Shown: positions 1-60,744 of the stretch, piece by piece | Layout of the letters: the number at the start of each line of letters is the position of its first letter | Numbering within the stretch: the stretch's first letter is position 1 | DNA from: Chloroflexota bacterium | GTDB lineage: Bacteria > Chloroflexota > JAJPGV01 | Reading direction: 5' to 3' | Assembly: GCA_021325635.1 (NCBI GenBank) | Contig: JAJPGV010000034.1 | Span: 1-60,744 of the forward strand | DNA length: 60,744 nt | The notes under the pieces: model-generated | Seen by the model: only the letters and a program-made list of their open reading frames with translations | Told to the model about the DNA's origin: nothing | Databases searched by the model: none | Translations under genes and position numbers: made by a program

Positions 1-239
1 CACCGAGATTCCTCCTGCGCTGTTGGTTGTTCGTTCCAACCAAGCAGTATCAGGAGGGTCTCGTCTTTTCTGGCCCCTCCCCGCCTACTAAGGTGTTACA
101 GCACCTTTGGCGCCAGTGGGCCGGGCCGGCGTTCCGGCGGGTCTCCCTATGCTTGGGATATCCCGGATCTTGCTGGCGCCATTCGCCGCTCACTCATTCG
201 CAGTCAAGTGCCGCAAACGTCAGAGATCTGAGCTCGAAG
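1..239. other. Non-coding stretch with two short hairpins
   Basis: No supported gene lies here; reading frames across it are antisense shadows of the MEDS-domain gene. Two perfect inverted repeats are visible. One is TTGGTTG (23-29) with CAACCAA (37-43) around a 7-base loop. The other is AAGGTG (90-95) with CACCTT (102-107) around a 6-base loop. Neither is followed by a T-run on either strand, so I do not call them terminators. Confidence 0.4.
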
Positions 240-881
240 TCAGCCGGCCATCCTACGTTCGCGGTCGATCTTGACGATGCGCATGAAGTACTCCTCGGAG
301 TCCACGTAGTAGGGGTTCCGCTTGATGTACTTGCCGACGACGGCCAGGGGATGGAGCTTGAGCAGCTCGACCACGATCTCACCGGCCAGCTTGGCGTAGT
401 TGTACTGCACCACGATGGCCACGGGGGAGTTCTGGAAGGTGAACACGGCGTCCGCCGCGGCTTCGTACTTGAGCACCTGCGAGGGAGTGGCGGTGCCCTC
501 GGTAACCCAGGACATGTCCAGCGCGCCGCGGGCTGCCGACCAGCCCTCCTTCACCGACTTGGCGATGAAGCTCTGGTGCTGCGAGAGGACGAAGTACGGA
601 TCGAAGCGACGGCCTTGCAGGAACTCCTCGCGCCGGTCGATAAAAACCAGCTGGCCCCGGTCGATGGCCGCTTCGACGTCCAGGTCGGCCTGGGTGCATA
701 CGGCCTTGATCTCCTGGATCACGTCCGACGAGCCGGCGTAGAAGCACTTCTCGTTGTTCTGCACGCCGGTCTGGATCAGCGACGCCGCGACGTTCACGAC
801 CTCGGAGGTCTTGTTGTACAGCTGGCAGATGTGGGAGCCCTGCTTGATGTGCTCCGTCTTGCCCTCTATCTGAAGTTCCAC
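240..881 (-). CDS. MEDS-domain (DcmR-like sensory) protein
   Basis: The 213-residue protein matches the MEDS domain, a Rossmann-like sensory module named after methanogen and methylotroph DcmR regulators. The family pattern is visible: an early SHICQLY segment, then a stretch ending in NNEKCFYAG, an acidic pair in FIDRREEFL, and a final FQNSPVAIVVQYN core followed by LLKLHPLAVV near the C-terminus. MEDS proteins are thought to bind small molecules or nucleotide-like ligands and are often fused to helix-turn-helix or kinase domains. Here the domain stands alone, with no DNA-binding segment, so it probably works through a partner protein. It lies downstream of sucCD on the same strand, separated by 160 bases with a weak hairpin, so cotranscription is doubtful. 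The family call is fairly sure; the ligand and role are unknown. Confidence 0.75.
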   Translation of the reverse strand: MELQIEGKTEHIKQGSHICQLYNKTSEVVNVAASLIQTGVQNNEKCFYAGSSDVIQEIKAVCTQADLDVEAAIDRGQLVFIDRREEFLQGRRFDPYFVLSQHQSFIAKSVKEGWSAARGALDMSWVTEGTATPSQVLKYEAAADAVFTFQNSPVAIVVQYNYAKLAGEIVVELLKLHPLAVVGKYIKRNPYYVDSEEYFMRIVKIDRERRMAG

Positions 882-974
882 CCACTACTCCGGAGCATCT
901 GCGGGAAAGGATCGTAGATGAGAGCTCGGGGCAAAGTCAATCTCGGAGCTCATGCATGTACTTTACAATCGAAA

Positions 975-992
975 GCAGCTTTTCAGCGCTGC
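975..992 (-). terminator. Weak hairpin after sucCD
   Basis: Read on the minus strand, GCAGC pairs with GCTGC around an 8-base loop and is followed by TTTCGATT. It lies about 50 bases past the sucD stop. The short stem and interrupted T-run make this a weak candidate only. Confidence 0.25.
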
Positions 993-1041
993 AGCAATTC
1001 TCATGCCGCCTGGCAGCTCGTGAACCGGGCAGGCGCTTCGA

Positions 1042-1911
1042 TCACGATGCGAGCTGCCGCCTGACCAGGGGAACGATGTCCTCCAGCGTTCCGGCAACCG
1101 GCACTCCAGCCTTCTCCAGCGCTGCGATCTTGCCGGCAGCGGTGCCGCTGGAGCCGGAAATGATGGCTCCAGCATGTCCCATGCGCTTGCCCGGAGGGGC
1201 ATTGCGGCCGGAGATGAAGCCGACGACTTTCATGCCGCTGCCCTGCAGGAACTCGGCCGCGGCCTCTTCGTCCGAGCCGCCGATCTCGCCGATCATCACG
1301 GTCACTTTGGTGTCCGGATCTTTGGCGAACAGCTGCAGCGCGTCGATGTGCTTCGTGCCGATGATTGGATCGCCGCCGATACCGATGCAGGTCGTCTGGC
1401 CGAGGCCCGCCCGGGTGAGCGCATCCACGACCTCATACGTTAGCGTGCCCGATCGCGAGATGAGGCCCACGTTGCCGGTGCTGAACAGCATGTTGGGCAT
1501 GATGCCGATTTTGCACTGGCCGGCGGTAGTGATGCCGGGACAGTTGGGGCCGATGAGGCGGGTGCCCGAGCCCTTCATGTAGCGGGCCACACGCACCATG
1601 TCCAGGATAGGAATGCCTTCCGTGATGCAGGCGACGAGCGGGACCCCGGCCGCCACTGATTCGAGGATGGCGTCGGCCGCGAATGGCGGCGGCACGAAGA
1701 TAGCCGAAGCGTTTGCTCCCGTCCTGGCAACCGCCTCGGCCACGCTGTCGAACAGCGGCACGCCGTCGTGCTCGCCGCCGCCCTTGCCGGGCGTCACACC
1801 AGCCACGACCTTGGTGCCGTAGGCTCGCATCTGCCCTGCGTGGAATGCGCCTTCACGCCCGGTGATGCCCTGAACGAGGACCTTGGTGCCGCTGTCGACC
1901 AGGATCGCCAT
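1042..1911 (-). CDS. sucD: Succinate-CoA ligase, alpha subunit
   Basis: SucD with SucC interconverts succinyl-CoA and succinate with formation of ATP or GTP in the TCA cycle. The 289-residue length is normal. The CoA-binding N-terminus [18 protein letters not shown] is present. So is the central GPNCPGI segment, and near residue 245 the phospho-histidine loop in GHAGAIISG, which is phosphorylated during catalysis. Its ATG overlaps the sucC stop codon by one base (TGATG), a clear translational coupling. Nothing in the sequence is odd. A CoA-ligase family paralogue such as malate-CoA ligase cannot be fully excluded by eye, but the length and motifs fit SucD best. Confidence 0.95.
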
Positions 1912-3050
1912 CAGGCAGCGCTCCGCGCGAGCTCGACCGCTTTGCGCGCCCCGTCCACCGCTGTGGCCGCGGGCAGCAGCTTGGTGCCCTCCAGCAGCTT
2001 CAGGCCTGCTTCCGCTTCGGTGCCGGCCATGCGCACCACGATAGGCACGCGAACGTCGAGTGTCGCCGTCGCTTCGAGCACTCCGCGGGCCACTTCGTCC
2101 CCGCGAGTGATACCGCCAAAGATGTTGATCAGGATGGCCTTGACCTCCTTGTCCAGCAGCACCATGTCGAGCGCGTTGCGCACGACCTCGGCTCGGGCGC
2201 CGCCGCCGATGTCGAGGAAATTGGCCGGTTTGCCACCGGCCTGGTTGACGATGTCGAGCGTGTTCATGACCAGGCCAGCGCCGTTGCCGATGATGCCCAC
2301 GCTGCCGCCGAGGTGCACGTACGTGAGGCCGCGGCGGTGCGCTTCGGCCTCGAGCTCGTCCTCTTCCGACGCGTCTTTGTAGACCTCCAGCTTCTTCTGC
2401 CGGAACAGTGCGTTGTCGTCGATGTCGAACTTGGCGTCAGCCACGATGACTCGTCCGTCGGCGGTTACAACCAGCGGGTTGATCTCAGCGAGCGAGGCAT
2501 CGGTGCTGACGTAGACGTCATAGAGCTTCTTGACGACAGCGGAGATTTCTCGACTCTTACTGCCGTCCAAGCCCGCGCGGCCGATGAATTCCCGCAGCTG
2601 AAAGTCGAGCGGGCCGAAGGCGATATCCACCGGCATGCGCACGATCTTGTCGGGATGGCTAGCCGCGACCTCCTCGATGTCCACCCCGCCCATGGCGCTG
2701 CAGATACCAATGATGTTCTGGCTATCCCGATCGAGGGTGAAGCTCAAGTAATACTCCTTGTCGATTGGCAGCGCCTGCTCGACCAGGACGTACTTCACCA
2801 CGAAGCCCTTCAACGTGCTGCCCAGCATCTGCTGGGCAACGTCTCGGGCGTGCTCTGGACTATCCGCCAGCTTGATACCGCCGGCCTTGCCGCGGCCGCC
2901 CACGTGTACCTGCGCCTTGATCACGACGCGCCCACCAATGCGCCGAGCGGCTTCTTCGACCTGCTGGGGGGTACTGGCGGCTTCCCCCTTCGGAACAGGC
3001 AAACCATAGGAGGCGAAAACCTCTTTTGCCTGATATTCGTACAGCTTCAC
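1911..3050 (-). CDS. sucC: Succinate-CoA ligase, beta subunit
   Basis: This is the ATP-grasp, nucleotide-binding subunit of succinyl-CoA synthetase. The N-terminus reads [19 protein letters not shown], followed by [16 protein letters not shown] (the nucleotide-binding Lys and Gly loop), then [10 protein letters not shown] and [11 protein letters not shown]-type C-terminal CoA-ligase signatures, here [10 protein letters not shown] start it at the GTG at 3050 (379 residues) because the family begins exactly at [10 protein letters not shown]; an ATG at 3101 would add 17 unconserved residues and run into the nadC promoter region. It is cotranscribed with sucD, and nadC lies divergently 45 bases away, so both promoters must sit in a very short interval. 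Confidence 0.93.
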
Positions 3051-3069
3051 GCAGCCCAGTATACGGGCA

Positions 3070-3083
3070 GGCACGGCTGTGCC
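3070..3083. promoter_or_regulatory. Inverted repeat between sucC and nadC, possible NiaR site
   Basis: GGCAC (3070-3074) and GTGCC (3079-3083) form a perfect 5-base inverted repeat 11 bases before the nadC ATG, in the 44-base gap between the divergent sucC and nadC starts. NiaR repressors bind palindromes at NAD genes, and niaR closes this operon, so an operator here is reasonable. That is inference: no consensus for this lineage is known to me. Confidence 0.3.
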
Positions 3084-3094
3084 AGCAGCCGAAT

Positions 3095-4006
3095 ATGACA
3101 AGACAGCAGGCTATACTGCTGCTGTTGACCACCCCTGAACGAACCGCCGCCGTGGGCGGCGAGCGGCTGGCGCCTGCGTTGAACGTGCTCACGGCGCGCG
3201 ACGCTGTGCGTCGAGCCCTCGCCGAGGATATGGGAACCGGCGATCTGACGACCGCGCTCACCGTGCCTCCCGACCACCGCGCCCGCGCGGAGATGCGCTC
3301 AAAGGCAACGGGGATCGTGGCCGGCTTGGGCGTGGCCGAGCTCGCTTTTCGCGAGCTCGATCCGAACCTGATCTGGACGCCCCAGGTGGCTGATGGCCAG
3401 CAGGTCAAACCGGGTCAGACGATTGTCGGCCTGGAGGGCCTGGCCTGCGCCATCCTCAGCGCCGAACGCACGGCGTTGAACTTCCTGCAGCGTATGTCCG
3501 GAACCGCCACGGCCACCCACGAGCTGGTGACGCTGGCCCGTGGGGTGACCGTCCTCGACACCCGCAAGACCGCGCCGGGCCTTCGCGCCCTGGACAAATA
3601 CGCGGTGGCTGTGGGCGGAGCCCGGAACCATCGCTTTGGGCTGTTCGACGGCGTGTTGATCAAAGAGAACCACATTCGCGCCGCGGGCGGCATCGCCGCG
3701 GCCGTGGTCCGCTGCCGGCAGGGGGTTCCGCTGCTGACCCAGATCGAGGTCGAGGTGACCAATTTCGACGAGCTGCGTCAGGCGCTCGAAGCGGGCGCAG
3801 ACGTCATCCTGCTGGACAACATGTCGCCCGCTGAGATGGGCCAGGCCGCGACGATCGCAGCCGGCCGGGCAAAGCTGGAGGCCTCGGGCGGCATTACCCG
3901 CGAGAACCTGGCAGAGGTGGCCGCCAGCGGTGTCGACTTCATTTCGTCCGGGGCGATCACGCACTCGGTCAAAGCGCTTGACATAAGCTTGCTGATCGAG
4001 CTGTGA
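3095..4006 (+). CDS. nadC: Nicotinate-nucleotide diphosphorylase (carboxylating)
   Basis: NadC converts quinolinate and PRPP to nicotinate mononucleotide, CO2 and pyrophosphate in de novo NAD synthesis. Family motifs are clear: EDMGTGDLTT near the start, ALNFLQRMSGTAT, then DTRKTAPGLRALDKYAV and GGARNHRFGL (substrate-binding Arg, Lys and His), IKENHI, and the closing EASGGITRENL and DFISSGAIT phosphate loop. I start at the ATG at 3095, giving 303 residues; the in-frame extension back to 3026 would overlap the sucC start region. A GTG at 3150 is a possible later start, since the first 20 residues are not conserved. It heads a nadC-nadA-niaR operon, and its TGA overlaps the nadA GTG. Confidence 0.93.
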   Translation: MTRQQAILLLLTTPERTAAVGGERLAPALNVLTARDAVRRALAEDMGTGDLTTALTVPPDHRARAEMRSKATGIVAGLGVAELAFRELDPNLIWTPQVADGQQVKPGQTIVGLEGLACAILSAERTALNFLQRMSGTATATHELVTLARGVTVLDTRKTAPGLRALDKYAVAVGGARNHRFGLFDGVLIKENHIRAAGGIAAAVVRCRQGVPLLTQIEVEVTNFDELRQALEAGADVILLDNMSPAEMGQAATIAAGRAKLEASGGITRENLAEVAASGVDFISSGAITHSVKALDISLLIEL

Positions 4007-4950
4007 ACGCCAATACCGTCGACCTTATCGCCGAGATCGGCGAGCTGCGCCGATCGCGCGAAGCGGTCATCTTGGCTCACAATTACCAGATTCCCGAGAT
4101 CCAGGACCTGGCGGATTTCACGGGCGATTCGCTGGCGCTGTCGCGGCAGGCAGCCCGAACCGACAAGCCGGTCATCGTCTTCTGCGGTGTGCATTTCATG
4201 GCCGAAACGGCCTCGGTGCTCTGCCCGGACAAGCAGGTGCTGCTGCCCGATCTCGGCGCGGGCTGCTCCCTGGCCGAAAGCATCAGTCCGCAGCAGCTTC
4301 GCAAGTGGAAGGCGCAGTTCCCGGGCGCCGTGGTTGTGTCCTATGTCAACACCAGTGCCGAAATCAAAGCTGAAAGCGACTACTGCTGCACGTCGAGCAA
4401 TGCTATCCAGGTCGTGCAAGCCATTCCGCCGGAGCGTGAGATCCTGTTCCTGCCGGACATGTTCCTGGGGGCACACGTCGAGCGCATGACCGGACGCAAG
4501 ATGCACGTGTGGATGGGTGAGTGCCACGTGCACGCGGGCATCGATCCGGAGCGCCTGGATCTGCTGGCGCAGCACCATCCGCACGCCGAAGCGCTCATTC
4601 ACCCGGAATGCGGCTGTACCACGCCGGCGCTCTATCTGGCCGGCGAAGGAAGGCTGTCGGTGCCCATCAAGGTCCTGTCCACGGAGGGCATGGTGCGCTA
4701 TGCCGCGGAATCAGACACGCAGGATTTCCTGGTGGCCACCGAGGTGGGAATCTTGCATCGTATGCGGCAAGAAGCGCCGAACAAGCGCTTTCACGCGGTG
4801 AACCCACGGGCTTCGTGCCGTTTCATGAAGCGCATCACGCTGGACAAGGTCCGAGACGCGCTGCTGCGCATGCAGTTCGAAGTGAAGGTGCCCGAAGACG
4901 TAGCCGAGCGGGCGCGGCTGCCAATCGAGCGGATGACGGCTATCGGGTAA
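4003..4950 (+). CDS. nadA: Quinolinate synthase
   Basis: NadA condenses iminoaspartate with dihydroxyacetone phosphate to quinolinate using a [4Fe-4S] cluster. The 315-residue protein has ILAHNYQIPEIQDLADFTGDSL at its N-terminus, PDLGAGCSLAE (first cluster Cys, residue 88), SYVNTSAEIKAESDYCCTS, HPECGC (second ligand) and PRASCRFMKRITL (third ligand). The start GTG at 4003 overlaps the nadC stop as GTGA, so the two are translationally coupled. NadB (aspartate oxidase), the usual source of iminoaspartate, is not next to it; either nadB lies elsewhere or aspartate dehydrogenase does this step. No missing residue is seen. Confidence 0.95.
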   Translation: MNANTVDLIAEIGELRRSREAVILAHNYQIPEIQDLADFTGDSLALSRQAARTDKPVIVFCGVHFMAETASVLCPDKQVLLPDLGAGCSLAESISPQQLRKWKAQFPGAVVVSYVNTSAEIKAESDYCCTSSNAIQVVQAIPPEREILFLPDMFLGAHVERMTGRKMHVWMGECHVHAGIDPERLDLLAQHHPHAEALIHPECGCTTPALYLAGEGRLSVPIKVLSTEGMVRYAAESDTQDFLVATEVGILHRMRQEAPNKRFHAVNPRASCRFMKRITLDKVRDALLRMQFEVKVPEDVAERARLPIERMTAIG

Positions 4951-4954
4951 CGCC

Positions 4955-5464
4955 GTGGCAGGCGAGCAGCGCCGTCAGCGGCTGCTGGATGTGCTTGGCC
5001 AGGCCGGCGGTCCGGTGAGCGGCCACGAGCTGGCCGAGCTCCTCCACGTGAGCCGCCAAGTCATTGTCCAGGATTGCGCCCTGCTGCGTGCCGCGGGCTG
5101 CGCGATCGTTGCTACGCCCCGCGGCTACATGCTGCCGGCCGGCTCGGGCAGCATTCGGGCCGTTATTCCCAGTCGCCACGACCGTGAGCACACCGCGGAC
5201 GAGCTCAACATCATGGTCGACCATGGCTTGAAGGTGCTGGACGTGACGGTCGAGCATTCGTTGTACGGTGAGCTTCGCGGGGTCTTGATGATGACCTCGC
5301 GCGAGGACGTGCGTGAGTTCCAGGAACGGCTCGAGGCCGGCGACGTATCGCTCCTGTCCGAGCTGAGCGGCGGCGTGCACCTGCACACGGTGGAGGCTCC
5401 CAGCCAGGATCGCCTCGATCGGGCCAGGGCGGCGCTGCGCGCCCGCGGCTACCTGATCGAATAG
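4955..5464 (+). CDS. niaR: Transcriptional repressor NiaR of NAD genes
   Basis: A 169-residue regulator with an N-terminal winged helix (HELAELLHVSRQVIVQDCALL, an HTH_11 type with its recognition helix near residues 33-48) and a C-terminal 3H domain. The histidines that define the 3H domain are visible at H79 in REHTADEL, H101 in VEHSLYG, and H142/H144 in GGVHLHT; in the Thermotoga homologue such residues bind a metal. NiaR senses nicotinic acid and represses NAD synthesis or salvage genes. The GTG start follows the nadA stop after 4 bases, so it is the last gene of the nad operon and probably regulates it. Confidence 0.9.
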   Translation: MAGEQRRQRLLDVLGQAGGPVSGHELAELLHVSRQVIVQDCALLRAAGCAIVATPRGYMLPAGSGSIRAVIPSRHDREHTADELNIMVDHGLKVLDVTVEHSLYGELRGVLMMTSREDVREFQERLEAGDVSLLSELSGGVHLHTVEAPSQDRLDRARAALRARGYLIE

Positions 5465-5470
5465 CGCTCG

Positions 5471-6739
5471 CTACTCCAGCTTGCCCTCGCCGGCGAGCAG
5501 ATCGAGCACGAGAGATGACCAGCTGAAGTCCGGAGCGCCGTAACCTTCGGCTGTCAGTGGGTTGAAGAACTCGTACTGGCCTCCTCGCAGCAGCATATCG
5601 AAGGTACGGTTGGCGATCTCACTGGCGATCAGGCTGTGTCCATGAGCGCGCAGGCCCCAGTAGAGGTACCAGTTGACGTTGACCCAGGAGGGCCCTCGCC
5701 AGACGCATCGGGTGCGGAATTCTGGGTCGAAGGCCGGCTCGTGAATGGCCACGCTGGGAATTGGGAACGGCGTCCAGAATTCAGCGGGATTGGTCAAATG
5801 CTCGTTTATCAGCCGGTTTGCTACCGGCTCATCGAGATCGTCGAGGATCAGCGGAAAGAGGCTGGTGACGGTCAGCACGCGTAGCTGCTGCTCCTCCCGC
5901 CCGCACAGGTCCCAGAACACGCCTCGTTCCTCGTCCCAGCACTTCGCCATCAACGCCTGCACGACGGCGGACGAACGGCGCTCGAGTCGATCCGAATCCG
6001 AGTCGGGGAGGCCAACCAGGGCAATCAAACGCGAGAGGCAGCGCAATCCGTCGGCGTAGATGGCATTGAACATGACGTCCTCGACTTCGAAGACGTTGAG
6101 CGCGGCCTCAGCGCTCCTGTCACGGGCTTCGAACAGCTGCCGCATGGCGGCGGCCAGCGGCTCGACGAGCGATCCACTTCCCGGCGTGAGCCCGAGCGGG
6201 CCATCGTATTTGGGGCTTGCGTCCAGGCCGGATTCGTCCGGCTGCACGACAGCCAAGAGCGAATCACGGTCGCCGTCTCGATGGGCTGCCAACCATTCGA
6301 ACAGTGCCTGGATAGGCGGTAGGACTTCGCCAACGAACTGGTCGTCGTGCGTGGCGGCGTAGATGCGCTCGACGGCCCGCGCCAGAACCGGCGGCTGAGT
6401 GATGCCGCTGATGTAGGGGTTGGACAGCGCCAGGTTGTAGCCGGCCAGCACCCCCTTGAAGCGCGAACGCTCCCACAACACCATGTGCGGTATGAACCCA
6501 TCGGGCTGAGCCGCTTGCAGCAGGCAGCGGATCTCCTGCTTAGCCAGCTCCACGTCGAGGTGCAGCAGGGCAATGGCGTGGAAGGCGCTGTCCCACAGCC
6601 ACTGGAAGGGATAGCGAAGCGCCGACGGACAAACGAAATCGAACTGCCGTCCGTCCCAATCCGATGACCCGCTCCGGCGGTTGGCCACCAAAACCCGTCG
6701 TGCGTTCGCGGCCAGCCGCCCGAAATCAGGCTCGGACAC
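5471..6739 (-). CDS. GH63-like glycosidase (mannosylglycerate hydrolase-like)
   Basis: A 422-residue soluble protein of the six-hairpin glycosidase class. It shows PFQWLWDSAFHAIAL (residues 44-58), QPDGFIPHM, then QPDESGLDASPKYDG with a likely catalytic Asp at 173, WRGPSWVNVNWYLYWGL, and a late EFFNPLTAEGYGAPDFSW that would carry the second carboxylate. This pattern is shared by mannosylglycerate/glucosylglycerate hydrolases and GH63 glucosidases, which act on compatible solutes or short glucosides; the substrate cannot be read from sequence. No signal peptide is visible. It starts with GTG 26 bases below a membrane protein gene and so may close the ECF sigma operon. It converges with niaR, with only 6 bases between their stops. 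Confidence 0.75.
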   Translation of the reverse strand: MSEPDFGRLAANARRVLVANRRSGSSDWDGRQFDFVCPSALRYPFQWLWDSAFHAIALLHLDVELAKQEIRCLLQAAQPDGFIPHMVLWERSRFKGVLAGYNLALSNPYISGITQPPVLARAVERIYAATHDDQFVGEVLPPIQALFEWLAAHRDGDRDSLLAVVQPDESGLDASPKYDGPLGLTPGSGSLVEPLAAAMRQLFEARDRSAEAALNVFEVEDVMFNAIYADGLRCLSRLIALVGLPDSDSDRLERRSSAVVQALMAKCWDEERGVFWDLCGREEQQLRVLTVTSLFPLILDDLDEPVANRLINEHLTNPAEFWTPFPIPSVAIHEPAFDPEFRTRCVWRGPSWVNVNWYLYWGLRAHGHSLIASEIANRTFDMLLRGGQYEFFNPLTAEGYGAPDFSWSSLVLDLLAGEGKLE

Positions 6740-6765
6740 GGCAGCTGTGGCCGAAGGTCAGGGCT

Positions 6766-7584
6766 TCAGCGAGCGCGGCGCAACTGCACGATCTTGGGGT
6801 CCGACAGCTCCGGCTCGGGAGGAGGCTCCTCCAGCGCCTCCAGAGACCAGCGCTGTCGCGATCCGAAACGGGTTTGGAGGAGCGCGCCGAAGCCCATGGC
6901 GGCTACCGTCCCGCCCAGAATCCAGCCGAGATAGGGCAGCATGGTGGTCACGAACAGCAGCCACAGCCCGAGGAGCGCTTCGACCAGCGGAGGCAGCGCC
7001 ACCCTCGCACGCAGGGACAGCAGGCGGCCTAACGTGAAGGAGACGCTTACGACTCCCAGCATGGTGACAAGCCAGACCCCGCTGACCAGCAGGGGAATGA
7101 GCGGCATGATCGCCACTGTGAGCCACGATAGCCGCAACACTACGTAGGCCACCACATAAGCGCTGATGCCAATGAGGGCATTGAGGACGTGGTTCCCCAG
7201 AGGCTCCTCACGAAGCAGCCCCGACACGTAGCGAATGCGTCGCGGGAAGAAGAACAGCATCATACTGCCCACCGTGGCCAGCACAGAGAACGATGCCAGT
7301 GACCACCAGATGCCGCTGAAACCCTGGCGGTGAATCCCAAATGGCCGCAGCCATGCGCCGAAATAACGCGAGGCGTCAAGGTTGCCACGCACACCCTGGG
7401 GAGGGCCGGCGCTGTCCGGCACAGGTTCGCCGTTGACGATAGCTTCAAGCGTCCGGATGCTGCTGGTCGTCATGACAGCGAAGCCATCGATGCCTGCGCG
7501 GGGCAGCACGAGGCTGTCAATGCTGAGAATGATCCCGCTGTAGAGGGCGATGATGAGCCCAATGATGGCCAGTCGAGGTCTCAT
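6766..7584 (-). CDS. Multi-pass membrane protein in the ECF sigma operon
   Basis: A 272-residue protein with about six hydrophobic helices: one at residues 5-27, then several between residues 85 and 235, including the runs WWSLASFSVLATVGSMMLFFF and LGLWLLFVTTMLPYLGW. The C-terminal 35 residues are charged and proline-rich, probably cytoplasmic. I recognise no named family. It starts with ATG six bases after the anti-sigma stop and is almost surely cotranscribed with the sigma and anti-sigma genes. Residues between the first two helices (about 28-85) probably form an external loop. A role in sensing or transducing an envelope signal is a guess from position only. Confidence 0.6.
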   Translation of the reverse strand: MRPRLAIIGLIIALYSGIILSIDSLVLPRAGIDGFAVMTTSSIRTLEAIVNGEPVPDSAGPPQGVRGNLDASRYFGAWLRPFGIHRQGFSGIWWSLASFSVLATVGSMMLFFFPRRIRYVSGLLREEPLGNHVLNALIGISAYVVAYVVLRLSWLTVAIMPLIPLLVSGVWLVTMLGVVSVSFTLGRLLSLRARVALPPLVEALLGLWLLFVTTMLPYLGWILGGTVAAMGFGALLQTRFGSRQRWSLEALEEPPPEPELSDPKIVQLRRAR

Positions 7585-7590
7585 GGGCTG

Positions 7591-8121
7591 TTAGCGGCGG
7601 CGGCGCTGGCGCGGTTCGACGGGCAGGCGGTAGTCGGACTTGGGTGGTTGGTGCAAGGCCATGATGGTGAAGATCAAGCCCAGGCCCAGAAGCGCCGTCA
7701 GCGCCAGCCCGCCGACCACTCCGTCGAACATCTGGAATGGCGAGCCCAGGAGAAGGTCCATCAGCCCGGAGGACTCCGATCCCGTGTCGAAGATTGGCTG
7801 GTCGGTGAGCGCGATCATGGCGCAGCCGGCGAGAAGCACGAGACAGCCGATAGCTGCTTGAAGCAGCAGCGATCGGCGTGCAGGGACAACGGTGATGCGC
7901 CGCCGGGCGGACACCGCCTCGGCCATGTCGGAGGCGAAGGTGGGCGGCAGGTCCACCTCGTTGAGGGACTCCAGGCCATGAACCAGCTCGCGAAAGCGCT
8001 CGATCTCCAGCCGGCAGCGGCTGCACTGCTCGAGGTGCTGCGCCAGCGCTTCGCGGCCCGGTGAGGTCAGGCGACCTTCCAGGTACAGCTGGAGCTCTTC
8101 CGGGTATGGGTGTTGGGTCAT
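7591..8121 (-). CDS. Zinc-binding anti-sigma factor, membrane anchored
   Basis: A 176-residue protein whose N-terminus carries the ZAS motif HLEQCSRC (H29, C33, C36), the zinc-coordinating element of anti-sigma factors that clamp ECF sigma factors. Two hydrophobic helices follow, around residues 86-104 and 133-155, with a short Arg-rich tail. Its ATG overlaps the sigma stop codon as ATGA, the classic arrangement for an anti-sigma gene. It should hold the neighbouring sigma factor at the membrane until a signal releases it. Two membrane helices rather than one is somewhat unusual and leaves only a small external loop as sensor. Confidence 0.85.
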   Translation of the reverse strand: MTQHPYPEELQLYLEGRLTSPGREALAQHLEQCSRCRLEIERFRELVHGLESLNEVDLPPTFASDMAEAVSARRRITVVPARRSLLLQAAIGCLVLLAGCAMIALTDQPIFDTGSESSGLMDLLLGSPFQMFDGVVGGLALTALLGLGLIFTIMALHQPPKSDYRLPVEPRQRRRR

Positions 8122-8741
8122 ATGGCCAGCTCGTACAGGCGCCGGCGCAGCATTTCACGGGCTCGGAAGAGGTGGGTGCGCACAGTGTTCAGAGGCAGAT
8201 CCAGAATCGTCGCGATCTCATCGTAACTCTTGTCCTGCAGATGCCGCAGGATGACGACCGCCCGGTACTTGGCCGGCAGCGCCAGGATGGCGGTATGAAT
8301 GCGTTGGCGCTGTTCCTTCTCTTCGTAGATCGATTCGGGCAGCTTGCCCCGATCGGGCACCTGCAGCGCCAGCTCTGGGTCCGCTCCCCCTCGCTTGACG
8401 CGGCTGGACTGCAGGAAGTTGATGCACAGGTTTGTGGCGATGCGGTACAGCCAGGGCGCAAAACGCAGGCTCGTGTTGAAGCTCGGAAGCGCGGCATAGC
8501 AGCGCAGGAACGCTTCCTGAGTCAGGTCGTAAGCTTCGACGTTATCCCCGGTCATGCGATAGGCGAGGCTGTAGATGCGGTTCTGGTAGCGGCGAACCAA
8601 CTCCTCAAACGAGGAGTTTTGGGTGAGCGCGTCGCTAGCCAGGGACTCGTCAGTGAGCTCGGGCTCCGCCTCGTACGGATCATGAGCTTTACAGGTTAGT
8701 ACCGGCTCGATCACTGCTAGTTTCGTCCCTTGGGGGCGCAT
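8118..8741 (-). CDS. ECF-type RNA polymerase sigma factor
   Basis: A sigma-70 family protein with region 2 (FEELVRRYQNRIYSLAYRM, then DLTQEAFLRCY for -10 recognition, then FAPWLYRIATNLCINFLQ) and region 4 (LPAKYRAVVILRHLQD with the helix-turn-helix SYDEIATILDLPLNTVRTHL). No regions 1 or 3 are present. I start it at the ATG at 8741 (207 residues) behind GGGAG. The open frame extends 219 bases further upstream, but that extension is the translated tRNA-Ala gene and is not protein. The gene is followed by its anti-sigma factor and a membrane protein, so it is likely a signal-released ECF sigma. I did not find a convincing autoregulated ECF promoter upstream. Confidence 0.88.
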   Translation of the reverse strand: MRPQGTKLAVIEPVLTCKAHDPYEAEPELTDESLASDALTQNSSFEELVRRYQNRIYSLAYRMTGDNVEAYDLTQEAFLRCYAALPSFNTSLRFAPWLYRIATNLCINFLQSSRVKRGGADPELALQVPDRGKLPESIYEEKEQRQRIHTAILALPAKYRAVVILRHLQDKSYDEIATILDLPLNTVRTHLFRAREMLRRRLYELAI

Positions 8742-8853
8742 TGTACTCCCGAGACGAACTATTGGGAAGTGGAAGGCGACGGCTGGCTTTTTCGCCTGAT
8801 TGGTGACCCGAGTGAAAACGTGGGGGTGGCCGACCGCCGCGCACGTCGTAGGG

Positions 8854-8926
8854 TGGACCTGAGGGGGCTCGAACCCCTGGCCTCGGCGATGCGAACGCCG
8901 CGCTCTCCCAGCTGAGCTACAGGCCC
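8854..8926 (-). tRNA. tRNA-Ala, anticodon CGC
   Basis: On the minus strand a full 73-base cloverleaf can be drawn. The acceptor stem GGGCCTG/CAGGTCC contains G3:U70, the alanine identity pair. The anticodon stem CGGCG/CGCCG holds loop TTCGCAT with anticodon CGC, reading GCG. The T arm has TTCGAGC and a stem of five pairs, and the discriminator base is A. The 3-prime CCA is not encoded (CCC follows). It sits between the sigma gene and a hypothetical gene. Confidence 0.96.
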
Positions 8927-8942
8927 AAATTGACCGCACGGG

Positions 8943-8951
8943 AGTATAACA
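8943..8951 (-). promoter_or_regulatory. Extended -10 promoter for tRNA-Ala
   Basis: On the minus strand TGTTATACT combines a TATACT -10 hexamer (8943-8948) with the TGn extension, 16 bases before the first base of the tRNA. No good -35 hexamer is visible, as is normal for extended -10 promoters. Confidence 0.5.
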
Positions 8952-8959
8952 ATTCGACA

Positions 8960-8984
8960 CGCCGCCCGGCCGCTTCGGGCGGCG
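8960..8984 (-). terminator. Strong GC hairpin before tRNA-Ala
   Basis: CGCCGCCCG (8960-8968) and CGGGCGGCG (8976-8984) form a perfect 9-pair stem with a 7-base loop. It lies 22 bases past the stop of the gene ending at 9006 and just above the tRNA promoter, a sensible place for a terminator separating the two. There is no T-run after it on the minus strand, so termination is inferred from position and stem strength. Confidence 0.45.
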
Positions 8985-9005
8985 CTTTACGCCGCCGGCG
9001 ATGCG

Positions 9006-9368
9006 TCAGGCGAAGCCTTCGCTCTCGAGCTCGGCGCTGAGGATCTGGACGTACTGCTCCAGCGCAGCCTGAATTTGCGGCTCGGCAGCCTGGTCGAACG
9101 GCAGCAGAGTGACGCGTGACGCCATCTCGGGCAGCGCGTAGATGTGGACCAGGGCAATAACCATCAGCTGGCGGTCTGTCGTGTCCGGCTTCCAGCGCAC
9201 GAAATAGCTGCGATCCTCCTCCATCCAGGTCCGCTGCGCGGCTTCGAACTGAGGGTGACTGCGGGCGGCATGAAACACCAGCCGCTCGGCCTCCTTCACT
9301 GTCATTGGTCCCGCCACGTCGAGCGTGGGTTTCCGCTCGGTCTCGGCGCCTGCCGCCCGCTCAGCCAC
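9006..9368 (-). CDS. Hypothetical protein paired with F420-type oxidoreductase
   Basis: A 120-residue protein I do not recognise. It is soluble, charged at the N-terminus and has no signal peptide or membrane segment. Central residues (RSYFVRWKPDTTDRQLMVIA) and an alternating C-terminal helix (QIQAALEQYVQILSAELE) suggest a small alpha-beta fold. It starts five bases after the stop of the LLM-class oxidoreductase, so the two form an operon and may work together. Coding is supported by the tight spacing and continuous frame. Confidence 0.55.
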   Translation of the reverse strand: MAERAAGAETERKPTLDVAGPMTVKEAERLVFHAARSHPQFEAAQRTWMEEDRSYFVRWKPDTTDRQLMVIALVHIYALPEMASRVTLLPFDQAAEPQIQAALEQYVQILSAELESEGFA

Positions 9369-9373
9369 GATCG

Positions 9374-10135
9374 TCAGCCTCGGGCTAGGGTCAGCAGGCG
9401 TTCCAGAGGGCGGAGGTCAAAAGGATGGCCGAGCTCGAGGACGACATACTGCGCGCCTGCCTCGAGGAGGCGGTCCACATCCTCGATCTCTTGCGGGCGG
9501 ACGTCTACGGTGCGCTCGATCTCGGCCGGGTTGCGGCCCTGCTTGCGACACCATTCATCCAGCACCTGGCTCTTGTGGCGGTAGTTTTCGGCTGGCCCGA
9601 AGGTGTTCCACATGTCGGCGTACTGCGCGGCCAGGCGCAATGTGACCTTCTCTCCGCCCCCGCCGATCAGGATGGGCATCTTGCCGACTGGCGGTGGATT
9701 CAGCTTGGCGAGGCGGCTCTTGATCCGAGGCAGGCTTTCGCCCAGCGCCTTGAGCCTGGTCGCCACCGTGCCGAACTCGTAGCCGTACTCGCGGTAGTCC
9801 CGCTCGAACCAGCCGGCGCCGATGCCGAGGATGGCCCGTCCACCGCTCAGGTGATCGACCGTCCGGGCCATGTCGGCAAGGAGATCCGGATTGCGGTAGC
9901 TGTTGCCGGTGACCATCGTCCCGACCTGGGCATGGGAGGTCTCCACGGCCATGGCTGTGACCAGCGTCCAGCCTTCGAAATGGGGGCCATTCGGATCGCC
10001 GTACAGCGGAAAGAAGTGATCCCAGGTCCAAATGCTGTCGACGTGAAGACGGTCCGCCTCACGCCAGGCATTTCGCAGGTCATGCATTGGGGTGTGTTGG
10101 GGATGGAGTTGAACGCCAACTTTGAACCGGGCCAT
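9374..10135 (-). CDS. LLM-class, F420-type flavin/deazaflavin oxidoreductase
   Basis: A 253-residue luciferase-like TIM-barrel protein. Motifs of F420-dependent members are visible: VDSIWTWDHFFPLYGDP near residues 32-48, VGTMVTGNSYRNPDLLADMARTVDHLSGGRAILGIGAGW, and PILIGGGGEKVTLRLAAQYADMWN. Such enzymes transfer hydride between coenzyme F420 (or FMN) and varied substrates; the substrate cannot be told. It is short for the family, lacking part of the usual insertion between strands 7 and 8, but the barrel appears complete. It is transcribed with the small gene at 9006-9368 and divergently from glgX. Confidence 0.85.
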   Translation of the reverse strand: MARFKVGVQLHPQHTPMHDLRNAWREADRLHVDSIWTWDHFFPLYGDPNGPHFEGWTLVTAMAVETSHAQVGTMVTGNSYRNPDLLADMARTVDHLSGGRAILGIGAGWFERDYREYGYEFGTVATRLKALGESLPRIKSRLAKLNPPPVGKMPILIGGGGEKVTLRLAAQYADMWNTFGPAENYRHKSQVLDEWCRKQGRNPAEIERTVDVRPQEIEDVDRLLEAGAQYVVLELGHPFDLRPLERLLTLARG

Positions 10136-10243
10136 ATGGCAATGCTACGCCCTGTGTCACTATCTGCACGGTGAACACCGACTTCCCAGTGCGAAGTTCG
10201 GGCCAGCGAACGAGCGGCACCACTCCTGCGTTGGGACTGCGCC

Positions 10244-12361
10244 ATGGCCCTGCCTGACAGCTTGCATGTGTGCCCTGGGCAGCCTTACCCGCTGGGGGCG
10301 ACGTTCGACGGCTCGGGCACCAATTTCTCCGTCTTCTCAGAGGTTGCCGAATGCGTGGAGCTATGCCTGTTCGACGGTGGCCACGAGCGGCGGTTGAAGC
10401 TGCCCGAGGTCACAGCCTTTTGCTGGCACGCCTACCTGCCCGACGTAGGGCCGGGAACGCAATACGGCCTCCGCGTGTACGGCCCTTGGGCGCCTGACCA
10501 GGGCTTCCGCTGCAATCCCGCCAAGCTCCTGCTCGATCCGTACGCGAAGGCGATCGAAGGGCAGGTGACGTGGCACAGCGCCGTCTATCCTTACCGGCCA
10601 GGAAGGGCTGAGGTCCCGGATAGGCGCGACAGCTCGCGCTACGTGCCGCGCTCTTTGGTGGTCAACCCGTACTTCGACTGGGCGGGAGATCGAGCGCCTC
10701 GCGTGCCGCTCAACGAATCGATCGTCTACGAGGCGCACGTCAAAGGTTTCAGCAAGCTCCACCCGGGGGTCCCGCGTGAGATTCGGGGGACGTACGCTGG
10801 GCTGTCTCATCCCGCCGCCATCGAGCATCTGCAGCAGCTCGGTGTCACGGCCGTGGAGCTGCTGCCGGTGCACCAGTTCGTCCATCCCCAGCACCTGCTC
10901 GATCGAGGCCTCCACAACTACTGGGGCTACGACTCCATCGGCTACTTCGCGCCGCACAACGAGTATGCCAGCGACCCGCGTGAAGGGCGCCAGGTGCAGG
11001 AGTTCAAGCGCATGGTCAAGGCCCTGCACGAGGCTGGCATCGAGGTCATCCTCGACGTGGTCTACAACCACACCGCCGAAGGCACGGCGCTGGGCCCCAT
11101 GCTGTCGTTCAAAGGACTGGACAACGCAGCCTACTACCGCCTGGACCCGAGGGATCCCCGGCTTTACGTGGACTACACGGGAACGGGCAACAGTCTCAAC
11201 GGACGCAGCCCGCACGTGCTCCAGCTGGTCATGGACAGCCTGCGTTACTGGATCCAGGAGATGCACGTCGACGGCTTCCGCTTCGACCTGGCGCCGACAC
11301 TGGCGCGCGAGATGCATGACGTGGACCGGCTGTCCTCGTTCTTCGACCTGATGCAGCAGGATCCGGTGGTGCGGCAGGTGAAGCTCATTGCCGAGCCGTG
11401 GGACGTGGGAGAAGGTGGCTACCAGGTAGGGAACTTTCCCACGCTGTGGTCGGAATGGAACGGCAAGTATCGGGACACTGTGCGTGACTACTGGCGCGGC
11501 CAGGACCGGACCCTCGCGGAGTTTGCGTATCGCTTCACCGGCAGCTCGGATCTGTACGCCCACAACGGCCGGCGGCCCTACGCCAGCGTCAACTTCGTGA
11601 CCTGCCACGACGGCTTCACCCTGGCGGACCTGGTGAGCTACAACGAGAAGCACAACGAGGCCAACGGCGAAGACAACATGGATGGCTCAGCCGACAATCG
11701 CTCGTGGAACGGCGGTGCTGAAGGGCCCTCCGCGGACGCGGCCGTCAATGAGCTTCGGGCCAGGCAGAAGCGCAACTTCCTGGCCACGCTGTTCCTGTCG
11801 CAAGGCATCCCCATGCTGCTCGGCGGCGACGAGATCGGCCGCTCGCAGCAGGGCAACAACAATGCCTACTGCCAAGACAACGAGCTGTCCTGGTTCGACT
11901 GGGAGCGAGCCGACGTCGATCTGCTGGCCTTCACCCGCTGGCTCATCCGGTTTCGCCGCGATCATCCGGTATTCCACCGGCGCCTGTGGTTCCAGGATCG
12001 TCCCATCTGGCACAGCGCCGCCCGGGAGATCGGCTGGTACAAGCCGGACGGCTGGGAGCTCACCGACGAGGACTGGCAGGCAGGTTTTGCCAAGTCGCTC
12101 GGCGTCTTCCTGAATGGCTCGGCTATCCCCAGCTTGGACGTCCGCGGCGAACGCGTCCAGGATGACAGCTTTTACCTGCTCTTCAACGGCCACCACGAGC
12201 GGCTCGACTTCACGCTGCCAGGCCCCGGTCTGGGCCGCAGCTGGGTTCAGGCCCTGGACACTGCCGAGCTGCTGCCTGGCGAAAATGGCACGACCTACGC
12301 CGCGAACAGCGTGGTGATCATGACCGGCCGCTCGTTGAAAGTGCTGCGGAGGACGGAGTAG
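10244..12361 (+). CDS. glgX: Glycogen debranching enzyme, GH13_11 type
   Basis: A 705-residue isoamylase-type enzyme that hydrolyses alpha-1,6 branches of glycogen. An N-terminal CBM48 domain (GATFDGSGTNFSVFSEVAECVELCLFD, in part) is followed by the GH13 barrel. The four conserved regions are present: DVVYNH, DGFRFDLA with the nucleophile Asp, IAEPWDVG with the acid/base Glu, and NFVTCHDGF with the stabilising His-Asp. The family-typical NGEDNMDG and GDEIGRSQQGNNNAYCQDNE segments also match GlgX/TreX. The ATG at 10244 begins just before the conserved GQPYPLGA. It stands alone on the plus strand; no glgA, glgB or glgC is in the window. Confidence 0.93.
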   Translation: MALPDSLHVCPGQPYPLGATFDGSGTNFSVFSEVAECVELCLFDGGHERRLKLPEVTAFCWHAYLPDVGPGTQYGLRVYGPWAPDQGFRCNPAKLLLDPYAKAIEGQVTWHSAVYPYRPGRAEVPDRRDSSRYVPRSLVVNPYFDWAGDRAPRVPLNESIVYEAHVKGFSKLHPGVPREIRGTYAGLSHPAAIEHLQQLGVTAVELLPVHQFVHPQHLLDRGLHNYWGYDSIGYFAPHNEYASDPREGRQVQEFKRMVKALHEAGIEVILDVVYNHTAEGTALGPMLSFKGLDNAAYYRLDPRDPRLYVDYTGTGNSLNGRSPHVLQLVMDSLRYWIQEMHVDGFRFDLAPTLAREMHDVDRLSSFFDLMQQDPVVRQVKLIAEPWDVGEGGYQVGNFPTLWSEWNGKYRDTVRDYWRGQDRTLAEFAYRFTGSSDLYAHNGRRPYASVNFVTCHDGFTLADLVSYNEKHNEANGEDNMDGSADNRSWNGGAEGPSADAAVNELRARQKRNFLATLFLSQGIPMLLGGDEIGRSQQGNNNAYCQDNELSWFDWERADVDLLAFTRWLIRFRRDHPVFHRRLWFQDRPIWHSAAREIGWYKPDGWELTDEDWQAGFAKSLGVFLNGSAIPSLDVRGERVQDDSFYLLFNGHHERLDFTLPGPGLGRSWVQALDTAELLPGENGTTYAANSVVIMTGRSLKVLRRTE

Positions 12362-12373
12362 GGCCGGGAGTGT

Positions 12374-13270
12374 TCAGCTGGCCGGCTTCGGGCGGCGCGT
12401 CCGGCGGGGAGCGGTAGAGGCTGCCTGAGGTGTCGGATCCGCGTTGCCGTTGTTGTGCAGCAGCGTGGCAGCGGCCGAGTGCCCGGTAAGCCGGTAATCG
12501 GGGGCCTGGATGGCCCACACTTCGGTGAACTGGTTGTCGAACATGCGCGAGCGGATGCGCGGCTCCACGTCCTCCGCCTCGGCGTTGCTGGTGAAGATCG
12601 TGGGCAGCTGGTTGTTGTAGCGGTAGTTCACCAGCTGAAACAGCGTTTCATTCACCCACGGCGTGCTGTGCTCGACCCCTAGGTCGTCGAGGACGAGGAA
12701 CTCGATGCTCTTGATGCGCTGGAAATACTCTTCGGAGGCGGTCTCATTGCGCGGATTGAAGGCTGCGCGCAGGTAGTCGAGGAAGTCCGGCACCACGACG
12801 AAGATGGCCGGCCGCTCGAGCACGGCGATGCGATGGTTGACGGCGGCCGCCGCCAGGTGCGTCTTGCCGCAGCCGTACTTGCCGTAGAGCAGCAGCCAGC
12901 CTTGGGGCCAGGGTTTCTCGGCGTAGCTGCGGACGGCGTCCCACACGTCGAACAGGTTATGGCTGACCTCCTCGGGGATCTCGCCTTCGCGGAAGTCGAA
13001 CGAATCGAAGGTCATGCGCGAGAGGGCGTTCAGCCCGCTTTCCTCGCGCAGCTGCTGCCGACGGCGCTCGTGGCGCTTGCGCTGGGTGCATTCGCAGGGG
13101 AACACGCGCCCATAGTTCGGATCATCCGAGGGAACGTTGTAGTACAGCCAGCCGGCGCCCTGGCAGACCGGGCAGGCAGGAGGGTTAGTGGCGGAAGAGG
13201 TGTCCGAACTCGCCTTTGAGGTAGTGGTCGGGATCGTATACCGCGCCAGGATGTCGCCCAAACGTTCCAT
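12374..13270 (-). CDS. DnaC/DnaI-like helicase-loader ATPase
   Basis: A 298-residue AAA+ ATPase. The N-terminus has a CxxC...CxC zinc ribbon (C33, C36, C59, C61), then Walker A GKYGCGKT at 130-137, Walker B FLVLDDLG, the IFTSNA sensor-1 region and an arginine-rich segment RIRSRMFD. This architecture matches DnaI/DnaC helicase loaders, which place the replicative helicase on DNA. A disordered basic tail (PRRTRRPKPAS) closes it. It is the last gene of rplI-dnaB-dnaD-like-dnaC-like, which supports the loader role over an IstB-type transposition ATPase. Its ATG lies 86 bases inside the preceding gene, an unusually long overlap; no better start exists before the zinc ribbon. Confidence 0.83.
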   Translation of the reverse strand: MERLGDILARYTIPTTTSKASSDTSSATNPPACPVCQGAGWLYYNVPSDDPNYGRVFPCECTQRKRHERRRQQLREESGLNALSRMTFDSFDFREGEIPEEVSHNLFDVWDAVRSYAEKPWPQGWLLLYGKYGCGKTHLAAAAVNHRIAVLERPAIFVVVPDFLDYLRAAFNPRNETASEEYFQRIKSIEFLVLDDLGVEHSTPWVNETLFQLVNYRYNNQLPTIFTSNAEAEDVEPRIRSRMFDNQFTEVWAIQAPDYRLTGHSAAATLLHNNGNADPTPQAASTAPRRTRRPKPAS

Positions 13271-13916
13271 CTTCTCGTCCCTCGGCCGCCCAGCGGGCCA
13301 GTATATTCTTGATGTAGCGCCAGTTCCGTTTATTGCGCTCGACCGCGATGTGGAATGCCTCCTCGATCCACGGCTCGGGATAGCTTGCCTCGGCCTCCAT
13401 CAGCTCCTCGGCGATCATTCGCGTCAACAGGCCCACATTCTGCTCGTAAAGCGTGAAAATGTTGGGCTTGGGCGTGACCAGCTCCGCCGACTCAGAGCTG
13501 CCGAGGCGCTCGCGCAGCTCGTTTGCCCGGGCCCCGGGAGCCCCGAGCTCGCGCAGCAGCGCGCGGCCCCGTTCCGTGTTCAGCAGAAACCACTCTTCGG
13601 CCCGGTCGCCATCTCGCACGGTAAGACGAAGGAGCGAGCCGCGCTGTGACGCGCGCTCCAGCGCGTGATCCAGCACGTCGGGCAGTGAGCGCAGGTCCCC
13701 GGTCGCGCTCAAGCTCGCCTGCAGGATCTCGTCCCGAGAGAGCTGCAGGCGAGAGACACAGCGCGGCCAGCCTTTCTGCTTGGCCAGCAGGGCGACGATG
13801 TGCAGCAGGACCTTGATCTCAGCCAGATCGTCCATCTGCGGTAGGAGCTGGTCGAAGAAGGCGTTGGGCAGCTGCGTGAACTCCGTTGACTTGGAGAAGC
13901 CCGCGAATGGCTTCAT
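13185..13916 (-). CDS. DnaD-like primosomal protein
   Basis: I read this from the ATG at 13916 (MKPFAGFSKS), giving 243 residues; the frame is open much further upstream but only as a shadow of dnaB. The N-terminal half (ESTEFTQLPN-like start, FTQLPNAFFDQLLPQMDDLAEIKVLLHI, in part) resembles a DnaD winged-helix domain. The C-terminal half (IFTLYEQNVGLLTRMIAEEL, then WIEEAFHIAVERNKRNWRYIKNILARW) is the DnaB_2/DnaD C-terminal domain with its YxxxIL(x)W-type motif. Such proteins assist helicase loading at origins or during restart. It sits directly between dnaB and the loader gene, which fits. Confidence 0.83.
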   Translation of the reverse strand: MKPFAGFSKSTEFTQLPNAFFDQLLPQMDDLAEIKVLLHIVALLAKQKGWPRCVSRLQLSRDEILQASLSATGDLRSLPDVLDHALERASQRGSLLRLTVRDGDRAEEWFLLNTERGRALLRELGAPGARANELRERLGSSESAELVTPKPNIFTLYEQNVGLLTRMIAEELMEAEASYPEPWIEEAFHIAVERNKRNWRYIKNILARWAAEGREDGTFGRHPGAVYDPDHYLKGEFGHLFRH

Positions 13917-13935
13917 GACGCAGGATACGCAGGCA

Positions 13936-15309
13936 TCAGTAGCGGTCCTCCGAGCCGGGCGCCTGCGGGAACTCGCTGAACTGCTGGTAGCTGCCGAAGA
14001 ATTGCAGGGCCACTTCGCCGACGGGGCCGTTGCGGTGCTTGGCGATGATGATGTCCGCCTGGTTGTCCTGGTCGGTGGCATTGCGATCGCGGCTGATGAA
14101 CATAACGATGTCGGCATCCTGTTCGATCGAGCCCGATTCGCGCAGATCCGACAGCTGCGGGCGCTGGTCGGAGCGGCTTTCGATGGCCCGCGAGAGCTGT
14201 GACACCGCCAGCACGGGTATCTGCAGCTCACGGGCCATGGCTTTGAGCTGACGGGTAATCTCGGAGACTTCCTGCACGCGGTTGTCCCTGCCCCGTCCGC
14301 TGCTGCCGTGCATGAGCTGCAGGTAGTCGACGATGACCATGCCCAGCCCCTGCTCGGCCTGGATGCGGCGCACCTTGCTGCGCATCTCCATGACCGAGAC
14401 CTCACCGCTGTCGTCGAAGTAGATGGGCAGCTGTGCCAGCTTGCCAATGGCATCGACGACGCGAGCGTGCTCCCACTCCTGGATGTTGCCGTTGCGCAGG
14501 TGCTGCAGGTTCACGCCGGCTCGGCAGGCGATCATGCGCTGCACCAGCTGCTCGGCCGACATTTCGAGGTTGAAGATAGCTATCCCCTGTTGACGGTCCC
14601 CGATTTCCATCGCGTGCTGGGCTACGTGGTCGGCGATGTTCAGGATGAAGGCCGTCTTGCCGATGCCTGGCCGGGCGGCCAGGATGATGAGGTCTGACTT
14701 CTGGAAGCCGCCGAGCTTGTTGTCGATCTTGCTGAAGCCGCTGGGCAGGCCGGTGAGCTTGCCGGCATTGGCCAGGATGGCTTCCAGGTTCTCGAAGTAG
14801 ACGCTGAGGACACCGTCGATGGGCACGAACTCGCCCTTGGTGCGCCGTTGGACCAGCTGAAAGAGCAGCTGCTCGGACTGGTCGAAGGCTTCCTCGACCT
14901 CGAGCGTGTCGTCGTAGCCAATGGTGGCGATCCGTCCGGCCACGGAGATGAGCCGCCGTTTGAGAGCGGTTCGCTCAACGATGTGGGCGTAATGCTCGAC
15001 GTGGATGGCGGTTGGCACGATCGTGGCCAGCGAATGGATGTAGCCCAGGCCGCCTGCATCGGCCAGCTGGCCGCGCCGCTCGAGCTCGTCCGTAACGGTG
15101 ACGATGTCGGCCGGCTCTCGCCGCTCGTACAGCTGCAGCATGGCCTCATAGATGTGGCGGTGGCTGTTGCGAAAGAAATCCTCCGCGTGCAGGAAGCCCG
15201 AGACCTTGACCAGCGCATCGCGGTCCAGCAGCAGACTGCCGATGACAGCCTGCTCCGCGTCGACGTTGCTCGGCGGAAGCTTCTCGATGACCGAGGGCGC
15301 TATGGCCAA
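13936..15309 (-). CDS. dnaB: Replicative DNA helicase DnaB
   Basis: A 457-residue RecA-fold hexameric helicase that unwinds DNA ahead of the replisome. The N-terminal domain begins PPSNVDAEQAVIGSLLLDRD and continues through EDFFRNSHRHIYEAM. The ATPase domain has Walker A ARPGIGKTA (213-220), FNLEMSAEQLVQRMIA, Walker B in GMVIVDYLQLM, and the QLSRAIESRSDQRPQLSDLR block with ESGSIEQDADIVMF. No intein is present. It lies 100 bases below rplI and 20 bases above the dnaD-like gene, all minus strand. Confidence 0.96.
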   Translation of the reverse strand: MAIAPSVIEKLPPSNVDAEQAVIGSLLLDRDALVKVSGFLHAEDFFRNSHRHIYEAMLQLYERREPADIVTVTDELERRGQLADAGGLGYIHSLATIVPTAIHVEHYAHIVERTALKRRLISVAGRIATIGYDDTLEVEEAFDQSEQLLFQLVQRRTKGEFVPIDGVLSVYFENLEAILANAGKLTGLPSGFSKIDNKLGGFQKSDLIILAARPGIGKTAFILNIADHVAQHAMEIGDRQQGIAIFNLEMSAEQLVQRMIACRAGVNLQHLRNGNIQEWEHARVVDAIGKLAQLPIYFDDSGEVSVMEMRSKVRRIQAEQGLGMVIVDYLQLMHGSSGRGRDNRVQEVSEITRQLKAMARELQIPVLAVSQLSRAIESRSDQRPQLSDLRESGSIEQDADIVMFISRDRNATDQDNQADIIIAKHRNGPVGEVALQFFGSYQQFSEFPQAPGSEDRY

Positions 15310-15408
15310 CGACTGGTTCCTCCGGGCAGCGGAGCTGGGCAGGATGCTTCATGGCCGGCCAGGGTCCCGAGGCCAGGGGCCGGATGAAACGCTGTCGAGG
15401 AGATCGTC

Positions 15409-15855
15409 CTAGCTCTCCTCTTCAACGACCACCTTGAGCTTCGGTTCCAGGCCGTGGCCCACATGCACCGCTACCTGGTAGTCACCCAGCCGCTTGATGG
15501 GCTCCTCCAGCGCGATGTCCCGTTTGTCCAGCTCGATGTTGTGCTGCTTCTTGAGCTGGTAGGCGACATCCTGGGCCGTCACCGACCCGTGCAGGCGCTT
15601 TTGGGCGCCAACTTTTACCGCGAGCTTGAGGCTGAGCGACTCGATCTGGTGGGCCAGCGCCTGGGCCTCGGCCAGCGCTCGCGCCGCCCGTTTGGCCTCA
15701 GCCTGCCGGCGGGCTTCGAGCTCCTTCAGGGCCTCCGGCGTAGCCGCTCTGGCCAGGCCCCGAGGCATCAAGAAGTTGCGCGCATATCCATCGGCGACGT
15801 CCTTGACGTCGCCAGCTTTGGCATGCTCAACATCCTTAAGGAAAACGACCTTCAT
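15409..15855 (-). CDS. rplI: 50S ribosomal protein L9
   Basis: A 148-residue protein with the L9 N-terminal signature [20 protein letters not shown] and [14 protein letters not shown] long central helix (about residues 45-75) and a C-terminal domain with [21 protein letters not shown] and [12 protein letters not shown] follow. L9 binds 23S rRNA near the L1 stalk. It heads the operon with dnaB, a common bacterial arrangement; rpsR and ssb, often just upstream, are absent here because rlmN is divergent. Confidence 0.96.
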
Positions 15856-15891
15856 GAAAAATCCCTCACACTAGCACGATCACGAGCGGTT

Positions 15892-15918
15892 ATTGTGACA
15901 CTTTCCAGGCGGTGTCAA
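15892..15918 (-). promoter_or_regulatory. Promoter of the rplI-dnaB operon with overlapping inverted repeat
   Basis: On the minus strand a perfect TTGACA (15913-15918) is followed after 15 bases by CACAAT (15892-15897), a fair -35/-10 pair 37 bases before the rplI start. TGACAC (15896-15901) and GTGTCA (15912-15917) form a perfect inverted repeat that spans the spacer, so a regulator bound there would block the promoter. Confidence 0.5.
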
Positions 15919-16036
15919 GGCCAAGCGACCCACGAAAAGTTTGAAATATTCAGGCGGCGATTTTGGCTCCTGCAGACAGGGTAGCAAGTTCTTAGGACAG
16001 GTGTTCTAGTGCTGCCGTCCACGATATTCTCCGTGG

Positions 16037-17095
16037 GTGGCAGTTACGGCCGGCTCGGCGAGCTTTGGCGCTCGGCTTGACGAGGCGCTGCGAACGCTGG
16101 GGCAGCCTGCTTATCGGGCGCGTCAGGTGCGCGAGTGGAAGTACCGCCGGCTGGCGGCCGGCTATGCCGAGATGGGTAATCTGCCCGCCGGTCTGCGCCA
16201 GGAGCTTGGCCGCACGGTTCCGCTGAGCGCGGTTGAGCCCATCCAGGAGCTGCGTTCGGACGATGGCCGCACCACGAAGGCCCTGCTGCGTTTGGCCGAT
16301 AACCAGCTGGTCGAGGCCGTGCTGATGCGCCAGCAGGGGCTGAATGAAGAGGCGCCGCGCAACACGGTGTGCCTCTCCAGCCAGGCCGGCTGCAAGATGC
16401 GCTGCTCGTTTTGCGCGACCGGCCACGGTGGCTGGCGGCGCGACCTCACATCCGACGAGATTGCCGACCAGGCGCTGCACTTCGCACGCGTGCTCAAGGG
16501 GGAAGGGGAGCACGTCACGAACGTCGTGTTCATGGGCATGGGGGAGCCGCTCGACAACTACGACGGCGTGATCGAAGCGATTCGTCTGCTCAACAGTCGC
16601 GAGGCGTTCGGTCTCGGGGCCCGCAATATGACGGTTTCGACGTGCGGACTGGTTCCGGCGATTCGCCGGCTGGCGAATGAGCCGGCGCAGGTAAACCTGG
16701 CCGTGTCGCTGGCAGCCACTACGGACGAGCGGCGGAGCGAGCTCATCCCGCTCAACAGGCGCTACCCGATCGCCGAGCTGCTCGCCGCGTGCGATGACTA
16801 TGCTCGGCAGACGCGGCGGCGAGTGAGCTTCGAGTACGTGCTCATAGCAGGGATAAACGACTCGCTCGATGAGGCCCAACGCCTCAAAGCCCTGATGCAT
16901 GGCCGCTTGGCGCACGTGAACCTGATTCCACTGAATCCGGTGGAAGGGGACGCCTACGAGCGGCCGGATGAGCTGGCGGTGCGGCGTTTCGCCAAGGTCT
17001 TGCGAGAAGGGCGCGTGCCGGCGACCGTGCGCTACTCGAAGGGAGTGGACATCGTCGCCGGCTGCGGTCAGCTGCGCGCCCAACGCGTCGGCTGA
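16037..17095 (+). CDS. rlmN: 23S rRNA (A2503-C2) / tRNA (A37-C2) methyltransferase
   Basis: A radical SAM methyltransferase of 352 residues. The cluster motif CKMRCSFC is preceded by the conserved VCLSSQAGC. FMGMGEPLDNYD and STCGLVPAIRRLA are typical. The C-terminal GVDIVAGCGQL carries the Cys that forms the protein-RNA intermediate. It methylates A2503 of 23S rRNA and A37 of some tRNAs. I use the GTG at 16037; just before it CCACG (16019-16023) and CGTGG (16032-16036) form a hairpin that touches the start codon, and no clear ribosome-binding site is seen, so initiation may be structured or leaderless. Confidence 0.94.
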   Translation: MAVTAGSASFGARLDEALRTLGQPAYRARQVREWKYRRLAAGYAEMGNLPAGLRQELGRTVPLSAVEPIQELRSDDGRTTKALLRLADNQLVEAVLMRQQGLNEEAPRNTVCLSSQAGCKMRCSFCATGHGGWRRDLTSDEIADQALHFARVLKGEGEHVTNVVFMGMGEPLDNYDGVIEAIRLLNSREAFGLGARNMTVSTCGLVPAIRRLANEPAQVNLAVSLAATTDERRSELIPLNRRYPIAELLAACDDYARQTRRRVSFEYVLIAGINDSLDEAQRLKALMHGRLAHVNLIPLNPVEGDAYERPDELAVRRFAKVLREGRVPATVRYSKGVDIVAGCGQLRAQRVG

Positions 17096-17127
17096 GGCAG
17101 CCAGCCCGCCTGATCCCTGAGCCCCGA

Positions 17128-17694
17128 TCACCTGTCGCCGAGTATCAAATCCGCCGCTTCGAGGATGGAGGGGACGGCCGTGACCGGCCCGCTCCATTCG
17201 TCCAGCGTCTTCTGGCCGTCGCCGGTGAGGACGAGGATCGGCCGCACGCCCGCGGCGAGGCCGGCTTCGAGGTCGCTCGAGCGGTCACCGACGATGTACG
17301 ACGATGCCATCTCCAGGTCGAGCTCCTTGGCGGCCGACTTCAGCATGCCGGGCTTTGGCTTTCGGCACGGACAGTTGAGATAGGTGGCGTGCGGGCAGAA
17401 CTTGATTAGGTCAGGTTGGGCGGCCGGTCCCAGCTGGCGCAGCAGCTCCTCGTGGATGGCCTCGAGGTCGTCGCGGCTGAGCGGCGGGCGGCGCCACAAC
17501 ACGCGCCCGTCGAAGCTTTCGCCCAGGCCGCCCTGGTTGGTCACGACCACGACGCTGTAACCGGCTGCCTTCAGCCGCTCGATGGCTTCGGCAGCGCCGG
17601 GAATCAGATGGACTTCGTGCGGCCGGTTAATCTGCCCGCCGTGGTTGATGACCCCGTCGCGGTCCAGAAAGACGGCTTTGCGCACCTCGCCCAA
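17128..17694 (-). CDS. HAD-IIIA phosphatase, GmhB-like
   Basis: A 188-residue histidinol-phosphate/heptose-bisphosphate phosphatase-type HAD protein. The nucleophile motif AVFLDRDGVIN is near residue 10, followed by VVVTNQGG, then the zinc-binding loop FCPHATYLNCPCRKPKPGM (one His, three Cys) and the acidic YIVGDRSSDLEAG motif. This is the pattern of D-glycero-D-manno-heptose-1,7-bisphosphate 7-phosphatase; the real sugar substrate is uncertain since no other heptose genes are seen. The start is TTG at 17694 or GTG at 17685; both lie immediately after the stop of the GH39-like gene, so the two are cotranscribed. Confidence 0.82.
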   Translation of the reverse strand: MGEVRKAVFLDRDGVINHGGQINRPHEVHLIPGAAEAIERLKAAGYSVVVVTNQGGLGESFDGRVLWRRPPLSRDDLEAIHEELLRQLGPAAQPDLIKFCPHATYLNCPCRKPKPGMLKSAAKELDLEMASSYIVGDRSSDLEAGLAAGVRPILVLTGDGQKTLDEWSGPVTAVPSILEAADLILGDR

Positions 17695-17696
17695 GC

Positions 17697-19154
17697 TTAG
17701 CCGAGGCTGGAGCCAATGGGAGCGGTGACTCCATTCTCGATCAGCAGCAGCGGATTCCCGCCAATCATCGGCTTGCCGGGAGTATCAGGATTGGTGAAAT
17801 TGGTGGCCGGATCGAGCGGCAGTGCGTAACCCCCAGGAGCGGCTGACAACGGCATGGGCTGTCCGTACTTGTCCAGCAGCTGGGCGGTTCCTCCCGAGCT
17901 CAGCACGGTGGCCGTCACCGGCAGCGGGGAGTTGCTCCAGATGGCTGTTACACGCTGCTGGCCGCGGTCGAACACGACCTCCTCGATGTCGCCGTTCTTG
18001 AAATAGCTGGCGGACTTGGCGTTCGAGAAATACTGCGTGATGAGCTGGTAGGACACGTAGGCTGGCCGAAGTCTGAAGCCCGGTAAGTCGGCTACCAGCG
18101 CCTGGCCATTGACCACGTCGTTATCGCCGTCTTTCATCTTGTACACCTCGATGCGCTGCAAACCGGCAGCGAGCCCCAGGGCGTACGCCTGGATGATGAA
18201 CGACGACTGTTCGCTCAGTGTGGCCCGCATGGCCTCGGGGCTGGCGAGCGAGGTGTTGGCGTTGACCGGGTCGTCATACGGAATCACGTTGGTTTCGTTG
18301 ACCCAGATGGGCTTATCGATGCCGTGGGCGCTCATGAGCTGGTGGTACAGGATGGGCACGTCGTAGAGCGAGTGCGGGTCGTTGTACAGGTGCAGCGTCA
18401 CGAAGTCCATGTACTGGTTGTGGCTGGCCGCGGTTGGGTCGGCGGCCATGACGTCGAGCATCCGATCGAAGAACTGGCGCCGCCCGGCGCGCTTGTCGGT
18501 CCAGTAGGTGAAGCCCGCCGTCCCGACCGTCAAGGTGGGGTCGACGTCCTTGATGCTGAGGTAGGCGACCTTGAGGAGCTGATAGTAGTCCTCCACGCTG
18601 CCGCTCCAGGTGTAGTAGGCAGCATTCGGATCGCTGGGCGTGATGTCCGGCTCGTTCCAGATCACCCAGTGGTAGATGCGGCCCTTGTAATACTGGGCCG
18701 CTTTGCGGACGAATTGTCCCCAGGAGTTGTCGGGGTCGTTGTACGGCAGGTACAGGCCGGCGGGCACGGCCTGAGATCCCTTGGATGGATCGGAGGCGTA
18801 CTTGCTGGGCGTGTTGATCAGCATGCCCACCAGGTCGATGTCATGCAGGATCTGCGAGTCGAGGTAGGTGAACGGCAGGTACCACTCGCCGTTCCAGTAG
18901 CCCGGGTCGAGCTGCGGCCAGGACATCGTGAGCCGCTCCCAACGCACCCCCGCGTTGTAGGCGAGGTCGGTTTGCTGTGTGCGGAAGGCCTCCGCCACGC
19001 CGAAATGGCGATCCGAAAGCGTGACCGGCTTGAGCGCCAGGGGACCGCTGGCTGCCGCGCTGGATTGTCCCAGCAGCCCCGCCAGCAGCACGAGCATGAG
19101 AGCAGTCCCTGTCGTGCGGCGCGCAGCCCTGGGACGATGCCGGAAAGGACGCAT
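17697..19154 (-). CDS. Secreted GH39-like glycosidase
   Basis: A 485-residue protein with a signal peptide (basic N-terminus, hydrophobic residues about 16-30, then AAASG). The body is a clan GH-A TIM barrel. IYHWVIWNEPDITP gives the acid/base Glu168 and KPIWVNETNVIP the nucleophile Glu287, with a conserved HLYNDP between them. These are the two glutamates expected of GH39/GH5-like enzymes. A C-terminal beta domain (about 400-485) follows. The substrate, perhaps xylan or a bacterial exopolysaccharide, cannot be read. Its stop is followed immediately by the GmhB-like gene. The gene diverges from Ku across a 271-base region rich in hairpins. Confidence 0.78.
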   Translation of the reverse strand: MRPFRHRPRAARRTTGTALMLVLLAGLLGQSSAAASGPLALKPVTLSDRHFGVAEAFRTQQTDLAYNAGVRWERLTMSWPQLDPGYWNGEWYLPFTYLDSQILHDIDLVGMLINTPSKYASDPSKGSQAVPAGLYLPYNDPDNSWGQFVRKAAQYYKGRIYHWVIWNEPDITPSDPNAAYYTWSGSVEDYYQLLKVAYLSIKDVDPTLTVGTAGFTYWTDKRAGRRQFFDRMLDVMAADPTAASHNQYMDFVTLHLYNDPHSLYDVPILYHQLMSAHGIDKPIWVNETNVIPYDDPVNANTSLASPEAMRATLSEQSSFIIQAYALGLAAGLQRIEVYKMKDGDNDVVNGQALVADLPGFRLRPAYVSYQLITQYFSNAKSASYFKNGDIEEVVFDRGQQRVTAIWSNSPLPVTATVLSSGGTAQLLDKYGQPMPLSAAPGGYALPLDPATNFTNPDTPGKPMIGGNPLLLIENGVTAPIGSSLG

Positions 19155-19233
19155 GAATCCTCTAGACGCTATCCCTCAACCGTAGGGAAAGCGCCCCAGT
19201 TAGTACGTATAGGTGAATCCGGCGAGGATTATA

Positions 19234-19321
19234 GGCGCTTGCTTAGCTGCGCCTCATCGGCGCCGAGCGCGGGATGCGAACGGCCCTGCCGATGAGGCCG
19301 CGGTTGGCGTAAGCAGGCGCC
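19234..19321. repeat. Nested inverted repeat between GH39-like gene and Ku
   Basis: An 88-base imperfect palindrome. The outer arms GGCGCTTGCTTA (19234-19245) and TAAGCAGGCGCC (19310-19321) pair over 12 positions with one G-U. The inner arms CCTCATCGGC (19252-19261) and GCCGATGAGG (19288-19297) pair perfectly over 10. A further GCCG/CGGC pair (19262-19265 with 19281-19284) extends the helix. No flanking direct repeat is evident. It could be part of a structured leader RNA or a degenerate repeat element. Confidence 0.55.
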
Positions 19322-19323
19322 GT

Positions 19324-19420
19324 TGGTACGCTAAATGCGGCGCCGGGGCCGTACCAGGTCCAGCGGCGTGCCCGTTATACGAGGCACGGTTGTCCATCGG
19401 GCACCCTTTGGAAGGGGGAG
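19324..19420 (+). promoter_or_regulatory. Structured leader of Ku with alternative hairpins
   Basis: TGGTACG (19324-19330) pairs with CGTACCA (19350-19356). Next, GTGCCCG (19368-19374) can pair either with CGGGCAC (19398-19404, seven pairs) or, through its first five bases, with GGCAC (19383-19387), so the two foldings exclude each other. CCCTT (19404-19408) can pair with AAGGG (19412-19416), covering the GGAAGGGGGAG ribosome-binding site. This resembles an attenuator or translational switch; the pairings are seen, the function is inferred. Confidence 0.4.
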
Positions 19421-19425
19421 AGCAG

Positions 19426-20091
19426 TTGAGATCTATCTGGAAGGGGTCGGTGAGCTTCGGGTTGGTCACCATCCCGGTCCGGCTCTACACGGCAACCGAG
19501 GACAAGGACGTTCGCTTTCACATGCTCCACAAGACCGATGGCTCTCGTGTAGAGTACAAGAAGTTCTGCGCCGACGAGCAGGTTGAGCTGCAGAACGACG
19601 AGATCGCCAAGGGCTTCGAGTACGCCAAGGGCCAGTACGTGCTCATTGAGGACAAAGACTTCGAAAGCATCCCTCTCAGCACGAGCCACGCGGTCGAGAT
19701 CATGGAATTCGTTGACCTTCCGGAGGTCGATCCGATCTATTTCCAGAAGTCGTACTACCTGGAGCCTCAAGAGGGCGCGGCCAAGCCCTATGCGCTGCTC
19801 AGGGAGGCGATGCAGCGGGCGAACAAGATTGCCCTGGCCAAAGTCGTGCTGCGCGACAAGGAGCATCTAGCGACTGTTCGCGTCCACGACGACGTGCTCG
19901 TGCTGGAGACGCTGTTCTACCCCGACGAGGTTCGCAACCCTCGTGAGTTGGTCGAGGATACGAAGAAAGCGGCGCTCAACGAAAAAGAGGTCCAGATGGC
20001 AATCAACCTCATCGAGGCCCTGGCCGCGGAGTTCGAGCCCGAGAAGTACCACGACAACTACCGCGAGGCGCTGCTAGAAGTGATCCACTAG
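19426..20091 (+). CDS. ku: Ku DNA end-binding protein, cut short by an in-frame TAG
   Basis: Bacterial Ku binds DNA double-strand ends for non-homologous end joining. I start at TTG 19426, five bases after GGGGGAG, because the family begins RSIWKGSVSFGLVTIPV; the open frame reaches 19213 but that part is not conserved. Typical features follow: FHMLHKTDGSRVEYKKFC, IEDKDFESI, YYLEPQEGAAKPYALLREAM and YPDEVR. The frame stops at TAG (20089-20091) after 221 residues, exactly where a normal Ku continues. The reading frame beyond it still encodes the usual C-terminal part (20092-20226), so a GAG-type codon has probably become TAG. The beta-barrel core is complete; only the C-terminal tail is lost if no readthrough occurs. 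Confidence 0.9.
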   Translation: MRSIWKGSVSFGLVTIPVRLYTATEDKDVRFHMLHKTDGSRVEYKKFCADEQVELQNDEIAKGFEYAKGQYVLIEDKDFESIPLSTSHAVEIMEFVDLPEVDPIYFQKSYYLEPQEGAAKPYALLREAMQRANKIALAKVVLRDKEHLATVRVHDDVLVLETLFYPDEVRNPRELVEDTKKAALNEKEVQMAINLIEALAAEFEPEKYHDNYREALLEVIH

Positions 20092-20226
20092 AAGATCGAG
20101 GGCAAGCCGATCGAGCTGCCGGCAGCCAAACCCTCGCCCAAGGTCATGGATCTCATGGAAGCGCTGCGCGCGAGCGTGGAGATGGCAAAGCCGGCCGCCG
20201 GCGGCAAGAAAGAGAAGGTCGCCTAG
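20092..20226 (+). pseudogene. Severed C-terminal tail of Ku
   Basis: In frame with Ku and directly after its TAG, 44 codons read KIEGKPIELPAAKPSPKVMD and then LMEALRASVEMAK, ending in a lysine-rich tail and a second TAG. KIEGK and the LMEALRASVE helix are the standard ends of bacterial Ku proteins. The tail keeps the frame and has no further damage, so the interruption is recent, a sequencing error, or read through. Confidence 0.85.
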
Positions 20227-20238
20227 GAGGCGTTTCTC

Positions 20239-22080
20239 CTAGCCGGCCACCCGCCGTCTCGCGGCGGCCAGCTCGCGTGTGAGGATTGGCAGGAGTTGGG
20301 CGGCATCGGCCACTAGGCCGTAATTCGAGATCTCGAATATCGGCGCTTCGGGGTCGCTGTTGATCGACACGATTGTGCGGGCCTTCTGGATGCCGATGGT
20401 GTGATTGAAAAAGCCGCGAATGCCAACGGCAAAGTACAGCCGCGGCGAGATGACCTTCCCCGTTAGCCCCACCTGCTGCTGGCGTGGCATCCAGCCTTGA
20501 TCGACGATCTTGCGCGTTGCCGCCACCGATGCTCCGAGCGCCGCTGCCAGCTCTTCGGCCAGCGGCAGGTTCGCCGGACCTCCCAGCCCGTGCCCGATCC
20601 CGACCACGATGTCCGCCGTCTCGAGCTCGATGCCCTTGGCGCCCACGCTGGCCTGGGCCGCGAGGTGCTCGATGCGGGAGCCCGGAAGATGCTCGACGCG
20701 GAGTGGATCGATGGCGGCTGTGCGCTGCGGATTGGGACGGACTTTGCGCAAGACCCCGGGCCGCACCGTGGCGATCTGGGGCAGTGTGTTGGACAGGATG
20801 GGCGCGACGACATTGCCGCCAAACGCGGGCTTGAGCTGCACCAGCAGATCGTCTTCGTTCAGATCGAAGCCTATGCAATCGCCGGTCAGTCCGAGCTGCA
20901 GGCGGGCGGCGATACGAGGCGCGAGGTCGCGGCCGTTGGGCGTGGATGGCAGCAGGACGATGTACGGCTTGAGGCGCTTAATCGCATCTGCCAGCAGCCC
21001 GGCGTGCAGCTCGGTGTCGTAACACTCGAAGCGTTCGTCGTCGACCAGATAGACGCGGTCCGCTCCGTGCGCGGCCAGCTCGCCGGCCAGCGGTTTGACG
21101 TTCTTCCCGGCCAGCATCACGGCGAGCTCGCTGCCGAGCCGTTCGGCCAGGCTGAGGCCTTCGCCCAGCAGCTCGAGCGTGACCGGACGAATCCGGCCGT
21201 CGTACACTTCGGCGCCCACCCACACGGCTCGGTCGCTGCTGAACGAGCGCTGCAGCGGGGCGACGGCGGCCTCACTGCCGTCATCCTGCCAGCCGCGGAA
21301 CAGGCCTTCAGCCACGAGCGCCTTCGCCAGCTCACGAGCGGCGCTGTCCAGGTCCGCGGTCGGAATCATACGCACCTGACGCTCGACGGCGATGGTGCTG
21401 ATCTCCTGCACCCAGGTGGGCGAGCCTTTGAGCCCGAAGCCGTTCGGGTCGTCGGCTAGGTCGGCCGCGGTGAGCGTCACGTACGGCTTGGAGGCCGCCT
21501 CCTCGCGTCCGGCCCGCGTTGGCCGCGCGGGCGGAGCAATATCCTCGGGCACCGTGATCAGGGCCGGCAAGGGAACGCGAAGGTCCTCCGTGCCCTCGTC
21601 GGTCATACGCGTGACTATGAGATGGCCGTCTTCGTGCACGATGCCGCTCGCGTTGGTTACCTGGGGAATGTCCAGCAGCTCGGCGATCTCGGGCCCGACC
21701 TGGCCAGTCTCGGCATCGAGACTGTACTTGCCGCAGAAGATGAGGTCGTAGTCACCCTGCCGGAGCGCGCACGCCAGCGCCCGCGAGGTCGCCAGCGTGT
21801 CGGCGCCGGCAAAGGCACGGTCGTTCAGGTGGATGGCGCGGTCGGCGCCGGAGGCCAGGAGCTCCAGCAGCGCGTCCTTGGCCTGGGGCGGCCCCATGGT
21901 GATGACGGTGATGTCGCCCCCGCCGGTCTGTTCGACGAGCTGCTTCGCGGCTGTCAGGGCATGCTTTTCATACGTATTCACGAGATTCAGGACGCCTTCA
22001 CGCTTGATGGTCTTGGTCGTGGGATCGAATTCCAGCGCTTCGAGATCCGGAACCTGCTTGATGCAAATGGCAATCTTCAT
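20239..22080 (-). CDS. Single-chain electron transfer flavoprotein (EtfB-EtfA fusion)
   Basis: A 613-residue protein that joins both ETF subunits. Residues 1 to about 255 are EtfB: MKIAICIKQVPDLEALEFDP, NTYEKHALTAAKQLVE, YDLIFCGKYSLDAETGQVGP, and the late VTRMTDEGTEDLRVPLPALITV. From about 270 to the end is EtfA: WVGAEVYDG, LLPSTPNGRDLAPRIAARL, TGDC, GGNVVAPI, and the FAD-binding C-terminus GLTGKVISPRLYFAVGI with SDPEAPIFEISNYGLVAD. ETF shuttles electrons from acyl-CoA or other dehydrogenases to the quinone pool. The usual EtfA motif GISGAxQH is altered here to GIRGFFNH. No dehydrogenase or ETF-quinone oxidoreductase is adjacent. It diverges from a small secreted protein gene. Confidence 0.88.
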   Translation of the reverse strand: MKIAICIKQVPDLEALEFDPTTKTIKREGVLNLVNTYEKHALTAAKQLVEQTGGGDITVITMGPPQAKDALLELLASGADRAIHLNDRAFAGADTLATSRALACALRQGDYDLIFCGKYSLDAETGQVGPEIAELLDIPQVTNASGIVHEDGHLIVTRMTDEGTEDLRVPLPALITVPEDIAPPARPTRAGREEAASKPYVTLTAADLADDPNGFGLKGSPTWVQEISTIAVERQVRMIPTADLDSAARELAKALVAEGLFRGWQDDGSEAAVAPLQRSFSSDRAVWVGAEVYDGRIRPVTLELLGEGLSLAERLGSELAVMLAGKNVKPLAGELAAHGADRVYLVDDERFECYDTELHAGLLADAIKRLKPYIVLLPSTPNGRDLAPRIAARLQLGLTGDCIGFDLNEDDLLVQLKPAFGGNVVAPILSNTLPQIATVRPGVLRKVRPNPQRTAAIDPLRVEHLPGSRIEHLAAQASVGAKGIELETADIVVGIGHGLGGPANLPLAEELAAALGASVAATRKIVDQGWMPRQQQVGLTGKVISPRLYFAVGIRGFFNHTIGIQKARTIVSINSDPEAPIFEISNYGLVADAAQLLPILTRELAAARRRVAG

Positions 22081-22136
22081 GTGCGGTTGTAAGGATAAGG
22101 TCAGGGGTGACGGGTTAGGGGCTCAGGGCTGGGGGA

Positions 22137-22610
22137 ATGGTGGCCGACAATTGGACTGTGAGGTTGGCGGTCGCGTTGCGCTGTCTGCGGCTGTGGACAG
22201 TGGGCGTGTTGGTGCTGACGGTCGGCGGCGCGCCGGCTGCCGCGGCCGGCAACGTTGGATTCTCGAAGCTGTTCTACGTCTGCCCCAGCCCAGACGAGAT
22301 CGACTTCTCCTGGGCGCCGGCAAGCAATGCCAGCTTCTATTCGCTGCAGCTCCTGGGGCCCATCGATCCCACCGTCAACGGCGGCGTTACCGGTACCTAT
22401 CTGCGCCAGTTCGGATCGATCGAGGTGGCGAAAGGACAGACGCAGAACGCGGCGATAACGCTCGCGCCTGCCGTCATCAGCAGCCCACTGACGATGCAGT
22501 GGCAGGTGATGGTGGGTGGTCCGAATGGTTACACCGGCCTGATCCCAACCTTCCAGACGGCGATCGTCACCATTCCCTGCACTCAAAACACGCTCCTGGC
22601 CTCGGTGTAG
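22137..22610 (+). CDS. Small secreted protein of unknown function
   Basis: A 157-residue protein with a clear signal peptide: Arg-containing N-terminus, hydrophobic LWTVGVLVLTVGG at about 19-31, and a likely cleavage near APAAAAG. The mature part contains FYVCPSPDEIDFSWAP, FYSLQLLGPID and WQVMVGGPNGY. These read like a fibronectin-type or jelly-roll beta sandwich with two cysteines (in VCPSP and IPCTQ) that may form a disulfide. I recognise no family. It lies alone between etfBA and the FapA gene, and the ATG at 22137 follows a G-rich stretch. Confidence 0.6.
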   Translation: MVADNWTVRLAVALRCLRLWTVGVLVLTVGGAPAAAAGNVGFSKLFYVCPSPDEIDFSWAPASNASFYSLQLLGPIDPTVNGGVTGTYLRQFGSIEVAKGQTQNAAITLAPAVISSPLTMQWQVMVGGPNGYTGLIPTFQTAIVTIPCTQNTLLASV

Positions 22611-22674
22611 TCGACGGCCGCCGCCGTCTGCTGTGGGTCATTGGCCGCCGGCGCGCTCTCATATACTTTCGCGA

Positions 22675-24408
22675 ATGTCTGACACAGGACGGTCGCTGCG
22701 GGTGACGGCGCCGACTGTCGAGGAAGCGCTGTACAAGGCCGCGTCATTCCTGGGCGTCGATCCCGCTGTGGTCGAGCTCGAGGTTATCGGCGCGCGCAGG
22801 ACCGGGGTGCTGGGCTTGGGGAAGCCGCAAGTCGAATTCGAGGCGCGGATTGCCAGCCAGCCGTCGGAAGGGTTGTCGGACGACAGCGCGTCTACCGGGG
22901 ACGTGGCGACCGACGACGTGGCCAGCCCGCCGCCGGAGCAGGAGCCGGCGCAGCCACCACCGGCCGGCAAAGCGCCGGCAGACGGTCACGCCGAGGCGTC
23001 TGAGCCGCCGGCCGGTGGACGAGCATGGGAGATCTCGTGCAGCGATGGCAGCTGCTTCCTGACGGTGCACCGGCCCGGCGTGAGGCTGTCGGACGTCGAA
23101 GAGCACATCATCAGCTGGCCGTTCAGCGAGTACCAGCGTGATGCGGTACGCGCGGCCATTGCCACACCAGAGGCCGGCGCCATACGCATCGGCTCCGTGG
23201 CCGTGCCGGAAGGGTTGCCGCCCGGCTCCAAAGTGTTTGTGAAGCTGACCTCGGATGGCATGGCGGCCTGGGCCGTGCCGCTGGCCGCCGATGACGTCAG
23301 CTCCGAGGACGTGTATCGCGCGCTGGCGGATGCCGGTGTTGAGTTCGGCATGGACCAGGTCGCAATCGAGCGGATGACCGGCGAGCCGCTGGTTGAACCG
23401 ATCCTGGCGGCGCGAGGCCAGGAACCGGGCGCGAGCAGGGATTCGACGGTTGAGTACCTGTTTACCGAGGAGGACGAGAACGCCGGCCTGCGGCCTCGGG
23501 TCCGCGAGGATGGCTCCGTCGACTACCGCGATTTACGTCCGATCTACACCGTGCCGGCCGGTACGGTGGTCGGACGCTACATACCGGCGGTCGTGGGCGA
23601 AGCGGGTCACGACGTGTGTGGCCGCAAGCTCGAGGCGGCCAGGCCGGCCCACGATACACCTGTGGCCAGGTTTGCCGGCACGGACGTGGTGGTCGCGCCG
23701 AATGGGACGGATCTCGTGACTACCAAGTCGGGCCGGCCGGTGCGCAATGGCGCTCGTATCGACATCATCGAGGTCTACGCCATCATCGGCGACGTCGACT
23801 TTTCGACCGGGAACGTCGACTTCAACGGCGACGTGTACGTATCCGGGGACGTCCAGCCGGGCTTCACCATACGAGCCAGCGGCAACGTGCGCGTCGATGG
23901 CATCGTAGACGCGGCCAGCATCGATGCGGGGCATGACGTGCTGATTGGGGGAGGCGTGCACGGCCACGGCGACAGCAAGGTGGTGTGCGGTGGTGAAATG
24001 TCGGCGCGTTTTCTCGAAGCAGCTGACGTAAGGAGCGGCAGCGACGTGCTGATTTTCAGCACCATCGTCAGGTCCAACGTGTGCTCTAACGGGCAGCTGA
24101 CGGTCCTTGGTCGAGGCTCGATTGTTGGCGGCAAAGCGAAGGCGCAGAACGGTATCCGCTGCAACAGCGCCGGCTCGAGCGCAGGTGTGGCGACCTCACT
24201 CGAGCTCGACTGGCTGAGCGCCATCAAGCCCGGCATGGACCGCGAGCGGGACATCGCCCGCTATCGAGCCGGGCGCATTGTCGTGCATGGCGACCTCTTT
24301 CCGGGGACGACGGTCACGATCAACGGCGCGAAGTTCCCGGTGCGCGACCGCCTCCAAGGCGTGCAATTCCAGGCGACGGATCGCGGGATCGCACTGACCT
24401 CATTGTGA
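22675..24408 (+). CDS. Jag-N plus FapA (DUF342) polymerising beta-helix protein
   Basis: A 577-residue protein from the ATG at 22675. Residues about 5-55 (VTAPTVEEALYKAASFLG, then GVLGLGKPQVEFEARI) are a Jag-N domain, as in the RNA-binding KhpB/Jag family. A Pro/Ala-rich linker (about 60-115) follows. The rest is FapA/DUF342: an N-terminal domain with TVPAGTVVGRYIPAVVGEAGHDVCGRKL and a right-handed beta-helix built from repeats of the kind VDFNGDVYVSGDVQPG, IRASGNVRVDGIVD and IDAGHDVLIGGG. FapA is linked to flagellar assembly or to cell-surface polymers in Bacillus and Vibrio relatives, but no flagellar gene is near. The function here is unknown. Confidence 0.82.
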   Translation: MSDTGRSLRVTAPTVEEALYKAASFLGVDPAVVELEVIGARRTGVLGLGKPQVEFEARIASQPSEGLSDDSASTGDVATDDVASPPPEQEPAQPPPAGKAPADGHAEASEPPAGGRAWEISCSDGSCFLTVHRPGVRLSDVEEHIISWPFSEYQRDAVRAAIATPEAGAIRIGSVAVPEGLPPGSKVFVKLTSDGMAAWAVPLAADDVSSEDVYRALADAGVEFGMDQVAIERMTGEPLVEPILAARGQEPGASRDSTVEYLFTEEDENAGLRPRVREDGSVDYRDLRPIYTVPAGTVVGRYIPAVVGEAGHDVCGRKLEAARPAHDTPVARFAGTDVVVAPNGTDLVTTKSGRPVRNGARIDIIEVYAIIGDVDFSTGNVDFNGDVYVSGDVQPGFTIRASGNVRVDGIVDAASIDAGHDVLIGGGVHGHGDSKVVCGGEMSARFLEAADVRSGSDVLIFSTIVRSNVCSNGQLTVLGRGSIVGGKAKAQNGIRCNSAGSSAGVATSLELDWLSAIKPGMDRERDIARYRAGRIVVHGDLFPGTTVTINGAKFPVRDRLQGVQFQATDRGIALTSL

Positions 24409-24480
24409 GCCGCCCGGCCAGGGTGCCGGTGGCGATTCCGGTCGGTGAGACGCGCGAGGAAGGTTAGGAAGCGAGGGAGC

Positions 24481-24759
24481 TTATTGGCTCTTGCGCTCGC
24501 TCGCCGGGGCAGTGGGTGCCGCGGGAGCAGGTGGATGCGCCTCGTCGGTGCCCGGAGCGGCAGAAGCCGCGGTTGTCGTCGCCGGCGTTTCTTCGGGCTG
24601 GTCCTTGTCGGCCTCGCCGGTCGTAGCGCGGCGGAATTCTTTAATTCCCTGCCCCAGGCCTTTGCCTAAGTCGGGCAGCTTCTTGGGGCCGAAGATCACC
24701 AGGGCGATGACCAGGATGATGATGAGCTCGGGGGCGTGGCTGAAGCCGCCAGTAAACAT
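24481..24759 (-). CDS. tatA: Sec-independent translocase protein TatA/TatE
   Basis: A 92-residue protein with the TatA plan: a short N-terminal membrane helix (about residues 10-24, [20 protein letters not shown]), the hinge [20 protein letters not shown] with the invariant Phe-Gly, an amphipathic helix, and an acidic to Ala/Pro-rich tail. TatA forms the pore of the twin-arginine export system for folded proteins. tatC is not in the window. It is convergent with the FapA gene. Confidence 0.92.
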
Positions 24760-24801
24760 ATCGGTATGTCTCGCTTTCTAGGCCAGCAGGTTGGCTTCAG
24801 T

Positions 24802-25365
24802 CTAGCGCGCACCGAGGGACTGACCCAGAAGCTTCACATAGGTCTCCGCCGCATCCGGCTCCCGGAGCACGAATACCACCCGCCGGAGCGTCCCAGGGTC
24901 GGCGCGCAGCACGGAAAGAGCGCCTTGCGTGGCTACCCTTGCAGCCGGCTCGAATGGGTAGCCGTAGATGCCCGTGGAGATAGCCGGGAAGGCGACGGAC
25001 GATAAGCCATGGGCCTTCGCCACGTCGAGTGACGAGCGATAGGCTCCGGACAGCAGGTCGGCTTCGCCATGTGAGCCTCCACGCCATACCGGACCAACCG
25101 CATGAATGACATAACGCGCCGGCAGGGCGAAGCCGGGCGTGATCCTGGCCTGTCCGGTAGGGCAGGGAGCAACCACGTTGCAGGCCCGCTGAAGCTCATT
25201 CGGGCCGGCGGCGCGAAAGATCGCTCCGCACACACCCCCACCGGCCAGCAGCTGCTCGTTGGCCGCGTTCACGATGGCATCCGCGGAGATCAACACCAGG
25301 TCTCCAACCTCGACCTCGATGACGGCAGGACCGACCGGGAATGCGCTCAGCCCCAAGCTTGGCAC
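24802..25365 (-). CDS. Macro-domain protein (ADP-ribose binding)
   Basis: A 187-residue single macro domain, the fold that binds ADP-ribose and often removes O-acetyl-ADP-ribose or ADP-ribosyl groups. Matching motifs are GDLVLISADAIVNAANEQLL (residues 21-40), GGGVCGAIFRAAG, ITPGFALPARYVIHAVGPVW, and VAFPAISTGIYGYP (phosphate loop). In YmdB/MacroD-like hydrolases the position after GGGV is an Asp important for catalysis; here it is Cys46, so this may be a binder or use a different mechanism. It is separated from tatA by only 42 bases on the same strand, without obvious functional link. Confidence 0.87.
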   Translation of the reverse strand: MPSLGLSAFPVGPAVIEVEVGDLVLISADAIVNAANEQLLAGGGVCGAIFRAAGPNELQRACNVVAPCPTGQARITPGFALPARYVIHAVGPVWRGGSHGEADLLSGAYRSSLDVAKAHGLSSVAFPAISTGIYGYPFEPAARVATQGALSVLRADPGTLRRVVFVLREPDAAETYVKLLGQSLGAR

Positions 25366-25566
25366 CCGCAGTTACTGCCCGGATCACAACAATCGCTTAA
25401 GGTCATCCGTTCTTACGTCGAGGATAGTAGTGATGAACATGCTCTTGTCACGGATGGCCGAGCAGATCTGGCGCATGCGAATGCGGCGCATGGAAGCGCG
25501 CGCTGCGCATCAGCTTCTCGCAAATCTGATCCTTCCTTAGCAGCCACGGAATCCTCGGAAGAGGAT

Positions 25567-26472
25567 GTGAGGTCGCGGCGCACCTTGCGCTGGCCGGTGT
25601 GGCTGGCCGCGGGTGCCGCTCTGTTCCTTGCATCCTGCAGCCAGATCCTCCTGCAGCCAACCGACAACCAGCGCAACTTCGGTCCGCTGAGCAGTTCGGA
25701 ATCGCTGAATCCAAACCTGCTGTACACTCCAACGCCGCCGAACCAGCAGTTCCCGGGCCTTACCCCAGTGGGTTTCGGCTCGGTGACCCCTGTTCCCACC
25801 CCCAACCCGGTGGTGACGCCGAAGTCGTACGTCAAGGAGCACCAGTACGCCGATCTGGAGAACAACGGCCAGCCGGCACTGGTGATTATTGCCGGCGACC
25901 GCCGGCCTTCGCCGCCTCCAACGCCCACGCCGGTGCTGCAGCACCAGAAGGGCGACTACATGGGGAACTTCGTCTACAACCTCGAAATCTGGAACTGGAA
26001 CCCGAACACCAATCAGTATTCGCTCTCGGCCACCTGGCCCAGCGATCCGAGCAAGCGCTACATAGACATGCGCTACCACCTGCTGGATCTCATCGGTGAT
26101 GGGACGCAGCAGATCCTGGTTCAGGCTCGCCTGGAAGGCGTGTCCGAGGCGCTCGATTATGCCGTTCTGCGGTCCGTCAAGGGGCAGCTGCTGCCCATCT
26201 TCGCGCAGTCGAACCTGGAGCACGGCCAGGTTCGACTGATCGGCAAGAACCTGTGGCAGGAGCAATCCGTGCGCGGGCCCAACGAGGATCCATGCTGCCC
26301 GACGCGCTACAAGGACGACGCCTTCGTCTGGACAGGTGCGCAGTTCTCGCCCGAGAGCCAGTTCGCGTTTCCTACGCCCGCCAACTTTCCCCCGGCCACG
26401 CCAACACCCTTGAGCGCTCGGGCAACCCCCATGCCGCTGGATGCCGTGTCCGTGCCGGTTCCCGCGCGCTGA
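25567..26472 (+). CDS. Lipoprotein of unknown function
   Basis: I start at GTG 25567, behind GGAAGAG and at the first basic residues of a lipoprotein signal: RSRRTLRWPVWL, then AAGAALFLASC with the lipobox Cys near residue 23. Upstream codons are open but carry no start and overlap the macro gene. The mature 280-residue part begins with a Pro/Thr-rich linker, then DLENNGQPALVIIAGD, WNWNPNTNQYSLSATWP and LLDLIGDGTQQILVQ, which resemble FG-GAP/VCBS-type beta-propeller repeats. A second Pro/Thr stretch closes it. Such linkers are common in Chloroflexota surface proteins. No specific function is known. Confidence 0.68.
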   Translation: MRSRRTLRWPVWLAAGAALFLASCSQILLQPTDNQRNFGPLSSSESLNPNLLYTPTPPNQQFPGLTPVGFGSVTPVPTPNPVVTPKSYVKEHQYADLENNGQPALVIIAGDRRPSPPPTPTPVLQHQKGDYMGNFVYNLEIWNWNPNTNQYSLSATWPSDPSKRYIDMRYHLLDLIGDGTQQILVQARLEGVSEALDYAVLRSVKGQLLPIFAQSNLEHGQVRLIGKNLWQEQSVRGPNEDPCCPTRYKDDAFVWTGAQFSPESQFAFPTPANFPPATPTPLSARATPMPLDAVSVPVPAR

Positions 26473-26532
26473 GCCGTTCCTAGGCCCGCCCGACGCCTGC
26501 TGAGCGAGGGCATTCGGCCTATGCTTTAGGCC

Positions 26533-27558
26533 ATGGTCATCGTGATGAAAATGGGCGCCAGCGAAGAGCAGGTTGCCGCCGTCGTCGCCGACGTTGAGTC
26601 CGCGGGCTTCCGCCCCTTCATCAATCCAGGCGTGGAGCGCAAGGTCATCGCCGTGCTGGGCGAAGTGGACGTCGACAAGGCGCAGCTGGCGGACCATTTC
26701 AGCGAGCTCTCGGGCGTCGAGCGCGTGCAGCTCATCTCGGAGCCGTTCAAGCTGTCCTCACGCTCCTATCACCCTCAGGATCGCGTGGTGAACGTCAAGG
26801 GGGTGCAGATCGGAGCGGGGCTGCCGGTGGTGATCATGGCTGGGCCGTGCAGCGTGGAATCGCGCAGCCAGCTGTTGGAGACGGCACATGCGGTCAAGGA
26901 GGCGGGGGCCCGTTTGCTCCGCGGTGGCGCCTTCAAGCCGCGAACGTCGCCGCACAGCTTTCAGGGGCTGGGCGAAGATGGCCTGGAGCTGCTGGCGGAG
27001 GCCCGGGAAGCGACGGGGCTGCCCGTAGTGACGGAAGTGCTGGACAGCCACGACGTCCCACTGGTGGCGCGCTATGCGGACATGCTCCAGATTGGGGCTC
27101 GCAACATGCAGAACTTCATCCTGCTCAAGTGGGCGGGTGAGTCGGGGCATCCGGTCCTGCTGAAGCGCGGCATGGGCAGCAAGGTGAAGGAGCTGCTGAT
27201 GGCGGCGGAGTACATCCTGGCCGAGGGCAATTCACAGGTGGTCCTGTGCGAGCGCGGAATCACCACCTTCGAGGATTCCACCCGCAACACCACCGACATC
27301 AATGCCGTGCCTGTGCTCAAGCACGCCAGCCATCTGCCGGTGGTGGTCGATCCCAGCCATGCGACCGGCAGCTGGCGCTACGTGCCGGCTGTGGCCCGCG
27401 CCGGGGTGGCCGCCGGCGCCGATGGAGTGCTGATCGAGGTTCATAACAACCCGGCCCAGGCCAAGTCCGACGGGCCGCAGTCGTTGAAGCCGGAAAAGTT
27501 CAGAGCGCTCGTAGAGGAGCTGCGCCGCGTGGCTCAAGCTATCGGCCGGGACGTGTAG
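26533..27558 (+). CDS. aroF: 3-deoxy-7-phosphoheptulonate (DAHP) synthase
   Basis: The enzyme condenses PEP and erythrose 4-phosphate, the first step of the shikimate pathway. The 341-residue protein is the type I-beta form with an N-terminal ferredoxin-like regulatory domain (about 1-75, [18 protein letters not shown]), then the TIM barrel: [75 protein letters not shown] and the metal-binding [11 protein letters not shown]. The N-terminal domain suggests feedback control by aromatic amino acids or chorismate products. Four bases separate it from the next gene, an SH3-like protein. Confidence 0.94.
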
Positions 27559-27562
27559 GAAC

Positions 27563-27841
27563 ATGAAGTTCAAGCCTGGCGATCGGGTGCAGGTGCGGGT
27601 TGATGTCCCTGCCCATCACTGCCGAACACCGGCCTACATCCAGGGCCGCATGGGAGTGGTGGAGCGGGTTCATGGCGCCTTCCGCAACCCCGAGCAGCTG
27701 GCCTACGGGCGCGATGGTTTGCCCGAGGTGCCGCTGTACTTGGTGCGCTTCGGCCAGGACGCGGTGTGGCCAGCCTACGCCGGCACCGCTCAGGACACGG
27801 TGATGGTCGATCTCTACGAGCACTGGCTGGAGCGCACCTGA
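27563..27841 (+). CDS. Nitrile-hydratase-beta-like SH3 domain protein
   Basis: A 92-residue protein that matches the C-terminal SH3-like barrel of nitrile hydratase beta and related thiocyanate hydrolase subunits: KFKPGDRVQVRVDVPAHHCR, YIQGRMGVVERVHGAF, and VPLYLVRF with a WxxY-like end. These domains normally close over the metal-bearing alpha subunit. No alpha subunit, with its Cys-rich metal loop, and no activator are in the window. The gene follows the DAHP synthase after four bases, so the two are cotranscribed. It may be an orphan accessory protein with a new partner. Confidence 0.72.
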   Translation: MKFKPGDRVQVRVDVPAHHCRTPAYIQGRMGVVERVHGAFRNPEQLAYGRDGLPEVPLYLVRFGQDAVWPAYAGTAQDTVMVDLYEHWLERT

Positions 27842-27897
27842 GGCGCTCGTCGTCATGCGAGGCGCTGCTCGCTAGTCGTCAGGCTGGTGGAAGCGCC

Positions 27898-27935
27898 GCG
27901 TGTCGCGGGGCCGTGCGCACCGCCCCGCGACACGC
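27898..27935. terminator. Bidirectional hairpin between convergent operons
   Basis: GCGTGTCGCGGGG (27898-27910) and CCCCGCGACACGC (27923-27935) form a perfect 13-pair stem with a 12-base loop. It lies between the SH3 gene (plus) and the end of the cta operon (minus), where a shared terminator is expected. Neither side has a T-run. Confidence 0.55.
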
Positions 27936-27956
27936 CGGACAGGAAGCGCTGCTTCG

Positions 27957-28322
27957 CTAAGCGCTTACGCGGGCCGTCTGGTCCAGTGGGTCGACCTGGA
28001 ACTCCTGGCGAAGGAGCTCGGTACGTTTGGATCGAGCCCGCATGAGCCGGTACCAGAAGGCGCTGGGTAGGCCGAGGAGCGCGACGGCTCCGACGATCCA
28101 GGGCAGATGCAGGGCCAGGATGATGGCTACCGTGGCGAACGCGTGAGTGTAGTACAGAATCAGCGCAGTGGTCACCGTCTTGAACCCAACCAGCATCCAG
28201 ATGTAGGTCCACATCGCGGCGCGGCTGCCCCCGTCGGCTTCGTCGGGCGATCCGTAATCGACCGGTGCCACTGGCGGCGGGCTGCCCGCCCCACCGCCGT
28301 GCCGAGGGGGTGCGCTGATCAC
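27957..28322 (-). CDS. Small membrane protein at the end of the cta operon
   Basis: A 121-residue protein. The first 35 residues are Pro/Gly-rich and polar, followed by two hydrophobic helices: about 38-62 (WTYIWMLVGFKTVTTALILYY) and 63-90 (FATVAIILALHLPWIVGAVALL). A basic cytoplasmic tail with RARSKRTELL follows. I do not recognise a family. It starts four bases after the preceding gene, so it is certainly in the oxidase operon and may be an assembly factor or small accessory subunit. Confidence 0.6.
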   Translation of the reverse strand: MISAPPRHGGGAGSPPPVAPVDYGSPDEADGGSRAAMWTYIWMLVGFKTVTTALILYYTHAFATVAIILALHLPWIVGAVALLGLPSAFWYRLMRARSKRTELLRQEFQVDPLDQTARVSA

Positions 28323-28326
28323 CGCA

Positions 28327-28896
28327 TCACTGCAGCGCCGATCGATGCTGCCGGCTAGCCCGGAGGGCGGCCATGGTGGCGATAAGCATGACGCCGCACA
28401 CCACGAGCAGGTCGACGGCCAGCGTGTAGACCTCTGAGTAGGAGCCGATGAACAAGAATAGGATGCCCCAGAATCCGACGATGATGGCCACGGTGATGAT
28501 CGTCACAAAAGGCATGCCAAACGACAGAAAGTGGCGGTCCGCTTCGGACGGAGGCAGCTGAGCGTACGGACCGCGCGCGGGCGTGGTCATGAGCCTGATG
28601 ATGCCGGCCACGGCGATGAGGAACCACAGCACGGCCAGCGCGATCAGCAGATAGGCGAACATGCTCACCGGCTCCTGCTGCTGCACCGCTGGATTGGCGC
28701 CAACCGGCGTGGCAACGCCGGGCGGGACACTGGCGGCGGGGGACACCGAGGCGGCACTGCTCGCCTGGGCCAGGGCGGCGGCGGGAGCAATAACGAGCGC
28801 CGCCAGAGCGCCGGCCAGGCCCCATACGCGGGACCTCAACGTGGCACGCTGAAGTGCGGCGCCTGTCAGGCGGATAGGCGCGGGCTTTCGATCCAT
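28327..28896 (-). CDS. Membrane protein in the cta operon
   Basis: I read this from the ATG at 28896 (189 residues); the upstream open frame is a shadow of ctaG. A signal-like helix (WGLAGALAALVIAPAAALAQ, about 30-49) is followed by an Ala/Ser/Pro-rich linker. Three membrane helices come next: around 80-100 (MFAYLLIALAVLWFLIAVAG), 125-148 (PFVTIITVAIIVGFWGILFLF), and 155-178. Its start overlaps the ctaG stop by 31 bases; a TTG at 28839 is an alternative that would begin directly at the signal sequence. No family is recognised. Its place suggests a subunit or biogenesis factor for the caa3 oxidase. Confidence 0.6.
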   Translation of the reverse strand: MDRKPAPIRLTGAALQRATLRSRVWGLAGALAALVIAPAAALAQASSAASVSPAASVPPGVATPVGANPAVQQQEPVSMFAYLLIALAVLWFLIAVAGIIRLMTTPARGPYAQLPPSEADRHFLSFGMPFVTIITVAIIVGFWGILFLFIGSYSEVYTLAVDLLVVCGVMLIATMAALRASRQHRSALQ

Positions 28897-29681
28897 ACGT
28901 CCTCTCTTCTCGGTTGAATGGCGTCCGGTTGATCCACCGGCTCGTTGAGGCCAATCTCGCGGTTGGCCCATTGAAAGAACACGACGGTCAAGGCTCCCAG
29001 GTAAAAGACGCTGCCGCCAATCCACATGATGAGCCCGGCCAGGGACTGATCCTCGACCGCCGTGAGCGGAACGATCCTGGGCGCGCGCAGATAGAACGGG
29101 TAGATGGCCTCGGAAGCCAGCGACAGCAGCGAGCCCACGAGAAACATTGGCAGTGTCTGGGCAAACAGGTAGAGCATCTGCAGCGCGGGGGCCAGGCGGC
29201 GATCCTCCGCGGCGCTCACCACCGGCAGCCAGTTGAGGATAGCGGTGACGATATACAGCCCGTGCTCGAGGATGTGCAGCGACTCGTGCACCAACGTGGC
29301 TTGATACCAGATCTCCAGGTGCGAAAGCGAAAACACGGTGTTGAACAGCGTGAAAGCGATGACCGGGCTCATCCGGATCTTGCTGGCCCACACGGTCGGA
29401 ATGGCCCGCGCGATGAGCGGCGCTGCCAGCAGCACAAGGAGCAGGTGCTGCACCATGTGGGCAAAGACGAGGTATCCGTCGCCGATGACGTCCAGCGGCG
29501 ACAGCAGGGCTAGGGCCACGATGGCGACAGCCGAGTAGAAGCTCGCCTGTCTTCCGGCGGCTACGCGATACCGCGGCCGGCGCTGCAGCCAAGCAAACCC
29601 GCACGCCAGCAGCACGAGACCCAGGATGACGCTCGGCTCGAGCTCCCAACGGCTCAACAGCGCGCTCAGCGTGACGGGCAT
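28866..29681 (-). CDS. ctaG: Cytochrome c oxidase assembly factor CtaG, caa3 type
   Basis: A 271-residue membrane protein with about seven helices and the caa3_CtaG pattern: FYSAVAIVALALLSPLDVIGD, YLVFAHMVQHLLLVLLAAPL, and WYQATLVHESLHILEHGLYI, where conserved histidines sit near the membrane face. CtaG of the Bacillus type helps assemble the caa3 oxidase, probably copper delivery. This is unrelated to the Cox11-type CtaG of proteobacteria. It lies directly after the subunit IV gene, in the normal place for caa3 operons. Confidence 0.85.
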   Translation of the reverse strand: MPVTLSALLSRWELEPSVILGLVLLACGFAWLQRRPRYRVAAGRQASFYSAVAIVALALLSPLDVIGDGYLVFAHMVQHLLLVLLAAPLIARAIPTVWASKIRMSPVIAFTLFNTVFSLSHLEIWYQATLVHESLHILEHGLYIVTAILNWLPVVSAAEDRRLAPALQMLYLFAQTLPMFLVGSLLSLASEAIYPFYLRAPRIVPLTAVEDQSLAGLIMWIGGSVFYLGALTVVFFQWANREIGLNEPVDQPDAIQPRREDVWIESPRLSA

Positions 29682-29700
29682 GCGTGTGCTCCCAGGCTAG

Positions 29701-30390
29701 CTACGGAAGCGAATACAGGAAGGCAGTCAGATCGCGGATCTGATCCTCGTTGAGGCTCAGGTCGGGCATCAACGTGCCGGGCTTGATGGCCTGCGGGTTC
29801 TTGAGCCACTTTTCGACGGCTTCTGGCGTGTTCGGCAGCAGGCCGCCGGCGATCGTGGGCCGCTCGGAGAAGTGCGCCTGATTAGGACCAATCTGACCGC
29901 CGCCCTGGATACCCGGCGCCTGGTGACAACCGGTGCAGCCGCGTGACACGAAGAACTCACGGCCAAGCTCGACGTTTCCGATGGACTTCAGGTCGTATTT
30001 GGGCGTGAAGCCCTTCGTCTGCTCCTCTGCTTGTACGGCTTGCAGGGTGGGTTGGGTATTGATTGTCTGGAACGGCTTTCCGGGCCGGTCCAGCTCGCTG
30101 GTCAGGGTCATGAGCAGCAGAATCACCGTCGCCGCCAGCGCCAATCCAACCCCGAAGAAGACCATGAAGATCTTGCTGTCGAACTTGAGATGCATATACC
30201 AGCCACCGACGGTGGCGAACTTGATGGCCGACAGCAGCAGCAGGATGGGCGCGAGCAGGTCCAGGAGTCGAAGCGGCTCGACGTAGAACGCGATCACTTC
30301 AATGGTTGTGAACAGGAACAGCGCTATGGCGACCCGGATGTAACCGGATTCGCTGGGATGGTGCTCTTCGCCGCTGACGTGTGCTGCCAT
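29701..30390 (-). CDS. ctaF: Cytochrome c oxidase subunit IV fused to a cytochrome c domain
   Basis: A 229-residue fusion. Residues 1-100 are a COX4/CyoD-type subunit with three helices: about 17-36, 42-64 (LLAPILLLLSAIKFATVGGWYM, in part) and 75-98. After a 40-residue linker comes a class I cytochrome c domain with the heme site CTGCH at 152-156 and a Met ligand at 208 in GTLMPDLSL. The closing region NTPEAVEKWLKNPQAIKPG matches the cytochrome domain of CtaC in this operon closely, so one domain was probably copied. Subunit IV is normally only a small membrane protein. The fused heme would face the periplasm and give the oxidase a second c-type entry point. Confidence 0.85.
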   Translation of the reverse strand: MAAHVSGEEHHPSESGYIRVAIALFLFTTIEVIAFYVEPLRLLDLLAPILLLLSAIKFATVGGWYMHLKFDSKIFMVFFGVGLALAATVILLLMTLTSELDRPGKPFQTINTQPTLQAVQAEEQTKGFTPKYDLKSIGNVELGREFFVSRGCTGCHQAPGIQGGGQIGPNQAHFSERPTIAGGLLPNTPEAVEKWLKNPQAIKPGTLMPDLSLNEDQIRDLTAFLYSLP

Positions 30391-30391
30391 G

Positions 30392-31000
30392 TCAGACCTT
30401 CAACAGATAGACGATGGTGAAGATAGCGATCCAGACGATGTCGACGAAATGCCAGTACAAGCCGGCGAGCTCAACGCTGAGGCTGTCTCGCTGCTGGATG
30501 CGCCCGCGTTTTGCCGCGAAGTACAGGGACATCAACCAGATGACGCCGATGGTCACGTGCGTGCCATGAAACCCGGTGAGCACGAAAAACGACGCTCCGA
30601 ACAGGTTCGTGCTGAGCTTCAGTCCATGCTGGACGAAGCCGGTGAACTCGTAGACTTGGCCGCCCAGGAAGAGGCTGCCAAGAAAGGCCGTAGCCAGCAG
30701 CCAGATGCGAAGGCCCTTTACGTCGCCGCGCTGAATCGCGGCCAGGGCGAGCACCATCATGAGACTGCTCATGAGCAAGGAGAAGGTGCTGACGGACGTG
30801 AAGGGGATATTGATCAGCTCGTCGGGATAAGGTCCGTTGAGACTGCGCCCGCGCTGCACCTGGAAGTTCGCGATGAGCGAAGCGAAGAACATGCATTCGG
30901 AACCTAGGAAGGTCCACATCAGCACCATGCGGTGGTTCAGGCCAGTGCTGGTGCGTTCCTCCTCCGTGACGGCGTGCGGAGCCGCAGTGCTGACGGCCAT
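30392..31000 (-). CDS. ctaE: Cytochrome c oxidase subunit III
   Basis: A 202-residue five-helix subunit III: NHRMVLMWTFLGSECMFFASLI near the start, then VSTFSLLMSSLMMVLALAAI, and the signature FFVLTGFHGTHVTIGVIWL followed by GLYWHFVDIVWIAIFTIVYL. Subunit III supports proton uptake and stability of the oxidase core. Its start overlaps the end of ctaD by one base, and its stop is one base before the start of the subunit IV fusion gene, so translation of the set is coupled. Confidence 0.93.
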   Translation of the reverse strand: MAVSTAAPHAVTEEERTSTGLNHRMVLMWTFLGSECMFFASLIANFQVQRGRSLNGPYPDELINIPFTSVSTFSLLMSSLMMVLALAAIQRGDVKGLRIWLLATAFLGSLFLGGQVYEFTGFVQHGLKLSTNLFGASFFVLTGFHGTHVTIGVIWLMSLYFAAKRGRIQQRDSLSVELAGLYWHFVDIVWIAIFTIVYLLKV

Positions 31001-32958
31001 CAGTGCCCGCCTGCCATGCCGTGCCCCGCGGCGGCGTCAGCCACCGTGGGGGAATTGACGGGCTCGAAGCACCAGCCATACATGGCAGTTACGAACAGCG
31101 CAAAGCCGAAGGCGCAGATGATGTAGGTGCCAACAGGCACCGTCGGCAGGAAGAGCAGGCCCAGCGCGAGGAAGAACATGCCGGCGGCCATGATGATTGG
31201 CCAGTACGAGGGGTCCGGCATGTGTGGATGTGCCTCGGCGTGACCATCGTGCCCATCGTCCTCGGAAGCCCCGGCCATAGGGGCATGGACTGGTGCGCCG
31301 TGGGTGGCCGCTTCGCCGTGTCCGCCGTATTTCTTGTGCCACCAGTCGTCGAGCGAGGTGACGACGGGGATCTGCGCGAAGTTGTAGTGCGGTGGCGGCG
31401 ACGGAATGGACCATTCGAGCGTGCGTCCGTCCCAGGGGTCGTTTCCGGCGATCTCACCGTGGCGCAGGCTGCGCATCATGTTGTAGATGAACACGAGAAC
31501 TGAGAGGGCAATGGTGAAGGCGCCGACGGTGTCGACCATGTTCCAGAAATCCCAGCCCATGTTCGCGGGATAGGTGTAGATACGCCGGGGCATGCCGTCG
31601 AGGCCGGTCCAGTGCATGGGGAAGAAGGTCAGGTTCATGCCGAGCATGGTGAGCCAGAAATGCAGCTTGCCCAAACCCTCGTTCGGCATACGGCCGGTGG
31701 CCTTCGGAAACCAGTAGTAGATGCCGCCGAAGATGCCCATGAGAGCACCGCCGAAGAGGACGTAATGGAAGTGGGCCACGATGAAGTAGGTGTTGTTCTG
31801 CTGAAGGTCGGCGGGAGGCGAGGAGTGCATGACTCCGCTGAGGCCGCCAATGATGAACATGGCGATGAACCCTATCGCGAACAGCATCGACGTCTTGAAG
31901 CGCAGCTGTCCACCGTGCATGGTCCCGATCCAGTTGAAGATCTTGACCCCGGTTGGGACGGCGATGAGCATCGTGCTGAACGAGAAGGCCGCGTCGGCCG
32001 TGGGGCCGAGGCCCTGAGCAAACATGTGATGTGCCCATACGCCGAACGACAGGAAGGCGATGGCGATGCCGGAATAGACCACGAAGGCGTGCCCGAACAG
32101 TGGCTTGCGTGAGAAGGTGGGCAGGATCTGCGACACCATGCCCATGGCCGGCAGGATCAGGATGTAGACCTCCGGATGTCCGAAGATCCAGAACAGGTGC
32201 ACCCAGAGCTGGGGATCGCCGCCGCCGCTTGGAACGAAGAAGTGCGTGAAAAAGAAGCGGTCGAACAGCAGCAGCGTGAGCGCCACAGTGATGACCGGGA
32301 ACGCTAGAAGCATGAGCACGTTAGTCACCAGCGTCATCCACACGAACACCGGCATGCGCATGAACCGCATGCCCGGCGCTCGCAGATTCACGATGGTGAC
32401 GAAGAAGTTCAGGCTGCCCAGGATGCTGGCCACACCGAGGATCTGCAGGCCCAGGACCCAGAAGTCCGTGTTCAAGCCAAGCGCGTATGGCCGCTCCGTG
32501 AGGTTGGCATAGGCGAACCAGCCGGCGTCAGGAGCCTGGCCGATGATCCATCCCAGGTTGATGAAGATGGCGCCGAAGAGGAACACCCAGTAGCTCAGGG
32601 CATTCAGGCGTGGAAATGCGACGTCCCTGGCGCCGATTTGCAGGGGCACGATGTAGTTGAAGAAGGCGACGCTCAACGGCATCACGACCAGGAAGATCAT
32701 GGTGGTGCCGTGCATCGTGAACAGCTGGTTGAAGGTATCGGCGTCGACCACCTGGCCGTTGGGTGTGGCCAGCTGCATGCGCATGATGAGAGCTTCGATG
32801 CCGCCCAGAATGAACAGGATGAAGGCTGTCGAGCCGTAGAGGATGCCGATCCGCTTGTGATCGACGGTGGTGATCCAGCTCCACAGACCAGTCTCGGCGT
32901 GAGGACGGGGAAGTGCCGTGACGACAGGCTGCGCCATCGGCCTGATGAGTGTGGCCAT
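31000..32958 (-). CDS. ctaD: Cytochrome c oxidase subunit I
   Basis: The catalytic heme-copper subunit, 652 residues. Heme and copper ligands are visible: MHGTTMIFL at the low-spin heme helix, the HPEVY active site with its cross-linked His-Tyr motif, HHMF, and HFHYVLFGG for the second heme pair. K-channel and D-channel type elements such as TNVLMLLAFPVITVAL also match. After the standard twelve helices there is a His-rich segment (about 560-590) and two more helices ending in GHGMAGGH, an extension common in caa3-type enzymes. It reduces O2 to water while pumping protons. Confidence 0.96.
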   Translation of the reverse strand: MATLIRPMAQPVVTALPRPHAETGLWSWITTVDHKRIGILYGSTAFILFILGGIEALIMRMQLATPNGQVVDADTFNQLFTMHGTTMIFLVVMPLSVAFFNYIVPLQIGARDVAFPRLNALSYWVFLFGAIFINLGWIIGQAPDAGWFAYANLTERPYALGLNTDFWVLGLQILGVASILGSLNFFVTIVNLRAPGMRFMRMPVFVWMTLVTNVLMLLAFPVITVALTLLLFDRFFFTHFFVPSGGGDPQLWVHLFWIFGHPEVYILILPAMGMVSQILPTFSRKPLFGHAFVVYSGIAIAFLSFGVWAHHMFAQGLGPTADAAFSFSTMLIAVPTGVKIFNWIGTMHGGQLRFKTSMLFAIGFIAMFIIGGLSGVMHSSPPADLQQNNTYFIVAHFHYVLFGGALMGIFGGIYYWFPKATGRMPNEGLGKLHFWLTMLGMNLTFFPMHWTGLDGMPRRIYTYPANMGWDFWNMVDTVGAFTIALSVLVFIYNMMRSLRHGEIAGNDPWDGRTLEWSIPSPPPHYNFAQIPVVTSLDDWWHKKYGGHGEAATHGAPVHAPMAGASEDDGHDGHAEAHPHMPDPSYWPIIMAAGMFFLALGLLFLPTVPVGTYIICAFGFALFVTAMYGWCFEPVNSPTVADAAAGHGMAGGH

Positions 32959-33016
32959 CAGTCGTTTCGCTCCAATGGTGAGTGCTTGGGCTCGGTCGCT
33001 GCCGGCGGGCGGAGCC

Positions 33017-34045
33017 TCACTTCAGGCTCTCGAGGTAGGCGACCAGCGCATTCACGTCGTCGTCGCTGAGGTGCAGGTTCGGCATGAGAGAGCCGGGTTT
33101 GACGGCCGGCGGATCCTTGAGCCAGCGGGCCATGTCTTCAGGAGTGTTGCTGATGATTCCCGCCGCCAGGATGGTGCGGCTGCCGACGTGCGTCAGATCC
33201 GGACCAACCTTGCCTTGCGATACACCCTCCACGGTGTGGCAGCCGATGCAGGCGCTGCGGGCAAAGACGGCCCGTCCCGCGGCCGCGGCGCTTCCGTCCG
33301 GCGGCTGCGCCGGCTGAGCCTTCTGCGCCTGAACCCATTGGCTGAAGTCAGCCTGCGATTGGACCACCGCGATCATGCGCATGTTGGCGTGGGACGTGCC
33401 GCAGTACTGCGCGCACTGTCCTGGCGTGGTACCGACGTCCCGCGCCGCCCACCACAGCTCGTTGACGTGATTAGGGATGACGTCGCGTTTGCCACCCAGG
33501 CGCGGCAGCCAGAAGCTGTGCTGCACGTCGGCAGATTCGAGGGAGAAGGCTGCGGTCTGGCCGACCGGCAGGTGCAGCTCATTGGCTGTGGTGACGCCCA
33601 GGGTCGGGTATTGGAACTCCCACCACCACTGATGACCGATGACCGTTACCGGCAGGGAATCCTTCGGCGCCGGGGCTTGGGTGTCGAAGATGATGCGCGT
33701 GGTGGGCACGGCGATGCCGATGAGCATGACCGCTGGGATGATGGTCCAGATGACCTCGAGCCGGGTGTTGCCATGCACCTGGGCGGGGGCTCCCGTCTCT
33801 GACGCGTGGGCGCGGTAGCGGAACACGACGAAGATCAGGAAGCCCTCAACCAGGATGAACACACCCACCGCGGCGAAAAAGGTCAGCTTGAGCAGATACT
33901 GAATGTCGTCCCCAAAGGCGGTCTGGGGATCGATGGTGGTTTGGGGGCTCTCCTGCGCACAGGCAGCGAGGAGAAGGATCAGAAGCCCGCCGAGCGCGAC
34001 GAGCACGCGTCGAAATACGGAGGCGCGACTTGGAAGCTTGCTCAT
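33017..34045 (-). CDS. ctaC: Cytochrome c oxidase subunit II with cytochrome c domain (caa3 type)
   Basis: A 342-residue lipoprotein (lipobox LLAAC, Cys29) with two membrane helices (about 50-75 and 96-118). The cupredoxin domain carries GHQWWWEFQYP and the CuA ligands H176, C211, C215, H219 and M222 in CAQYCGTSHANM. A C-terminal cytochrome c follows: heme site CIGCH at 266-270 and Met ligand at 321 in GSLMPNLHLS. This makes the enzyme a caa3 oxidase that accepts electrons without a soluble cytochrome, or from one. It is the first gene of the operon. Confidence 0.95.
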   Translation of the reverse strand: MSKLPSRASVFRRVLVALGGLLILLLAACAQESPQTTIDPQTAFGDDIQYLLKLTFFAAVGVFILVEGFLIFVVFRYRAHASETGAPAQVHGNTRLEVIWTIIPAVMLIGIAVPTTRIIFDTQAPAPKDSLPVTVIGHQWWWEFQYPTLGVTTANELHLPVGQTAAFSLESADVQHSFWLPRLGGKRDVIPNHVNELWWAARDVGTTPGQCAQYCGTSHANMRMIAVVQSQADFSQWVQAQKAQPAQPPDGSAAAAGRAVFARSACIGCHTVEGVSQGKVGPDLTHVGSRTILAAGIISNTPEDMARWLKDPPAVKPGSLMPNLHLSDDDVNALVAYLESLK

Positions 34046-34067
34046 CTACGTCCTATGACAAGATTCA

Positions 34068-34102
34068 GGCCGCGCACACGCGGCCCCCAGCGGGCAATTC
34101 TA
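34068..34102 (-). promoter_or_regulatory. Leader hairpin and possible -10 of the cta operon
   Basis: GGCCGCG (34068-34074) and CGCGGCC (34079-34085) form a perfect 7-pair stem with a 4-base loop, 22 bases before the ctaC ATG. Just upstream on the minus strand lies TAGAAT (34097-34102), a good -10 match, but no convincing -35 is seen. If this is the promoter, the hairpin sits at the start of the mRNA. The remaining intergenic stretch to 34187 holds nothing else I can name. Confidence 0.3.
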
Positions 34103-34187
34103 CGATGAGCGTGGATAGTCCGCATAGGGTGTCGGACCTAATTTGGGCCAATGGCTGCCAGCTGAAGCGCGGATCTCGCCCGGGGCC

Positions 34188-34913
34188 CTAATCGATCCGG
34201 CGCCCGGTCGCCACCAGGGAGATCCCTACCGGCGGAGGGCAGATTCGCTCGACGTGCTTGAGGAGTGGCACGAGGCCCTCGAACAGAGAGACCTGATACG
34301 GCTTCAAGAGAGAGCTTCTGGTCAGGCGGTCCCGAACAACCCAGCTGGCAAGGCCCACGATATTGAAGAAGCGAATGCGTTCTACCTGGTATCCGGCCAT
34401 CCGCAGCTTTTCTTCGAGCTCGTCCTTTTCGTAACGGCGGTAGTGGCCCAACAGCTTGTCCAATCGCGTATAGGCAGCCTGGCGAGCGGGCACCAGCAGC
34501 ACCGCCCGGCCGCCTGGCAGGAGCAGGTCGCGGATGTTTCGTAAAGCGCCGACGTCGTCGGCGATGTGCTCCAGGACGTTGACCGCGACGGCGCTGGCGA
34601 AGCGGCCCTTCAACCGTTCCGGCGCAGCATCCGATAGGTCGTACTGGCTGACTTCCAGACCCGTATGAGCTCGGCCTTCAAACTTGCGCTCGAGATGTCG
34701 AACCAGCTCCGGGTCGCCCTCAGTGACATGGAGCGGATGATGGCTGGCGAGCAGCTCGCTGATGTTGCCTGTGCCGGCCCCAATCTCGATCACTGGCGGC
34801 GCCACCGATTCGAGCATCGTTTCGGCGATCCAGCGGTTGTAGTTCCGAGCGTTCTCCAGCACTTCGAGTGTGGACAGCCCCTCATAGCTCGGTGAGAGAT
34901 CGTCGTCCGTCAG
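34188..34913 (-). CDS. Class I SAM-dependent methyltransferase
   Basis: The Rossmann motif I is VIEIGAGTGNISELLA, motif II HVTEGDPELV (acidic end of strand 2), then FASAVAVNVLEHIADDVGAL and LLPGGRAVLLVP. These give a confident methyltransferase. The conserved N-terminus SYEGLSTLEVLENARNYNRW must be included, yet the nearest ATG, GTG or TTG upstream lies about 120 bases inside the previous gene. I therefore place the start at CTG 34913, which overlaps the upstream TGA as CTGA, like the ATGA overlap next door. This gives 241 residues; a start near 35033 (281 residues) is the alternative. Its operon with two glycosyltransferases suggests a role in envelope glycan or lipid modification. Confidence 0.8.
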   Translation of the reverse strand: MTDDDLSPSYEGLSTLEVLENARNYNRWIAETMLESVAPPVIEIGAGTGNISELLASHHPLHVTEGDPELVRHLERKFEGRAHTGLEVSQYDLSDAAPERLKGRFASAVAVNVLEHIADDVGALRNIRDLLLPGGRAVLLVPARQAAYTRLDKLLGHYRRYEKDELEEKLRMAGYQVERIRFFNIVGLASWVVRDRLTRSSLLKPYQVSLFEGLVPLLKHVERICPPPVGISLVATGRRID

Positions 34914-36760
34914 CTGCCTCGCTGGCCCAGGTCGACCACGTACGTGGTGAAGACGGGATCTTTGCCATTCATCACCGTTTGCTCGGCGCCGCCGGGAAAG
35001 CGCGTCTGAAGCTGGCCGAGCAGACCGGACCACTTGGGAAAGACGACGAAGGCGAGATGATTGGCCTTCGGTACTAACGCGGGCAGCTGGGCAGGTGGGT
35101 CGAGCAGGTCTTCGCCCTTGAGGCCGTGACCGAGGTAGCGAATGGAACCGTGGCCGAAATAGAGGCCGTCGAACAGGTTGTAGACATAAACGTCGCCTGG
35201 CAGCTGCTGGACGAACCGAGCGTACGCCGAAATGGGTGGGTTGGGATTGGATGCGAAATAGACCAGGAAGTAATCGTCGATCGAGCTGACGGTGATGCCT
35301 GCCAGCAGAAGTCCCGTAGCCAGCTGCGGCCAGCGCATGGTTCCAGGCTGACCCAGCGGTGCGCTCTTGCGTAGGAACCAGTCAATGGCCATGCCGCCGA
35401 GGATGAACACCGCCGGCAGCAGGCCCACGATGCGCGCGGTCATGGGAGCGAAGAGGATGACGACGTTGCCGACGATGAGCGTGATCCAGAACCATGCAAA
35501 CAGGCTGAACTTGCCGAAGTCGTCCAACCGGCGGACGGCCAGGAGAAGTCCGCCGACCAGCAGGGCCGCCATCGGAGCAATGAGAATCGGAGCGCCAAAG
35601 GGCGCGTACTCGCTGCTATCCGGACGGGTGAAGAACTGCGCCAGGGCATCCCGGAATTCGACCAGCACAAGAGCCCAAGCGGTCTGAACGTGCACCTGGG
35701 CTTCGGCGTCGGCGACGTGGTTGAAGATCAGGAACGTCCCAAAGCGGTCCGATCCGCTGGCCTGGGGCGTCCTGGCGTAGTACACCAGCACCGGCAGCGT
35801 GACCAGCACGAAGCCGGTGACGGCTACGGCGGCGCCCCGCATCAAGGCTTTCGAAGAGCTGCGCCAGCGCAGCAGCGCGTAGATTCCAATGACGCCGAGC
35901 AGCAGCGGGACCAGGCGGCTGGAGAAATAGAAGTACTGCGCCAACCCAGCGGCGATGCCGCTAATGGCGAAGGAGATCGCTGTGGAGCTGTCCCAGAAGC
36001 TCTCCTCCCGTGCCCCGACTCGAACGCGGGCCAGGCGCACCCCTCGTGCCAGGGCGCCGATGGCGATGGCTCCAAGAACCACGACCTCTTCCGTGTGGAA
36101 CGACATCCTGCTCGCTTGGAGGTCGATTGGCGCCGCCGCAGCCAGCGCAGCGGCAAACAGCCCGGTCCGGGAATTGACGAGCTCCCGACCCACGAAGTAG
36201 ATGACGATGAGGCCCAGCGTGCCCCACAGCGCGGGCACGATCCTCAGCGCGAATATCGTTGCGCCGAACGCCTTGATGGCCAGCGCTTCGAAGTACATGT
36301 GGAAGGTGGGTTGCGACAGCCAGCCCGTCCCGAAGAACGGCGGTGCGTCCGGCAGCCCTTGGGCGATGGACAGGGCGTTCAAGCCGAGCTCGGCTTCATC
36401 TCCGTGGAAAAGCGATGGGACGGATTCGAGGCGGACCAATCTCAAGATGAGGCCAAACAGGACGATGAGACACAGCTGGACGTCGGCGCGCCGCCAGGCT
36501 GTGCGCCAGGACCAGGTGGCTGAAGGGATGGTAAGCCCGCTCATGACAACTGCTGTGCTGGGGCTGGCCACGACGAGGAAGAGCACCATGCAGATCAGCC
36601 AGCCGCCAATGGTAGCCAGGTTGTAGGGGGCGTTGTTTCCGAAGGCCGAACAGGCAAGGTCGAACAGCAGCAGACACCCGATGAGCAGCGGACGGCGTTT
36701 GGGCTGTACGTCCTCCATCGGGCTGTCCGCGGTCGACAGACGTGAATCGGCTAAGCTCAT
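34910..36760 (-). CDS. PMT/ArnT-type membrane glycosyltransferase (copy 1)
   Basis: A 616-residue protein with about 12 helices and the GT39/GT83 signature FHGDEAELGLNALS in the first external loop (Asp121-Glu122, the catalytic-type acidic pair). Such enzymes move a sugar from a polyprenyl-phosphate donor to proteins or lipids on the outer face of the membrane. The soluble C-terminus (about 510-616) has VYVYNLFDGLYFGHGSIRYL. It is a paralogue of the next gene upstream: both share APPFFGTG, FALR and ITLI(V/A)GNV segments and a similar end. Its ATG overlaps the stop of that gene as ATGA. Confidence 0.82.
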   Translation of the reverse strand: MSLADSRLSTADSPMEDVQPKRRPLLIGCLLLFDLACSAFGNNAPYNLATIGGWLICMVLFLVVASPSTAVVMSGLTIPSATWSWRTAWRRADVQLCLIVLFGLILRLVRLESVPSLFHGDEAELGLNALSIAQGLPDAPPFFGTGWLSQPTFHMYFEALAIKAFGATIFALRIVPALWGTLGLIVIYFVGRELVNSRTGLFAAALAAAAPIDLQASRMSFHTEEVVVLGAIAIGALARGVRLARVRVGAREESFWDSSTAISFAISGIAAGLAQYFYFSSRLVPLLLGVIGIYALLRWRSSSKALMRGAAVAVTGFVLVTLPVLVYYARTPQASGSDRFGTFLIFNHVADAEAQVHVQTAWALVLVEFRDALAQFFTRPDSSEYAPFGAPILIAPMAALLVGGLLLAVRRLDDFGKFSLFAWFWITLIVGNVVILFAPMTARIVGLLPAVFILGGMAIDWFLRKSAPLGQPGTMRWPQLATGLLLAGITVSSIDDYFLVYFASNPNPPISAYARFVQQLPGDVYVYNLFDGLYFGHGSIRYLGHGLKGEDLLDPPAQLPALVPKANHLAFVVFPKWSGLLGQLQTRFPGGAEQTVMNGKDPVFTTYVVDLGQRGS

Positions 36761-38604
36761 CTGCCGCCAGCGCCGGACACAACGTACGTTTGGAACATGA
36801 TCTTCCCGTCGAAGTCGAGGAAGTCGTGCTCCGATCCACCTGGGAAGCGCTGCATGATGGCCGGCAGCTGATCCTGCCAGCGGGGGAAGACGATGAACGC
36901 CAGACGGTCGCTTTTGGGGACGATCTTAGGGACGTTGGTTGGCGGATCGGGTACGTCTTCTCCCTTGATGCGGTAGGCCAGGTAGCGCGTTGGGCCATAG
37001 CCGAAGAACAGCCCATCGGCCAGGTCGTACACGTAGGTGTCATTGGGCAGCTGGGCGACGAATCGGGCAACCGCCGTCGGCGGCGGATTGGGCGTGGTGC
37101 GGAAGTAGACGCCGAAATACTCATGGATGGACGTAGCAGTGATGGCTGTGAGCAGGAAGGCGCAGATGAGGTCGGCCGCCCTTACGGACAGCCGGTAGTG
37201 CTGGGCCTGGCGTAGGAACCAATCGAGGCCCATGCCCGCGAGAACGTACACGGCTGGCAGCAAGCCGACGATTCGCGGCGTATAGGGCGCGTAGCTGAAC
37301 AGCACGTTGCCGGCGATGAGCGTGATCCAGAACCAGGCGAATAGGGTGAAGCTGCCGCTGCGCAGCAGGCGCACGGTGACCAGGATCATGCCCCCCACGA
37401 ACAGCGCGGCCACCGGGGCGATGAGAATTGGCGCCTGGAATGGGAAGAACGAGCTGGCGTCGGGCCTGGTGAAGAACTGGGCCAGGCTCTGTTGGAGCTG
37501 GATCCAGAGGACCTGTGCTGGGCTCGATGCGTGCAGCTCCTTCTCCGCGATGTCCATGTGCTGCAGGATCAGGTACTGACTCGTCCGGTCGTTGCCGTTC
37601 GCGGCCGGAAAACGGATGAAAAAGCCGATTAACGGCAGCGCGACGACGAGCGCGCCCGCTGCTGACAACAGGGCGCCTTGCAGCAGAAGATCCCGGCGTT
37701 GTGGGTAGCGCAGGAGTGCGAACAGTCCAACGACGATGAGAACGACTGGCAGGATGCGCGACCCGTAATAGAAGTACAGGCTGAAACCGGCGAAGATGCC
37801 TGCCAGCCCAAAGCTCAGCGCGGTCGTCGTGGACCAGAAGCGCTCGTTCGTTTCGGTGCTTCCCGCTGCCGTCAGGCGGCGGACGCCACGCTGCAGGCAG
37901 TAGATGGCCAGGGCGCACAGCACCGCCGTTTCCACGTTATTCAGGGACAACCTGGACAGGTGCAGGTCGACTGGTGCCGACGCGGCGATTCCAGCCGCCA
38001 GCAGGCCCGCTCGAGTACCGGCAATCTCGCGGGCCACCAGGAACGTGGCTGCGACGCCAAGCACTCCCCACATGGCAGTGACGAAGCGCAGTGCGAAGAG
38101 CGTCACCCCGAACACTTTGATGGAAAGCGCCTCCATGTAGTAGTGCATGCTGGGGTGGCTGAAGAAGCTGCCGGTGCCGAAAAATGGCGGGGCGCTGCTG
38201 TTGTTCTGGGCTATCGCCAAGGCATTCACGCCCATCTCGCCCTCGTCGCCATGGAACAGTGGTGGGACATTTTCCAGCTGAATGAGCCGAAGGAGGAGCG
38301 CGACCGCCAGGACGGCCATCAGTATCCAGAAAGGCGGCCTGGTCAACCACTGCCTCAGGGGAAAGGCGAGTGCGGCCCAGTCGATCTTTCCCCCCACCCA
38401 GATCGCCTCGTAGCTGATGGCGATCAGGAAGGTGCAGATGCAGAGTGCCCAGGCCATGAACGAGCCGATCTCGAACGGCTTGCTGGGGGTGACGATCGAG
38501 TAGCTGGCGGTGAAGACCAGCAGGCCGGCGATGAGCGCGGGTCGCATGCGCGCTCGGGCCTCTGATCCGGACCGTTCGGCCTGCAAAGTTAGCTCAGCGC
38601 TCAC
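36757..38604 (-). CDS. PMT/ArnT-type membrane glycosyltransferase (copy 2)
   Basis: A 615-residue paralogue of the gene at 34910-36760, almost equal in length. The loop motif is FHGDEGEMGVNALA (acidic residues 120-122), followed by SAPPFFGTGSFFSHPSMHYY. About 12 helices and a C-terminal soluble part (VYDLADGLFFGYGPTRYL) parallel the other copy. It starts at GTG 38604. The two adjacent copies point to a tandem duplication followed by clear divergence. Substrate and donor are unknown. It is first in a three-gene operon with copy 1 and the methyltransferase. Confidence 0.82.
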   Translation of the reverse strand: MSAELTLQAERSGSEARARMRPALIAGLLVFTASYSIVTPSKPFEIGSFMAWALCICTFLIAISYEAIWVGGKIDWAALAFPLRQWLTRPPFWILMAVLAVALLLRLIQLENVPPLFHGDEGEMGVNALAIAQNNSSAPPFFGTGSFFSHPSMHYYMEALSIKVFGVTLFALRFVTAMWGVLGVAATFLVAREIAGTRAGLLAAGIAASAPVDLHLSRLSLNNVETAVLCALAIYCLQRGVRRLTAAGSTETNERFWSTTTALSFGLAGIFAGFSLYFYYGSRILPVVLIVVGLFALLRYPQRRDLLLQGALLSAAGALVVALPLIGFFIRFPAANGNDRTSQYLILQHMDIAEKELHASSPAQVLWIQLQQSLAQFFTRPDASSFFPFQAPILIAPVAALFVGGMILVTVRLLRSGSFTLFAWFWITLIAGNVLFSYAPYTPRIVGLLPAVYVLAGMGLDWFLRQAQHYRLSVRAADLICAFLLTAITATSIHEYFGVYFRTTPNPPPTAVARFVAQLPNDTYVYDLADGLFFGYGPTRYLAYRIKGEDVPDPPTNVPKIVPKSDRLAFIVFPRWQDQLPAIMQRFPGGSEHDFLDFDGKIMFQTYVVSGAGGR

Positions 38605-38740
38605 GTGGCTGCCGCGGCGCCGTGGCCGATGGCGCTGGCCTCAGCGGTCGATACCCTCCACACGCTTGGTTAGTCTAGTGCCAGGCGCATTCCCCGGCCG
38701 CGGACTAGGAGATTCGGTGCGCGCCCGCGGTCGGTCGAGC

Positions 38741-40171
38741 TTACGTCGCCGGGTGGCTGTTGCGCCATTCCCCGGTGTTGAGCACGTCCCGGTGACCCTG
38801 AGCTCTGGCCTCTACCTCGGCAGCCCACTGGCCGAACTCAGCTGTGGTGACGTACGGCTGTCGGAGCTCGCGAGTGGCCGGGTTGGCCTGCCATTCCAGG
38901 TAATGCCGGACGTCGGCGACCCCTGTGTAGAGACCGATGGCCCAGAGCCCCAGGGTTCCGGCGCGCGCGACCTGGACCGGCCGTTGGTCGAGCCACTGGG
39001 CCACCCGCTCCGTGCCCAGAGCGGCAAACAGCAGCAGCACGGGCATCCAGGCGACACCTCGAGCTCCGTCGGGCGTGTTGCGGGTCAGGACCTCGGTCGT
39101 GCCCCAGCCGACGAGCAGCACGATCCACCACACCGTTGCGTCGATCTCCCGCCGTTTCCGGTAGGCGCGCCGCAGGCTGATGACCATGCCGAACAGGACG
39201 GCGAGACCTACGAGACGGGGTAAGAGCGGCTCCCCCACTGGTGTGTAACGCGGATTGTTGTTCACGCCGGAGTCCCACACAGCCACTGCGTTCTTGACGA
39301 CTTGCGCGGACAGCGTGCCCAGGGGATCGGCCTTGAACTCGGGGCTGCTCACTATGAGCACCGAGCCGGCGCGAGAATTGAAGCCCTCCCAGTGCCGCGC
39401 GATGTAGACGCCTTCGGGTGCGAACAGCAGCGCCGCAACGCCAATGAGCACGGCGTAGCCGGCACACAATCGCAGCCGCTGGTCGCTGCCGCGCACGCGC
39501 CAGAGCAGCAGTGGTCCGCAGGCTAGGAGAGCGAACAGCACGGCGCGACCGGCAAAGTAGCCGTAGAGACCGAACGCGCAGGCGGCACCGGTAGCGGCAA
39601 AGAGAAGCGCAGGAAGGCGCTGCCGCCGCTGCAGCTCATCGATCGCCCTCAAAAAGAGCAATGTGGCGGCCAGGAGCCAGAAGCTGACCTGGACGTTGTT
39701 CCATGCGCTTCGAGAGAAGTTCAAGAACCACAAGTTGGTGGCCAGCAGCAGCGTGGCCAGCAGCGCTACCCATGGACGCGCCTGGCGTCTTGCCAGGAGG
39801 TAGAAGGGGATGAATGCCGCGACGCTGAACAACACGCTCGTCAGTCGCGCTGCCGCGATGCTCACGCCTGCCACCCGTATGACAGCTGCCATCTGGTAAA
39901 TGCTCAGCGCTGGCTCCGGAGTCCAATCGAATCCGAACAGCCCGTTTTCCCGAGGGGCGCCATTGAGGATCCGAAGGGCATCCTGGGTGAAATCAGCCTC
40001 GTCGGGATTCAGGGTGTCAGGAAACGTTCCAAGGTGCACGAGACGAACAGCCAGCCCCAGCGCGACAATGGCGCCGAGCGCAGCGTACGCGCGCCAGCAC
40101 GGCCAACGCAGCGTCAGGCGAGCAAGGAGCGCTTCATATCGCGCGAACGGGTGTCGCTCGACGGTCCTCAC
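38741..40171 (-). CDS. PMT-type membrane glycosyltransferase (third copy)
   Basis: A 476-residue member of the same superfamily, more distant than the tandem pair. The loop motif is LNPDEADFTQDAL (Asp57-Glu58), followed by several hydrophobic helices up to about residue 440, including FYLLARRQARPWVALLATLL and LLFRAIDELQRR-like arginine-bounded turns. It lacks the long soluble C-terminus of the tandem pair and ends in a short external tail. It is separated from them by 136 bases and diverges from the NHL-repeat gene across about 200 bases. Confidence 0.78.
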   Translation of the reverse strand: MRTVERHPFARYEALLARLTLRWPCWRAYAALGAIVALGLAVRLVHLGTFPDTLNPDEADFTQDALRILNGAPRENGLFGFDWTPEPALSIYQMAAVIRVAGVSIAAARLTSVLFSVAAFIPFYLLARRQARPWVALLATLLLATNLWFLNFSRSAWNNVQVSFWLLAATLLFLRAIDELQRRQRLPALLFAATGAACAFGLYGYFAGRAVLFALLACGPLLLWRVRGSDQRLRLCAGYAVLIGVAALLFAPEGVYIARHWEGFNSRAGSVLIVSSPEFKADPLGTLSAQVVKNAVAVWDSGVNNNPRYTPVGEPLLPRLVGLAVLFGMVISLRRAYRKRREIDATVWWIVLLVGWGTTEVLTRNTPDGARGVAWMPVLLLFAALGTERVAQWLDQRPVQVARAGTLGLWAIGLYTGVADVRHYLEWQANPATRELRQPYVTTAEFGQWAAEVEARAQGHRDVLNTGEWRNSHPAT

Positions 40172-40229
40172 GCGACCATCGCCGCGAACCCGGCGGCCGA
40201 GGCCGACGAGCCATCAGTCACTCTACCTG

Positions 40230-40315
40230 CAACGACCATCGTTGTTCGAAGCGTACTGCCTGCGGCGCTGCGCACGCTTGTTTTGCCCCTTCATTCCCAG
40301 AGGCCTGGCTGGGAA
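40230..40315. promoter_or_regulatory. Divergent control region with two inverted repeats
   Basis: Between the divergent glycosyltransferase (start 40171) and NHL gene (start 40371) there are two perfect inverted repeats: CAACGA/TCGTTG (40230-40244, 3-base spacer) and TTCCCAG/CTGGGAA (40294-40315, 8-base spacer). The first has the size of a typical operator. I see no gene in this 199-base gap. Confidence 0.35.
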
Positions 40316-40370
40316 ATGCCGAGGCTTGCTCCAGCGCTCGTCCGGGCGAGACGACAGGTAGTATTGCCGC

Positions 40371-41543
40371 GTGGGTGTCCTCCTCACAGGCGTCGTGGCG
40401 TTGCCCTTGACGGTGCTGGCGTATTTCGCCTTCAACCGCTTGCTGCCGGCGCTGCTCATCGAGGGCGATGAGGCCCCAGCGCCGTTGGCCACACGGCGCC
40501 GCCGAAGCAGCCGCCTGGCCCGCATGACCTCGTTGGTCTGGCTCTGGCTGCAGACTCGATTGGGCCTTGGCTCGTGGGTTGGGATTGCCGTTCTCCTCGG
40601 CGGCCTTGCCCTGTTTGCCAGTCGCGGCGGGCTTGCTCAAAGAACGAGCGCGCCGGATCGGCCGGGGCAGCCGGCACCCGCGGCAGCCGCGCCGGCCGTG
40701 GTGCAGCTTCCGGAGCCGCAGCCGCTGGCGGTGCTGCGCCGAATTGGCCAAGGGTCCGACTTGGCGCAGCTGAGCGACCCCCGCGACCTCGTGGCCGATT
40801 CGTCCGGCGGCGTGTATGTGGCCGATGCGGGGAACCATCGGGTGATCAAGTTCAACGCGGACGGCTCGGTGGGAGCCCAGATGACCGACACTGCGGCCGG
40901 CAAGCTGGTCGAACCTGCCAGCCTGGCGATCCTGAGTAACGGCATCGTGGTTGCCGATGGTGAGACCGGCCAGCTCGCCAAGTTCGATCTGCAGGGCAGG
41001 TCGGTGGCTGATTTCGCGCCCAAGGTCGCGCTCTATCACCCGAGGGGCCTGCTGGCCGACCCGTCGGGGGCGGTATATGTGATTGACACAGGCGGCAACC
41101 GCTTGGTGAGGATCGGTCCCGACGGCAACGTCGATGGAGACTTCGGCGCGGCGGCAAAGCTGGATCAGCCCACCGGCGCCGCGCTCGACGACCAGCGCAA
41201 CCTACTGGTCATCCAACCCGATGCGAAGCGCCTGGATAGGCTGCATCCTGATGGCACACCGGATCTGCGATGGTCTGTGCCCTCCACGGGTACGGTGCGT
41301 CCTCCGCACCTGTTGTGGCTGCCGGGCCACGGCTTGCTGATGACGCTGCCGAACCTGGGGCTGCTGGCCCTCTACGGTCCGGATGGCCTTCCCAAGGCAA
41401 CCTGGACCGTAACCGACCAGGCAGAGCCGCTGCAGGGGCCGCTCGGGCTGGTGCTTTCGCCCAACAAGCAGTCGCTTTTCGTGCTGTGGAATGGCAGCAA
41501 CCAGGTGACGGAGGTTGATCTGCCGGCCGAGCTCAAGGGTTGA
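40371..41543 (+). CDS. Membrane-anchored NHL-repeat beta-propeller protein
   Basis: A 390-residue protein with two N-terminal hydrophobic helices (about 3-29 and 66-86), then an Ala/Pro-rich linker and a beta propeller. NHL repeats are visible as LSDPRDLVADSSGGVYVADA, YHPRGLLADPSGAVYVIDTG and LDQPTGAALDDQRNLLVIQ, each followed by an NHRVIKF-like or NRLVRIG strand. In several Chloroflexota such propellers neighbour or are fused to PMT/DUF2298 glycosyltransferases, so it may be an extracellular binding partner of the neighbouring enzymes. The start is GTG at 40371. Confidence 0.78.
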   Translation: MGVLLTGVVALPLTVLAYFAFNRLLPALLIEGDEAPAPLATRRRRSSRLARMTSLVWLWLQTRLGLGSWVGIAVLLGGLALFASRGGLAQRTSAPDRPGQPAPAAAAPAVVQLPEPQPLAVLRRIGQGSDLAQLSDPRDLVADSSGGVYVADAGNHRVIKFNADGSVGAQMTDTAAGKLVEPASLAILSNGIVVADGETGQLAKFDLQGRSVADFAPKVALYHPRGLLADPSGAVYVIDTGGNRLVRIGPDGNVDGDFGAAAKLDQPTGAALDDQRNLLVIQPDAKRLDRLHPDGTPDLRWSVPSTGTVRPPHLLWLPGHGLLMTLPNLGLLALYGPDGLPKATWTVTDQAEPLQGPLGLVLSPNKQSLFVLWNGSNQVTEVDLPAELKG

Positions 41544-41553
41544 GCAGCAACCG

Positions 41554-44500
41554 TCAGGCGTTCCGCGGCACTTCGTAGATGGTCACGCCGTCCCGGTCAT
41601 AGACCGTCTTGAGCGGCGAGCCGCCGACTCCGAACTTTGCCAGCCCGGCGGCGGGGTAGATCTCGCGTTCGAAGTCACCCACGTACACGTACTTCACGTC
41701 GTAGCGCTGCAGCAGCGGCATGACGGCCGCGAGCGATTGGTTGCTGTAGATGGCTGTCACGTCTGCCGCTCGCCTCTGAATCTCCTGGTCGCCAAAGAGT
41801 GCGCGCTGCTGGATCTCATGCCAGTCCCAGCCCAGCACCGTGGGTAGGCCGGTGTAGATCGACACGCGTGATGCCCAGGTGTACAGCTTCCCGCGTCCCT
41901 CGAGCACCACGGGCGATCCGGCGATGTTGTCCTGCATCCAGGTGATGGCCTCGTAGTCAGGCTTCAAGGGAATGGGCTTTTGATCCTGCCAGGTGGAAAC
42001 GGCCATATATGCCTCGCCGTCGTCAGTCAGCGGCAGCGGCGCAAACCGGTCGTGGGCGCGGGCGATACCGGCGGCGAAGGGGTAGCTGAGACCGGACAGC
42101 AGCAGCAGCGCCGCCGCCCAGCCGGCCGCCCGACGGTACGGCAAGCGCCAGGTCAGGATCCGAGGCAGCAGGTCGCAGGCAATCAGGGCCGCGCCAACGG
42201 CCCACAGTACCCACACCTCGAAATCGAGCTTGAACACAGTGTTCATGCGACCGACGTCGCCGGTGAGCACCACGAACTCGGTGGCCAGGCTCAGGCACAG
42301 GCCCAGGCCGATCAGCAGACAGGCCACCCGGCGCAGCACGCTCATGTGTGAGCCGAAGAGGCAGGCCGCGGTGAGGCCGATCAGCAACAGCAGCAGGGCC
42401 GGCACCCACAGCTTGAGCAGGACCAGGGCCAGCAGGAGCAGGAGGAACAGCGCGGTGGCGTCGATGGCATACCAGATAAGCTGGCGGGCGCCGGCCGTCG
42501 TCTGTGTTTGGGCCACCCGTCTCAAGACGGTGCCCGGCCGGTTCAGGTGGTTGAACAGCAGACGCAGGATACGGCCAACCGGCACTTGACCGCGGTTGTC
42601 CAACACCGTGTACAGCAGAAAGGTGGCGATCCCCGCCAGGAAGATGCCGTGCACGACGAGGTACGGGCCCAGATGCGTCCGAGCGCCCGTCCAGGGACTC
42701 AAGGACGAGTACAGTGTCGTGAAGTACCGCGAGTAGGGGTAGAAGAAGAGGCTGGCAAGCGCTGCCACCAGCGCCAGCTTCACAACGCTTCTCAGCACCC
42801 CGGCCCACTCGAGGCGGCCGTGACGGGTGACGTCCGCCAGCAGGAGCAGCGCTCCGCTCAACAGCAGATAGCTGGGGTAGTCCCACGTATTGGTCGGCTT
42901 CAGCGCCCCAACCACGAGCCCCAGCAGCAGCAGCCCGGCCAGCTCTTGAGTGGAGGTGACACGGAGCAGCCAGTCCCGGCTGGTGTTGTCCGAATGACGG
43001 TTGGCAGCGTCGAGCACGATCGCCACACCGATACCAATGGCAAGCAGCGTGTAGGGCAGAGCAATGGCGTGAGCGTGCAGATCGCCATATACGAAGGTGA
43101 AAAACGGAAATTCGTTGATGACGTCGGGGATCTCGCGCGTCGCGTTCCAGTACCACCACTCGATGCGGAAGGGAAAGCCGTGGCCGGCGGCGAGCTGGCG
43201 CAGCCCGGCGATGGTGGTCAGGACGCCTTGCAGTCCGGGAATGTCGGTGTGCAGCGTGTTGCCGGCCAGGGTTTGCAGTCCCTGGAACATGAGCGCCACT
43301 TCGCCGAAATTGCCAAACAGGCCTACGAGCACCACCGCCAGCAGCCCGCCCGCAATGGGAAGCCGGAACGCGGCCTGCACGCCCGCCGCGGGAGGATCCG
43401 CCTCGGGGCCGGCTGAGCGGCGCGTCCACCAGGATCCCGCGGCTGCCACCAGGCTGGCGACGATGGTGAACGCGGCCAGGCAGGAAAACGCCGGCAGGAT
43501 CGGCACTGCCAGGTTGTAGGCCACCGCGGGCACGATGCCGAGCAGCTTGATCAGGGTCCCTACGATCACGAAGCCGAAGTAGTAGTAGTTGATGTAGCCG
43601 CCGGCAAACCAGGGGTCGTAGGGTGGGAAGTAGGTCGTCTTGAGCGTGGCATTCAGGAAGGCGAAGTCCATCGGCTTCTCGCCGCCCATGGCCGGGTGCC
43701 ACAGGTCCGGATTGCTGGCGCGGATGAGGAAGAACAGGCCGAAGAGCGCCAGGAACAGCAGCTCTCCGCCGAGCAAGCGCCGCCAATGTGACTTGACGTA
43801 ACTATCGATTGCCTCGCGCTGCGCCCAATAAGCGAAGGTGCCCGAAGCCAGCAGCAGCAGGCTCACGGCCATGATTTCGGCCCGGTCGTACGTCGCCAAG
43901 TGCAGGCTTGGTGGCAGCCAGCTCAGATAGGCCAGCAGCAGCATTCCGGCCGGCTTAGCCAGCAGCCAGCCGCCGTCGTACAGCGGCCTCAGCGCCAGGA
44001 ACAGCAGGGGGAAGACGAGCGCCCCCAGTGCCTCAATCGCAATCCACCAGGCGATCGGCGGCAGCTTATTGGCCAGGCTTCCCCGATCGAATAACTGCGA
44101 CCACGTGCCGCCGGCCCGGTCCGCCTCGCTGTCGGCCGCTGACAGCACGAGCCGGGTGTTGTTCAGGCTGGCTTGCTTGGGGTTGAGGTGCTGAACGTCG
44201 TCGAAGGGTGCTGACGAGAGCAGTGAGTGAACCTTGTCCGGTGAAAAATCGGCGGTCTTGCGGAAGATCGACACCTTGGGGTGGTCGTAGACGGTAAACG
44301 CCTCGTCTGGCTGAAGCTGGGCCCACAGTCCCTGCAGCCCCATCACACGGTCGTCGTTGATCGGAATACCGAAGAGCGATGGATATGAGCTCTCGGTGTG
44401 AACCAGCTCGAAGCCCAGCTGGCCGGAAAAGAGCAGGTCGTAGTACTGGATGGTTATCGGGTAGCGCTGCGGAATACGCGGGATCGAGCCATACAGCCTG

Positions 44501-46332
44501 TTGCTGCTCATGACCACGTAGTCAGACTGTGAGAGGACGCTGACGATCATGCCGATCTTGGCAACGTTGTCGTCGTCATAAAGATTGAGCGTCTGATGCC
44601 GGAACACGCCGGCCTGCCGCGCCGGCCCTGTCAGGTTCAAGGGCAGCGAATCGTCCCAGTGCTCGCTGGCAATGGTGGCGTTGGGAGCGATGTTGTCGTA
44701 CATCCAGGCGCTGGCGGCAACGCGGGTGTTCGGCCGGGCGTAGATCCGCGAGAAGGCGAAAGCGTTCAGCAACGTCGCCGCGACCACGAAGGCGCCCAAC
44801 GCCAGGCCCCAGTTCAAGCGGAATGAGGCTCGTGTCATGCCGGCGGTAGCCGGTGCATGGGGACCGAGCACGACGCGCTGCCGGTGGCTGTCGTACCAGC
44901 TGATAACCAGCCAGGCGCCGAGCAGGGCCAGGAATGGGTACAGCTGGTAGAAGTAGCGCATGGTCTTCGACTGCTGGAGACCGAGGTACAGCAGGTTGGA
45001 GACAATCCAGACGACGGGCAGCAGATGGACGATCCGCTTCCTTACGACGAGCTGGAAGCTGGCGGCACTGAGTCCCGCGAAACCGAGGATGCCCAAGGGC
45101 CAGCCCATGCCCCACAGCACGATGTCCTTGACTGGGAACAGGATGGGCGTGGTATGAGCCCATTGCAGCAAGAAGGGGACGTCGGCTACGCCGCTGATAA
45201 AGGCCTTCTGCTGGGCCTCATCGAGCACCCACTTCTGGGACAGGCCCAGCACTCCCTGGAACGCATAGGGTTGCAGCAGCCGAAAGGCCAACACGGCGCC
45301 GGCCATGGTGAGCATGAACAGCAGTCCCCCGTGAAAGAGGCCCCCAGGTCGCCAGAACGGCCATCCGTCCTGCGGAACGTCCTGCGCGGTGATGCGTCTT
45401 TCGCCAACACCGTGAGCCCGGACACGTGCGGCGTCCGGTAGTCCGCTGCCGCCGGCCCGAGGTCCAATTGGCACGTCCCCTACAGCCCCAAGCGACTGGG
45501 CCGACTGCATGGCAAAGCTGAGCCTACCGCTGGGGAACACCGAGGGCATCATCATTGGCCGCTGCAGCAGGGAGGGACTGGCTGGCTGTGGAGCCGGCTC
45601 GATCTCTAAGCGATCTCCGCTGTTGAACGTCGGTCGATCGGCATGGCTGCCCCAGAAACGCGACAGGTACACGACAATGGCGCAGGCCATAGCCAGCGGC
45701 ACCAGTGCGATCGAAAGCTTGCAAGCCAGCGCCAGGCCGAAGGCAAGGCCCATGCCGAGCACGTTCGACCAGCTGCCGCCAGTGGCGAGGCGCGCCGTGA
45801 ACAAAAAACTCAGCATCAGGAAGAAGACCGTGAAGGTGTCCACGGCCATGAAATGCGACAGCTGGATGCCCAAGACGCTCAGAGCCAGGAACGCCGACGC
45901 CAGCAGGCCGATCCGAACGTCGTACATACGCCGTCCGACGAAAAACAGCAGCAGCACGCTGCCTACGTCCGACAGCGCGGACAGCACGCGGCCCACGAGG
46001 ACGATCTGGTCGTAGTTGTCGCGATGCAGGAGCGTGCCCGCCGCCTTCAGCAGGAACAGCGGGAGGGTGCCGTACACGAAGTTGTCGAACTTGCGGTTAT
46101 AGGGGTTGAGAGGCGATTTGGCGCTGTCGAAATACTGCCCAAGGCTGCTCGGCCAGCTGATGCCGGTGTCAACCATCACGATGAACCGCTCGTCGGGATG
46201 CAGGTGCTGGCCCGAGTCCCAGTTGACGTTGTACAGGCGGAATGCCGCCGCCAGCACCAGGATGAGGCCAAGCGCAACGGCCACGACGGATGGCCGGAGC
46301 CGCATTACTCGCGGTCGATCGTTCGCCTGCAT
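41554..46332 (-). CDS. Giant GT39-DUF2298 (Chlor_Arch_YYY) fusion membrane protein
   Basis: A 1592-residue protein. Residues 1 to about 540 form a PMT-type transferase: helix 1 at 14-32, then the acidic loop HLHPDERF (Asp47-Glu48), and more helices, interrupted by a soluble, low-complexity insert at about 230-330. A soluble periplasmic part (about 560-760) follows. From about 770 to the end is DUF2298: NPDLWHPAMGGEKPMDFAFL, the name-giving YYY at 916-918 in YINYYYFG, INEFPFFTFVYGDLHAHAIA near 1083, and GRMNTVFKLDFEVW. The C-terminus (about 1470-1592) is soluble, with AITWMQDNI and VKYVYVGDFE. The family is thought to handle membrane glycan transfer; the exact reaction is unknown. More than 20 helices are likely. 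It converges with the NHL gene. Confidence 0.88.
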   Translation of the reverse strand: MQANDRPRVMRLRPSVVAVALGLILVLAAAFRLYNVNWDSGQHLHPDERFIVMVDTGISWPSSLGQYFDSAKSPLNPYNRKFDNFVYGTLPLFLLKAAGTLLHRDNYDQIVLVGRVLSALSDVGSVLLLFFVGRRMYDVRIGLLASAFLALSVLGIQLSHFMAVDTFTVFFLMLSFLFTARLATGGSWSNVLGMGLAFGLALACKLSIALVPLAMACAIVVYLSRFWGSHADRPTFNSGDRLEIEPAPQPASPSLLQRPMMMPSVFPSGRLSFAMQSAQSLGAVGDVPIGPRAGGSGLPDAARVRAHGVGERRITAQDVPQDGWPFWRPGGLFHGGLLFMLTMAGAVLAFRLLQPYAFQGVLGLSQKWVLDEAQQKAFISGVADVPFLLQWAHTTPILFPVKDIVLWGMGWPLGILGFAGLSAASFQLVVRKRIVHLLPVVWIVSNLLYLGLQQSKTMRYFYQLYPFLALLGAWLVISWYDSHRQRVVLGPHAPATAGMTRASFRLNWGLALGAFVVAATLLNAFAFSRIYARPNTRVAASAWMYDNIAPNATIASEHWDDSLPLNLTGPARQAGVFRHQTLNLYDDDNVAKIGMIVSVLSQSDYVVMSSNRLYGSIPRIPQRYPITIQYYDLLFSGQLGFELVHTESSYPSLFGIPINDDRVMGLQGLWAQLQPDEAFTVYDHPKVSIFRKTADFSPDKVHSLLSSAPFDDVQHLNPKQASLNNTRLVLSAADSEADRAGGTWSQLFDRGSLANKLPPIAWWIAIEALGALVFPLLFLALRPLYDGGWLLAKPAGMLLLAYLSWLPPSLHLATYDRAEIMAVSLLLLASGTFAYWAQREAIDSYVKSHWRRLLGGELLFLALFGLFFLIRASNPDLWHPAMGGEKPMDFAFLNATLKTTYFPPYDPWFAGGYINYYYFGFVIVGTLIKLLGIVPAVAYNLAVPILPAFSCLAAFTIVASLVAAAGSWWTRRSAGPEADPPAAGVQAAFRLPIAGGLLAVVLVGLFGNFGEVALMFQGLQTLAGNTLHTDIPGLQGVLTTIAGLRQLAAGHGFPFRIEWWYWNATREIPDVINEFPFFTFVYGDLHAHAIALPYTLLAIGIGVAIVLDAANRHSDNTSRDWLLRVTSTQELAGLLLLGLVVGALKPTNTWDYPSYLLLSGALLLLADVTRHGRLEWAGVLRSVVKLALVAALASLFFYPYSRYFTTLYSSLSPWTGARTHLGPYLVVHGIFLAGIATFLLYTVLDNRGQVPVGRILRLLFNHLNRPGTVLRRVAQTQTTAGARQLIWYAIDATALFLLLLLALVLLKLWVPALLLLLIGLTAACLFGSHMSVLRRVACLLIGLGLCLSLATEFVVLTGDVGRMNTVFKLDFEVWVLWAVGAALIACDLLPRILTWRLPYRRAAGWAAALLLLSGLSYPFAAGIARAHDRFAPLPLTDDGEAYMAVSTWQDQKPIPLKPDYEAITWMQDNIAGSPVVLEGRGKLYTWASRVSIYTGLPTVLGWDWHEIQQRALFGDQEIQRRAADVTAIYSNQSLAAVMPLLQRYDVKYVYVGDFEREIYPAAGLAKFGVGGSPLKTVYDRDGVTIYEVPRNA

Positions 46333-46423
46333 GAGTAGCTGTCTTATCGTAGTGCCATCGCCCGGCTCGAGCCAGGAGGCATAGCCTGCAAGGACCTACG
46401 GGTGGTCCGGCGGGCTTGGATGC

Positions 46424-47437
46424 TTAGGCGACCGGGTTTTCGGAGCTTGGGTGGGCCGGCGAACGCCGCGGACGCTTCCGTGTAGCGGACGAATCCGGCT
46501 GCGCTGCCGGCTCAGCCTTCACCGTGGACGCCTCGGCGGCAGCCACCTCCGGCTGCTCGTCGTTGGTGGCCGCGGCAGTGTTCGTCTGCGGCGCGTCGGC
46601 CGCTGGCTGGGGCGCCGCCTGCAGGCGCTCGTAGCGGCGCAGCAGGTAGGCCATCAGCGGCAGCGTTGCGATCATCACACCCAGCGAGGTGAGCTGAGCC
46701 TGTTTGAGGTCCAGGATGGTGATGGGATTGTCGCGCAGGTAGAAGATGCCGAACTGGCCAAGGCCATAGAGCAGGGCGTACAGCGCGAACAGCATCCCCG
46801 GGATCTTGATGCGCGTGCGCAGGAACCACAGGCTGCCGAACAGCGCCAGCGCAAAGAGCAGCTCGTACAGCGAGGCCGGCTGAAAGGCGGTCACATGGTC
46901 TGGCGCCAGCGAATTGGGGTTCGGATAGGCAATGGCCCACGGCAAATCGGACGGGTAGCCTACGATGTCTCCGTTCACCACGTTGCCCAGCCGGCCGAAG
47001 ACCTGTCCCAGGGGGAGGAACACGGCCACCATGTCCAGCAGAGGCCAGAAGAGCGCCTGCCCGTGCTTGGACCAGTGGCAGTAGCCCAACACGGTCAAGA
47101 ACACGGCGAACACCATCCCGTAGAAGGCCATGCCGCCTTCCCAGGTCGCCAGGATCTGGCCGGGATGGTCCACGTAGTACATGAATCCGCCCGGCTGGTC
47201 GGCCTGGATGACGTAGTACAGGCGGCCGCCGATCACGCCAAAAATGACGCACCATACCGCCAGGTTGAACACCAGGTCCTCGCTGATGCCCTTGCGCGCG
47301 CATTCACGCCTCGCCAGCGGCACGTTGGCCAGGATGCCAAGAGCGATGAAGAGGCCGTACCAGTGGATGGCGAGTCCGCCGAGACGAAAGATGATCGGAT
47401 CCAGCGGCATGCTGATGACGGCAAAGAGCGGCTGCAC
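46424..47437 (-). CDS. lgt: Prolipoprotein diacylglyceryl transferase
   Basis: Lgt attaches diacylglycerol to the lipobox Cys of prolipoproteins, in the membrane. The 337-residue protein shows IIFRLGGLAIHWYGLFIALG, GGRLYYVI, the Lgt signature around FGRLGNVVNGDIVG (R149, N152, N155) and a YGLGQFGIFYLRD end. Two positions are unusual: the loop usually reading F-H-G-G has FYGM (Tyr107 where E. coli has the essential His103), and the signature Glu is Asp157. A disordered Ala/Pro/Lys tail (about 275-337) follows. The start is GTG at 47437; an ATG nine codons later is possible. Lipoproteins such as CtaC would be its substrates. Confidence 0.88.
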   Translation of the reverse strand: MQPLFAVISMPLDPIIFRLGGLAIHWYGLFIALGILANVPLARRECARKGISEDLVFNLAVWCVIFGVIGGRLYYVIQADQPGGFMYYVDHPGQILATWEGGMAFYGMVFAVFLTVLGYCHWSKHGQALFWPLLDMVAVFLPLGQVFGRLGNVVNGDIVGYPSDLPWAIAYPNPNSLAPDHVTAFQPASLYELLFALALFGSLWFLRTRIKIPGMLFALYALLYGLGQFGIFYLRDNPITILDLKQAQLTSLGVMIATLPLMAYLLRRYERLQAAPQPAADAPQTNTAAATNDEQPEVAAAEASTVKAEPAAQPDSSATRKRPRRSPAHPSSENPVA

Positions 47438-47518
47438 GGCCCAACTATAACGGCACGGCCCCGGACGCTCCGAGCATGCAGCCGGGGTGCGGCGGCCTGC
47501 GGTCAGGCGCCGGCAAGC

Positions 47519-49357
47519 TTACTCGACGGTAACGGATTTGGCGAGGTTGCGAGGCTGGTCGACGTCACAGCCGCGGCGCAGCGCGATGTGGTACGACAGC
47601 AGCTGCAGCGGGATCACGTTCAGCATGGGCTGCAGCAGGGGTGAAGTTCGGGGCACGAACAGCGCGTGGTCGGAGCGCTGCGCCAGGGCATCGTCGCCGT
47701 CGTTGCCCACGGCGATAACGATGCCGTCGCGCGCTCTGACCTGCTCTATCTGACTGATCATCTTGTCGTAGACGTGATCCTGGGTGGCAATTGTGACCAC
47801 CGGCATGTTCTCGTCGATGAGAGCAATGGGCCCATGCTTCATCTCGCCGGCCGGATAGCCCTCCGCGTGGATGTAGGAGATCTCTTTCAGCTTGAGCGCG
47901 CCTTCGAGGGCGATGGGGTAGTTCACCCCGCGGCCCAGGAAGAGGAAGTCGTGCTTTTTGAAGAAGGCCGCGGCCAGCCGCTCGTAGTCACCTGCCCTGG
48001 CCAGCAGATCGGCGATGAGCTCGGGCAGCCTCGCGAGCTCGTCCACCTGGGTGCGCGCTTCGGCGGACGACAGCGTGCCCCGGCGTGCGCCCAGGAAGAG
48101 GGCCAGCATGTGCAGGCAGGCCAGCTGTCCCAGGAAGCATTTGGTGGAGGCCACGCCAATCTCCGGCCCGCACTGGCTGAACAGCACTCCATTCGCGATC
48201 TGCGCCGCGCGGGATCCCGGCGTGTTGCAGATGGTCAGGGTCCTGAGGTTGCGCTCCAGCGCCTGCTCCATTGGCGCCAGGGTGTCGGCAGTCTCGCCGG
48301 ATTGGGTGATTGCCAGCACGGCGGTGCGTGGGCTGAGGAGCGGCTCTCTGTAGCGGAATTCGGAGCCATAGTCCACGTCCACGGGCAGCTTGGCCAGCGT
48401 CTCGATCAGGAACTTCCCGATGAGACCGGCGTGCCAGGCGGTTCCGCAGGCGACGATGGCGATGCGGTCAATGCCGGCAATGGCCTGGTCGTCGAGGTTC
48501 AGCTCGTCGAGATAGACCTCGGCATTCTCGAAGTTCACCCGGCCCTTGATGGTGTCCGTCAGCGCCTGGGCCTGCTCGTGGATCTCCTTCAGCATGTAGT
48601 GCTTGTAGCCGCCCTTGGCGGCGGCCACCGGATCCCACATGAACGTTTCGGGATCGCGCTGCACCGATGAGCCGTCGAGCCTGTACAGCTGCGCCCCATT
48701 GCGATCGACGACCGCCAGCTCGCGATTGCCCAGGAAGGACAGGCGTCGGGTGTACTCCATGATGGGCAGGCGGTCCGAAGCGACGAACATCTCGCCCTCT
48801 CCGAAGCCCAGCACGATGCCGCCGGCGTTGCCGAGCCGCGCGGCCACGATCTGATCGGGATAGCGGCGGCTGATGACCAGGATGGCGTTATGGCCCTCGA
48901 GTCGCAGGCACGCCAAACGGCAGGCCTCCACCAGGTTGGTGTGCTTCAGGTGCTCTTCTACCAGGTGGGCAATCACCTCGGTGTCGGTCTGGGATACGAA
49001 GGTGTGTCCCAGGTGCGCGAGCTCGTCCTTGAGGGCCAGGAAATTCTCGATGATGCCGTTGTGGATGACCACCAGCTCGCGATTGCAGTCGGACTGGGGA
49101 TGAGCGTTGATGCTGGTAACCCGGCCGTGCGTTGCCCAACGAGTGTGGCCGACCCCGATCCGGCCAGATAGGGGATCCCGCTGCAAGAGCGACTCCAGCT
49201 GTCCCAGCTTGCCAACCGATCGGCGGATGGGCATGTCGTCGCCGTCGATAACGGCTACGCCGGCCGAGTCGTAGCCCCGATACTCAAGACCGCGCAGACC
49301 CTGGAGAATGATGGGAACGGCCTCCCGCTCACCCACGTAGCCGATGATGCCGCACAT
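47519..49357 (-). CDS. glmS: Glutamine-fructose-6-phosphate aminotransferase
   Basis: GlmS makes glucosamine 6-phosphate for peptidoglycan and other amino sugars. The 612-residue protein starts MCGIIGYVG with the glutaminase nucleophile Cys2. It has GVGHTRWATHG and HNGIIENF in the glutaminase domain, the linker near residue 240, then two SIS domains with CGTAWHAGLI, SQSGETADTL, STKCFLGQLA and RGVNYPIALEGALKLKEISY. The terminus NLAKSVTVE carries the conserved catalytic tail. A small membrane protein gene is directly upstream. No glmS ribozyme is seen, since less than 200 bases precede it and they are coding. Confidence 0.96.
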   Translation of the reverse strand: MCGIIGYVGEREAVPIILQGLRGLEYRGYDSAGVAVIDGDDMPIRRSVGKLGQLESLLQRDPLSGRIGVGHTRWATHGRVTSINAHPQSDCNRELVVIHNGIIENFLALKDELAHLGHTFVSQTDTEVIAHLVEEHLKHTNLVEACRLACLRLEGHNAILVISRRYPDQIVAARLGNAGGIVLGFGEGEMFVASDRLPIMEYTRRLSFLGNRELAVVDRNGAQLYRLDGSSVQRDPETFMWDPVAAAKGGYKHYMLKEIHEQAQALTDTIKGRVNFENAEVYLDELNLDDQAIAGIDRIAIVACGTAWHAGLIGKFLIETLAKLPVDVDYGSEFRYREPLLSPRTAVLAITQSGETADTLAPMEQALERNLRTLTICNTPGSRAAQIANGVLFSQCGPEIGVASTKCFLGQLACLHMLALFLGARRGTLSSAEARTQVDELARLPELIADLLARAGDYERLAAAFFKKHDFLFLGRGVNYPIALEGALKLKEISYIHAEGYPAGEMKHGPIALIDENMPVVTIATQDHVYDKMISQIEQVRARDGIVIAVGNDGDDALAQRSDHALFVPRTSPLLQPMLNVIPLQLLSYHIALRRGCDVDQPRNLAKSVTVE

Positions 49358-49543
49358 CTACTTGCTCTTGCCGCGCTTGCGAATAAGGTTGAGGACAGGT
49401 TTGTAGAGATAGGAGAGACCGGCCACGGCGCCAGCGAACATGAAGATGAAAAAGGCTGTTTCCAACAGTCGCCACAGCCCGGCGCCGAAGACTATCGGGC
49501 GCCTCGCGTGCAGAGCTGGTGGCAGCGAGCGCTCACTGACCAT
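49358..49543 (-). CDS. Small single-helix membrane protein
   Basis: From the ATG at 49543 a 61-residue protein reads MVSERSLPPALHARRP, then a hydrophobic helix (about 27-47, ETAFFIFMFAGAVAGLSYLY), then a basic end RKRGKSK. A longer open frame upstream is antisense to the ligase gene and is not coding. Its stop touches the glmS ATG, so it is cotranscribed with glmS. I do not recognise it; the positive-inside tail predicts an N-out, C-in or short hairpin-like insertion. Confidence 0.55.
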   Translation of the reverse strand: MVSERSLPPALHARRPIVFGAGLWRLLETAFFIFMFAGAVAGLSYLYKPVLNLIRKRGKSK

Positions 49544-49657
49544 CAGTATAGGTAGCTCGCCGCAGGCGCTCGATGACTGGCCTGGGGGGACCAGACCAAT
49601 AGGCCAACGAATCGCTGGCTTATCGCGGCCCATCGACCGCGGCGTGCAGGGCAAGCG

Positions 49658-50704
49658 ATGAACCTGCCGGTGCTGCCTCCACTGGCGCCGATGCTGGCCA
49701 AGCTCGAAACGAGCATTCCGAGTGGAGATCCCTGGCTGTACGAGCCCAAATGGGATGGGTTCCGGGCCATCGTGTTTCGCGACGCGGCCGAGCTGGAGAT
49801 CGGCAGTCGCGACAAGCGGCCGCTGCAGCGCTACTTCCCGGAGCTGCTCCCCGTGCTGTGCGAAACGCTCCCGGAGCGGTGCGTGGTGGACGGGGAGATC
49901 ATTGTCGCCGGCCCGCGGGGCCTGGACTTCGACAGCCTGCAGCTGCGGCTGCATCCCGCGGAGTCCCGCATCAAGAGGCTGTCTCAGGAAATCCCGGCCA
50001 GCTTCGTCGCGTTCGACCTGCTGGCGCTTGACGATCGCGACCTGATGAGCGAGCCGTTCGCGCTGCGCCGCGGCCTGCTCGAAGAGCAGCTGTCCGGCGT
50101 GCGGACGGCCAGCTATGAGTTTCTCGGACAGGTCAGGTCAGAGAGACTCGAATCCTCAGTCCTGCTCACTCCGCAAACGGCTGATCCGGAGCAGGCCAGT
50201 CTGTGGTTTGCAGAGCTCGAAAAGCTGCGGCTGGAGGGCATCGTGGCCAAGCGTTCGGACCAGCCCTACGTGCCGGGCCAGCGAGTGATGGTCAAGGTGA
50301 AGCACCGGCGAAGTGTGGACTGCGTCGTGGGCGGGTACCGAAAGCACGTCAACGGCGGGCTCGGTGCGCTGCTGCTGGGGCTGTACGACACGTCCGGCGT
50401 GCTGCATTACGTGGGACATACGTCCAGCTTCTCGCGTCAGGAGGGCCAGGATCTGCTGCGCTTGCTGCAGCCGCTGGAGGGCCAGGAGAGCTTTGGCTGG
50501 GGACGGTCGCCCGGGGGCTTGAGCCGGTGGTCGGCGCTGCGGGGAACCCAGAGTGAATGGCTTTCGATTGCTCCCAAGCTGGTGTGCGAAGTGAGCTTCG
50601 ACTACCTGCAAGGAGATCGCTTTCGCCACGCCGCGCGCTTCGAGCGCTGGCGTTCGGATAAGGCTCCTGCCGAGTGCACCTTCGACCAGCTCGAGTCGCC
50701 GTAG
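49658..50704 (+). CDS. ATP-dependent DNA ligase, LigC/LigD-ligase type
   Basis: A 348-residue ligase with motif I EPKWDGFRAIV (the Lys adenylated by ATP), motif III SFVAFDLLAL, motif IV LRLEGIVAKRSDQPYVPG, and motif V VMVKVKHRRSVDCVVGGY. A C-terminal OB fold follows (LGALLLGLYD and VCEVSFDYLQGDRFRHAARF). There is no polymerase or phosphoesterase domain, so it resembles LigC or a stand-alone LigD ligase domain. With Ku at 19.4 kb it could perform end joining, though the genes are 30 kb apart. The start ATG at 49658 lies just after GCAAGCG and in front of PPLAPMLAKLE, the usual family beginning. Confidence 0.9.
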   Translation: MNLPVLPPLAPMLAKLETSIPSGDPWLYEPKWDGFRAIVFRDAAELEIGSRDKRPLQRYFPELLPVLCETLPERCVVDGEIIVAGPRGLDFDSLQLRLHPAESRIKRLSQEIPASFVAFDLLALDDRDLMSEPFALRRGLLEEQLSGVRTASYEFLGQVRSERLESSVLLTPQTADPEQASLWFAELEKLRLEGIVAKRSDQPYVPGQRVMVKVKHRRSVDCVVGGYRKHVNGGLGALLLGLYDTSGVLHYVGHTSSFSRQEGQDLLRLLQPLEGQESFGWGRSPGGLSRWSALRGTQSEWLSIAPKLVCEVSFDYLQGDRFRHAARFERWRSDKAPAECTFDQLESP

Positions 50705-50734
50705 CGGGCCGCCGTCAGCTTGCCGCCGAGGTGC

Positions 50735-51973
50735 TTACTCGTACCAGTCGGGCTTGCTGGGCCCGTTGTATGGGCCGGACGATGAGCTCGGCGAGATGTA
50801 GATCACGCGGTCGTGGTCGGGACCGTAGGCGCCGCTCATCGCATCTCTCAGCCAGTCGGCGACGAACGGCATGAACTCCGTTCCGGCGAAGCCTCGCAGG
50901 CGGTCGTTGGTGCGATAGTGGAACTCGTCTTCCAGTACCCACAGCTCTTTGGGAGCCGTGACCTCGTCGTAGAACTGGCGCGCTTCCTCGAGCGGCCCAA
51001 TGGGATCGAACTCGCCGGCCACGATCAGGAGCGGGCAGCGGATCTGCGGCCCGTAGCCGAAGGCGGTAAGCCTTTCAGCCAGCCGGTCGAACTCGTCCTC
51101 GTCCTCGAGCCCGGCCATGTACATGAAGGTCTCCTTGAAGTCCGGCACCCCGGTTTCGAAGATCTCCTTCTTGCCGCCCAGGCAGGACTGCGACACGGCG
51201 CAGGCTGCCAGGCGGTGCTCATGGGCGGCTGAACGCGCGCCCCAGAATGAGCCCATGCTTACGCCGCAGGCGGCAATGCGTGTGGCATCCACTTCGGGAC
51301 GGCTGATGGCGTAGTCGACGGCAGCGGAGAAGGCGCGCTCGAAATTGTCGTGGGTGACGTGCATCCCCCGCAGGTTGGCCGATCCGACGCCTGGCCCATC
51401 GATGGCCAGCAGATGCATGCCGCGCTCTCGGAAGGGATTGCTCGCAGGGTCGGGCGTGCTTTCCTTGGTCATGTCCATCCCCGGCAAGAAGATGACCAGG
51501 GGGGCCTGACGCCGGTCCGGCAGGACATGGAGCAGGCCGGAGATGCTCTTGCCTTCCCAGGGGATCTCGACCCTTTCGATGGGGTAGGGGCTGTGCTCAA
51601 TGAGACCGTCGTAGCACTGATCCAGCTTGCGGTGCAGGAAGATCTTGCGCTGGTCGGTCTTCTTGATGGCGTGCTGCGCGCTGCGATAGCCCTGCGCGGC
51701 CTTGAAGTACAGCAGCGCCGCCGTTTCGCGATGTCCGGCGGCGGCCGCCGCGCGAGCCAGCGCTTCCTGACGCATGGCTTGCTTGGCCATGACTTTGGGG
51801 ATCATCGAGTAGCGCTTGACGGTCGCCGGAAAGAGGCGTCCCTCGTACTCGAAGTTGTGGGTGACCCCGGTGTTGGCCACCACGTAGTCGAGGATCCAGT
51901 TCTGGTTCTCGCGCTGGCGCTTCGGCTTCAGCGGGGGCACGGGAGGCCCGTTGTGCGTATCTGCGCTTGCCAT
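50735..51973 (-). CDS. Alpha/beta hydrolase (DHPON hydrolase/FrsA-like esterase)
   Basis: Read from the ATG at 51973 (412 residues); the frame extends much further upstream but only as antisense of the M24 peptidase gene. The N-terminal helical cap (RRQEALARAAAAAGHR and LYFKAAQGYRSAQHAI) precedes an alpha/beta core. The nucleophile elbow is ACGVSMGSFWG (Ser), the Asp is in VAGEFDPIGP and the His in EDEFHYRT. This layout resembles 2,6-dihydroxypseudooxynicotine hydrolase and acetyl-xylan-type esterases that cut C-C or ester bonds. It shares a 36-base gap with the divergent M24 peptidase gene. Confidence 0.8.
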   Translation of the reverse strand: MASADTHNGPPVPPLKPKRQRENQNWILDYVVANTGVTHNFEYEGRLFPATVKRYSMIPKVMAKQAMRQEALARAAAAAGHRETAALLYFKAAQGYRSAQHAIKKTDQRKIFLHRKLDQCYDGLIEHSPYPIERVEIPWEGKSISGLLHVLPDRRQAPLVIFLPGMDMTKESTPDPASNPFRERGMHLLAIDGPGVGSANLRGMHVTHDNFERAFSAAVDYAISRPEVDATRIAACGVSMGSFWGARSAAHEHRLAACAVSQSCLGGKKEIFETGVPDFKETFMYMAGLEDEDEFDRLAERLTAFGYGPQIRCPLLIVAGEFDPIGPLEEARQFYDEVTAPKELWVLEDEFHYRTNDRLRGFAGTEFMPFVADWLRDAMSGAYGPDHDRVIYISPSSSSGPYNGPSKPDWYE

Positions 51974-52009
51974 CTTGCTGAGGGACGGGGCGATGGTAGC
52001 ATCCCGGCC

Positions 52010-53227
52010 ATGCTGTTGAACCGAGACCGCGCCCTGCAGGTGATGGAGCGTCACGGGCTGGACGCCCTGGTTGCCAACATCCCGGAAAACGTCATGTACC
52101 TGACCGACTGCGACGGACATTTCAATCAGCTCGCTATCCACGGGCACGCCGAGCAATTCGCCATCCTGCCGGCCAAAGAGGACCTGCCAGCGACCTTCGT
52201 GTGCTCCTGGCCGGTGCTCGGCTACCTGGTGGATCGTCCCACCTGGATGCCGGACGTACGCATGTGGGGCGAGATGGGCCGCTCGATCCCGCCATTGGAC
52301 ACGCTGCAGGGCAGCGCTCGGGTGTTCGGCGAGATTCTCACCTCGGCACGGGCTCGCCAGCTGCCGGGCCCAGCCATCGCAGGGCTGCTGGCCGCCCTTC
52401 GCGATCTCGGCCTGGAACGCGCCCGTTTGGCCGTCGATTCGTTCGAGCTGCGGGCCGAGCTGGAGGCGCACGGCCTCGGCCCGGACGTGGTCACCGACGG
52501 GTACCAGGTGTTTCGAGAGGTGCGCGCGGTCAAGACGTCCGAGGAAGTCGAGCTTCTGCGTCGGGCGTCGGACGCCAACGAAGCGGGCTTCAAAGCCCTC
52601 CTGGGCGAGCTGCGGCCGGGCGTCTCGTGGGCTGAGCTCAAGCTGGCCTACGACCTGGAGGTCGTGCGGCATGGTGCTCTGCCGGGCTTCTGGGGCGCTG
52701 GCTCGGGCCCCGACGCCTGGCGCTTCAACCTGTTTGCTCCCGGCTCGGCGGCCATGGAGCGCACGGTGAGCGAGGGCGACGTCATCAAGCTGGACATCGG
52801 CTGCACCTACCGCCACTATTGGGCGGACACCAACCGCTCGGCGGTAGTCCGGGGCAAGGCTCCGGAATGGTTTCATCGCGTCTCGAAGGCGCTCCGCGCC
52901 GCCCGTGAGGCGTACTGTGAGTTCCTGCGCCCCGGTGCACGCATGGGTGACGCCATCCAGGCGTACGAGCGCGTGATGTGGGATCATGGCCTCGAAGAGT
53001 TCCGCGGCGCCTGGGGCCACGCCCTGGGCCTGGACTGCTACGACTATCCCGCGCCGCGCATCCAGCGTGATACGGACGTCCTCTTCGAGGCGGATATGGT
53101 GGTCAACATGGAGGGCGGTCCAGCCATCATCGGCGTGGGGGCGCACAGCCTGGAGAACACCTACCGCATCACACGCTCCGGCTTCGAGCGCTGGTCTTCA
53201 GACGAGGGCCTGATCGTCGAGGTCTAG
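52010..53227 (+). CDS. M24 family (Xaa-Pro/creatinase-like) metallopeptidase
   Basis: A 405-residue protein with an N-terminal creatinase domain (GLDALVANIPENVMYLTDCDGH) and a pita-bread domain. The five metal ligands can be placed: Asp in KLDIGCTYRHYW, Asp in ADTNRSA, His in WGHALGLD, Glu in NMEGG, and Glu in LENTYRIT. It may be an aminopeptidase P, a prolidase, or an enzyme that uses the same fold on creatine-like substrates. The ATG at 52010 is preceded by only 36 bases before a divergent hydrolase gene, so leader RNAs must be very short. Confidence 0.84.
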   Translation: MLLNRDRALQVMERHGLDALVANIPENVMYLTDCDGHFNQLAIHGHAEQFAILPAKEDLPATFVCSWPVLGYLVDRPTWMPDVRMWGEMGRSIPPLDTLQGSARVFGEILTSARARQLPGPAIAGLLAALRDLGLERARLAVDSFELRAELEAHGLGPDVVTDGYQVFREVRAVKTSEEVELLRRASDANEAGFKALLGELRPGVSWAELKLAYDLEVVRHGALPGFWGAGSGPDAWRFNLFAPGSAAMERTVSEGDVIKLDIGCTYRHYWADTNRSAVVRGKAPEWFHRVSKALRAAREAYCEFLRPGARMGDAIQAYERVMWDHGLEEFRGAWGHALGLDCYDYPAPRIQRDTDVLFEADMVVNMEGGPAIIGVGAHSLENTYRITRSGFERWSSDEGLIVEV

Positions 53228-53293
53228 CCACCTAGCAGTTCGCCGTCAGGGCAGGCCGCTGGGTGTGCGTTGGTCCGGTCCTCAGCATGGGCG

Positions 53294-54034
53294 TCAGTGC
53301 AGGTGCTTGCCATAGAAGGCGAATACCTTCTTCCAGCCGTCGACGGCCTGTTCCGGCCGGTAGCCGGGTCGATCCGTAGCGAAGAAGCCGTGGCCCGCGC
53401 CGTCGTAGCGGTGGAATTCGTACTGTTTGCCCAGCCGTTTCAGCTCCGCCTCGATGGTGTCGACCTGCGCTGGGTCGGGGTTCTTGTCCTCATTGCCAAA
53501 GATGCCCAGCAGCGGAACGCTCAGCTCAGGCGTCATGTCGATGACCGCCACCGGCTTGCGGTCGTTGAGCTCTTCGGGCTTGACCACGACGTTGCCGCCC
53601 CAGCAATCGACAGCAGCGCTGAGCCCCTTGACCTTGCAGCCCACCATGTAGGACTGCCGGCCGCCCGAGCAGAAGCCGATTGAGCCGACTTTGCCGTTGG
53701 AGTCCGGCTGCGAGAGCAGGAAGGCCACCGCCCCGGCGGTATCGCCCACTACCTGAGCGTCGGTCGGGCCGCCGCCGGCCCGGGCTGCCGCGGCGATGTC
53801 CTCCCAGCTTCCTGGCCCCCAGCGATGGAACAGGCTTGGGGCAGCGGCTGCGTAACCGTGATAAGCCAGCTTGCGAACCACTTCCTTGGTCCACTCGTCC
53901 CAGCCGGGCATGTGATGGAGCACCACAACGCCAGGCACCTTCCCGGCGGCAACCGGCCTGGCGTAGTACGCCTCTATGACGTCGCCATGGTCGCCGGTGA
54001 TGCCGATGGTTTCGGCCAGCATTGCCTCGTGCAC
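53294..54034 (-). CDS. Dienelactone hydrolase family protein
   Basis: I start at GTG 54034, eight bases after AGGAG (246 residues); the upstream frame is not conserved. The fold is alpha/beta hydrolase with a Cys nucleophile, IGFCSGGRQSYM (Cys122), an Asp in FGNEDKNPD, and His in GAGHGFFATDR, the dienelactone hydrolase triad. HMPGWDEWTKEVVRKLAYHGY and PSLFHRWGPG are typical. Such enzymes open lactones in chloroaromatic or other degradation routes; the true substrate is not known. The gene converges with the M24 peptidase gene. Confidence 0.85.
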   Translation of the reverse strand: MHEAMLAETIGITGDHGDVIEAYYARPVAAGKVPGVVVLHHMPGWDEWTKEVVRKLAYHGYAAAAPSLFHRWGPGSWEDIAAAARAGGGPTDAQVVGDTAGAVAFLLSQPDSNGKVGSIGFCSGGRQSYMVGCKVKGLSAAVDCWGGNVVVKPEELNDRKPVAVIDMTPELSVPLLGIFGNEDKNPDPAQVDTIEAELKRLGKQYEFHRYDGAGHGFFATDRPGYRPEQAVDGWKKVFAFYGKHLH

Positions 54035-54214
54035 TGCTCGTTCTCCTGCTGTCGTTTTCGAGTAAGGCAGATTGTCGCACCTGGCCTGGAGCGATCTCCA
54101 TCCAGCTGTCTGGCACGTCCCTTGCGGCAGCAAGCCGCTAGCAATATGCGCGCGGATCAGTCGTTTTGATCCATACGGAAAACCAGCGCAACAGCACCAA
54201 GGAGGACAGTCACT

Positions 54215-55189
54215 ATGCATCGACCTTTCTGGCTGACCGGTACCGCGGCCGCGGCTGCCATTGCCCTGATGACCGCTGCTTCACCGTCGGCCTTCGCTCA
54301 AACCGCTACCCCCACAGACACGCCTACCCCGACGGCCACGGCCACGCCCACGCCGACCGGCTCGCCGGTGGCGACGAACACTCCCACGGGCCCTGGCCCA
54401 ACCGCGACCCCCAACCCGACTACGCCGCACGACGCGCGCTACTTCAGCCAGACCGGCTTCCGTGTGGATAACGATACGTTCTGGACCTACTACAACGCCC
54501 GAGGCGGGTTGCCTACCTTTGGTTATCCCACGTCGCGTACCTTCCAGTTCCTGGGCTTCACCACGCAGTTCTTCCAGCGGCGGGTCATGCAGCTCGGGCC
54601 CGACGGCAACGCCAGGCTGCTGAACCTGTTCGACCAGGGCCTGTTCCCCTTCACCAATATCAACGGCTCTACGTTCCCGGCCCCCGATCCGGCACTGCAG
54701 TCAGCGGCTCCGTCTCCGAGCTCGCCGACGTATTCGACGGACGTCATCAACTTCATCCAGCAGAATGCGGCCAATATGTTCAGCGGCCGGCCGGTCAACT
54801 TCTACAACACCTTCATCAGCGCGGTGCCCCTGAGCGCGGCATTCCCCAACGGCAACGGGGACACCAGCCTGCTGCCGGGTTTTGACCTGGAGATGTGGGG
54901 CGTGGTCACCAGCCGGCCCAGCGTGGATCCGGCGAATAACAACTTCATCTACCAGCGCTTCCAGCGCGGGATCATGATGTACGACGGCTCCACGAACCTG
55001 ACTCAGGGCGTGCTGCTGGCCGATTACTTCAAAGCCATCATCACCGGTAACAACATCCCGCCCGATCTCGATTTGCAGGCACGCAACTCCAGCTTCTACA
55101 AGCAGTACAACGATGCCCAGCCAAACGGCTTGAATACGCCGGCGCTGCTGCCCGGAACCAACATGCAGTTCGCCTTCGACCCACAGTAG
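54215..55189 (+). CDS. Secreted protein with Thr/Pro linker and GYP-type repeats
   Basis: A 324-residue protein with a signal peptide ending near SAFAQ (residues 1-28), a long TP-rich linker (about 30-70), and then a globular part. The segments YFSQTGFRVDNDTFWTYYN, GGLPTFGYPTSRTF, FTTQFFQRRVMQLGPDGN and FEMWGVVTS-like runs (here LEMWGVV) recur in secreted Chloroflexota proteins with a G(Y/F)P repeat. I know of no assigned function. A strong ribosome-binding site AAGGAGG precedes the ATG by nine bases, so it may be highly expressed. A hairpin follows its stop. Confidence 0.72.
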   Translation: MHRPFWLTGTAAAAAIALMTAASPSAFAQTATPTDTPTPTATATPTPTGSPVATNTPTGPGPTATPNPTTPHDARYFSQTGFRVDNDTFWTYYNARGGLPTFGYPTSRTFQFLGFTTQFFQRRVMQLGPDGNARLLNLFDQGLFPFTNINGSTFPAPDPALQSAAPSPSSPTYSTDVINFIQQNAANMFSGRPVNFYNTFISAVPLSAAFPNGNGDTSLLPGFDLEMWGVVTSRPSVDPANNNFIYQRFQRGIMMYDGSTNLTQGVLLADYFKAIITGNNIPPDLDLQARNSSFYKQYNDAQPNGLNTPALLPGTNMQFAFDPQ

Positions 55190-55219
55190 GTCCTCAGCCC
55201 GTCACGCATCCCACGGCTT

Positions 55220-55254
55220 AGAAGTAGGCAGGCTTGCAAGGCTTGCCTACTTCT
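55220..55254 (+). terminator. Strong hairpin after the secreted protein gene
   Basis: AGAAGTAGGCA (55220-55230) and TGCCTACTTCT (55244-55254) form a perfect 11-pair stem around a 13-base loop, 30 bases past the stop codon. The T-rich 3-prime arm gives a TTCT end but no long T-run. It is the best terminator candidate in the window. Confidence 0.65.
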
Positions 55255-55330
55255 CGTATGTGGCATCCTGACCCTGGAGCGTGCATCTCATATCGGGATG
55301 CGGCAGGACGAATATTGGGGAGAGGCGCAC

Positions 55331-56152
55331 ATGCCGGTGCTAGAGGTTGGGGGGCGACAGGTTGAATACCTGCTCGAGGGCCGCGGCGAGCCGGTCATCC
55401 TGTCTTCGCCAACGTGGTGGCCGCTGGATGCCTGGAAGCTCAACGGCTTGCCCGAGTTGCGCGACACCTTTCGCGTGCTGGCCTTCAACCACCGTGGGAT
55501 CGGACACAGCAGCGGGACCGCGACTGCATACAACGTGCACGGCCTGGCCGACGACATGGTGGCGCTGTCGGAAGCGCTGCGGCTGGGGCCGGCGCACGTC
55601 GTGGGCTTCGCCATAGGTGGGGTGGTGGCGTTGAAGGCAGCCATCCGGCGGCCGGAGGCCGTGCGGAGCCTGGTGATAGGAGCCGCTGGAGCTGGTGCGC
55701 CGGCGGGCCGCCCCTCGGCCGTGGATCGGGATCGGGAGGTGATCCGCAAGGTGGGTTTTCGGGAGCACATCCGACACCATGCACTGAACGACGACTTCGC
55801 CTTCAGTCCGGCGAGCTATGCACGACATCCCGAGCGCGCCGAGGCATTGGCAGACGCGCTGTGGGAGCACCAGGGGACCGAAGAGGAATACCTCAAGCAC
55901 GCTGAAGCCCGCAGCGGGCACAGTACGTTCGACGATCTCGACAAGGTGGCCCAGCCGGCGCTGGTGCTGGTCGGCGAGGAGGACAACGTGCAGCGCGGCG
56001 CCAGCACGCCGGTGAAGGTGGCCACCGAGCTGGCGGGAGCGCTGACGGCCGAGCTGGTCGTGGTGCCGGGAGTACGGCACATGGTGTTCTGGGAGGATCC
56101 GGAGCCCGCCTGGGCTGCCGTTCGGCGGTTTCTGGCGGTCGTGTCTCACTAA
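55331..56152 (+). CDS. Alpha/beta hydrolase lacking the nucleophile Ser
   Basis: A 273-residue alpha/beta hydrolase from the ATG at 55331, behind GGGGAGAGG; an ATG at 55298 is also in frame. The core is HRGIGHSSGTAT, then the nucleophile elbow, which reads VVGFAIGG with Ala94 (codon GCC) instead of the expected Ser. Asp in VLVGEEDN and His in GVRHMVFWEDP remain. Its relative at 58983-59795 has Ser at the same residue 94 (GFSIGG), so the change is real in this reading and specific. It may be a non-catalytic binding protein or have a different activity. It precedes the EutA-like gene. Confidence 0.82.
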   Translation: MPVLEVGGRQVEYLLEGRGEPVILSSPTWWPLDAWKLNGLPELRDTFRVLAFNHRGIGHSSGTATAYNVHGLADDMVALSEALRLGPAHVVGFAIGGVVALKAAIRRPEAVRSLVIGAAGAGAPAGRPSAVDRDREVIRKVGFREHIRHHALNDDFAFSPASYARHPERAEALADALWEHQGTEEEYLKHAEARSGHSTFDDLDKVAQPALVLVGEEDNVQRGASTPVKVATELAGALTAELVVVPGVRHMVFWEDPEPAWAAVRRFLAVVSH

Positions 56153-56205
56153 CGCCTGGACGACCCATGTGTATCCTCCCTAGGTGCACAAGGAGTCACT
56201 GACCT

Positions 56206-57690
56206 ACGTCTGAGCTGCGCTTCAGCGCTGATGATCGCGACATCGTTGGGGAGGATCGGATCGAGCTGACCAGCGTCGGTGTCGACATCGGCTCGTCCAC
56301 GTCTCACCTCGTCTTTTCCCGTCTGGTCCTGGAACGCGCCGGCGAGCGCTACGTCATGGTCGAGCGCGCGATCCTGCACGAGTCAGACATTCTGCTGACG
56401 CCCTACCTCGGCCCAACCGAGATCGACGGCCGCACGCTGGAGCAGTTCATCCACCGGCAGTACGAGGCGGCCGGCCTGGAACGGGACGAGGTCGACAGCG
56501 GCGCGGTGATCCTTACCGGCACCGCGCTGTTCCGCGAGAACTCGCGCACTATCGCCGACCTGTTCGCCGAAGAGGCGGGCAAGTTCGTTGCCGTGAGCGC
56601 CGGCGATCGGCTGGAGGCCTCGCTGGCCGCTCATGGATCGGGCGCGGTGGCTGCGTCTGCTGACGGGGACGTGATCCTGAACGTCGACATCGGGGGTGGC
56701 ACGACCAAGCTCACCATCTGCCGGCAGGGGCGAGTGGAAGCCGCGACCGCGGTGGACGTGGGCGCCAGGCTCGTGGCCCTGGACGCCGACGGACGAGTAG
56801 TGCGCATCGAAGAGGCCGCCCGCCGCGCGGCCAGCCAGCTGAATTTCGATTTGCAGCTCGGCGAGGTGCTGTTTGCCGAGCGCCTTTCCCAGATGGCCGC
56901 CTACCTGGCCGATCGTCTGGCCGAGGTGATGCGCCGGCAGGCGCTGTCAGCCGAGACCATCAATATGCTGCGCACCCCCATGCTCGACTACGACGGGCCC
57001 GTGGATGGGGTCATGTTCTCGGGCGGAGTCTCGGAGTTCATCTACGGCCGCGCGCCCGCGACCTTCGGCGATATGGGAGACCTCCTCGCCCGCCAGATCA
57101 GGCAGCGGGCGGAAGCCATGGGGCTGCGCATCCTGCAGCCGGTTGCGGGCATTCGCGCCACCGTCATCGGCGCTTCGCAGCACACCGTGCAGGTGAGTGG
57201 CAATACTATCTTCCTGTCCTCGCCCGACGTCGTGCCGGTCCGCAACGTTCCCGTCGCTCGGCCCAGTCTGCCGCTGTCCAAACGCGCGGTCGAGCAAGAG
57301 GGGGTGGCTCACGCGGTGCGAGCCGCCGTGGATCGACTGGACCTGCATCCACCTGCGCGCAGCGTGGCGCTGGCCATCGAATGGCAGGGCTCGGCCACGT
57401 ACGGCCGCTTGGACGCCATCGCTCGCGGTATCGTCGACGCGCTGCAGCTGCAGATTGGCGCGGGCCAGCCAGTCGTGCTGGTGTGCGACTCAGACGTCGG
57501 CGGCCTGCTGGGGCTGCACCTGCGCGAGGAGGTCGGGCTCACCAGCGGGATCGTGTCCATCGACGGTGTGGAGCTGAGTGAGTTCGATTACATCGACGTT
57601 GGGAGCCTGATCCCTTCGTCGGGCGCCACGCCGGTGGTCATCAAATCGCTGGTGTTCCCCCACAGCGCGAGGGCCGCGGCCTCCGCGTAA
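56206..57690 (+). CDS. eutA: EutA-like ethanolamine ammonia-lyase reactivase, non-canonical start
   Basis: EutA is an ATP-dependent ASKHA-fold chaperone that swaps inactivated cobalamin in ethanolamine ammonia-lyase. The fold motifs are TSVGVDIGSSTSHLVFSR (phosphate 1), VILNVDIGGGTTKLTI (phosphate 2) and DGVMFSGGVSEFIYG (adenosine). VDSGAVILTGTAL, VSAGDRLEASLAAHGSGAV and DYIDVGSLIP are EutA-specific. The first ATG (56356) would cut off phosphate 1. The open frame begins after a TGA at 56200, and between there and 56356 it holds no ATG, GTG or TTG. ACG at 56206, ten bases after AAGGAG (56190-56195), fits a mutated or used ACG start (494 residues; E. coli EutA has 467). No eutB or eutC is nearby. 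Confidence 0.85.
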   Translation, partial: TSELRFSADDRDIVGEDRIELTSVGVDIGSSTSHLVFSRLVLERAGERYVMVERAILHESDILLTPYLGPTEIDGRTLEQFIHRQYEAAGLERDEVDSGAVILTGTALFRENSRTIADLFAEEAGKFVAVSAGDRLEASLAAHGSGAVAASADGDVILNVDIGGGTTKLTICRQGRVEAATAVDVGARLVALDADGRVVRIEEAARRAASQLNFDLQLGEVLFAERLSQMAAYLADRLAEVMRRQALSAETINMLRTPMLDYDGPVDGVMFSGGVSEFIYGRAPATFGDMGDLLARQIRQRAEAMGLRILQPVAGIRATVIGASQHTVQVSGNTIFLSSPDVVPVRNVPVARPSLPLSKRAVEQEGVAHAVRAAVDRLDLHPPARSVALAIEWQGSATYGRLDAIARGIVDALQLQIGAGQPVVLVCDSDVGGLLGLHLREEVGLTSGIVSIDGVELSEFDYIDVGSLIPSSGATPVVIKSLVFPHSARAAASA

Positions 57691-57750
57691 ATCCATCGCC
57701 GGGCTGGTGCTACGCTACCACCCGCACACGGTCAAGGGAGAGGTTTTCCG

Positions 57751-58956
57751 ATGGCAGATAAGCTCGAATTTCGTGAGCCGACCGGCGAAGACGCCGCGGG
57801 ATATCGCGTCTACAAGCGATCCAAGAGCCCGTACGAGCGCTTCATGGAGGAAGAGGGCGTTCCCATCTTCCGCGGCATCGGCGTGCGCGACACGCGCGAC
57901 CTCGAGCTCGGACCGTGGAAAAGGATGGGCGGCCGCGGCTGCTATCTGTACCTCGACGGCCTGGAGGCGGGGAAGGGCATGTACGTGGTGGAAGTGCCAT
58001 CCGGCGGCGAGCTCAACGCCGAACGGCATATGTACGACGAGTTCATGCTGGTCATCGAAGGGCGCGGGACCACCGAGGTGTGGAAGGATGGCCAGGCCAA
58101 GCCGCACGTATTCGAGTGGCAGCCGGGCTCGCTCTTCATGCTGCCCGTCAACTCTTGGCACCGCCTGGTCAACGCCAGCTCGAGCCCGGCACTGCTGCTG
58201 GCGGCTACCAATGCGCCACCAATCTTCAACATCTTCCAGAGCCACCGCTTCATCTTCGAGAACCCCTACGACTTCGTCGAGCGCTTCGACGGGAGTGAAG
58301 ATTTCTTCAAGGCGAAGACCGAGCTGGAAGCGGAGGGTGTAAGGGGGCGCGCCGCCATCCGCAGCAACGTCTTCACCGACATCGTGAACTGTGAGCTGCC
58401 CCTCGACAATCAGCGCGCTCCCGGCTATCGGCGCATTCAACCCTACTTCCATGGCTTCATCCCCGACGCCACGACGGGGGGATTCGTGTCGCAGTATCCC
58501 AGCGGCAAGTACTCCAAGGCGCACTACCATCAGTCGGGAGCAGTGCTGGTCTGCCTGCGTGGCAAGGGCATCACCTTCAACTGGCCGGTTGAAATCGGCC
58601 CCCGGCCATGGGAAACCGGCCACGCCGATGAGGTGCAGATCTGCGAGTACGTTCCGGGCGGGCTCGTAGCGGCGGCGCCAGGCGGCGGCAACTGGTTCCA
58701 TCAGCACTTCAGCATCGGCTCCGAGCCACTGCGCGTGATCAACTACTGGGGCGGTCCAACAGGACACTGGGGCCTGTGGGACGAGAAGGAAGAGGACGTG
58801 AAGGCCGGCAACATCTTCGGCATCGACGAGGGCGGCCGGACCATCCACTACTACATGGAGGACCCGTACATCCGGAGCTTCTACCGCGATCAGCTCCGGA
58901 AAGCGGGCGTCGAGATGCAGATGGCAGACTCGCTGTACGTCAAGGGCTCGTCTTAG
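57751..58956 (+). CDS. Bicupin-domain protein
   Basis: A 401-residue protein with two cupin domains. The first (about 75-165) reads ERHMYDEFMLVIEGRGTTEV and ends FMLPVNSWHRLVNASS. The second (about 245-345) reads KYSKAHYHQSGAVLVCLRGK and GNWFHQHFSIGSEPLR. The His and Glu positions allow metal binding in both halves, as in gentisate or hydroxynaphthoate dioxygenases, but the substrate and even dioxygenase activity are uncertain. It begins 60 bases after the EutA-like gene, behind GGGAGAGG, and is followed after 26 bases by an intact alpha/beta hydrolase, so the three are probably one operon. Confidence 0.75.
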   Translation: MADKLEFREPTGEDAAGYRVYKRSKSPYERFMEEEGVPIFRGIGVRDTRDLELGPWKRMGGRGCYLYLDGLEAGKGMYVVEVPSGGELNAERHMYDEFMLVIEGRGTTEVWKDGQAKPHVFEWQPGSLFMLPVNSWHRLVNASSSPALLLAATNAPPIFNIFQSHRFIFENPYDFVERFDGSEDFFKAKTELEAEGVRGRAAIRSNVFTDIVNCELPLDNQRAPGYRRIQPYFHGFIPDATTGGFVSQYPSGKYSKAHYHQSGAVLVCLRGKGITFNWPVEIGPRPWETGHADEVQICEYVPGGLVAAAPGGGNWFHQHFSIGSEPLRVINYWGGPTGHWGLWDEKEEDVKAGNIFGIDEGGRTIHYYMEDPYIRSFYRDQLRKAGVEMQMADSLYVKGSS

Positions 58957-58982
58957 GAGACGGACAGGGACGGCCGCCGCAC

Positions 58983-59795
58983 ATGCCTCACGTTCGCGTG
59001 GACGACATCGATCTGCACTACGAGGAGCGCGGTGCGGGTGAGCCGCTGGTCTTTCTGTCGCCCACGGGCTGGCCGGGCACGGTCTGGCAGCTGGAGCAGG
59101 TGGACTTCTTCAGCCGCCACTACCGCGTGCTGACCTACGACTATCGTGGCGTGGGCCAGTCCGGTAAGCCGGACCAGTCCTATAGCACAGCCCAGATGGC
59201 CGCCGACCTGGCCGGGTTGCTGCGCGCGACCAGCGCCGTGCCGGCCCACGTGGTGGGCTTCTCGATTGGGGGCCGAGCGGCCCAGCTCCTCGCGATCGGC
59301 CAGCCCAGCCTGTTCCGTACGCTGATCCTTGCCGGATCCGACACTGGCCGGCCAGGTGGTGGCAAGTCGGTGCCCGCGCACCTGGCGCTGGCGCTGCTCG
59401 ATGAGAGTTACGGCAGCCTGGAGTTCTGGATCGAGCACTTCGAAGACGCAGGCGCTTTCAGCCCCGGATTTCTGCACTCCGACGGGCCCCGAAGGTTGGC
59501 GGAGACGATCCGGCAGGGACAGCCGCCGGCAAAGCTCTATCTGCGCCACGTGCTGGCTCGGCTGTCGCATTACAGCGGGGATCGATTGAACGAGATCCGC
59601 GTTCCGGTCCAAGTGCTGGTCGGGGCCGAGGACCGCAGCGGGGCCGGCGAGGACCGCGTGGCCGCTGCCAGGCAGCTGGCCGGCCAGATCGCCAACGCCG
59701 AGCTCGAAACGATTCCCGGCGGCTGGCATCTGTTCCCCTGGGAGGTGCCGGCGCCGACCAACGAGGCGATCCTGCGCTTCGTGCGACAACACTAA
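58983..59795 (+). CDS. Alpha/beta hydrolase, intact catalytic triad
   Basis: From the ATG at 58983 the protein has 270 residues; the longer open frame upstream overlaps the cupin gene. It has DYRGVGQSGKPDQSYS, the elbow VVGFSIGGRAAQLL with Ser94, an acidic residue in LVGAEDRSGAG, and His in PGGWHLFPWE. It matches the hydrolase at 55331 along its length, including residue numbering of the elbow, so the two are paralogues flanking the EutA and cupin genes. It likely cleaves an ester, lactone or C-C bond, but no substrate is inferable. Confidence 0.83.
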   Translation: MPHVRVDDIDLHYEERGAGEPLVFLSPTGWPGTVWQLEQVDFFSRHYRVLTYDYRGVGQSGKPDQSYSTAQMAADLAGLLRATSAVPAHVVGFSIGGRAAQLLAIGQPSLFRTLILAGSDTGRPGGGKSVPAHLALALLDESYGSLEFWIEHFEDAGAFSPGFLHSDGPRRLAETIRQGQPPAKLYLRHVLARLSHYSGDRLNEIRVPVQVLVGAEDRSGAGEDRVAAARQLAGQIANAELETIPGGWHLFPWEVPAPTNEAILRFVRQH

Positions 59796-59810
59796 CCCAG
59801 CGCTATTCAG

Positions 59811-60744
59811 CTACGCTCGTCCGCTCTCCCGAATCGCTCCCAGATAGTCCTCAGCAAATCCGAGCTCGCGCAGCACGTCGGACGTCTGCTCTCCCATGAG
59901 TGGGGCTGGCCCGATCGCGGTCGGCGTCGCCGCCAGGTTGACGCCGCTGCGAACCATGCGCAGAGCGCCCTTGGCGGGATGCGTCACCTCCTGGATGAGT
60001 CCCAGCTGCCGAACCTGCGGATCCTCCACCACCTCTTGCAGGTCGTTGAGAGCCGAGCAGGGCACGTCCTCTGCGTCCATGCGTCGCAGCCATTCGTGTC
60101 GGCTTCCGGCGGCGAAGATCCCCTGGAATACGCTCTGCACTTCGGCATGATGCTCCTGGCGCAGCTTGCGGCTGCTGAAGCGCGGGTCGTCCTGCAGCTC
60201 CGGATGCCCGACCGCTCGGGTGAGTCCCTGCCAGAACTTCTCGGGAGAGGAGAGGTGGACCACGAATGGCCTGCCGTCCCGATCGACGAAGGCGTACACC
60301 TGGGCCGTGCGTACCCGCGTTTCCCTGGTTGGTGGGGGCTCGTCCTCATTCAGGAAGCGCGTCATGTTTTCGGATAGGAGCGACACGGTCGCCTGGAGCA
60401 GCGAGGTGTCGACGTGCTGCCCTTCGTTGGTCCGTTCGCGCGCCAGCAGCCCGGCCAGGATGGCGTGGCAGCCGAACAGGCCGCCCAGATGGTCGGAGAA
60501 GGAGATACCCATGGGCAGCGGGTGCTCGCGATCCGTCAGCAGGCTCAACAGACCGCTCATCGCCTGGCCAACGGTGTCGTAGCCCGGACGAGCGGCATAG
60601 GGGCCGGTTTGGCCGAAACCGGTGATCGAGCAGTAGATCAGACGCGGATTGAGGGCGTGCACGGCTTCGTAGCCCAGACCGAGCCGATCCATCGCGCCGG
60701 GACGAGCGTTCTCGATCAGCACGTCCGCGCTTCTTGTCAAGGCC
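59811..60744 (-). CDS. Family III CoA-transferase, 5-prime truncated by window edge
   Basis: About 310 residues of a CaiB/BaiF-type CoA-transferase, open through the end of the window, so the N-terminus is missing. Visible motifs are ADVLIENARPGAMDRLGLGY, PRLIYCSITGFGQTGPYAARPGYD, and GHHVDTSLLQ-like GQHVDTSLLQATVSLL. The catalytic Asp normally lies in the D-x-S region, here HVDTSL. These enzymes move CoA between carboxylic acids such as carnitine, oxalate or succinate. It converges with the intact hydrolase, 16 bases between them, and fits a carboxylic acid catabolic neighbourhood. Confidence 0.88.
   Translation of the reverse strand, partial: ALTRSADVLIENARPGAMDRLGLGYEAVHALNPRLIYCSITGFGQTGPYAARPGYDTVGQAMSGLLSLLTDREHPLPMGISFSDHLGGLFGCHAILAGLLARERTNEGQHVDTSLLQATVSLLSENMTRFLNEDEPPPTRETRVRTAQVYAFVDRDGRPFVVHLSSPEKFWQGLTRAVGHPELQDDPRFSSRKLRQEHHAEVQSVFQGIFAAGSRHEWLRRMDAEDVPCSALNDLQEVVEDPQVRQLGLIQEVTHPAKGALRMVRSGVNLAATPTAIGPAPLMGEQTSDVLRELGFAEDYLGAIRESGRA

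Follow-up and report, generated by a model that had tools for sequence, protein, structure and literature searches.

Chloroflexota bacterium GCA_021325635.1 carries a Ku gene in which a TAG codon interrupts a reading frame that continues beyond it as Ku. The question raised by this locus is whether the bacterium makes a Ku that ends with its core, reads through the codon, or possesses an intact gene that the assembly misreports. The gene lies in the window, i.e., the whole stretch of 60,744 nucleotides analyzed here, which forms the start of contig C50 in a genome of 4.64 Mb (63 contigs, 96.4% complete). A whole-genome search returned only one Ku match, that of the window. In the class search, the window's own genome was the sole match; the 60 relatives searched belong without exception to other families and are linked at the phylum level. 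A window protein of 1592 residues matches the Chlor_Arch_YYY domain, which, like the Ku relatives named below, makes Chloroflexota the probable phylum.

The Ku frame and its two TAG codons

Translation of the plus strand from TTG 19426 gives 221 residues up to a TAG at 20089–20091. A further 44 in-frame codons (KIEGK...DLMEALRASVE...EKVA) follow and lead to a second TAG at 20224–20226. The initial annotation had described the same arrangement at the same coordinates, which translation confirmed. The family alignment and a Shine-Dalgarno-like run just upstream suggest TTG 19426 as the start; the mechanical list of open reading frames (ORFs) opens the same frame further upstream, at GTG 19213. 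The features are listed below, together with a ligase gene of the same window.

19410–19420, plus strand: Shine-Dalgarno-like purine run GGAAGGGGGAG, read from the sequence, preceding the TTG start
19426–20091, plus strand: Ku frame ending at the first stop, with 221 residues that comprise a complete Ku core (translation; PF02735; TIGR02772)
20089–20091, plus strand: in-frame TAG within the last predicted core helix (sense codon in 51/51 aligned relatives; helix prediction)
20092–20223, plus strand: 44 in-frame codons, an undecayed Ku C-terminal tail with the minimal C-terminal region and a short basic end (tail model, coding score, predicted helix)
20220–20232, plus strand: terminator-like hairpin, T-rich on one side, spanning the second TAG where two genes converge (consensus scan)
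20224–20226, plus strand: second TAG, probable ancestral gene end (tail length within the range of relatives; hairpin)
20239–22080, minus strand: electron transfer flavoprotein of 613 residues, convergent with Ku (PF01012 in two stretches and the PF00766 FAD-binding domain)
49658–50704, plus strand: ATP-dependent DNA ligase of the PRK08224 family (NF006078, 424.1 bits, cut-off 296)

The core matches Pfam PF02735 over the entire profile (188.3 bits, 1–190 of 190), and the 221-residue product scores 307.3 bits against NCBIfam TIGR02772, Ku_bact (cut-off 150). When the TAG is read as a residue, the TIGR02772 score rises by 28 bits to 335.5 and the match reaches the profile end (259/259). Compared with other Ku proteins of TIGR02772 and PF02735, the window gene therefore has the same complete core and, read through, a tail that matches to the family end. 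It differs in its stop at the core/tail junction, a column occupied by a sense codon in 51/51 aligned relatives (Ala in 31, Lys in 5, others scattered). Both results agree with the earlier reading that one codon is out of place in an otherwise ordinary Ku tail. Because five of the six frames are open across this GC-rich stretch, the openness of the tail frame is weak evidence, and the claim that Ku continues rests on the family match.

The second TAG is likely to be the old gene end, because the hairpin covers it and the convergent neighbor ends 12 bases further on. The consensus scan found 3 terminator-like sites in the region against 0.8 expected, a consensus match being no proof of a terminator. 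The convergent neighbor itself is apparently a fused electron transfer flavoprotein, beta-alpha. CTAG is scarce in the whole window (33 observed, 78.6 expected), and both Ku TAGs sit in a CTAG.

The division of bacterial Ku into core, minimal, and extended regions is reportedly due to McGovern and others in 2016. The conserved minimal C-terminal region (D-L-x-x-A-L-x-x-S) is absent from the first-stop product and present in frame in the DNA downstream. The tail has a pI of 9.5, compared with 5.0 for the core; its separate translation from the first in-frame ATG, which would give 26 residues, is considered unlikely. The solved bacterial Ku chains compared were 9vnq_A, 8v53_A, and 9i91_A. The window Ku matches 9vnq_A (227 residues) with 238.9 bits, and the read-through protein aligns with this chain up to query residue 225, i.e., the product stops four residues short. 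Predicted folds had mean pLDDT and pTM values of 75.8 and 0.65 for the 221-residue product and of 79.0 and 0.68 for the read-through protein; being of moderate confidence, they were used for helix boundaries only. A helix predicted at residues 211–224 on read-through loses residues 222–224 in the first-stop product, and a predicted helix at 243–254 lies in the tail and is gone from that product. Translation, family match, and predicted fold thus uphold the earlier description of a short Ku of 221 residues without the conserved C-terminal helix, if the first stop holds.

In domain content, the product is the same as the engineered Ku cores of Mycobacterium tuberculosis (PMC9638933) and Bacillus subtilis (PMC12784961). 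According to PMC12784961, the B. subtilis cryo-EM construct is core only (residues 18–244) and the C-terminus is predicted to be disordered; 9vnq, which has the same length of 227 residues, is presumably the entry for this construct. However, the engineered cores were made by design, whereas the short Ku of the window would owe its length to a stop codon in a gene that is either natural or a product of assembly, with the code for the tail still downstream. A search of the open-licence literature (titles and abstract starts) returned engineered truncations only and no natural core-only Ku, which does not prove its absence from print.

Conservation of the tail and age of the stop

The Ku alignment comprised 51 relatives, 17 from phylum genomes and 34 from named contigs, and left out the two pieces (L020 and L021) of one second Ku of genome G016. 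Of the named relatives, 13/34 are Chloroflexi or Dehalococcoidia, and the rest are mostly Bacillota and Gemmatimonadales. The tails of the 51 relatives measure 39–93 residues, with one (L062) meeting a contig end, compared with 44 in the window. All six positions that are strongly conserved in a 21-member tail alignment (K, D, L, A, L, and S) are retained. Scored against a profile of the relatives' tail block, the window tail reached 46.8 bits and beat 26/51 intact tails, whose leave-one-out scores ranged from 20.5 to 63.4 bits. Its 44 codons had the top coding score among 314 post-stop stretches of 44 codons in a 443-kb sample of the genome; both remaining forward frames over the tail gave negative coding scores. 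Judged by its sequence, this is a genuine Ku tail.

How long such a tail would survive without selection was estimated by simulating neutral drift in 400 runs. The fraction of runs that kept an open frame and a score above the 5% point of intact tails was 0.925 at 0.02 substitutions per site, 0.30 at 0.1, 0.0425 (17/400) at 0.2, and 0.005 (2/400) at 0.3; these values are a rough bound, since the tail as it now stands is the starting point and indels are not part of the model. Evolution of the tail as non-coding DNA was rejected on the tail score and this simulation. Because simulated drift ruins the tail score by about 0.2 substitutions per site, the stop is young, or it is false, or the tail is still translated.

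Ku was found in 106 of the 400 phylum genomes searched, the window's own included. At 23/23 further Ku loci, the frame runs 73–142 residues beyond the core domain, compared with only 30 residues before the TAG in the window; this count leaves out 7/30 loci that were the window itself or had already been counted. Another 40 regions contained 41 Ku frames, of which 38 continue through a tail, 36 of them with the tail motif as written. These regions were partly picked for looking odd (four broken or cut), so 38/41 is not an unbiased rate. The two tails without the written motif are both Ku genes of one locus (L184, G252:C12:431239–433600), where two nearby Ku genes have unusual C-termini, the second with a long tail, an acidic stretch, and a DIMSLLRKRM-like motif. 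The remaining three frames comprise one that is frameshifted, one with an in-frame TAA, and one at a contig end. No exact 100-mer is common to the three Ku sets (51, 23, and 41), and none of their frames contains another Ku that stops at the core/tail junction.

Two of these interrupted genes resemble that of the window in being broken at one point with recognizable sequence beyond. In G375:C259 (L147, match 2180–2434), a single in-frame TAA lies in the core and is followed by an intact tail, and in G214:C12 (L146, match 1581–2000), the Ku frame shifts after about 140 domain residues. Both genomes have other Ku matches and the breaks lie in the core, whereas the window Ku is the sole Ku of its genome and is broken at the tail junction. 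Single-site Ku breaks do occur in such assemblies.

TAG as a stop codon and readings of the Ku interruption

Three explanations had been offered in the initial annotation: a recent nonsense mutation, a sequencing error, and an amber codon that is read through. The first two, with assembly error included in the second, stand; the third fails as a general recoding and survives as an unlikely, gene-specific, low-level event. The 443-kb sample, which consists of the window and 20 further stretches, yielded 315 long mechanical ORFs, taken longest first and with little overlap, some of which are false. Their stops are TGA in 139, TAG in 117, and TAA in 59, and TAG terminates 66/182 of the ORFs of at least 300 codons. 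Release factor 1 (RF1) is present, since prfA matches TIGR00019 with 511.8 bits (cut-off 423.25) and has no internal stop. The RF00005 search gave 56 tRNA hits at E values up to 10, and ARAGORN was run on the window and 50 loci that jointly cover them. No tRNA with anticodon CUA was called there, and the suppressor tRNA envisaged earlier was thus not found. For two hits over the gathering score that are absent from the ARAGORN calls, the covariance alignments were read as giving the anticodons GCC and CAU; four sub-threshold hits (15.9–19.9 bits) lie outside both the ARAGORN calls and this anticodon reading. The missing few percent of the genome could hide a CUA tRNA. A search for PylS gave two hits that, with 25.0 and 21.2 bits, fall far short of the cut-off of 178.15. 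Genome-wide recoding of TAG was rejected on stop usage, RF1, the tRNA set, and PylS.

The same tRNA survey showed four tRNAs (Tyr, Ser, Ser, and Asp) packed closely together at L102 9873–10272 (G000:C49:141872–142271), with low model scores and with anticodons duplicated elsewhere in the genome. This cluster perhaps belongs to a mobile element.

Post-stop coding scores in the 443-kb sample were somewhat higher after TAG than after other stops (93 vs. 126 ORFs; Mann-Whitney, one-sided p = 0.0014), which probably reflects downstream genes in the same frame, as TGA stops often overlap the next gene in another frame. From this sample, 219 ORFs whose frame stays open for at least 20 codons past the stop were ranked, and ten ORFs of ranks 3–15 were scanned with X at the stop, leaving out ranks 2, 6, 13, and 14. 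No family above its cut-off spans the stop in these ten read-through frames. Four have no family at all, and the other six have over-cut-off families on one side of the stop or different ones on the two sides, such as Fapy_DNA_glyco before and LMF1 after, or E1_dh before and Transket_pyr after. A single sub-threshold match crosses a stop, that of TraC_F_IV in L110 (12171–15044, G000:C18), which covers residues 267–514 with the TAG at 346 and scores 19.8 bits against a cut-off of 28.1. When the two halves of L110 were scanned apart, no family was found for the first, and the second, taken from its own ATG, gave TraG-type conjugation ATPase families but no longer TraC_F_IV; the TAG shares bases with an AGGAG, which is followed by that ATG in frame. 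We read L110 from these signals as two adjacent genes, yet it is one result that leans the other way. A general excess of TAG-interrupted genes is unsupported in the ten-frame scan. The check proposed earlier, for TAG inside other conserved frames of the genome, was likewise negative in what was sampled: none of the 109 ABC and MFS matches (69/69 ABC_tran, 40/40 MFS_1) has an internal stop, and the ten scanned frames were negative.

For the Ku gene itself, we consider it probable, with some reserve, that a nonsense mutation recently arose at the core/tail junction of this single gene, which now makes a core-only Ku of 221 residues. The absence of decay in the tail indicates that the stop is young. 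The same feature is just what a false assembly stop would show, and an assembly or consensus artefact, in which Ku is intact and one wrong base or the base of a minority strain was written into the contig, has a smaller yet appreciable chance of being correct. The full-scoring core, the fragmentation of the genome into 63 contigs, its presumed origin from a metagenome assembly, and the two other phylum Ku genes broken at one point (by a TAA and by a frameshift) are consistent with an artefact. With its one in-frame stop in an otherwise undecayed gene, the window Ku is also like the single-site pseudogenes and false pseudogenes of assemblies. PMC11017572 attributes many internal-stop pseudogenes to assembly errors, in an assessment that does not extend to metagenome-assembled genomes. 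Against an artefact, the ABC_tran and MFS_1 matches and 7/7 ATP-dependent ligase matches lack internal stops, and none of the ten other read-through frames has an over-cut-off family across its stop. Since the sampled families are free of internal stops, the base error rate is low, one error being still possible.

Gene-specific amber read-through is unlikely. In this case, RF1 would stop most ribosomes and a near-cognate tRNA would let the others pass, giving much core-only and little full-length Ku. Bacteria commonly show some leakage at amber codons, the conservation of the tail (46.8 bits, above 26/51 intact tails) is that of a sequence in use, and the second TAG coincides with the terminator-like hairpin. 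However, no CUA tRNA was found in the loci searched, no PylS match is above its cut-off, and RF1 is present. The stop occurs at the TAG column in 0/51 relatives and gives no sign of a conserved switch, and a young mutation accounts for the conserved tail without any mechanism. We give little credence to the further idea that the amber codon yields two Ku forms, mostly an end-bridging core and a little LigD-recruiting full-length protein, with termination efficiency setting the level of end joining.

Selection for a core-only Ku, e.g., for tight end binding without full LigD recruitment, is also very improbable. The stop lies very close to the end of the core-length chain 9vnq_A, and the genome has seven ATP-dependent ligases, one of them a LigD, which would fit such a truncation. 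Nevertheless, the tail, which would then be free to decay, has not done so, and no core-only Ku with an unbroken frame is found among the 51, 23, and 41 frames. In PMC7719229, a survey of 5,973 genomes, the Ku-only state without LigD is rare; the authors propose that Ku on its own might lack function or obstruct DNA ends. Finally, reassignment of TAG to an amino acid in this lineage is hardly credible, since it is suggested by the single Ku codon and otherwise only by the weak cross-stop match of L110 that vanished when split, whereas TAG ends 117/315 sampled ORFs as well as Ku itself at its second stop, RF1 is encoded, and the tRNA search brought up no CUA anticodon.

The LigD partner and the predicted consequences of a core-only Ku

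The genome encodes a LigD (L023, contig C54) whose LigD_Prim-Pol, LigD_N phosphoesterase, and ligase domains lie in one frame and exceed the Pfam cut-offs. It matches TIGR02776 (DNA ligase D) over the cut-off with 462.7 bits, whereas the polymerase model TIGR02778 gives 192.8 bits, under its cut-off of 214.7, so the polymerase part is somewhat divergent and the start of this LigD is provisional. Ku and LigD are not side by side, with Ku on C50 and LigD on C54; their adjacency is common in bacteria and not defining. LigD is one of seven ATP-dependent DNA ligase genes of the genome (L022–L028; contigs C17, C18, C36, C50, C54, and C60). Several of the stand-alone ligases resemble the LigD ligase domain, and the PRK08224-family ligase on the Ku contig is a possible back-up end-joining ligase.

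If the nonsense mutation is real and the short protein accumulates, ribosomes would halt at the TAG at 20089–20091 and release a core-only Ku of 221 residues. If it behaves like the truncated forms studied in the laboratory, this protein would retain its ability to form a ring-shaped dimer, to slide onto the ends of a DNA break, and to hold them together. Its affinity for DNA would be higher, and its recruitment or stimulation of LigD would suffer from the loss of the DLMEALRASVE helix and the basic end. As the genome keeps a three-domain LigD, reduced rather than absent end joining is the probable outcome, and the allele would be a pseudogene in the making or a passing strain variant.

This analogy draws on three sources. 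In PMC9638933, the Ku core of M. tuberculosis keeps the dimer, binds 40 bp DNA more than 40-fold tighter, and bridges DNA worse than the full-length protein. It adds about 10 pmol/min to a LigD double-strand ligation of about 30, which full-length Ku doubles, and it cuts nick sealing from 27.8 (LigD alone) to 4.5 pM/min. The core binds LigD with a KD of 200 nM, compared with 196 nM for full-length Ku; by analogy with this near full-length affinity, the defect predicted here may be small. In apo M. tuberculosis Ku, the C-terminal helix is docked on the core, prevents filament formation, and is freed on DNA (PMC12658125). For B. subtilis Ku, initial LigD recruitment depends on the minimal C-terminus, and the core plays a part in the final ligation (PMC13201618). 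The initial annotation had described the short Ku as lacking the tail that contacts LigD in other bacteria. The loss of the tail holds, but the statement on LigD contact must be softened, since the core also binds LigD and partly stimulates ligation (PMC9638933, PMC13201618).

Collectively, the Ku stop looks like the result of a very recent mutation or of a mistake in the assembly, and not like a novel mode of decoding; the picture of bacterial end joining is unchanged by either outcome. If the stop is an artefact, it illustrates that a single in-frame stop in a contig resembling those of metagenome assemblies should be compared with the reads before the repair pathway concerned is declared defective. 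If the base is real, nature would here have produced an equivalent of the laboratory Ku-core truncation, in an organism that retains a three-domain LigD along with six further ATP-dependent ligases, and the gene would reveal the cost to an environmental bacterium of losing the Ku tail alone.
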